Origin: an uncultured archaeon
GTDB lineage: Archaea; Halobacteriota; Halobacteria; Halobacteriales; Haloferacaceae
DNA length: 35,371 nucleotides
NCBI GenBank assembly: GCA_937138675.1
Contig: CAKZPG010000020.1
Coordinates: forward strand, 1-35,371
Direction: 5' to 3'
A program made the translations under genes and the position numbers. Positions 1 through 35,371 of the stretch are shown piece by piece. The notes beneath the pieces were generated by a model. It was not told where the DNA came from and searched no databases. It saw only the letters and a list, made by a program, of their open reading frames with translations. Every line of letters starts with the position of its first letter. The first letter of the stretch is position 1.

Positions 1-854
1 GTGAGGTCGGGGCCGCCCGTGATGTGGACGAGCCCACCCGAGGCGCCGCGGTAGTCGACGTCAAGGAGCGGGTGACTCATCGCGTCGGAGACGACTTCGC
101 GGGTCTTGTTCTTGTCCTGTGTCTCGCCGACGAGCATGACTGCCACGCCGCCCTGATTCATGATCGTCGACATGTCCGCGTAGTCGAGGTTGATCAGCGA
201 AGGCTGGGTGATGGTCTCCGAGATACCTTTGACCGTCTCGGCGATGATCTGGTCCATCACTGAGAACGCCTTGCCGATCGGGAGGTTCGGGACGTAGTCG
301 AGCAGGCGGTTGTTGTCGAGGACAATGATCGAGTCGGCCTCCGAGCGGAGGTTCTCGAGTCCTTCCTCGGCCTTGACCGTCCGGGCGCGCTCGACGTTGA
401 ACGGCGTCGACACCATGCCGACGACGATGGCGCCCTGCTCTTTTGCGATCTTCGAGACCACGGGCGCGGCGCCGGTGCCGGTGCCGCCTCCCATCCCGGC
501 GGTGACGAACACGAGGTCCGCCTCACCGAGCACCTCCTTGATCGTCCCCTGTGCCATCTCGGTCGCGCGCTCGCCCATCGAGGGGTCGCCCCCAGCGCCC
601 AACCCGTTTGTCAGGGATTTGCCGACGAGGATCTTCGTGTCGGCCTCGATCATCTTCAGGTGCTGCTTGTCGGTGTTGATCGCCACTGTCTCGGCACCGT
701 CGACACCGATGTTGTACAGCCGATTGACCGTGTTATTGCCCGCACCGCCGGCACCGACGACGACGATTCGCGGACTGCCGAACTCGTCGGCGTCTTCGTT
801 GTCGCGCTGCTCTGCCTCCTCGTTCTCGATCGCCTCCTGAACGAAGCCCTGCAT
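1..854 (-). CDS. ftsZ2: Tubulin-like cell division protein FtsZ (FtsZ2 type), C-terminus truncated by window edge
   Basis: Reverse-strand reading from ATG at 854 gives [46 protein letters not shown]...[48 protein letters not shown]; the tubulin signature GGGTGTG is present. Plus-strand ORFs over this interval are antisense shadows. Confidence 0.96.
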
Positions 855-855
855 C

Positions 856-1041
856 TCAGACCCTCGCCCAGCTGCGTTTGTCACGGCGATCGCTCGAGTC
901 GCGAGAGTCGTCCTGCTCCGCTAGCATCTCCCGAACAGCGGAGCGAATCGCCTCGCTCCGATTCGGGAACTCTCCCGTCTCGACCATCTGTTCAACCTCA
1001 TCGATCTGTTGCTTCGGTATCCGTAGCGTCACACGCTCCAT
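856..1041 (-). CDS. cdrS: Short ribbon-helix-helix regulator directly upstream of ftsZ2 (CdrS-like)
   Basis: [43 protein letters not shown] is a CopG/RHH fold; stop is adjacent to the ftsZ2 start, the arrangement known for haloarchaeal cdrS-ftsZ2. Confidence 0.88.
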
Positions 1042-1145
1042 ATTTTTGTTTCCCCCGGTAAGACGGTCGAGCACGAGCCCTGTTTACCGCCCTACGAGCG
1101 TAGATCGCCCGACTGCACCGGGTTCGGTGAGCCGGACGTCGCCCT

Positions 1146-1163
1146 GTAAGACGACCGTCTTAC
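1146..1163. promoter_or_regulatory. Perfect palindrome GTAAGACG-AC-CGTCTTAC upstream of cdrS, candidate RHH operator
   Basis: Two 8-nt arms with 2-nt spacer; lies just downstream of an AT-rich TATA-like stretch (TTTTTAAGTA, minus orientation, about 1187-1197). Related half sites at 1058 and 1889. Confidence 0.6.
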
Positions 1164-1263
1164 GCGATTGCTACGATTGCTGGATGGTACTTAAAAATAT
1201 CGCCGATCGTATGACGCACGTATGCCAACGACGTAAACCAGTGTTTCCGGCGTTTACCCGCCC

Positions 1264-1881
1264 CTACGACTGGTCTAGTACGTCCGCCGCAGGTGTCCGA
1301 CGACCACACGAGGGGCAGAACCCCCAGTCAGATCGGAGCTCGTCACCGCAGTCACAGAAGACTCGGTGGGAGGTCTTCTCGCCACAGTTCGGACAGTAAA
1401 CGTGCCCAGGACCGACGGTTTCGCCACATTGGCCACACGGTTTACGCGTCGTTTGCGTCTCTCGGACCCTGTCGTCAGACGTACTACTATTGTTTGAGGA
1501 GGCCGTCTTACGACCGTCAACGGGCGCTTTGGGGCTCTGATCGGGCGTCTCCGCCTCTGTGGGTGTCGTCTCGGCCGCTCGGTCAGTCTCCCCAACTGCC
1601 GAATTCGTCGCGTTTACCCCGTCGAGCGTGATGTTTACGTTCACATCGCGCTCCGGCGAGAGACGAGAGTAGTCGGCGAGATGTGCGTCGAGTCGCTCGG
1701 CGAGGAGCTGGTCGACGCGCTCCGCAATCGCGTCATCAACCCCGGTGGACGGCTCATCTGACACGTGTGCGCCGTCGAGGTACGCACGGAGGGCCTGCCG
1801 CATCACCTCGCTCTTCGAGGCGTCGAACTCCTCGAGGCGTTCCACGAGGTTGTCGTCGGCGCGGAACGTGATCTTGCTCAT
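1264..1881 (-). CDS. cdrL: Long ribbon-helix-helix protein with C-terminal double zinc ribbon (CdrL-like)
   Basis: MSKITFRADDNLVERLEEFDASKSEVMRQALRAYLDG (RHH) plus CGQCGETVGPGHVYCPNCGEK and CDCGDELRSDWGFCPSCGRR; position upstream of cdrS-ftsZ2. Confidence 0.85.
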   Translation of the reverse strand: MSKITFRADDNLVERLEEFDASKSEVMRQALRAYLDGAHVSDEPSTGVDDAIAERVDQLLAERLDAHLADYSRLSPERDVNVNITLDGVNATNSAVGETDRAAETTPTEAETPDQSPKAPVDGRKTASSNNSSTSDDRVRETQTTRKPCGQCGETVGPGHVYCPNCGEKTSHRVFCDCGDELRSDWGFCPSCGRRTPAADVLDQS

Positions 1882-2009
1882 AGCCGACGTAAGACAAGCC
1901 GTGGACTTGTAGCTTACCACGTGTCCGACGCACGACGGTCAGGGGTCAGAACAGCCACGAGATGGTCCATAACCTCTACATCGGGGTTGCTGACGGCGTG
2001 TTACACGAG

Positions 2010-2288
2010 TCAGTCGTTCCCGTCCACGGCCGCCCGCACCGCCCGGGCGAGATCCGTCGTGCCGAAGCCGACGAGGGTGGCGTCCACCGCCGCGATCGCT
2101 TGTGCGATCCGGTCGACGCTCGCGTCCGCGGGGAGTCCCTCAACCGCGCGCTCGAGATCGACCAGCGCGTCGGGGGGCTCGAGAAAGAAGTCGCCGCGGA
2201 CCGCACAGTCGGTGATCCGCTCGTCGTACGCGACGCGAACCGAGACAAGTTTGCCGTCCGGCACCTTCCGCGAGGCCGTGCCCTCCAT
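2010..2288 (-). CDS. Lipoate-protein ligase C-terminal-domain-like protein
   Basis: MEGTASRKVPDGKLVSVRVAYDERITDCAVRGDFFLEPPDALVDLERAVEG: K.P.GKL and GDFFL.P..L.DLE pattern of the LplA C-terminal/accessory domain. Confidence 0.7.
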   Translation of the reverse strand: MEGTASRKVPDGKLVSVRVAYDERITDCAVRGDFFLEPPDALVDLERAVEGLPADASVDRIAQAIAAVDATLVGFGTTDLARAVRAAVDGND

Positions 2289-2318
2289 GGTGGCGCATAA
2301 GCGCACGTCGGCTTCTCT

Positions 2319-2572
2319 CTACCGCATCGTGACGCCGGTCAGGAAGGCGAGTACGAGCGCCTGAATCCCCTGAGGACCGCGACGGCCTGCTGGACGCCGG
2401 GGTCGCTGGAGTAGAGCATCTGTATCAGGAAAATGAAGGGCGCAGCGGCGTTCTCGACGGGCATCACGCTCCCGAACGCGACCAGGCCAGCGACCATCCG
2501 AATGTGTCTCGTTGGCTCTTGCGGTGAGCGATCAATAGTCGTGGTCGAGAGACGTATCAGGAGGGCGCTCAC
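2319..2572 (-). pseudogene. Small membrane protein gene, apparently frameshifted, translationally coupled to the upstream oxidoreductase
   Basis: GTG at 2572 overlaps the TGA of the upstream CDS (GTGA). Frame gives VSALLIRLS...MVAGLVAFGSVMPVENAAAPFIFLIQMLYSSDPGVQQAVAVLRG then frame change at a G4 run (2367-2370) into IQALVLAFLTGVTMR*. Confidence 0.5.
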
Positions 2573-4056
2573 GGTCGGATCGTCTTGCTGACCCAACCCG
2601 TCGGCCCGCTCGGAAAGGCGCCCGACTCCTCCGACGGCTGGACAGTTCCTGTTCCGTCGACGGCCCGCACCACAACCTCGTGTGACTCGTCGGGCGGGTC
2701 GTAGCGATAGACCCACTGGCGCCAGACGTCCTCGCCGGGCAGTGGCGTGGACAGCTCTGCCTCCGTCCACGTCGCTCCACCGTCGGTAGAGACCTCCACC
2801 CGGTCGACCCCACGGGTCCCCGCGTACGCGTGGCCCGCGACCTCGACTCGGCTGTCCGCGAGGAGGTTCGTGACGTGGAGCTTCGCGACTGTCTCGACCG
2901 GCCCCGTGCCGTGCCACCCACGCTTCTCCCAGTAGCCGTCGACCGGTTCGTCGAGTATCTCGATCTCAGAGAGCCACTTGGTGTTGACCTCCCCCCAGTG
3001 GCCGGGGATTAGCGCCCGCACCGGCGCGCCGTGCCCGCGCGGAAGGTCCCGGCCGTTCATGCCGTAGGCGAGCATCCCCATCTCGAGTGCCGTCCGTGGG
3101 AACTGGACGAAGTAGCCGTCGACGGCGCGAAGCATCACGCAACACCCCTCGGGCGCACCCGCCCGCTCCAGCAGGGGCGCCACATCGACGACGGTCCAGA
3201 CCGCGGTATCTGTCTTCCGCCCGTTGAGCGACTCACCAACACAGCGCAGGGTGACGAACTCCTCGCGGCTCTCCATCTCGCGGAGGTCCTTGAGGTCGAC
3301 CGTCACCTCCTCGTTGACAGCCCCGGTGATCGAGAGCGACCACTCCTCGGAGTCTATCGTTGGGTCGACAGAGTTAATATCTACTTGATAGAAATGCTCG
3401 CTCACCAGCGGCTCTAGCCCCGTCACGTCGAGGCTCGTCTGCCTCGCTTCGCGAAGCAGGTCGCCGGCCGGACCCTCTGGGAGCGCGCGCTGGGCCTTCG
3501 ACCCGCTATCGATCCCGCGCGAGTCAGCGACAAGGCCTGCGACGGCCGTCCCCGCGACGGCAGCGAGGATCCCGCGGCGCTCCGTGTCGGTCGGGAGAAC
3601 CCCGGCCTCGGACCGCTCCACGAACCCGGCGAGCGCCAGCACGCCTCCGACGGCGACGCCGGCGCCCGTCGCCGACCCTGGCGAGCGGGTGAGGAGCCAG
3701 ACCAACGCCCCCACCGCAAGCCCCGCGCCCGCGACAGCGGCTATCGTCGCGACCGGTGCGCGTCCCCGGACGCCCCGGCGGGCGGCGAGCGCCGGGACAC
3801 CAAGGCCGACGGCAGCGAGGCCAACCGCCGTCAGAAGATTCAGCTGCTGTCCAAGCGAGCCGAGAACCGTGATGACAAGCGTGACGACGACACCTGGCAT
3901 CGTCCGAGCGAGCGCCCCCTCGACCGGCGCAACGACGAAAGCGGGCGTGAAGCCAGCGACCGCGTACGACCCTGCGACCGCCGCCGTCCCTGCCGCCAGC
4001 GCCACAACGCCGTCCACAGCGAACTGCCGACGTCTCGACGTATCGGCACTGTCCAT
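2569..4056 (-). CDS. Membrane-anchored molybdopterin-dependent oxidoreductase (sulfite oxidase/YedY-like)
   Basis: N-terminal multi-TM segment, then VTLRCVGESLNGRKTDTAVWTVVDVAPLLERAG, RDLPRGHGAPVRALIPGHWGEVNTKWLSEIEI and a C-terminal Ig-like Mo-co dimerisation domain. Confidence 0.9.
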   Translation of the reverse strand: MDSADTSRRRQFAVDGVVALAAGTAAVAGSYAVAGFTPAFVVAPVEGALARTMPGVVVTLVITVLGSLGQQLNLLTAVGLAAVGLGVPALAARRGVRGRAPVATIAAVAGAGLAVGALVWLLTRSPGSATGAGVAVGGVLALAGFVERSEAGVLPTDTERRGILAAVAGTAVAGLVADSRGIDSGSKAQRALPEGPAGDLLREARQTSLDVTGLEPLVSEHFYQVDINSVDPTIDSEEWSLSITGAVNEEVTVDLKDLREMESREEFVTLRCVGESLNGRKTDTAVWTVVDVAPLLERAGAPEGCCVMLRAVDGYFVQFPRTALEMGMLAYGMNGRDLPRGHGAPVRALIPGHWGEVNTKWLSEIEILDEPVDGYWEKRGWHGTGPVETVAKLHVTNLLADSRVEVAGHAYAGTRGVDRVEVSTDGGATWTEAELSTPLPGEDVWRQWVYRYDPPDESHEVVVRAVDGTGTVQPSEESGAFPSGPTGWVSKTIRP

Positions 4057-4494
4057 ATCTGAGCAAGGTCCGAGACGGGCATAACCGTTGGCCGAACTCC
4101 ATCCGTAGTGTATTCACGATAGGATTCAAGTCTGGAGCCGCGCCAGCTCTGATATGCTTAAGACGTGCGCCGTCGCGCTCGGTCCGTTCCGTGTCGCCCC
4201 CGGCGCCGTCGGCGGTGCCACGACCGAACGGGGCCGCGACCGTGACGACCAACGGCTGGCAGTGAGGCCCGGCGCGCCCGCCAAGCGACTCGCGGGCGAC
4301 CCCATGCTCGTTGGGCGAACCTGCACGCGCGCACCGGGCGACCGTCTCGACGCGACTGAGAAGTCAGGTGTCGTCGCCTCGGGTGTCGGCGACGAGGACC
4401 GGGGCGGGGCTGCACACGAGTGCGCCCACGGGGAGGCAGGGGGCCGTGCCGAGGAGTGGGGGCCAACCGACCACCTGGCGGACGACCCGGCGAC

Positions 4495-5226
4495 GTGACG
4501 GTTCTCGCCCTCGCCACACTCACCGACCCGCCAGAGTTCGCAGACTGGACGCGCCTCGGCGGTGAGTACGTCGCCGACGTGACGCGAGCAATGGGGTTCG
4601 ACGCCCCGTCGGATCTCGACAACCGACTCGAGCGCGGCGTCGCTCTCCTGCGCACGGGCCGTCGGGACGCCCCGGAGCGGGTCACGCGCCCCCTCGTCGC
4701 GACGCTCCTCGCCGATGCCGCCTTTCCGGGCCCGTTCTGTGAGTGGACGCCTCTCTGGTACGAACTCGCGCTCGCAGGGCCCTGTGCTCTCGCGTCGTGG
4801 CGGCTTCGCCGGGTCGCGACGCGGTACGCGGCGGAGCTCGACGGTGTCGACGTACCACGGTTCCCGCGCCCTCACGACCTCTTCGTGGACGGCACGCCCG
4901 CGACGCACGGGGTCTCGGGGTTCAGTGACCGGTTTCTGCTCGCCGACGCCGTTCTCCACGTCGGCTGGTACACCCACGTCGCCCGTGAGGCCGGCGTCGC
5001 GGTGCCCGCGGAGCTGACCGAGCGGACCCGCCGCGAGAGCGTGCGATACTACCGCGAGGGCCGGGATCCGGCGACGCTCTCGCCGGACGTCCGACAGTTC
5101 CAAGCCGCGCTGTTTGCCGACGACGCGTGGGTGCGAGGCCTTGACGAGGCGTACGGGCTGAACAGCGCGCTTCTCGGGGTCTGGGAACGGCTCCTGCGCG
5201 CGGAGCGCGAGCGACTGGAACGGTAG
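4495..5226 (+). CDS. Conserved-looking hypothetical protein
   Basis: From GTG at 4495: VTVLALATLTDPPEFADWTRLGGEYVADVTRAMGFDAPSD...; acidic, helix-rich haloarchaeal composition; the opposite-frame ORFs are Arg/Pro-rich. Confidence 0.65.
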   Translation: MTVLALATLTDPPEFADWTRLGGEYVADVTRAMGFDAPSDLDNRLERGVALLRTGRRDAPERVTRPLVATLLADAAFPGPFCEWTPLWYELALAGPCALASWRLRRVATRYAAELDGVDVPRFPRPHDLFVDGTPATHGVSGFSDRFLLADAVLHVGWYTHVAREAGVAVPAELTERTRRESVRYYREGRDPATLSPDVRQFQAALFADDAWVRGLDEAYGLNSALLGVWERLLRAERERLER

Positions 5227-5229
5227 CGG

Positions 5230-5859
5230 TCAGTCGAGCGTCTGGCCGACCAGCTTCGACTCCGCGGCCGCCAGGTGTTCGGCGAGCGTCGAGGGGCCGA
5301 TGCCGAGCGAGTCAGCGACCTGCGTCGCGTTCGACTCGCGAGGGTACTCGAAGTAGCCCATCTCATGAGCGGTTGCCAGCACCTCGGCCTGCCGGGTCGT
5401 CAGTCGGCCCCGGTCGACGACCACGGGGTCGGCGTCGCCGCCCTCGAGCGGGGTGCGGAGGATCGACTCGACGGCCACGTCGTCGTACGCCGCCCGGAGG
5501 TCATCGAGCACCGCCCGGAACGTCTCCGAGTCAGCGACGTGGAGCGTGAGATCGAGTCGCCCGTCGACGACAGCAACGTCCGCGACGGGACAGTCGAGTG
5601 CGGTGATCCGCTCGCAGACGCAGGTGGCCTCGGGGTCGCGCTCGAACTGGTAGACCGTCTCGTCGTCGTAGCTGAACACGCTCTCGACGCCCGGGTCGTC
5701 CTGAGCGTCGACGTCTGCTGGGTCGGCACGAAACTCCTCAACGGTCGGGTCGCCGTCGGTCCAGGTCACGCCGTCGGCCGGACCGTCGGCGACCGCCGCT
5801 ACCGGGCAGTCGCCGGGCTGTCCCACAGAGAGCGTGACCCGCAAGCCGCCGTCGCTCAT
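5230..5859 (-). CDS. Bacterio-opsin-activator-type (HTH-10) transcriptional regulator
   Basis: C-terminus RLTTRQAEVLATAHEMGYFEYPRESNATQVADSLGIGPSTLAEHLAAAESKLV is the Bat HTH-10 domain. Confidence 0.92.
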   Translation of the reverse strand: MSDGGLRVTLSVGQPGDCPVAAVADGPADGVTWTDGDPTVEEFRADPADVDAQDDPGVESVFSYDDETVYQFERDPEATCVCERITALDCPVADVAVVDGRLDLTLHVADSETFRAVLDDLRAAYDDVAVESILRTPLEGGDADPVVVDRGRLTTRQAEVLATAHEMGYFEYPRESNATQVADSLGIGPSTLAEHLAAAESKLVGQTLD

Positions 5860-6164
5860 GTGATGCTCTACTGATCACACCTACAAACACGTTGTGGACT
5901 CGAGAAGCGACGGGCGAGCCAAGCGCGACGGGGGCGCGACAGCTCTGTATCGGCTCTGTGCCGGCCGAACGAGTAGAAGATTCAGGCGCTCCCGCCCCGC
6001 GCAGAGCGTGGCCCGACGGTTGCCACGGCGCAGATGACTGGCGGCGACGGTGCGGGGCCCCGCCGTGTGGAGCCGTCACGAAGACGCCGTTGAGCGCCGT
6101 GAGGCCGGCCTCGAACTCCCGTGGCGTCTCGCCGGATACCGGCGCTCTCAGGCGCGGGAGAATA

Positions 6165-7253
6165 TCAACTCAGCACTACCGGCGTCGGGGTAAAACAGAG
6201 CAGTCCGAGCGCCAGCGTCCCGACCGCGACGAGCGTCCGCGGGGCCCCGACCGGCTCCGGGTCGGTCGGGGCGGGGCCGCGCAGGCGCGTGAAAACCAGC
6301 GCGAGGACGGCCCAGAGCCCCCAGATACCAGCGCTCCGGCCGCCCTCGAAGACAACGAGGTAGGTCGTCAGCCCCGCGAGAGCGACGGGCACGAGATACT
6401 GGATCTGTGCCGTCCGCTCGCCCGCAACGGCCCGGACGACGTGACCGCCGTCGAGCTGGCCGACCGGCAGGAGGTTGAGAAAGGTGACGAACGCCCCGAC
6501 CCATCCCGCGACAACGACGGGGTTGACCCGCCGGTCCGTGGGGTAGGCGATTGGCTCGCCGAGAAGCGCCGCGACCCCCTGGAGCAGCGGGGGGTAGCCC
6601 AGTTCGACGGCGGGGCCGGCGCCCGCCGCGACGGAGACGGGCGGGAGCGATACCCCGACGGCGGTGACAGCGATGGTGGCTCCAAGGCCCGCGAGCGGTC
6701 CTGCGACGCCAAAGTCGAACAGCGCACGGCGCGACGGCACCCGCTCGCGCACCCGGATGACAGCACCAAGCGTCCCGATGAGGTTCGGGAGCGGGATGAA
6801 GTACGGGAGACTCACGTCCACGCCGTGGAGACGCGAAAGCGCGTAGTGGCCGAACTCGTGGACTGCGAGGACGAACAGAACGCTCGCGGCGAACGGCCAC
6901 GCCTCCAGGACCCGCGTTGGCGACGCGACGGGGTCGACGCCGTACCAGCGCGCGCCCGCGAACAGCGTCGTCCCCGCAGTGGCGAGAAGGAGCGCGATGT
7001 TCGTCCACGGCACCCCGTCGACGCCAGGCGAGCGCTCCGTCGCGACGAGAACGAACTCGCCGGTGTCGCGGGTGAGAGAGACCCGGTAGCCGCGACTGCG
7101 AAAGCGCGGTACAAGCGCGGAAATAACGGTGTCGCGGTCCGCCAGCGGCTCGCCGTAGTAGCGCACCTCGCCGTCGCCGGTCCGGACCTCGTAAACGTAG
7201 AACTGCTCCGCGAGCGACTCCGGTTCCGGAGGGCTATTAGATCGGCCGGACAC
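6165..7253 (-). CDS. Site-2-protease family (M50) membrane metalloprotease
   Basis: VLFVLAVHEFGHYALSRLHGVDVSLPYFIPLPNLIGTLGAV (HExxH) and NLLPVGQLDGGHVVRAV; GTG start at 7253. Confidence 0.92.
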   Translation of the reverse strand: MSGRSNSPPEPESLAEQFYVYEVRTGDGEVRYYGEPLADRDTVISALVPRFRSRGYRVSLTRDTGEFVLVATERSPGVDGVPWTNIALLLATAGTTLFAGARWYGVDPVASPTRVLEAWPFAASVLFVLAVHEFGHYALSRLHGVDVSLPYFIPLPNLIGTLGAVIRVRERVPSRRALFDFGVAGPLAGLGATIAVTAVGVSLPPVSVAAGAGPAVELGYPPLLQGVAALLGEPIAYPTDRRVNPVVVAGWVGAFVTFLNLLPVGQLDGGHVVRAVAGERTAQIQYLVPVALAGLTTYLVVFEGGRSAGIWGLWAVLALVFTRLRGPAPTDPEPVGAPRTLVAVGTLALGLLCFTPTPVVLS

Positions 7254-7291
7254 GTGGTTTGTTAGGAAGCGACGGTAAAAACGCCTCGGCT

Positions 7292-7570
7292 CTACGCCTC
7301 GGTCGCGTCGCGGACCTCGATGGAGACGCCACGCTCCGCCGACTGCTCGCCGCCGGTCGGCCGCTCGCGGCCCCCGTCCGGCATGAGACGACCCATGGTG
7401 TCGTCGACAACGGTGCCGACGAGATAGCCCGTTGCGGCGCCGAGGCCGGCGCCTAGGCCGGTCGACACGGGCCCGGTCCGCGATCCGAGGCGCGCGCCGA
7501 TGGTCGCGCCCGTCGTCGCGGCGTTCTGTGCGGTGCGGTCCGACCGTGAACTGGAGAGACACGAACGCAT
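7292..7570 (-). CDS. Small glycine-zipper-like protein
   Basis: GATIGARLGSRTGPVSTGLGAGLGAATGYLVGTVVDDTMGRLMPDGG...; G-x3-G repeats, acidic tail. Confidence 0.5.
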   Translation of the reverse strand: MRSCLSSSRSDRTAQNAATTGATIGARLGSRTGPVSTGLGAGLGAATGYLVGTVVDDTMGRLMPDGGRERPTGGEQSAERGVSIEVRDATEA

Positions 7571-7737
7571 AGTTGATAATAGGCTTCGACCGGTGTGAGG
7601 CTTTCGCCCATCTTCGGACGATTATGAATCGTCAGGCGGCGAGGCCGACGTGTGGCACGCGACCCAGCACGGCTCTGTGACCGACGTGGACACACCACCC
7701 GTCGCGACTCCCGTGGTCGACGAGACGGGACAACGGC

Positions 7738-8619
7738 TCACTCCTTATCGGTCAGTGCCTCGTACAGCTTCAGCACCGCCGAGGAGTCTAAGTCGCCGTA
7801 GCCAAGCGCCGACGCCGTCTTGTAGAGCCCGCTCGCGCCCCCCAGAAGCAGCGGCACGTCGTTCTTGGCCGCGAACGTCTCGCCCAGTCGCGCATCTTTC
7901 GCCATCAGGTCCAGTGTGAATTCCGAGTCGTAGGCGTCGGGAAGGACGAACCGCTCCATGTTCCGGTTGAGCGCGTAGGACCCGCCCGACGACTCGGCTA
8001 CGGTCTCGGCAAACGTCTCGTCGTCGATACCGGCCGCCCGCGCCATCGTCAGCCCCTCCGCGAGCGCGACCTGGTTCAGTGCGAACAGGTAGTTGTTCAC
8101 CACCTTCATCGTCGCTCCGGCGCCCGCCGGGCCGACGTGGTGGGCCGTTCGTGATATCGTATTCACAACGGGCCGAACCCGGTCAAGAACCGACTCGTCG
8201 CCGCCGACCAGAGCCACGAGGTCGCCCGTCTTGGCGTTGCGCGCCCCGCCGCTCACCGGCGCGTCGAGAAAGTCTGCCCCTGTCGCCGCCGTCGCCTCGC
8301 GAACGCGCGCCGACGCACCAGGCGAGACGGTGCTCGTGTCGATTAGTACGTCGCCTGCCTCCAGCCCGGCGACGACGCCGTCGTCGTCCAGCGTCGCCGC
8401 GATGAGTGCGTCGTCGCTTGGGAGCGAGCAGAGGACAACGTCGGCTCGTCGGCCCACCTCGGCGCCAGAGTCACAGCCCGCTGCGCCCGCGTCGACCAGC
8501 GGCGCGACCGCGTCGTCGTTGATGTCGAAGACGACAACGTCGAACTCCGCCAGCAACACGTCGGCGACCCGGCCCCCGATGTTGCCGAGGCCGACGACGC
8601 CAACGGTCGGGCTACCCAT
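7738..8619 (-). CDS. NAD(P)-dependent oxidoreductase, 3-hydroxyisobutyrate dehydrogenase/6-phosphogluconate dehydrogenase family
   Basis: GVVGLGNIGGRVADVLL; DAPVSGGARNAKTGDLVALVGGD; GAGATMKVVNNYLFALNQVALAEGL. Confidence 0.92.
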   Translation of the reverse strand: MGSPTVGVVGLGNIGGRVADVLLAEFDVVVFDINDDAVAPLVDAGAAGCDSGAEVGRRADVVLCSLPSDDALIAATLDDDGVVAGLEAGDVLIDTSTVSPGASARVREATAATGADFLDAPVSGGARNAKTGDLVALVGGDESVLDRVRPVVNTISRTAHHVGPAGAGATMKVVNNYLFALNQVALAEGLTMARAAGIDDETFAETVAESSGGSYALNRNMERFVLPDAYDSEFTLDLMAKDARLGETFAAKNDVPLLLGGASGLYKTASALGYGDLDSSAVLKLYEALTDKE

Positions 8620-8863
8620 CGGTCGCTCCGGGTGGGCGAGCCTCGGTCGGTGTCATGGCCATCAAACTCCCCGGACACACAAAGCCTCACTCGTCGCGGG
8701 CGATGTTGCGGGGGGATCGACCGAGCCGGTGGTCGCAGTGCCAAACTGGCGTGACACAAAGAGCGCTGGCGAGTCCGGACGACGTCGACGACGAGCGGCC
8801 CCTCGAAGGCCTGCAGTCGTGTGGGCCGGACGACAGTCTCTTGTCCGACGTCGCGCGCCGGGA

Positions 8864-8916
8864 GTCACAGTGGAAGCAGCGCGGAAGCCCACGGCTTCAG
8901 TCGCGGGTAGGTGACG
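8864..8916 (+). repeat. Solo 53-bp IS200/IS605-type tnpB 3'-end/omegaRNA-like repeat, copy 1
   Basis: gtcacagtggaagcagcgcggaagcccacggcttcagtcgcgggtaggtgacg; encodes a tnpB-tail-like VTVEAARKPTASVAGR*; no tnpB body upstream. Confidence 0.75.
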
Positions 8917-9006
8917 TCCGCTGTCGCAACGACCACTTGGGACGCTCCACTCGCGCCGGCTAGTGTGGCGCCGAGGTCTTCAACAGCCCGACACTCGCGC
9001 CCGCCA

Positions 9007-10488
9007 TCACCCCATCGTGAACGGGTCGTCCACCTCGCCGCTCAGGTCAATCCAGACCGACTTCGACTGGCGGTACTCGTTGAGCGCCTCCGCGCCGTTC
9101 TCGCGGCCCAGCCCGCTGTCTTTGAACCCGCCGAAGGGGCTCCGGAGCGAGATCGTTCGGTACTCGTTGACCCAGACTGTCCCCGCGTCGATTGCGCCCG
9201 CGACGCGGTGGGCCTGGCGCATATCCTCGGTCCAGACCCCCGCCGCGAGGCCGAAGTCCGTGTCGTTCGCCGTCTCGATCGCGTCGGCTTCGTCTTCGAC
9301 GGTGATGATGCTCGCGACGGGCCCGAAGATCTCCTCGCGTGCGACTTGCATGTGGTTCTCGACGTCGACGAGAACGGTCGGCTGGATGAAGCAGTCGCCG
9401 GGGAGGTCGTCGGGCTGGTCGCCGCCGAAGGCGATCTCGGCGCCCTCTTCGGCACCAAGGTCGATGTAGTGACGCACCTTCTCCCATTGGTCGCGGAAGG
9501 CGACGGGGCCCATCTGGGTGTCGCGGTCCATGGGGTCACCGAGTTCGACCGACTGCGCGCGCTCGGTGAACCGCTCGACGAACTCGTCGCGTACGTCCTC
9601 ATGGACGAGTACGCGCGAACCGGCGAGACAGGTCTGGCCCGTCGCCGCGAAGATACCCTTTACGACGCCGTTGATCGCGTTGTCGAGGTCGGCGCTCGGG
9701 AAGATGACCGTCGGGCTCTTGCCGCCGAGTTCGAGCGAGACAGGGTTGAGCGCCCGGCCCGCCGCCTCACCGACCTTCCGGCCCGTCGCGGTCGACCCGG
9801 TGAACGCCAGCTTGTTGATCCCGTCGTGGTTGGTCAGCACCGCGCCCGTCTCACCCGCGCCCGTGACGACGTTGTAGACGCCGTCCGGAAGCGGTGTCTC
9901 GTCGCGCAGGATCTCGGCGAACCGGAGCGCGCTGACGGGCGTCTGCTCGCTTGGCTTGTGGACGAACGTGTTGCCGGCCGCGAGCGCGGGGGCAAGCTTC
10001 CACGTCGTGAGCATGAGCGGCGAGTTCCACGGTGTGATAGCCCCGACGACACCGTAGGGCTCGTGGGTGACGTAGTTGAACAGCTGCCCGTCCTTGTTCT
10101 CGACCGGAACGGTGTCGCCGCGGTCGGTCTCCGCGAGACTGCCGTAGTAGCGGAACCACTCGCCGAGCCCCTGTGCCTGCCCCTCCATCTCGCGCAGGAG
10201 CTTCCCGTTCTGGCGTGTCTCGAGCGTTCCTAGCTCCTCGGCATGGTCGTCCAGCGCGTCCGCGACCGCGTACAGCGTCTCGCGGCGCTCGCTCGGACTT
10301 GTCTCGCGCCACGTCTCGAACGCCTCGCGCGCCGTCGCGACGGCGCGGTCGACGTCGCTGGCGGTCCCGTCGGGCACCGACGCCCAGACTTCGCCGTCGT
10401 AGGGATAGACGACGTCGATCCGCTCCGTACTCGTTGAGGCGACGAACTCGCCGTCGACGAAGTGGTCGTACTCGGTATGTGACGACAT
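9007..10488 (-). CDS. Aldehyde dehydrogenase (NAD(P)+) family protein
   Basis: GVVGAITPWNSPLMLTTWKLAPALAAGNTFVHKPSEQTP; LAFTGSTATGRKVGEAAG; VSLELGGKSPTVIF; GQTCLAGSRVLVHE. Confidence 0.96.
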   Translation of the reverse strand: MSSHTEYDHFVDGEFVASTSTERIDVVYPYDGEVWASVPDGTASDVDRAVATAREAFETWRETSPSERRETLYAVADALDDHAEELGTLETRQNGKLLREMEGQAQGLGEWFRYYGSLAETDRGDTVPVENKDGQLFNYVTHEPYGVVGAITPWNSPLMLTTWKLAPALAAGNTFVHKPSEQTPVSALRFAEILRDETPLPDGVYNVVTGAGETGAVLTNHDGINKLAFTGSTATGRKVGEAAGRALNPVSLELGGKSPTVIFPSADLDNAINGVVKGIFAATGQTCLAGSRVLVHEDVRDEFVERFTERAQSVELGDPMDRDTQMGPVAFRDQWEKVRHYIDLGAEEGAEIAFGGDQPDDLPGDCFIQPTVLVDVENHMQVAREEIFGPVASIITVEDEADAIETANDTDFGLAAGVWTEDMRQAHRVAGAIDAGTVWVNEYRTISLRSPFGGFKDSGLGRENGAEALNEYRQSKSVWIDLSGEVDDPFTMG

Positions 10489-10554
10489 GTGACTATCAAC
10501 TCTATTCGCGGCATGATTAAACGTGGCATTGGGGGAGTCACCCACGCGACAACG

Positions 10555-10731
10555 TCACGCCGCCAGCGATGCGCGGCTTCGGCTCCGGGTCCGGGACAAC
10601 AGACGGCCCCACTCTCGTGCGTACTGGCAGGCGAGTTGGCGCTCGCAGATTGGGCAGACGTAGACGACGTTGAACGTCGCCTCCTCGCTCTGGACGCCGG
10701 GTGCGTCGCAGTCGGGGCAGGTAGGGTGCAT
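10555..10731 (-). CDS. Small CPxCG-related zinc-finger protein
   Basis: MHPTCPDCDAPGVQSEEATFNVVYVCPICERQLACQYAREW; two CxxC knuckles. Confidence 0.7.
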   Translation of the reverse strand: MHPTCPDCDAPGVQSEEATFNVVYVCPICERQLACQYAREWGRLLSRTRSRSRASLAA

Positions 10732-10855
10732 AGTCAGTGATACGCACCCCACGCACGGGATTCAATGCTCTGCAGGCGTGTTGACGGGTCGCTTGGCCGA
10801 AAGAACGGTCCGGCCCGGGTCCGTCTCGCCCTACCCGCCGACTCCCCGCGCGGCG

Positions 10856-10908
10856 GTCACAGCGGAGGCAGCGCGGAAGCCCACGGCTTCAGCCGTGGGT
10901 AGCTGACG
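10856..10908 (+). repeat. Solo 53-bp IS200/IS605-type tnpB 3'-end/omegaRNA-like repeat, copy 2
   Basis: gtcacagcggaggcagcgcggaagcccacggcttcagccgtgggtagctgacg; hairpin CCCACGGC-TTCA-GCCGTGGG; encodes VTAEAARKPTASAVGS*. Confidence 0.78.
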
Positions 10909-10954
10909 GACGCCCGGCCCGACGGTTCAAGCGGCTTGGGCGCTTAACATTGGT

Positions 10955-11590
10955 ATGAACGCAAACGAGCCAGCGGTTCTCTCCGAGGCCGAGCGCAAAC
11001 AGGTCGACGACCGGCCGGATACGGCCTTCTACGACCAGCCACGTCTCGTGACACACGCCGACGAGGGGTTTCTCGCGCGACTGACCGACCTCTACGCCGC
11101 CGAACTTGACGCCGGCGACCGCGTCCTGGACGCGATGGGAAGCTGGGTGTCGCACTTGCCCGACGAGTCCTACAGCCGGGTTGTCGGCCACGGCATGAAC
11201 GAAGCAGAGCTCGCGCGTAACGACCGCCTTGACGAGTGGGTTGTGCGTGATCTGAACGCCGACCAGACACTCCCGTTCGACGACGGGGCATTCGACGCCG
11301 TACTGTGTGCGCTGTCGGTCCAGTATCTCCAGTACCCGGGGGCGGTCGTCGCCGAGTTCGGGCGCGTTCTCGCGCCCGGTGGCGTGTTGGTCGTCTCCGT
11401 CTCGAACCGAATGTTCCCGACGAAGGCCGTGCGGGCGTGGCGCGAGGCGTCACCGGCGGACCGCGTCGCGCTCGTCGAGTCGTACGTCGACGCAGCCGGC
11501 CGGTTTGCGGACACCCGGACGGTCCGCGAGCGACCAGCGCACGACCCCTTCGACGCCGTCGTCGCCACCCGGGCGGCGCGCGAGCGCTGA
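10955..11590 (+). CDS. Class I SAM-dependent methyltransferase
   Basis: RVLDAMGSWVSHLPDESYSRVVGHGMNEAELARND...LPFDDGAFDAVLCALSVQYLQYPGAVVAEFGRVLAPGGVLVVSVSNR. Confidence 0.88.
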   Translation: MNANEPAVLSEAERKQVDDRPDTAFYDQPRLVTHADEGFLARLTDLYAAELDAGDRVLDAMGSWVSHLPDESYSRVVGHGMNEAELARNDRLDEWVVRDLNADQTLPFDDGAFDAVLCALSVQYLQYPGAVVAEFGRVLAPGGVLVVSVSNRMFPTKAVRAWREASPADRVALVESYVDAAGRFADTRTVRERPAHDPFDAVVATRAARER

Positions 11591-11612
11591 CGTTCGCGGT
11601 CGTCATCCACCC

Positions 11613-11918
11613 GTGGCCACGACGTGTGCGCTCTGCCGGCGGTCGATCCCCGACGAGCGACTTGAGGACCCGGGAGTCGTCCAGACCCACCACCTCCGGC
11701 CCGAGGAGCGCGCCACGAGCCCTACCGTCTCGCTCTGTCGGCCCTGTCACGACCAGGTCCACGCGCTCTTCACGAACGCGGAGCTTCGCGAGTCGTTCGA
11801 CACCGTCGCGGCCCTTCGCGACGCCGACCGACTCGCGGGCTATCTCGGCTGGATTCGTGGGACGAACAAGCTGGACGTTTCGACGCGCACGAGCGACCAC
11901 GTGCGACGGGAGCGGTGA
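11613..11918 (+). CDS. HNH-endonuclease-like protein
   Basis: From GTG 11613: VATTCALCRRSIPDERLEDPGVVQTHHLRPEERATSPTVSLCRPCHDQVHALFTNAELR; CxxC...HHL...CxxCHDQVH arrangement. Confidence 0.82.
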   Translation: MATTCALCRRSIPDERLEDPGVVQTHHLRPEERATSPTVSLCRPCHDQVHALFTNAELRESFDTVAALRDADRLAGYLGWIRGTNKLDVSTRTSDHVRRER

Positions 11919-11933
11919 GCCGAAGGCGGACGA

Positions 11934-12026
11934 TCACCCACCTGTCAGCGCGACAATGAGCCCTAACAGGATGAGTCCAAGAAGTACTAGCACGGCGTAG
12001 AACATGAACCGGTCAGCCCCCTCCAT
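11934..12026 (-). CDS. 30-aa single-pass membrane microprotein (not in supplied ORF track)
   Basis: ATG at 12026 to TGA at 11934 reads MEGADRFMFYAVLVLLGLILLGLIVALTGG*: short acidic N-terminus then a near-perfect TM helix. Confidence 0.6.
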   Translation of the reverse strand: MEGADRFMFYAVLVLLGLILLGLIVALTGG

Positions 12027-12102
12027 TGTGGTGCGCTTCGACTCGGAGCGTGAAAACGCTACGTCGCACGACCGGTCGGGAGAACGGCTCGGCAGCCGAC
12101 GT

Positions 12103-12513
12103 TCAGTCGACGGCCCCGGGAACGATGGTCACCGGGACTCTCGCGTCCTCAACGAGCGTGAAGTCGGTGTGGCCCTCCCGGACCGTCGTCAGTGGATCTT
12201 TCGAGTGGTGACCGACAACGACGTGATCGACCTTGACGTCTTCTGCGAGTTCGAGAAGCTGTCTCCCGACTGTCGTCCCCCTGCGGAGTCCTCCACGATT
12301 CAGATACTCGAGGTCGACATCGACATCGACCGCCTCCTCCGCGAGAAACGCTCGGACGTCGTCACGAAACGCCCGCTCGGCATCGGACGCGTGTTCTGTC
12401 TCCGTGATATGCGTGACCCACAACGGCTGCTTCAGACCGCTCGCCAATCGCAACGCCACAGTGAGGACCAACTCGTGGCTGTTGTCATCGTTGACCGCGA
12501 CAAGGATGCTCAT
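12103..12513 (-). CDS. Universal stress protein (UspA) family
   Basis: MSILVAVNDDNSHELVLTVALRLASGLKQPLWVTHITE...VDHVVVGHHSKDPLTTVREGHTDFTLVEDARVPVTIVPG. Confidence 0.9.
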   Translation of the reverse strand: MSILVAVNDDNSHELVLTVALRLASGLKQPLWVTHITETEHASDAERAFRDDVRAFLAEEAVDVDVDLEYLNRGGLRRGTTVGRQLLELAEDVKVDHVVVGHHSKDPLTTVREGHTDFTLVEDARVPVTIVPGAVD

Positions 12514-12843
12514 AGTACGATAACGTGCCAGTCATAGTAGTGTCTGGCGCCTCCGGTGGTCGGCTCACCGGGTCGTGGCACCTGACTCGTGCTCATCACA
12601 CCGCCGCGAATCGCCGGCTCACTCCGTTGTCGTCAGGTCGAGCCTGTCGCCGACGTGTCCCTCCCGGAGCAGGCCCGCCATCGCTAGTCGGGGACCGGGA
12701 CCGGGACCGGGAGCGTGGCAGAACACGGCCTCGTTGCCCGCCCTCCAGAGTCGTCCGGGGGGCTGGAAACGGGTGGTCGGTATCACGCGACGGTAGCAGT
12801 CCGGTCCTGACCGGCGTGATAGTCACCGAGGCCGCCCCCCGGC

Positions 12844-14952
12844 TCAGAACGCGCCGAGCCGCGTCCGCTCGCCGGCCCGAAGGTACTCCGCGACCCGGTC
12901 GCGGCGCCAGCCAAATGGCGACAGAACACTCGTCGCGGCCCGCACGGCCCGGTCGCGATAGAACGCCGGGTCGTAGGCCGACGTGGCCTCACTTGCGAGG
13001 CGGACCCGGTCACGGTCGGCGCGCGCGTCGTCAACAACGACGTATCGGACGTCCTCGCCCGGGAACCGCTCCAGACCCCGGTCGCCGAGCCGGTCAAGCG
13101 CTGCGACAGAGCGGGTGTACTGCTGGTAGGCCGCCCGTGTCTTCGAAACCCGATTCGTGATCGCGAGGGCGGCGGGGTCGACGTCGCCGCGGCCGAGGTC
13201 AGCGAGGCGAACGCGCAGGTGGTCACACACCGCCTCGGGGTCGCGGGTCTCCCCGACGAGTCGGACGAGGTCGCGCTGAAGCTCCGCGACCCACTCACAG
13301 GTCGAGCGCTGGCGGCACTCGATACCCTTGAGTACGTAGTCGTCGCCGCCGGCGACAGCGCCGAAATATCGCGTGAGTGCGCCCGCCGCGGAGTCACGCA
13401 TCGGAACGAACGCCAGCCAGTCGTAGGCGTCCTCGTACTCCAGTTCGACCCCGACGTCGGCGGTAACCTCGGCAGCGACCGCCTCGAGTGGCCGCTGAGA
13501 CTCGCCCGGGCGGGGCGTGACCCACAGCGAATCGACGATACCGTGGACGACACGCCAGCCCCCCGCTTCGAGCGCGGCCTTCGCGTCGAGCAGTATCTCG
13601 CGGGCGTAGGCGTTGATCGCCTCGTGACACTCGATACGGCCGAACTTGGCGTTCGAAAACCCCTGATAGCCGAAACAAGAGACGAGGATCCATTTCAATG
13701 CCGATATCTGGCCGTCGAGAGCGGCGATCCGGTCGGGGTCCTCGGCCGCCGCGCGTTCGCGTTTCAGCCGAGCCCGGTCGTCGACCAGCGGGTCAAGAAC
13801 GTTGGCGAGGTAGCCGTCCGCCTCGCAGATCGAATAGCCCAGCCCCGGCACGTCGTCGGTGTCGTGACAGCCACACCGCGTCGTCTCCGGGCTAACGTTC
13901 CGCGTGATAATGATGTTTGGGTAGAGCGAGGCGAAGTCGAGTTCGTGGACATCCTCGTGGACGCCCGGCTGTGGCGCGAGCGTCAGCCCCCCGCGGTCGG
14001 CGTCGTGAAGCGTGCCCATCGACTTGAACCGCTCCGGGCGCCACGCGTTCCAGGGGACGAGAACGTGGCGCTCGCGCGCCGTGCAGACCTGAATCGCGGT
14101 GAGGACGTTTCCGATCGACGCCCACGCGAGCTCCTGAAGCGGCTTTCGCGAGCGCTCGACGAGGTCGAGACAGCCCGCGAGCCCCGACTGGTCCCAAAAG
14201 AACGTGTTCGACTCGTCGACGACGGCGCGCCCGGGGACGGCGTAGCGCGCCGGCGAGTGGCTCACACGGCCGTAGGACTCGTAGGTTGAGCGACCCGCGC
14301 GTTTCGTGTAGCCCGGGAGGCGCCCGAGCGCGAACGCCTCACGGCCAGCGTGGTCGGCCGTCGCGAACAGGCGCGGGATCACGGCGGCGTGTGACACCAC
14401 GAGAACGTCCGGGTCGGACTCGGCGAGGTGCTGGCCAACCGCGTCAACCACGGTCGCGGGCGCGCCGGTGACTGTCTTGTCGCCGACCGTCAGTTCTTGG
14501 AGAGGCGCCGCGGTGAGGTCGTGATCGTGGTCGTCCTCGCTCACGGCGAGTTGGAGCGTGCGGAGTTCACGGCCCGGACCGGGGTCGGTGCCCGTATCGA
14601 GACAGTAGCGAAAGCCCGGCGAGAGGTCGACGTCGTAACACCGGAACGCGTCGGCACCCTCGCGAGTCCGGATGGTGCGCGCGACGGGAGTGATCGCATC
14701 CATCCCCGCGACGTCCACCCGCAGGACCGGTTCGGGATCGTGACGCCACCCTCGGCGCTTCTCGGCGAAGCCCACGTCGACGACGGTGGGATGGACCGTC
14801 AGGTCCTGCCCGAGATTCGCAAGGGTGTCCTGGGACCGCCCGGTCGCGTACAGCGTCGGAGTGTACGCGGTGTCGACCGTCGCCTCGGCGCCGTCAGGCG
14901 TCGTCTCCCAGTAGCGGACGGCGCGATCGAGACAGTCGAAGGTGAACGCCAC
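12844..14952 (-). CDS. polB2: B-family DNA polymerase homolog with degenerate motif C (PolB2-like)
   Basis: Motif A LDFASLYPNIIITRNVSPET; motif B SALKWILVSCFGYQGFSNAKFGRIE; motif C reads VVHGIVDSLWV instead of YGDTDS. Confidence 0.88.
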   Translation of the reverse strand: MAFTFDCLDRAVRYWETTPDGAEATVDTAYTPTLYATGRSQDTLANLGQDLTVHPTVVDVGFAEKRRGWRHDPEPVLRVDVAGMDAITPVARTIRTREGADAFRCYDVDLSPGFRYCLDTGTDPGPGRELRTLQLAVSEDDHDHDLTAAPLQELTVGDKTVTGAPATVVDAVGQHLAESDPDVLVVSHAAVIPRLFATADHAGREAFALGRLPGYTKRAGRSTYESYGRVSHSPARYAVPGRAVVDESNTFFWDQSGLAGCLDLVERSRKPLQELAWASIGNVLTAIQVCTARERHVLVPWNAWRPERFKSMGTLHDADRGGLTLAPQPGVHEDVHELDFASLYPNIIITRNVSPETTRCGCHDTDDVPGLGYSICEADGYLANVLDPLVDDRARLKRERAAAEDPDRIAALDGQISALKWILVSCFGYQGFSNAKFGRIECHEAINAYAREILLDAKAALEAGGWRVVHGIVDSLWVTPRPGESQRPLEAVAAEVTADVGVELEYEDAYDWLAFVPMRDSAAGALTRYFGAVAGGDDYVLKGIECRQRSTCEWVAELQRDLVRLVGETRDPEAVCDHLRVRLADLGRGDVDPAALAITNRVSKTRAAYQQYTRSVAALDRLGDRGLERFPGEDVRYVVVDDARADRDRVRLASEATSAYDPAFYRDRAVRAATSVLSPFGWRRDRVAEYLRAGERTRLGAF

Positions 14953-14953
14953 G

Positions 14954-15259
14954 TCAGTCGGCGTCGGGACCGCCGAGTGTCGTCTGTGCGGGGTCAGGGG
15001 CGCGCCGGCCGCTGTCGACCTGCTGGTTGGCCTCGAGCGCCGTGAGCCGGCGTTCGTGTTCCAGCAGTGCCGCGACCAGAAGCGGCACCACCGGGTCGGC
15101 GTGGTTCAACATCCCCGCGGCGTCGGCGTGGGCGCGGCCGTGTACGAACAGCCGGTCGAAATGAGGGCGGTCGTGGCGGCGGAGAGTGCGCCGGTAGGCC
15201 TGCCAGCGCTGCTCGGTCGCCCGCAGCGCGTCGCGGTAGGTCGGACTAGTACGCCCCAC
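14954..15259 (-). CDS. Small helical hypothetical protein in the polB2 cluster
   Basis: MGRTSPTYRDALRATEQRWQAYRRTLRRHDRPHFDRLFVHGRAHADAAGMLNHADPVVPLLVAALLEHERRLTALEANQQ; tightly packed between the RecA-like and polymerase genes. Confidence 0.78.
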   Translation of the reverse strand: MGRTSPTYRDALRATEQRWQAYRRTLRRHDRPHFDRLFVHGRAHADAAGMLNHADPVVPLLVAALLEHERRLTALEANQQVDSGRRAPDPAQTTLGGPDAD

Positions 15260-15992
15260 TGGCGAGCACCTCCTGGGCAGCCGTGCTCACGTCACTCGCG
15301 TCACTCGCGTCGTACGCGCCGTGGCGGCGCTCGAGAACGGTGCGCCAGTACGCAAACGTCGTCTGGACCCAGCCGTCGCCCAGATCGTAGCTCAGTGTCT
15401 CGAACCCATCGCCGATGGGCCGGCCGTGCCGGTCGACGGCAGCGAATCGGGGGCCAAAGCGCGTCCGACGACAGCCGAGCCGGTGAGTACACGCGTCATC
15501 GACGGGGGCCGTGAACGCGTCTGTGTCGGTGCGGGTGAGCAACACCGGGCAGTCGTAGCGGTCGGCAACGGTCGTGACCGCCGCAACAGCGGATACGAGG
15601 AGGCGGCGGGCCGCGCCCCGCGGGAGGTCACCGGTGCGATACAACGCGTCGACCGCGGGACAGACCACCAGTGCGGGGGTGTTCTCCCCGTTTCGACAGC
15701 TCGTGCGGATCGCCTCGGCGAGCCGGCGACACAGTGTGTGGTGCTGGTATGGCGTGAACCCACGTGCGACCTGAATCCGGTCCAGACTGCGCCGTGATGG
15801 AGCGAGTGCAGCGAGGCGTGCCGCATCGGCGTAGCCGGCGGCGTCGACCCACCAGACCGGGCCGTCGGTCGTAAGAAGTTGGTCACAGGCGAGTGCGTGG
15901 ACAGCGCCCTGCACCCCGTCGGCCGTGTCGAGGACAGTCGGACCGTCGAGCGTCGGAAGTGCCGTTGCGGATGAACCGGGGGGGGCTGGCAT
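15246..15992 (-). CDS. RecA/RadA-superfamily-like protein without recognisable Walker A
   Basis: GPVWWVDAAGYADAARLAALAPSRRSLDRIQVARGFTPYQHHTLCRRLAEAI...TPALVVCPAVDALYRTGDLPRGAARRLLVSAVAAVTTVADRYDCPVLLTRTDTD resembles the RadA core order; 14-nt overlap with the next gene. Confidence 0.7.
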   Translation of the reverse strand: MPAPPGSSATALPTLDGPTVLDTADGVQGAVHALACDQLLTTDGPVWWVDAAGYADAARLAALAPSRRSLDRIQVARGFTPYQHHTLCRRLAEAIRTSCRNGENTPALVVCPAVDALYRTGDLPRGAARRLLVSAVAAVTTVADRYDCPVLLTRTDTDAFTAPVDDACTHRLGCRRTRFGPRFAAVDRHGRPIGDGFETLSYDLGDGWVQTTFAYWRTVLERRHGAYDASDASDVSTAAQEVLASGAY

Positions 15993-16038
15993 ATCAACAG
16001 TCGAATAGTGGTGAGTAGATAGCTCCGGGCGTGTGGGT

Positions 16039-16053
16039 TCCGATACTGCCGAT
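16039..16053. repeat. 15-bp element TCCGATACTGCCGAT, copy upstream of the RecA-like gene
   Basis: Identical 15-mer at 17122-17136; both intergenic, both upstream of minus-strand genes of the same cluster. Confidence 0.7.
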
Positions 16054-16064
16054 GGGCGGCGGTG

Positions 16065-17099
16065 TCACTCGACGACGTGGTAGCGCCGCCCGCGCTTCTG
16101 GCCGACCGCGTCGACGAGGTTGTACTGCGCGAGTTTCCCCATGTACTTCCGGACCGTGCGCTTGCTCTTTGGGTCACTCACGCGGTGTGCGTACTCGTCG
16201 TACAGCTCACCGGGCGCGATCTCACCGTGTTCGGTGGCGACCTCGTACAGCACCTGTTGGTCGGGAGTGAGCTGGGCGACGTTCTTCTGCCGGATCGCTG
16301 CCTTCGCCTCGGGAACCACGTCGGCCACGAGCTCGGTCGTGATCCGGTCGACACCGGCCGTAGTCGCCGCTCGTGCCGCCCGGCGAAGTGTGCCGATCGC
16401 GACCCGTGCGTCGCCTGCTGCGGAGTCGGCAACCTGGTCAAGCACCCCGGTTCCGATACTGTTGTCCGATAACCCCCAGCGAACGCGGTCTCTGAGAATC
16501 GCGACCAGAGCGTCACTATTGTAGGCGGCGAGGCGCACCCGGATACTGCTCTGTAACCGGCTTCGCAGTCGGTCGCCGAACCCCGCGAACAGCGTGTCTT
16601 CGCGGTTGGCGACCAGCACCATCGTGATATGCGGGATCGAGTAGAGGTCGTAGAGCGCCTTCGTATCCTGGAGCTGGTCGACCTCGTCGAGAATGATGAC
16701 GTACGGCGCGTCGTCCAGTTCGCGCAGGCGATTGAGCAGGACGTCCTGAGGCGTGGACTGCCGGTGGATGTCGTGTGTGCTTGTGACGGCATCAAGCACG
16801 CGATAGAGCGTACGGTACCGGTTGTAGTCCTCCCAGCAGTTGACATAACAGGTCTGCAGGTCGAGAACCTGCTCACGCAGGCGCTCTGTGACGAACTGCG
16901 CGAGGCAGGTCTTGCCCACACCGGTCGGCCCGAGCAGAAACGTCGTCTCGCCGGAGTCGCCGTCCGTGATTGGCGCGAGCGCGTCGCTGATCCGGTTGAC
17001 CTCGGGGTCACGGTGCTTGACCTCTTTTGGGATGAAGTCGTCCTGTAGCACCCGTGCGTCCTGAATCACTAACTTGGTCGCATGTGAGACGCCCGCCAT
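16065..17099 (-). CDS. Orc1/Cdc6 family AAA+ protein
   Basis: TTFLLGPTGVGKTCLAQFVTERL (Walker A), VIILDEVDQLQD (Walker B), GDARVAIGTLRRAARAA (sensor 2), C-terminal winged helix. Confidence 0.94.
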   Translation of the reverse strand: MAGVSHATKLVIQDARVLQDDFIPKEVKHRDPEVNRISDALAPITDGDSGETTFLLGPTGVGKTCLAQFVTERLREQVLDLQTCYVNCWEDYNRYRTLYRVLDAVTSTHDIHRQSTPQDVLLNRLRELDDAPYVIILDEVDQLQDTKALYDLYSIPHITMVLVANREDTLFAGFGDRLRSRLQSSIRVRLAAYNSDALVAILRDRVRWGLSDNSIGTGVLDQVADSAAGDARVAIGTLRRAARAATTAGVDRITTELVADVVPEAKAAIRQKNVAQLTPDQQVLYEVATEHGEIAPGELYDEYAHRVSDPKSKRTVRKYMGKLAQYNLVDAVGQKRGRRYHVVE

Positions 17100-17121
17100 T
17101 ATTAAACAGAACGGGGGGGCG

Positions 17122-17136
17122 TCCGATACTGCCGAT
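17122..17136. repeat. 15-bp element TCCGATACTGCCGAT, copy upstream of orc1/cdc6-like gene
   Basis: Identical to 16039-16053. Confidence 0.7.
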
Positions 17137-17602
17137 ACAAACCCCGACGGCCAGCAGCTCGAGTGTCTCGACTGCTCGAACGCGGCGACCGCAGACGACA
17201 CCACGGCGACCCCCGGCGTTCGGAGATTGGTGTACAACTTCAGCAGGGCCAGACCCCTCGCTGGAGAGGTGGTCTTTCAGTGCGCCCTGAATCCGAGGAG
17301 AGTGACCTCTGAGAGGGCCTGACTACTGAACAAAGAGGCTGCCGTCGGTCTCGCCGCGGCAGTCTGTGGTCGGCCGAGGCCGACAACGAAGTCCACTTCC
17401 GATCAAAAGTTTTCATTGTCAGATACGAGGACGAACTCGTGGTCGAGAGTGTCTGGGTCGTCGCATTCGGCGTGTCCTTGCTAGTTCCGTGGAGAACGGG
17501 CCCGATACCGTGTCGACATAGCGTGCGAAGACGTCCTCGCGCCGAAGGCAGTCAACAGCAGAGTCAAGTGTTCTCTCACGAAAATCCCAGTCACACACTA
17601 CT

Positions 17603-18043
17603 ATGGAGATCTCTGCCCACCTTCGCTGTCTGTTCTCTGCGTCACTCGAACAGCGCGACGGCTCGTACGTCTTCGAGGTTCCGAAACATGAGATCGAACT
17701 CGGCGGCCTACAGGATGGCGAGACGTATCGTGTCGCTGTTCAAGCGGCGCCTACGACCAGCGCCCCCGACGACGCCGGCACTGACCTGGAGTCCGCAGAC
17801 ACCAGCGCCGACCCAGAGCCCACACAGACCCGGGAGAGCCCACCTGTCGACGCGGGCGAACAGCGCGCCGTCGAGATCGAAAGCATCGGCGACCAGGGCG
17901 ACGGTATCACCCGAGTCGAACGCGGGTTCGTCGTTATCGTCCCCGACACCGAACAGGGCGAGCGCGTCACCGTCGAAATCACAGATGTGCGTCAGAACGT
18001 CGCGTTCGCGGAGGTCGTAGAGCGACTGAGTTACTACGACTGA
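17603..18043 (+). CDS. TRAM-domain protein
   Basis: C-terminus VEIESIGDQGDGITRVERGFVVIVPDTEQGERVTVEITDVRQNVAFAEVVE is a TRAM domain. Confidence 0.9.
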   Translation: MEISAHLRCLFSASLEQRDGSYVFEVPKHEIELGGLQDGETYRVAVQAAPTTSAPDDAGTDLESADTSADPEPTQTRESPPVDAGEQRAVEIESIGDQGDGITRVERGFVVIVPDTEQGERVTVEITDVRQNVAFAEVVERLSYYD

Positions 18044-18294
18044 CACCCCCCGGTGTATGGTTCGGTCGCAGGGGGCCCCACCACTGTCGGAGGTGGCTTC
18101 ACAGGCAGCTCGGAGCCGACGTCGGGCAGATCGATGTTTGCGTGTACGCGCCATCGTTCACCCCTTGGCCAACCGTGATTCGAACCCGGTCGGATGTCGG
18201 GCCATCGGCCCCGAATAAAGCGCTCAGACACATCGCTGGGGCTGCTGAGACAGTGAGCATGCTGTGACGCTCTCAGACCACGACCCGTCGACGG

Positions 18295-19215
18295 TCAGTG
18301 GTTCCCGAGCTCTATGTGCTCGCGGTCGCCGCGGTCTGTCGGTGCGACGTTCGTGGCGATGATCTCGTCTACTTCGTCGCGATTGTCGGCGTCGCTGTTG
18401 ATACTCCGTGTCGCGCCCTCAATGTCGACGTAAAAGCCGGCATCGTCGTACATTTCGGCCATAATGCCGCTGTTGCTTAAAACGACGTGAACACCGTTCT
18501 GGGTGAGCTGCTGTGCGAGTTCCACCAGCCGCTGTTGGTCCTGCTGTCCGAAGCCCTCGGCACTGTAATCGGTGAACTGCGCCGTTGGACTCATTGGTTC
18601 GTAGGGCGGGTCGAAGTATACTAGGTCGCCCGCCGCAGCGTACTCGCGGATATACTCGAGATCCCGATTGAGTATCTCGGTGGATTCGAGCACAGACCCA
18701 GCCGATCGGATTTCGTCGCGTCTCACCCAGTCCGGGTTCGCGTATCGGCCGACGGGAACGTTGAACTCGCCGCTCTGATTCTCGCGATAGAGTCCGTTGT
18801 AGCACGTCCGATTGAGATAGAGCAACAGCGCGGCCTCGTCGAGACTGTCGAACGGCTCGTCGTTCGGACGGCGGTTGAACAACTCGCGTTGCTGGTAGTA
18901 GTAGTTCTCAACCCCCGTTTCCTTCCGGGTGGTATCGGCGAACGCTCGGCTGGTGTCCGGCTCGCTGTCGGGGTCGGCGAACGAGTCGAGTCGGTCGACC
19001 AGTGCGTCGGGCCGGTCACGGACCTGTCTGTAGAAGTTGACCAGCCGTGGATTCGTGTCGTTGATGCTCCCGGCTCCCGGTTCGAGGTCGAAGAACAGCG
19101 CCCCGCCGCCGAACATCGGCTCGTGATAGCGGTCGAACTTCGCAGGAAAGCGCGCGTACAGCTTGTCAAGCAGCTGGCGCTTCCCGCCGGCCCACTTCAG
19201 AACTGGATCGACCAT
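18295..19215 (-). CDS. D12-class (Dam-type) N6-adenine DNA methyltransferase
   Basis: VDPVLKWAGGKRQLLDKL, MFGGGALFFDLEPG, LVYFDPPYEP. Confidence 0.94.
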   Translation of the reverse strand: MVDPVLKWAGGKRQLLDKLYARFPAKFDRYHEPMFGGGALFFDLEPGAGSINDTNPRLVNFYRQVRDRPDALVDRLDSFADPDSEPDTSRAFADTTRKETGVENYYYQQRELFNRRPNDEPFDSLDEAALLLYLNRTCYNGLYRENQSGEFNVPVGRYANPDWVRRDEIRSAGSVLESTEILNRDLEYIREYAAAGDLVYFDPPYEPMSPTAQFTDYSAEGFGQQDQQRLVELAQQLTQNGVHVVLSNSGIMAEMYDDAGFYVDIEGATRSINSDADNRDEVDEIIATNVAPTDRGDREHIELGNH

Positions 19216-19537
19216 TCGTGGTAGTACGTTGCTTTGGCGTCGGGATTAAACCGTTCAGTTCGAGAGACCGTGCGCGGCGAGCGCTGATCCAACCCTGCGA
19301 GCGTGGTGTTCGGCCCGTTCGGTCGTGCCGACTGGCACAGACGACGGGACCGGGACGCGTCTACGACGCGCTGGCCGTCACGACGACCTCAGACCGCCGA
19401 GCGTGTCGACCACGGGTCCCACACGACCGCAGCGGCCGACACGGACATAGCCGGACAACACCCACGACGTCGCAGGCGCTAAGACAGATACGGCAGGTCA
19501 GTGCCCGGATGCCCGGCGCTCGTGTGGTCCGAACTAC

Positions 19538-20005
19538 TCAGACGGTGAGGAGTGCTGACGACCCTACCCACACGAGCACGACGAGCGCGGTCAGATAGAC
19601 CGCCGCCGACACGATCCAGTCTCGCACCACAGCCCGGACGCGCTGGCGCGGCAGCCCCACACGCGGCAGGACGACGCCGGTGAAGAAGCCGACCATCAAC
19701 ACGAGCATGAGCGCTACCGTCGTAAGGTACGCGACCGGCGACCGACCGAGCGCCGCCTCGGCGAACAGCAACCCCGTGACGAACAGCCCGCCGGTGAGCC
19801 ACCCGGCGGCGTAGTGGACGACCGTCGCCAGCAGGGTGGGCCCCTCACCGACCCGTCGAGACGTCAGCACCGCAGCGGCGACCGCTGGCGGGGTCCGACC
19901 TTCCGGTAGGCGGGCCATCGTCACGTCCATCGCCCCCGTCGCGATGATGGCAGCGAGAACGCCAACTACGATCCTGAGCGGCGGTACGAACGCCGATTCA
20001 ACCAT
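19538..20005 (-). CDS. Multi-pass membrane protein of unknown function
   Basis: MVESAFVPPLRIVVGVLAAIIATGAMDVTMARLPEGRTPP...; about four predicted TM helices by inspection. Confidence 0.7.
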   Translation of the reverse strand: MVESAFVPPLRIVVGVLAAIIATGAMDVTMARLPEGRTPPAVAAAVLTSRRVGEGPTLLATVVHYAAGWLTGGLFVTGLLFAEAALGRSPVAYLTTVALMLVLMVGFFTGVVLPRVGLPRQRVRAVVRDWIVSAAVYLTALVVLVWVGSSALLTV

Positions 20006-20543
20006 AGATGTGGTGTGGTCGGTGCCCACAGTTGGCAGTTGTTGTTTCCGCACGGGACGTTTCCACCCGCGGCCGGCGCTCTCCGTCCGCCGGCGATATC
20101 GCGCCCTTCCGGTGGAGGAGCAGTGCGACGCTGTCGGCAGGGGCTCGCGCTGCCGAGGGCGCGCGGCTCGCTCGGGCGGCGCGCCGAGGCTCTCCGTCCC
20201 ATATTCGACACTAAGATCGGCAGATACCGCGCTCTCTGAAGAATCTTCAGTTGCGGCCGCTCCGTCGTCTCGGTCAGCCTCTGGCACGATGCGCTGGCGG
20301 GCGCGCAGACCTGGGAACGACTCCTTGTCCCTGCGTTACACAGGTTGACCGCTCGCGCTCGGGCTTGCCGTCTCCCCACAGCCACATACGTATCCCGCCG
20401 TTAGAAAGTGTACACGTGGCGACGGCCGCATCTCCGACCACGCACCGGCCAGCAGCCGTGGCGACGGCTGGCGAGCGAGCCCGACGGGTGACGCACCTGC
20501 CCGGCGGTCGGCTTCCACTTCAGGCGCGGGCCGGTGGGCGAGC

Positions 20544-21020
20544 GTGACACCGGCCGGGCACCTCGCGGCGGCGGTGGTCGCGAGCGACTATCTCGACTAC
20601 GACTGGCGGGCGACGGCGCTCTGTCTCGTCGGCGCAGTCGTCCCGGACCTCGTCGACAAGACGGCGTGGCGGCTCGGACTTGCCGAGACGGGGCACACCC
20701 TCGCACACTCCGTCGTCACGCTCACGCTGGTGGTCGTCGTCGTCACCGCGGTTGACACGGCCCGCCCGCTCCGACCGGTGCTGCCGGGCTACGCCGCACA
20801 CATCGTCGCCGATATCGGCGTCGCGTATCCTCGGTTCGTCGTCAACTACGCGTGGCCGCTTCTCGCACAACGACCGACACCTGACGTCTCGCCGGTCGGC
20901 TACTGGCTGCGATACGCAGCGAGCGCGCCCGGAGTCGCCGAGATGGGTATCATCGCCGTCGGGGCCGTCGTCATCGCGCGTCGGGGCCGTGGCTGTGACG
21001 ACTCGGACGACACCCTATGA
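20544..21020 (+). CDS. Membrane-bound metal-dependent hydrolase-like (DUF457/YdjM) protein
   Basis: VTPAGHLAAAVVASDYLDYDWRATALCLVGAVVPDLVDKTAWRLGLAETGHTLAHSVV. Confidence 0.75.
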   Translation: MTPAGHLAAAVVASDYLDYDWRATALCLVGAVVPDLVDKTAWRLGLAETGHTLAHSVVTLTLVVVVVTAVDTARPLRPVLPGYAAHIVADIGVAYPRFVVNYAWPLLAQRPTPDVSPVGYWLRYAASAPGVAEMGIIAVGAVVIARRGRGCDDSDDTL

Positions 21021-21317
21021 ACTGACACGCCAGCGAGGGCTGACCGCTACCGCGAGAGTGAGCCAGAGATCGGATATCGGAGATCGGACACGCCGAGTCA
21101 AGCGTCCGACGAGTCCCGGTCGGCGGACACCACCGGTCGAGTCGGGGGCCGACCGGTGCCTCGCAGACGGGGTCGACACGAGCGTGCGTCGGGTCGCGCT
21201 ACCCCACGAACTCGGTGCTGGTCGACCACGTTGGGGAACGCGTCGCAGCCGTCGAATGCGAACGGCGGCACCAGCAACGAAGCTCGAACGCCGGTTTCAG
21301 CCGGCTTGGCACCACCC

Positions 21318-22286
21318 ATGACCGCGCGTGCCCGACCGAAGGGTCAATACGACCGTCGGCAAAACAACCGACGAGTGACGCGAGCGCCAGTGACCGTTCT
21401 TCTCCCGACGGTGCGGTGGACCGACGCCTGTGACGAGGTCGCGGCACAGCTCGGCTCCGACGACGAGCTGTTGATCCTCCACGACCACGAGACGGACGCT
21501 GTCGCCGACCACGAGCCAGGGCCAGAGGGGGTTAGATTCGTCGCCGCCGGCAGTCCCGTTGGCTGCTCCGGGAAGGCGAACGCCATCGCCGCGGGGGTAC
21601 AATCGGCGACGACCGACCGGCTCGTCTTGACCGACGACGACTTCCACCACCCGCCGACCTGGCTAGCGACGATGCAGGCCGACTACGAGCGACACGGGCC
21701 GGTGACCGAGCTCCCCCTGTTCGTCGGGCGAGACCCGCTCGCGGTCCTGCTGGAGCCGCTGTACCTCGTAGCGGTCGTCGCTGGGCTCTACGCCGGCAGA
21801 TATCCCTGGGGTGGCGCTGTCATCTTCGACCGCTCGGATCTTGAACTGGCAGCGTTTCTCACGGAGTTGACCCAGACCGTGAGCGACGACGGGCTGCTCG
21901 GCGAGCACGTTGAGACGACTGCCGTGCGCCGGTTCCGTCGCGTCCCGGTTGGCGGGCGACTCCACCAGTCGGTGGAGCGACACGTCCGGTTCACGCAGAT
22001 CGCGTTCGCCCACAACCCGGTGACGACAGCGGTGGGGACCGTTGGACTGTTCGCGCTCGGGGTCGGCTGTCTCGTCGCTCCGCTGCTAGCAGCGCTCGTG
22101 ACCGGCGGCGCGGCCGCACTGTTCATCTGGGCCGACGAGCCACGGTGGTCGGCAGGACTGGCCGTGCCCGTGGCACTGCTGATAATGCCGCTCGCGGTCT
22201 ACGCACTTGCCCGCTCCGAGTTCACCTGGGCCGGTCGCCGGTACCGATGGCGGAGCAAATTCAATGTCCAGGTTGTCGATGAGTGA
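21318..22286 (+). CDS. Membrane-associated family 2 glycosyltransferase
   Basis: VTVLLPTVRWTDACDEVAAQL...GCSGKANAIAAGVQSATTDRLVLTDDDFHHPPTWLATM; C-terminal TM helices. Confidence 0.85.
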   Translation: MTARARPKGQYDRRQNNRRVTRAPVTVLLPTVRWTDACDEVAAQLGSDDELLILHDHETDAVADHEPGPEGVRFVAAGSPVGCSGKANAIAAGVQSATTDRLVLTDDDFHHPPTWLATMQADYERHGPVTELPLFVGRDPLAVLLEPLYLVAVVAGLYAGRYPWGGAVIFDRSDLELAAFLTELTQTVSDDGLLGEHVETTAVRRFRRVPVGGRLHQSVERHVRFTQIAFAHNPVTTAVGTVGLFALGVGCLVAPLLAALVTGGAAALFIWADEPRWSAGLAVPVALLIMPLAVYALARSEFTWAGRRYRWRSKFNVQVVDE

Positions 22287-22575
22287 CCGACGATGGCGTG
22301 GGTTCGCTCGCGCCACGACTCACTCTCGAGACACAGACGATCTTCGGGTCGAAGCGCGGCTGGTCGACGGACGCCGAATGGCACACGTGTACCTCCGAGA
22401 CGGCGATGGCGGAGATGTAGAGCAGCTTCAACCGGGAGACCGCGTGGCTGACCAACGCACGGCCGACGCTACCGGACCGTGCCCCATCGTCGGCGGGATG
22501 TCAGCCAAGCCACGAACACCACGCGAGCAGACCGACGTGCGGACCGGTCCCAGCGGTGTCGGGCCTTGTCGATAG
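22279..22575 (+). CDS. Hypothetical protein overlapping the end of the glycosyltransferase gene (ATGAGTGA)
   Basis: MSDRRWRGFARATTHSRDTDDLRVEARLVDGRRMAHVYLRDGDGGDVEQLQPGDRVADQ... Confidence 0.35.
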   Translation: MSDRRWRGFARATTHSRDTDDLRVEARLVDGRRMAHVYLRDGDGGDVEQLQPGDRVADQRTADATGPCPIVGGMSAKPRTPREQTDVRTGPSGVGPCR

Positions 22576-22604
22576 CGCCGTCTCTTCGTCCTCGCTCATC
22601 TGGC

Positions 22605-23150
22605 TCACGGCGACCGGATAGCAAGCGCGGCCTCACAAACACACGGCTGCCCACACTTCGGACACAGTCCGTCGGTGTGGCCAGCAATCGAATGCGCGTG
22701 GACGACCTCGTAGTCGTGTGTCTGCAAGAGCCGAGCCGGCGAATCGCCCCCTCCGTGGAACCACGCGTCAACGACGAACACGTCGACACCGTTGCGCTCG
22801 CCGAGTTCATGTAAGTGGCTGAGCAGTCGGCTCCCGATGCCTTCGCCGGTGTGTGCCGGCGCTACGTAGCCCGCGTGGATATGTCCGTACCGCGCCGCGT
22901 CCGGCACCGGGTCAAGCGTGTCAACGAGGTACATCGCCTCGCGGAGCTGTGCCGGGGTCGTGTACGTAGTTAGCGCCATGACGCCGAGTGGGCCACCGCT
23001 CCGCTCTGCGACGCGGACGAACGTTCCCTTCCGCTCGTCGTTCGTCGGGACATCGTACGACCACCCGTCGGCGAAGTGTGCCGTGATGATCGACTCGACC
23101 GGCTCCCGGTCAACCGCCGTCAGCGGTCGGATCGTCAGCATCTGTCTCAT
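22605..23150 (-). CDS. GNAT family N-acetyltransferase with C-terminal cysteine-rich tail
   Basis: MLTIRPLTAVDREPVESIITAHFADGW...HIHAGYVAPAHTGEGIGSRLLSHLHELGERNGVDVFVVDAWF; tail CPKCGQPCVCE. Confidence 0.85.
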   Translation of the reverse strand: MRQMLTIRPLTAVDREPVESIITAHFADGWSYDVPTNDERKGTFVRVAERSGGPLGVMALTTYTTPAQLREAMYLVDTLDPVPDAARYGHIHAGYVAPAHTGEGIGSRLLSHLHELGERNGVDVFVVDAWFHGGGDSPARLLQTHDYEVVHAHSIAGHTDGLCPKCGQPCVCEAALAIRSP

Positions 23151-23790
23151 CAACAGGCGCGGTCGAACATGTGACTGGCTCTTCGCTGGCGGGGGGCGGT
23201 CTTGTCCTGCCGCGGTCAAGCTTGGCACGCTTGACGCTCAGGTCAGTCGTGGCTTCCGGGCCGTCCGCCGAGTCCACTTGAGTCGCTCCCGAACCGCCTC
23301 CGTTGTATCGCCGTCCTACGTCGCGAGCTACCGCGCCGAGTGGACTGTGTCGAGGCACAATTCCTGGCCCGGCGAGATACGCGACCGTCTCGGCATTGAC
23401 TGTGCGAGTGGCCTGCTCTGTCTCGTCGAACGCCCCGTCGTGGCGCACGGCGCGCGCCGACTCGCGACGGAGCGTGCCCGCCATCGCGCCCGGGTCACGG
23501 CGCTGCACGGGTCCGGGTTCGTTCGCGACCCGCCACTCCGGGCCGTGGTCGACCTGCTGGTCGGCGACGATCAAGCCACAGTCTGTACAGACGGTCTCGG
23601 CCACGTTCGTGATCACCTGCCCGTGGCACTCCGGGCAGCTACTGGTCGTCCTTCCACCGTCAGCCGTCGACTCGTCTTCGTCGAACGTTCGGTCGTACGT
23701 GCGATGGCGCTCGTCGTTCGGCGAGACGTCGGACGACCACCCGGTGGCGGTGTGTGCCGTGACGACCGACTCACTGCGGAGGCACGACAC
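23110..23790 (-). pseudogene. Mosaic ORF: GNAT fragment + TFB zinc ribbon + decayed ArdC-like peptidase
   Basis: ESVVTAHTATGWSSDVSPNDERHRTY matches the neighbouring GNAT; CPECHGQVITNVAETVCTDCGLIVADQQVDHGPEWR matches the TFB N-terminus; VQRRDPGAMAGTLRRESARAVRHDGAFDETEQATRTVNAETVAYLAG matches the ORF at 32950-33342. Confidence 0.7.
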
Positions 23791-23801
23791 CGCCCTGTCG
23801 C

Positions 23802-25409
23802 TCAGTCGGAGTCAACATCCGAGGCCGCAAACGACGCTATCGACGCCTGTTCGTTGGGATCTGTTTCGGTGGTCTGCTCGTGTCTCTCGAGGGGCTGTGA
23901 CCGCGAGGACAGCGACGCCCGACGGGCAACCACTGGATCCTCGAGTGCGGCGAGCGCGTCCGGTTTGAGCCGCTCGTACGTTGCCATCGCGTGCTCGCGG
24001 GCGGCCTCGTACTCGACGACCGGGTACGGATAGTCCTCGCCGATGACGACGCCGGACTCCTCTTGGACGTGAAGCGGCGTCTTTTCGGGCCGGTCGAGGT
24101 GCTTGACAGGTAGCGGGCGAAGCTCGGGGACGTACCGTCTGATGTACGCCCCCTCGGGATCGTTGTCCCGGACCTGCTTAATCGGGTTGTAGATCCGCAT
24201 CAGGTTCGTTCCGACGGCGCCCGCTTGTGACTGCCACTGTGTGTAGTTGATCGCCGGATCCGAGTCAACGAGATGGTAGTGATAGAAGTCCGCACCGATG
24301 CGCCAGGGCTGCTGGAAGAGGTCGGCAAAGACGCTCGCACACATCGCGCGCATCCGGAAGTTGAGCCACCCGGTCTCAGTCAGACATCGTATCGAGGCGT
24401 CAACCATCGGAAAGCCCGTCTCACCACGTTTCCACGCCCTGACCAGGTCGGGGTCGTGACTCTCTTGACGGAGTCCCTGCATCACCGGGTTGACCGCCGT
24501 CGTCATCCACCCGCTCCAGTCTTCGAGTTTCTGGTGATAGTGTTTGTTCCAGAACAGTCGCGCGACGAACATCTCCCTGCCGGCGCTATCGGGGGCGTTC
24601 TCCTGGACGTACTGATACACTTCCCGGACCGACAGCGACCCGAATCGCAGGTACGGCGAGAGCTGGCTCGTTCCGGTCCGGGCGTCGGTCGGTGCGGAGA
24701 TGTTACCGGGATAGGCCTCGATACTCTCGACGAACGCCCGGAGTTTTCGGACGCCGGGGCCCCGTCCGCCGTCGGGGATGTTCGACTTTGTCGGCTCGAT
24801 ATCGTACCCGTCCTCGATCGCCTTGATCGTGACCTGCTCGTCGAGCGACTGGACGGCGACCGTCTCGGGGTCCCACGTCGGCGGGTCGGCCTCGAACCAT
24901 GTCTCGACGTTGTCACTCCAGTCCTCGCGGGGCCAAGACTGGTTTCTGACGAGCCCGTCGCCGTCGACGAACACCGTATCACACCGTGCCGCGGCCCGGT
25001 CGTCCCGCTCTGCGCCGTAGGACGCCGTGGGGTCGGCGGTCGCGACGACGTCCCACCCAGCATCGTGGAGCCCGGCGAGGACCTCGACCGCGTCGCCGTG
25101 GGCGAAGCTGAGACTCCCACCGACCGCCTTGTAGAGACGCCGAAGGCTCGCGAGCGAGTCGTGGAGGACCTGGATCCGGGCGTCGCAGGCAAGCCCGTCG
25201 GGCCCGTAGAACCCGGGGTCGAAGACGAACACCGGCAGGACCGTGTCGTACTCCCGGGCGGCGTAGGCGAGCGCGGGATGGTCGGTCACCCGCAGGTTGC
25301 GGCGGTGCCAGAGCACACACCCCGTTCCGTCGGGCGGGGCGGGAGCGGCCTCGGCCGCGGGAACGGTTGGCATCGCCGGGGTGGACACGATAGGTCGTAC
25401 TGCCTCCAC
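23802..25409 (-). CDS. Cryptochrome/DNA photolyase family protein (CPD photolyase-like)
   Basis: CVLWHRRNLRVTDHPALAYA; TGFPMVDASIRCLTETGWLNFRMRAMCASVFADLFQQPWRIGADFYHYHLVDSDPAINYTQWQ. Confidence 0.95.
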   Translation of the reverse strand: MEAVRPIVSTPAMPTVPAAEAAPAPPDGTGCVLWHRRNLRVTDHPALAYAAREYDTVLPVFVFDPGFYGPDGLACDARIQVLHDSLASLRRLYKAVGGSLSFAHGDAVEVLAGLHDAGWDVVATADPTASYGAERDDRAAARCDTVFVDGDGLVRNQSWPREDWSDNVETWFEADPPTWDPETVAVQSLDEQVTIKAIEDGYDIEPTKSNIPDGGRGPGVRKLRAFVESIEAYPGNISAPTDARTGTSQLSPYLRFGSLSVREVYQYVQENAPDSAGREMFVARLFWNKHYHQKLEDWSGWMTTAVNPVMQGLRQESHDPDLVRAWKRGETGFPMVDASIRCLTETGWLNFRMRAMCASVFADLFQQPWRIGADFYHYHLVDSDPAINYTQWQSQAGAVGTNLMRIYNPIKQVRDNDPEGAYIRRYVPELRPLPVKHLDRPEKTPLHVQEESGVVIGEDYPYPVVEYEAAREHAMATYERLKPDALAALEDPVVARRASLSSRSQPLERHEQTTETDPNEQASIASFAASDVDSD

Positions 25410-25457
25410 TCAAAAAACCGTTCCCGTCCGGTGGATGGGTCTGATTCCGGCGACTCT

Positions 25458-25494
25458 TGACATCCTCTTCTGTCTGAAAGCGAAGGAATCCCAC
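25458..25494 (-). repeat. Orphan IS200/IS605-type end, minus orientation
   Basis: tgacatcctcttctgtctgaaagcgaaggaatcccac; same TGACATCCTC-hairpin-TCCCAC layout as the tnpB-linked end at 34624. Confidence 0.65.
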
Positions 25495-25590
25495 GGCACC
25501 GCACCACTGGGTTGGGATATTATGGGGTACAACCGACCTGTTCGCTCGGTGCGAAACGCCCCGAGGTTTGAGTTAGCTGAATGTAGGCAC

Positions 25591-25643
25591 GAAGCCCCAC
25601 CCTCAGCGAGGCCGTCAGGCCGAGCAGGGTGGGGTAGTTCACG
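25591..25643 (+). repeat. Orphan IS200/IS605-type end with long hairpin, plus orientation
   Basis: gaagccccaccct-cagcgaggccgtcaggccgagc-agggtggggtagttcacg; CCCCACCCT/AGGGTGGGG stem with nested GGCC stem. Confidence 0.65.
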
Positions 25644-25878
25644 TCCGTTCATGCTGAGCAACACACGCCTCGCCGGGACAGTCGACGTGTGCATCACGCT
25701 GTCCGCCCTCTACAGGAGGTAGAGGCGAGTGCCTCGGGCCGTGCCCTCAAGATATTTCACGAGCAACGCAGGTCGTCCTCAAGCCCAGACGACCGGCTCT
25801 CACGGCACCGTTATGAGGGAGTACGACCTGTAATCGATAATTCCGATTTCAACTCCGACGTGGATTCTGACCGGGGCA

Positions 25879-26742
25879 GTGGCCGTCTGTGCCCGGGCAG
25901 TTATGGGCCCGTATCAGAAGCGGCTGCTCGGGACCGCGTCGGAGTCCGAGGTGTTGTTCGTCAGAGACACCGTCGCGCTCGGACTGTTCCTGCCGGTGGT
26001 CGTCTGGACCGCGTTGCAGTCTGGATTCGCAGGGACACCACGAGGCGTCGTCGCGATGGTTCTGACGGGCGCGCTGAACGTTGTCGGTGCGTTCATGATC
26101 TTTGCGGCGCTCGCGCGAGAAGATGCGTCGGTCGTGCTCCCGCTGACGTCCTTGTCGCCGGTCGTCACCTCACTCATCGAGCCCCTGTTGCGTGACACAG
26201 CCGTGACGCCACTCGTGGTCGCGGGAGCGATACTGAGCGCCTGCGGGGCTGCGGTGGTGAACTCCAAGCAAAACACCCTCCGAAGCGTCGTCACCGGCTC
26301 GGACACGACCGCGGTCGTGCTGGCGGTATCGGTGAATCTCGTCTTCGGGGTGACGTCTACCCTCGACGGCATCGCGACCGCGAGCGTCAATCCGCTGTAT
26401 GTCTCGGCGGTTATTGTCTTGTTTGTCGGGGTCGGGAGTGCGGGTCGACTGTTGCGAGGCGGGGCTCTCACCGAGGCGTCTCAGCGCGGGCGGCTTCTGG
26501 CGCTGTATCTGAAGGACAAGGGCGCTCTCGGCGTGCTCCAGTTCGGCGGTCTCACGGCGACGCTGTTCACCTTCGGGACGGCCCCGAGTGCGACCCAGGC
26601 CTCGATCCTGTTTCGCTCAAGCATCGTACTCGTCGTGATCATCAGTAGCGTCGGACTACAGGAGGGGTATCTTCGGCGACGGACCGTCGGAGCGATCTTG
26701 ATCGCCCTCGGGGTCGGGCTCGGTGTTACTGGGAATCAATGA
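25879..26742 (+). CDS. EamA/DMT family transporter
   Basis: Ten hydrophobic segments; duplicated EamA pattern, MIFAALAREDASVVLPLTSLSPVVTSLIEPLLRD...; the start may be slightly upstream. Confidence 0.85.
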   Translation: MAVCARAVMGPYQKRLLGTASESEVLFVRDTVALGLFLPVVVWTALQSGFAGTPRGVVAMVLTGALNVVGAFMIFAALAREDASVVLPLTSLSPVVTSLIEPLLRDTAVTPLVVAGAILSACGAAVVNSKQNTLRSVVTGSDTTAVVLAVSVNLVFGVTSTLDGIATASVNPLYVSAVIVLFVGVGSAGRLLRGGALTEASQRGRLLALYLKDKGALGVLQFGGLTATLFTFGTAPSATQASILFRSSIVLVVIISSVGLQEGYLRRRTVGAILIALGVGLGVTGNQ

Positions 26743-26820
26743 GAAAGCCTTGCGCATTAGCGCTGGGAGGATTTTAACTCACGGGTGGACTGTACGGGCG
26801 TGAGCCCTACCGACCCGACG

Positions 26821-27741
26821 TCACTTCACGTCAGAACTCGAGGCTCGCGAGAGGAGATACACCGCCACAGCACCGAAGACGAGGTCGACGGCTGCGAGTA
26901 CGGCGACGCCGGGAACCACGCCGTCGAGCACGCTCTGGAAACGCGTGAGCTCGATAACGGTCATCACGTCACGACCGAGCATCAGCGACCGAGCGGCGTC
27001 GACGCCGTAGGTGACCGGATTGAGTCTGGCGAACGTCTGTATCCACCCCGGCAGTATTCCGAGCGGGAGAAACGCACTAGAGAGGAATAGCAGCGGGAAC
27101 TGGAGGAGGTTAGCGCCGATGATCGTCGACTCCTGGTCGCGCGTGAGGATCGCCAGCGTGTTTGAGAAGGCGACGAACCACAGCGAGAACAGGATGCCAA
27201 CGCCGATGATCCCGAGCGCACCCATCACCCCGGTCGCGATCTCGGCGCCGATGAGGGCGCCGAGTCCGAGGATGATCGTTATCTGAACGCCGATGCGGAA
27301 CACCTCCGAGGCGGTCTTGCCGACGAACACGGCTGTGCGGTTCATCGGTGTCACGAGCACTTTCTCGTACATGCCGTTCTCAATATCGTTGACAAGACCC
27401 ACGCCCGAGGTGATCGCCGCCGCGAGGGCGACCTGAATCGCGATTGCCGGCACAAGATACGTCTCGTACGTAATTCCTGGAATCCCGCGGTTGACAGCCT
27501 CGCCCGCGACGTTGCCGAACACCTCCGTGAACAGAAAGAGAAAGATGATCGGCTGGACCAGGGAGACGACCAGCACGAATGGGTTGCGCACCGCTTTCAG
27601 GTTCCACCGTTTGAAATTAACCCACACGTCCCCGAAGAACGTGTTCGAGGAGCGCTCGGCCGTCGGGCCAACGGCGACCTCGGCTGCCGAGTCGCCTGAC
27701 AGGGACTCCGACGCGGTCGACTCCGACGACGACGCGCTCAT
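26821..27741 (-). CDS. ABC-2 type transporter permease (DrrB-like)
   Basis: RNPFVLVVSLVQPIIFLFLFTEVFGNVAG...FLSSAFLPLGILPGWIQTFARLNPVTYGVDAARSLMLG; ATGA overlap with ATPase gene. Confidence 0.93.
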   Translation of the reverse strand: MSASSSESTASESLSGDSAAEVAVGPTAERSSNTFFGDVWVNFKRWNLKAVRNPFVLVVSLVQPIIFLFLFTEVFGNVAGEAVNRGIPGITYETYLVPAIAIQVALAAAITSGVGLVNDIENGMYEKVLVTPMNRTAVFVGKTASEVFRIGVQITIILGLGALIGAEIATGVMGALGIIGVGILFSLWFVAFSNTLAILTRDQESTIIGANLLQFPLLFLSSAFLPLGILPGWIQTFARLNPVTYGVDAARSLMLGRDVMTVIELTRFQSVLDGVVPGVAVLAAVDLVFGAVAVYLLSRASSSDVK

Positions 27742-28805
27742 CGGGACACCTCCTCGTCGGCGGCCTGCTCGGGCTCGATATGTTCGCCGGTGATCGCGAG
27801 AAACACGTCGTCCAGCGTCGGTGCCCGAATGTTGAATCCGGTCACCGTGATCCCCTTGTCGCGGAGAGCGACTAGCAGCTCCGTTCCGTGTGTTCGGGCT
27901 GTCTCGGCGGTTACGCTAATCCCCGTCTCGGTCCGCTCAACCGTCGCGTCCGCGAACGGCTCGAACGCGGTGGCGATCGCCACGCTTCGGTCGACTGCGC
28001 CGCCACCAGTGTCGATCTCGACGTCCAGAATCTCGCCGCCGACCCGACGTTTGAGATCCGCAGGGCTCCCCTCCACGACGATCTCGCCGTTAAGGATGAC
28101 CGACAGCCGGTTACAGAGCTGGTCGGCTTCCTCGAGATACTGTGTCGTCAGGAAGATCGTCGTCCCGCGATTGTTGATCCGTCGAAAGTACTCCCAGAGA
28201 CGGTTGCGGGCCTTCGGGTCAAGGCCAGTCGTCGGTTCGTCGAGAAATACCAGCGGCGGCTGGTGGACTAGTGCCGTCGCCGCGTCCAGTCGCTTTTGCA
28301 TCCCGCCGGAGAACTCCTCGGCGGTCTTGTCGGCTACGTCGGTCAGGTCGACCAGGTCGAGCAGGTCCGAGACTCGCTGTGCCCGCTCGCCCCGGGGGAC
28401 GCCGTACGCTTCACAGGCGAAGCTGATGTTCTCCTGTGCGGTGAGTTCCGGGTCGATACTGGTCTCCTGGGCCATGTAGCCGATCGACTCGCGTATCTGC
28501 TGTGACTCCGCCCGGACATTGAAGCCGTTGACCCGGACTGCCCCGCTGGTCGGCGCGAGCAGCGTCGCCAGTACCTTGATCGTCGTTGTCTTACCCGCGC
28601 CGTTGGGGCCCAGAAATCCGAAAAACTCCCCCTCTGGAACGACCATATCGACACCACGTAGCGCCTCCGTCCCGTCGGCATAGGTCACTTGGAGATTCTC
28701 GATGTCGATTGCCCGCTCACCCTCGGCGACCGTGCTCCCGTTGACGTCGGGCCGATGCCCGTCATGGGACGGGGCGCCTACCGGGTCCGACTCTGGCGAT
28801 GACAT
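27738..28805 (-). CDS. ABC transporter ATP-binding protein (DrrA-like)
   Basis: FFGFLGPNGAGKTTTIKVLATLL; EFSGGMQKRLDAATALVHQPPLVFLDEPTTGLDPKARN. Confidence 0.95.
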   Translation of the reverse strand: MSSPESDPVGAPSHDGHRPDVNGSTVAEGERAIDIENLQVTYADGTEALRGVDMVVPEGEFFGFLGPNGAGKTTTIKVLATLLAPTSGAVRVNGFNVRAESQQIRESIGYMAQETSIDPELTAQENISFACEAYGVPRGERAQRVSDLLDLVDLTDVADKTAEEFSGGMQKRLDAATALVHQPPLVFLDEPTTGLDPKARNRLWEYFRRINNRGTTIFLTTQYLEEADQLCNRLSVILNGEIVVEGSPADLKRRVGGEILDVEIDTGGGAVDRSVAIATAFEPFADATVERTETGISVTAETARTHGTELLVALRDKGITVTGFNIRAPTLDDVFLAITGEHIEPEQAADEEVSR

Positions 28806-29121
28806 ACCGATTGGTAGGGGCGAGGGCGTGAAAATCCCCGACTTCGAGTGGGCGGGGCGACGATCAGGATATCGAACGGTACAACAACACCCCTACGAGT
28901 TCGTTCGTGCCAGCGATCGCGTCGTGAATGTGAGTCACAACGAGGCCGACAAGCTATCACCGGGGAGGCTCGCCTCATGGCCAGTCGCGGCCCTGCGTGG
29001 CCACCAGAGACTGTCCCCACGACTCCGACGTACCGGACTGTGACGCCGCACAGGACGTCGACAAGGTGTTGAGCAGTTCCGTCCCGACTGGGTCAACACG
29101 GGAGGCAACTGTCCCGACAGA

Positions 29122-30195
29122 TCACGTCGTTGGGTCGCCGTTGATCCGGGTGAAGATACGGTTCGTCCAGTCCGCTTCGGCGCGTGATGTCGGCTCGTCG
29201 CCGGTCCCCCGGATAGCATCGGCCTCTTGCTGGATGACTGGTGTGTGCGTGTCGTGGACCGTGAACTCCTCGTCACGCAGGTCTGCAAGCAGGTGTTTGA
29301 ACTGAATCGTGATGGCTGACCGGACCGCGGTCGTAGCGTTCCGAACACTCCACCAGGCGGCGTTCAGGAGTGGATTGTCAACGGTAGCATAGCCGTCGTA
29401 GCCTTCTGGATGCACGCTGACGCTCTGTGTCGGAATATCTGCGACTATCCGCCCTTCGTCGAGAAAGTACTCGACCTGTCGGCACCCGGGGACGTTCGAA
29501 TGGTGCTGGATCGTACAGACAACGTTGTCTGCAGTCGTGTACGATACGCCAATCCCGTCGTACTCGACGGTACTGTCGCCGGTGGTGTTGATGCGCTGGA
29601 CGTCGACCGACTCCTCGTTGGCCGGGTGGCCAGCCATCCGGAGCCCGACGTAGATCGGATGTACGATCCCCTCACCGAACTCTCCACCTGGGAGGTCCAG
29701 AACCCACTCTCCCCGGCCTGGCTCGCGGGGGTCGTTGTTCTCCAGCCAGCGAACCGAGACGCCGTGGAGCTCCCCGTATCGACCGCTCTCGACCAATCGA
29801 CGGGCCCGAACGAACGGCGGATAGTTCACCTGGTTGTGTACCACCGTGACCCGTCGGTCAAGCTGGTCTGCACGGTCGACCAGCGACTCGTACTCCTGAC
29901 GCGTTGCAGTCATCGGCTTTTCCAGAAGGACGTGCGCGCCGGCCTCGAGACACTGCTGTGCAAGGTCGGCGTGACTGGCGAGCGGTGTGCAGACATGGGC
30001 CCAGTCGACCGGTTCGGTCGCCAGGAGCGTCTCGATATCTGTGTATGGTGTTACGTCCCACGCCGTGGCTCGACGCTGTGCGACCGACTCGTCCACGTCG
30101 ACAACAGCCGTGAGTGTGACCCCGTCGGTTCGGTCGATCGCACGATGGTGCCATTTCGCCACGTTCCCCAGCCCGACGATCGCCGTATTCAACAT
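29122..30195 (-). CDS. Gfo/Idh/MocA family oxidoreductase
   Basis: MLNTAIVGLGNVAKWHHRAIDRTDGVTLTAVVDVDE...DWAHVCTPLASHADLAQQCLEAGAHVLLEKPMTAT. Confidence 0.93.
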   Translation of the reverse strand: MLNTAIVGLGNVAKWHHRAIDRTDGVTLTAVVDVDESVAQRRATAWDVTPYTDIETLLATEPVDWAHVCTPLASHADLAQQCLEAGAHVLLEKPMTATRQEYESLVDRADQLDRRVTVVHNQVNYPPFVRARRLVESGRYGELHGVSVRWLENNDPREPGRGEWVLDLPGGEFGEGIVHPIYVGLRMAGHPANEESVDVQRINTTGDSTVEYDGIGVSYTTADNVVCTIQHHSNVPGCRQVEYFLDEGRIVADIPTQSVSVHPEGYDGYATVDNPLLNAAWWSVRNATTAVRSAITIQFKHLLADLRDEEFTVHDTHTPVIQQEADAIRGTGDEPTSRAEADWTNRIFTRINGDPTT

Positions 30196-30278
30196 ACGAA
30201 GAAAGACATACCTCAGTGACAAAGCGTTGCCCCTACTTGCCTCCTGCACCGGGTCATCGGGTCGCCGGGAGGCGAGGC

Positions 30279-30331
30279 GTCACAGCGAAAGCAACGCGGA
30301 AGTCCACGGCTTCAGCCGTGGGTAACTGACG
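30279..30331 (+). repeat. Solo 53-bp IS200/IS605-type tnpB 3'-end/omegaRNA-like repeat, copy 3
   Basis: gtcacagcgaaagcaacgcggaagtccacggcttcagccgtgggtaactgacg; encodes VTAKATRKSTASAVGN*. Confidence 0.75.
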
Positions 30332-30422
30332 CTGGTGGTGTGCAAGATACAAAGCGTCGGTAACACTTATCTGTCGGTCCGTAGGCGCAACAGTGCACGC
30401 TCCGGACCGGGGGGCAACGCGC

Positions 30423-30899
30423 TCAGTCACGTTCGGCGGCTTCGCCGAACAAGCGGTACGGACTGGTGTCTTCGCCGCGGATGAGCTGTTCGTTTGAGAT
30501 TGACAGTCCGAGTTCGCTCAGGTCGCTCGCGATCCGGGTGAGGTCGTCGTTGTCCTGCGCGACGACCCGGACAAGAAGGTTGTTCTCCCCGGCGGCAATC
30601 TCCCGGACCGAGACGACGCCCGGAAGCTCGAGGGCGTGTTCACCCATCACGTCGCGCTGGGTGATAGGTGCGGTACAGGATATCTGGACCTGCAGTTGGT
30701 AGCCAGCCTGCTCGTAGTCGATGTCGGCGTGATACCCGGTGATGACGCCGGTCGACTCGAGACGTTCGATACGCTTGCGGACCGTACTCGGAGACACGTT
30801 CCTCTCCTTGGCGATCTCGTTCGAGGAGGCGTGGCGAGCGTCGCGCTGGAGCGCGTGGAGGATGTGGTGGTCGAGGTCGTCGAGTCCTCTGAGCGTCAT
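30423..30899 (-). CDS. Lrp/AsnC family transcriptional regulator
   Basis: LDDLDHHILHALQRDARHASSNEIAKERNVSPSTVRKRIERLESTGVITGYHADIDYEQAGY. Confidence 0.94.
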   Translation of the reverse strand: MTLRGLDDLDHHILHALQRDARHASSNEIAKERNVSPSTVRKRIERLESTGVITGYHADIDYEQAGYQLQVQISCTAPITQRDVMGEHALELPGVVSVREIAAGENNLLVRVVAQDNDDLTRIASDLSELGLSISNEQLIRGEDTSPYRLFGEAAERD

Positions 30900-31025
30900 G
30901 ACTTCCCTTTGTACGGGAGACGAGAATGAGTCTTTTTGCCCCCCACGTGCCAGAGGTAAGCGCCAGCCCGCGCATGATGAATCGGCCGGTAGAGACGGGG
31001 CGCGTGGACTAGAGCCCGGCGGCTG

Positions 31026-31577
31026 TCACGCCAGCTCTGGGCATAGCGCGCTGAGACAATCCTTGATGAATCCAGGGACGACAATCTCGTTGCCGGTTCG
31101 GATCTTGATGTATCCAACCTGTGAGATGATATGGTAGGACAGCAGCCGGCGGGCGGTCGTCCGGAGCAGCGCTATCCAGACGTTGTCGATGATCATCGCC
31201 CCGCCCATCCACGCGACGAGCGCGCGGTCGTCAGGAACCAGCCGCAGCACAATGTACACCGCGGCCTTCGCCGTGAAGCCCACAAGAATGACGCTCGCGG
31301 CGACGGTCATCAGCTTCCAGGCGAGCACGAGCGTCAGCCAGTCGCCGGCCAACACGGCCGCGACAGACGCGCCCATGTACGCAAGGGTGTAGCCACTCGT
31401 TCGCCGGTCGGCGTCGGGCGCGTAGGCGTATGCCAGCGACAACGCGGCGACAGGGCCAAAGACGGCCGCAACGGGCTGTGTGAGCGGGTCAAGCCCCAGG
31501 AGTGTCTGCTTGATTCCGAGGTGCGCGACCGTCAGGGCCGTCCCCTGCGGTTCAAGCAGGGCCCGCGGTACCGTCAC
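31026..31577 (-). pseudogene. Truncated NuoM/NuoN-MrpD-like (complex I/antiporter subunit) fragment
   Basis: SVAAVLAGDWLTLVLAWKLMTVAASVILV...TAKAAVYIVLRLVPDDRALVAWMGGAMIIDNVWIALLRTTARRLLSYHIISQVGYI then divergent short tail. Confidence 0.6.
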
Positions 31578-31682
31578 CGCCGTCAGCGCGACTGTGACCG
31601 CGGCGCCGAGCCGACGTAGGCTCGTAGAGACTGGTCGGTGCCCGCTGACGAAGCGCGGGTCGCGGAGACGGTCAGCGCACGG

Positions 31683-32213
31683 CTAGTTTCGTGGCATACT
31701 GATGTTACGCATCGGGCTATCACAGACCGGGCAGGTGCCTGGCTTGCTCTCGGCAGTTACGCGTTCGCCACAGGACAGGCACTCGTAGGTGTTTGTCCCC
31801 TCAGTTACGGCCGCTCCAGCGAACATATCGATCGCTGCGTCGGGGTGAGTGCTGAGTGCCACCCGGATATCGGTCGTGCTCACGACTCCGACAGCATCAC
31901 CACCGGCTTCGACGACGAGCCGCTTGATCTCGTACTCGTTCATCCGATCGATCGCGGTCTGGAGATCAGTGTCTCGCGAGATGGTGACCACTGGGGTAGT
32001 CATTAGCTCCGAGATAGGCGCCTCAAGACGGTTTTCTCTGATCCCTGCAAGGAGGTCTGTCTTCGTCACGATACCATCGGCAGGTCCGACGACGACTGAC
32101 CCAATCCCCTCCTCGAAGAGAATCGCGGCCGCCTCACGCGTCGGCGTGTCAGCCGTGACCGACCGGACCGGTTCGGTCATTATCTCGTCGATTGGCTGGT
32201 CACGATCGTTCAT
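31683..32213 (-). CDS. CBS-pair protein with C-terminal zinc ribbon
   Basis: MNDRDQPIDEIMTEPVRSVTADTPTREAAAILFEEGIGSVVV...LMTTPVVTISRDTDLQTAIDRMNEYEIKRLVV...YECLSCGERVTAESKPGTCPVCDSPM. Confidence 0.93.
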   Translation of the reverse strand: MNDRDQPIDEIMTEPVRSVTADTPTREAAAILFEEGIGSVVVGPADGIVTKTDLLAGIRENRLEAPISELMTTPVVTISRDTDLQTAIDRMNEYEIKRLVVEAGGDAVGVVSTTDIRVALSTHPDAAIDMFAGAAVTEGTNTYECLSCGERVTAESKPGTCPVCDSPMRNISMPRN

Positions 32214-32376
32214 ACACTGTGTTGAGAATGCTATATGATAACACTGTTGACGGCGATGCGTCTGCTCGGGCTGATCGACCCTCCTGTGCCTGCACAAGCA
32301 CCGGGTGCCACACCAGAGCTGGTTTGTCACCCCCGAGGGGTTGCGGGGGATCTGACCCTCGCAGGAGCCACACAGA

Positions 32377-33342
32377 ATGGCGACCGACACCCACGACGAG
32401 TCGCATCGCTCACAGACTGACGACCCACTCGATCTTACAGACACCGCCGGCCGCGCCGACCGGATGCGCGACGCGGTCGACGACTGGCTCGCCGAACTCA
32501 ACGACGCGGTTGGCGAGGCTCGCGCCTTCGACCACTTTCAGCGGTGGCTCAACGCCCAGACGGCGTTTCACGACTACTCTGACCGGAACGCCTTGTTGAT
32601 CAGACGGTAGTGTCCCGAGGCGACCCGCGTCGCGGGCTACCGGACGTGGCAGGAGGAGTTCGACCGGCACGTCTGCGAGAGCGAGTCGGCGATCTGGATC
32701 TGGGCGCCGACCACCGCGCCGGCGTATCCGGACTGCGGGAACAGCCCCTCGTACCGGAGCCACGACGACTGTACCAACGACACCCCGCCGGCGGACTGGG
32801 CGACGGACGTCGTCGGCTTTCGGCCCGCCGCCGTCTTCGACGTCTCCAAGACGGCGGGCGAGTCGCTGCCCGACCTTGACACGACGGCACGGGGTGGTGA
32901 TGCCGACCTCCTCGAACGCGTCGTCAATGCCGGGCGTGCGGCTATCGATATGACCGTCGACCTCATTCAACCCGGCCCGTGGCCCCACGGCGAGGCAGCG
33001 GGGGTCTGCGACTACGGCGCGAGCGACCGGCCAGCGGTGCGCGTGCAGCGCCGCGACCCGGGGGCAACGGCGGGCACGCTCCTCCACGAGTACGCATACG
33101 CGGTGCTCCACAACGGCGCACTCGACAAGACGGAGCAGGCCGCCCGCGAGGTTGAGGCCGAGACGGTCGTGTATCTCGCCGGGCGGCGCCTCGGGCTCGA
33201 CACAACCCACTCGGCGCGGTATCTCGCGGCGGGGGACGGCGACACCGAGGCGACGGTTCGGGAGCGCCTTGAGCGGATTCAGCGGGCGACACGAGAGATT
33301 CTCGCGGCGGTATCAGACGAGCGTATGGGGAAGTTGGCATAG
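32377..33342 (+). pseudogene. ArdC-like/zinc-metallopeptidase plasmid-type protein interrupted by in-frame TAG
   Basis: MATDTHDESHRSQ...DYSDRNALLIRR-TAG-CPEATRVAGYRTWQEEFDRHVCESESAIWIWAP...LLHEYAYAVLHN...AREVEAETVVYLAGRRLGLDTTHSARYLAAGDGD; one continuous frame apart from TAG at 32608-32610. Confidence 0.8.
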
Positions 33343-33565
33343 CTCTGTCGACCCAAAACCACCGGAACAGCGTGGAAAAGCGCGGGGCACGTCGACCCGT
33401 TCGACGGTGTCGTCAGGCCGGTGCGTCGTTGCCGTCGAAGAGGCTGACACTATTGCCCCCCTCGCCACTGTCGGCGTGGAGGGCAGTCTGTACGTCTCAC
33501 TCACGACAGACGCGCCGAGCTGTCCCGGCGGTGACGACGGGGTCGAACGCGTCGGGGGGCTGGAA

Positions 33566-34009
33566 TCAGCCGGTCGACGCGATCTCCTGTTCGATCTCGT
33601 CGAACAGGGCCTGGACGCGCGCTTCGATATCGTCCCGGATCGCCCGGACCGCGTCGAGGTCCTGTCCGTCGGGATCTTCGAGCGCCCAGTCTCGGATATC
33701 GACGTCTGAAGCGTTGGCGTCGAGTTCGAGTGTCGAACATCCCATGGTGGCGACGTAGTCACACGATTCGAGCTCCTCGGTCGAGATGTTCTGAGGCGTC
33801 CGGTCCGAGAGGTCGATCCCGTTCTCCTGCATCACGTCGACGACTTCCTCGTGGACGTGGTCTGCGGGGTGTGTGCCGCCAGTGAGGATGTCGACGTCGG
33901 TGCCGAGCCCGCGCTGTGCGCGTTCGCGTTCGGCAAACGCAGTCGACATCTGCGACCGCCCGGCGTTCTGTACGCACATAAACGCGGCGCGAATCGGTGT
34001 GTCGGCCAT
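33566..34009 (-). CDS. arsC: Low-molecular-weight phosphatase/arsenate reductase (ArsC-like)
   Basis: AAFMCVQNAGRSQMSTAFAERE (C-x-N-x-GRS P-loop); next to an ArsR gene. Confidence 0.88.
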   Translation of the reverse strand: MADTPIRAAFMCVQNAGRSQMSTAFAERERAQRGLGTDVDILTGGTHPADHVHEEVVDVMQENGIDLSDRTPQNISTEELESCDYVATMGCSTLELDANASDVDIRDWALEDPDGQDLDAVRAIRDDIEARVQALFDEIEQEIASTG

Positions 34010-34422
34010 CAGGCGTCCCCCTGAGTGTCGTCGAGGGCCATCAAAAGCGCCTCGGCACGGTCGGACACGTCGTAGTATCGCCAGTTACCCTCCTTTCGCC
34101 GCGTGACGAGGCCGGCGTCGAAGAGGTCGGAGAGGGCGTGACTGATGGCGCTGTTACTGACGTCCACGATCGGATTGATCTCACAGACACACATCTCTCG
34201 GTCCGTGGCGTTCAGGAGCCGAACGATAGTGTATCGCGTTTCGCTCCCCAGTGTACTGAGAGCGGTGAGGTCGGACTCCGGATGTGCGGGAAGCTCCGAG
34301 CGATGCGCCTGAAGCGACGCCAGTCTGTCTTTGACGTCGTCGTCACAGCACTCACCGAGTTCGTCGGTAAGGAGTCGCTTGAGTCGCTCCGTTTGCTGGC
34401 TCACGAATGAGTAATTGCACAA
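34009..34422 (-). CDS. arsR: ArsR family HTH regulator
   Basis: ALSTLGSETRYTIVRLLNATDREMCVCEINPIVDVSNSAISHALSDLFDAGLVTRRKEGNWRYYDVSD; TGATG overlap with arsC. Confidence 0.93.
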   Translation of the reverse strand: MCNYSFVSQQTERLKRLLTDELGECCDDDVKDRLASLQAHRSELPAHPESDLTALSTLGSETRYTIVRLLNATDREMCVCEINPIVDVSNSAISHALSDLFDAGLVTRRKEGNWRYYDVSDRAEALLMALDDTQGDA

Positions 34423-34623
34423 TCCCTCATATAACTATCACGGTCGGCTTCATCTCCCTGTTGTCGAGATCGGAGTCCTTTGTGCGGCCGTCGAACGCGT
34501 CCGTTGAGACGTTCACACCCGACGTCCACGCCCCGGTGCGAGCGTCAGCTGGTTGGCGCGACCGGCTCCAAGCGTTCCTACAGCGGAATCCACCACCCGG
34601 CGTCGACGTCGGCGTCCTCAGCG

Positions 34624-34660
34624 TGACATCCTCCTCGCCGTAAACGACGAGGCTTCCCAC
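34624..34660 (-). repeat. IS200/IS605 right-end/omegaRNA scaffold-like hairpin downstream of tnpB
   Basis: tgacatcctcctcgccgtaaacgacgaggcttcccac; CCTCG/CGAGG hairpin just past the tnpB stop. Confidence 0.7.
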
Positions 34661-34676
34661 GCATGTGGAATACCAG

Positions 34677-35371
34677 TCAGTCGTCGCTGGCAGAGGGTTT
34701 CGACTCTTCGTAGGCCGTGAGCGTCATCTGCGCTGGTACGCTCTTCTCACGGTGAGTCGTGGCGGTGTCACAACCGCTCCCATCCCGTGGCGAGTCATCG
34801 CGTTCCGCCTTGTCAAGCGGGACGCTCTCTCCCCACGGGTCAATCCGTCGTGCGATATTCGCGGAAGCGTTGATGTCGGCCTGAAACGTCGAAACGTGGC
34901 AGTCGTCGTTCGGACACCGAAACTCGGCTTGAGAGTCCCGCCGACCGATACGGTGGCACGAGTGGCACGTCTTCGAGGTGTACGCTGGATTCGCGTACTC
35001 GACCGGGATGCCTGCTTCCGTCGCCTTGTCCTCGATGCGTCCTTGCAGTCGGGCGAACGCCCACGAGTGAAGCCGACGGTTCATGTACTTCCCGTAGTCG
35101 AGACGCTCACGGATGTACGTCAAGTCCTCCATCACTAACACCGGATTCTCGTACTGCTTGGCGTACTCGACGGCTTGCCGAGACGCCTTCTCCACGATGT
35201 CGGTGAGCGCGTTCTGGTAGTGCGAGAAGCGGTCTTCAATCCGCCACTCGGATGCGTCACGCTCTTGGAGTCGTTTCAGGGTCGTGTGCATCTCTTTGCG
35301 GAGATGCTTCGCTCTACTTCCGCTACACACGAACGGGTCAGTCGGAGAACCGTCCTTGAGGGCACAGCCCG
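34677..35371 (-). mobile_element. tnpB: IS200/IS605-family TnpB (RNA-guided nuclease), 5' part outside the window
   Basis: VLVMEDLTYIRERLDYGKYMNRRLHSWAFARLQGRIEDKATEAGIPVEYANPAYTSKTCHSCHRIGRRDSQAEFRCPNDDCHVSTFQADINASANIARR: RuvC E and D residues plus zinc ribbon; frame stays open to the right edge. Confidence 0.93.

Follow-up and report, generated by a model that had tools for sequence, protein, structure and literature searches.

In a 35,371-nucleotide stretch of DNA from an uncultured haloarchaeon (the window), we found that the gene for an arORC2-type Orc1/Cdc6 protein and the operon iRadA-PPB2-PolB2 downstream of it carry an identical 15-mer, ATCGGCAGTATCGGA (box A), just 5' of the TATA element in both the orc and the iRadA promoters. 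The module is the known PolB2 operon with an upstream arORC2 gene, and at the protein level the window is one more member of a family already in the literature. Based on the distribution and position of the box, we consider it likely that the PolB2 mutasome operon is under local Orc control, with arORC2 activating both its own gene and the mutasome in response to damage.

A preliminary description of this DNA had placed four co-directional genes on the minus strand, and all four open reading frames are present where it put them. They encode PolB2 (positions 12844–14952; 702 aa, GTG start), PPB2 (14954–15259; 101 aa, GTG start, arCOG07300-like), iRadA (15246–15992; 248 aa) and the Orc1/Cdc6 AAA+ protein (16065–17069). 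The iRadA and PPB2 genes overlap by 14 nt, and those of PPB2 and PolB2 are spaced by 1 nt. The translated Orc has intact Walker A (GPTGVGKT) and Walker B (VIILDEVD) motifs and matches the Cdc6 lid and AAA families, together with a weak winged-helix match (E 0.11) and a TIGR02928 score of 173 bits, slightly below the cut-off. The gene and strand of orc had been assigned correctly, but its start had been put at 17099; relatives align from GTG 17069, and ATG 17099 overlaps the TATA-like sequence TTTAATAA, so the true start is probably GTG 17069, giving a 334-aa protein. A gene for a D12-class adenine-specific DNA methyltransferase (PF02086, E 1.8e-53) is located at 18295–19215 on the same strand.

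Makarova 2014 (PMC4104785) describes an operon in which arCOG07300 and PolB2 are joined by an inactivated RadA (arCOG07763 and relatives), and gives arORC2 as its neighbour in many euryarchaea, with haloarchaea mentioned. Timinskas 2025 (PMC11791011) names iRadA and PPB2, reports enrichment of Orc1/Cdc6 around archaeal polB2, and models a complex of PolB2, iRadA and a PPB2 trimer as a translesion "PolB2 mutasome". The window has the same genes in the order iRadA-PPB2-PolB2, with the same substitutions, MGRT arm, DR loop and Orc neighbour, and we saw no difference in the proteins. By contrast, the parts of these two papers covered here make no mention of a promoter box common to orc and iRadA. 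The preliminary description was right that the module is conserved and mutasome-like in its role, that one partner is a degenerate RadA and another a 101-aa helical protein, and that an Orc is associated with it; each of these points had been proposed earlier in the same two papers.

We next surveyed the genomic context of PolB2, using a genome search; a contig scan with PolB2 as the query gave no relatives. Among 121 genomes of the class, 82 had a PolB2 scoring over the family cut-off, and 80 neighbourhoods were examined. In 77 of the 80, iRadA and PPB2 lie 5' of PolB2 and co-directional with it, a linkage far above chance. In about half of the loci, an Orc resembling that of the window lies upstream in the same orientation, and no extra gene in the orc-iRadA interval is universally conserved among relatives. 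The polymerases fall into two bit-score classes, one at ~1400 bits that is highly conserved and often on secondary replicons, and one at ~780–1100 bits that is diverse and includes the window. Individual loci depart from the common layout. Two loci of the megaplasmid class, one of them in Haloferax volcanii, have a gene for an SRAP-like (abasic-site protection) protein between orc and iRadA, as reported for PolB2 neighbourhoods; three loci have ~1 kb of extra DNA between PPB2 and PolB2, in which we recognised no common gene; and three PolB2 genes of the highly conserved class have neither iRadA nor PPB2 in the stretch examined.

The polymerase belongs to the PolB2 subfamily of the B family (NF004418, 990.9 bits against a cut-off of 692; DNA_pol_B, E 2.3e-25). 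As previously noted for this sequence, motif A (LDFASLYPNII) and motif B (KWILVSCFGYQGF) are retained and motif C reads HGIVDS. This form of motif C is the family norm, being found in 74 of 81 haloarchaeal PolB2 proteins, and the first motif-C Asp is missing in all 81. The DRGG loop is likewise present in 81/81, and we equate it, from its position rather than from an alignment with Sulfolobus PolB2, with the D(K/R) loop described before the palm. With regard to the degenerate proofreading domain of PolB2 polymerases, the window protein gave no match to the exonuclease-domain family. The missing Asp and the lack of an exonuclease-domain match would fit a truly non-catalytic PolB2 acting only as a scaffold, along the lines of the ImuA/ImuB logic invoked in the preliminary description. 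However, the motif A Asp, the second motif-C Asp and the core motif B residues are invariant across the 81 proteins, implying that the active site is used. Moreover, Sulfolobus islandicus PolB2, which has I-x-D in place of D-x-D, is reported to be an active translesion extender in PMC8764526 and as summarised in PMC11791011, and the latter summary adds that the Sulfolobus enzyme, which has IID for DxD, is needed for targeted mutagenesis. We therefore consider a scaffold-only polymerase very improbable, and the label "inactivated" outdated.

Because a PolB2 with I-x-D is active in S. islandicus, Pol V (UmuC-UmuD'2-RecA) is a closer parallel to the module than ImuA/ImuB. In each of these systems a translesion polymerase is accompanied by a RecA-fold partner, but Pol V and ImuA/ImuB are based on Y-family polymerases, whereas the window polymerase is of the B family and thus not a Y-family ImuB. 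The RecA-like partner does lack a Walker A motif, as had been claimed: no G-x-x-x-x-G-K-T occurs in iRadA. Neither iRadA nor PPB2 has a family match above cut-off in Pfam or NCBIfam, iRadA having no Pfam match at all. A family profile built from 46 iRadA sequences matches RadA/Rad51 in the PDB (E 2.5e-13), and Foldseek aligns the AlphaFold2 model of iRadA (pLDDT 84) with RadA, Rad51 and Dmc1 (E ~1e-10, probability 1.00). The protein thus has the RadA fold but is without its helical N-terminal domain. PPB2 begins VGRT, read as MGRT from its GTG start codon, within an N-terminal MGRT-PTYRD arm in which M1, G2, R3, P6 and T7 are invariant among 44 sequences. Its model is all-helical (pLDDT 90.8), and a fold search with it gave no significant match; the sigma-factor-like resemblance given for PPB2 in the literature was obtained by Dali only, according to PMC11791011. 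By analogy with the published work on relatives, PolB2, as an active B-family translesion extender, would most likely form a holoenzyme with iRadA and trimeric PPB2.

The two copies of box A in the window are at 17122–17136, 52 nt before the orc GTG at 17069, and at 16039–16053, 46 nt before the iRadA ATG at 15992, both on the minus strand and each 5' of a TATA-like element; the first aligns with the box A of relatives. They are the only exact copies of ATCGGCAGTATCGGA in the 1.86-Mb assembly (80.6% complete), with 0 further copies at one mismatch and 4 at two. Relatives have the tandem repeat TATCGGAAnTATCGGAAAC at the same positions in both the orc and the iRadA promoters, from which the window box differs at a single base of one half-site (TCGGCA for TCGGAA). 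De novo motif searches recovered CGGAAaa..CGGAAaC from the iRadA upstream regions (LLR 203, as against 86–96 for shuffles) and TtcCGGAAAC.ACCCgGT from those of orc (LLR 220, as against 68–78). Box A with at most one mismatch was observed before 32 of 77 iRadA genes, where 0.7 were expected, and before 20 of 37 orc genes (0.6 expected), with the end of the box ~44–52 nt before the start codon and 5' of the TATA element.

Across 16 genomes, the box A pattern occurred 82 times and its reversed control 4 times, although the reversal alters the dinucleotide make-up, so that the background is understated, and many of the single-mismatch matches are inside open reading frames. The exact intergenic matches in these genomes are mostly before orc genes. 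Box A was also found before the gene for an HNH protein at one locus, near tyrosine integrase genes at two, and, on the plus strand of a fourth, in a position common to a divergent orc and a gene for a 110-aa protein. These cases may be further members of a box-A regulon, or mobile elements, and box A is therefore not exclusive to the module. We did not find the box A sequence in open-access full texts, and a promoter code common to orc and iRadA appears to be unreported.

A different element takes the place of box A at 16 loci that have no adjacent Orc. There, the iRadA promoter has CACTTTCACTTTCAC (box B), 15 times at no more than one mismatch where none was expected. Box B is the published Halobacterium UV-B element, TTTCACTTTCA, reported from the upstream regions of radA1 and top6B, two Halobacterium genes induced by UV-B (PMC2556686), and it is in the corresponding place, ~50 nt before the start codon and 5' of the TATA element. 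In those species the haloarchaeal PolB2 operon is thus tied to a UV element already in the literature. By contrast, the window and the other arORC2-linked loci have box A instead, and a box scan found the UV-B element absent from the window promoters. A reversed-pattern control was uninformative for box B, whose pattern is nearly identical when reversed.

In many genomes box B is also found before radA, top6B, PCNA, an Orc1-like gene and threonine dehydratase, all named by eye from their sequences. At thirteen such loci it is 35–51 nt before radA, top6B, PCNA-like or Orc1-like genes, a distribution that makes for a candidate damage regulon wider than reported; at eight others it precedes threonine dehydratase genes by >110 nt, and the leader that separates them is conserved. 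In several genomes, the mutasome is on box A while radA keeps the UV-B box. We also considered control of the mutasome by box B in the genome of the window itself. The sole exact match in this genome is before a 55-aa open reading frame, weaker matches precede threonine dehydratase and an RPA-like gene, and radA has a half-type box, indicating that this genome does not have its mutasome on box B.

Box A and arORC2 occur together. An arORC2 gene is adjacent at 20 of 32 box-A iRadA loci and at no box-B iRadA locus (Fisher 2e-5). Where box A is present without an adjacent Orc, an arORC2 gene (at least 46% identity) is found elsewhere in all eight genomes, as against 0 of 10 genomes with box B only (Fisher 2e-5); in this count, one genome with a 44% match was scored as lacking arORC2, and two genomes were set aside in which one copy had box B and another had arORC2 nearby, in each case after seeing the data. 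Since the genomes are phylogenetically related, the Fisher values overstate independence and serve only as guides. Five of the distant arORC2 genes carry box A as well. In a tree of Orc proteins, box A or a palindromic form of it is present in 39 of 58 promoters on the arORC2 side and in 0 of 11 outside, with the window row labelled as box A by hand and the deep branches poorly resolved; about one third of the promoters on the arORC2 side have no box under the scoring rules used.

Archaeal activators usually bind upstream of the BRE and TATA elements, which is where box A is located. This position, the resemblance of the CGGAAAC core of box A to the haloarchaeal ORB-like element quoted in PMC3528665, and the precedent of Sulfolobus Orc1-2, an activator of damage genes (PMC9738581), lead us to read arORC2 as an activator. 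The orc and iRadA-PPB2-PolB2 transcription units would use one promoter box; arORC2, an AAA+ protein whose ATPase motifs are intact, would most likely bind the ORB-like tandem box A and, after DNA damage, most likely activate its own gene together with the mutasome, as Orc1-2 does with its own motif. The Orc had been listed as an additional part of the complex, but it is better read as a regulator, tied in by the promoter boxes, than as a subunit.

The resemblance to Sulfolobus extends to several features. Both there (PMC9738581) and in the window, an Orc-family protein with intact ATPase motifs has the box in its own promoter, and the element is found in both its own and target promoters, in the window as identical 15-mers; in addition, PolB2 (Dpo2) is damage-induced in Sulfolobus. 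The elements themselves differ, however, the Sulfolobus one being ANTTTC and those here ATCGGCAGTATCGGA and the tandem repeat of relatives; the latter two are putative regulatory elements, and we make no claim of orthology. No ANTTTC-type element is present in the window box, ACTTTC occurring only within box B.

Two other roles for arORC2 have to be weighed against that of an activator. Orc/Cdc6 proteins are usually replication initiators, the CGGAAAC core is common to box A and the haloarchaeal ORB-like element (PMC3528665), and many PolB2 loci are on megaplasmids, so the boxes might be origin recognition boxes, with the operon beside an origin and serving an alternative initiation pathway, as suggested in PMC4104785. 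The arrangement of the boxes argues against this, and we regard it as unlikely: box A is a single tandem unit at a fixed ~44–52 nt before start codons, with no inverted repeats around an AT-rich element and no G-string after the box; the orc-iRadA gap that holds the iRadA box is only 72 nt, too short for an origin; and the intergenic stretch 5' of orc has no further copy at up to three mismatches. Alternatively, arORC2 could repress the operon as a LexA-like switch that is released on damage. Autoregulation through a common box would fit repression too, and the same operon is linked with lexA in bacteria, according to PMC11791011. Such a switch is also improbable, given that the box lies 5' of the BRE/TATA, at the place usual for an activator, and that Sulfolobus Orc1-2 activates damage genes. 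Activation by arORC2 thus remains our preferred reading.

Taking the two boxes together, we lean towards the view that the haloarchaeal PolB2 mutasome has two interchangeable damage switches, either the UV-B element, which it would have in common with radA, top6B and PCNA, or the new ORB-like box, read by a dedicated, self-driving arORC2. If this is true, Euryarchaeota, like Sulfolobales, have an Orc/Cdc6-type damage regulator of the polymerase. Both classical model haloarchaea are poor test beds, their PolB2 operons being disturbed by transposons: on pHV4 of Haloferax volcanii (52000–66500), orc12, SRAP, iRadA and PPB2 are followed by a TnpB-family gene and then polB2, and on pNRC200 of Halobacterium NRC-1 a transposase is directly before an orphan polB2 with no partners. 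Haloprofundus salinisoli, on the other hand, has the arrangement of the window with two perfect boxes. The promoter boxes provide a concrete and testable candidate regulator and operator for the haloarchaeal damage response, the regulator being unnamed in the literature we found, and they suggest why polB2 travels with Orc genes.
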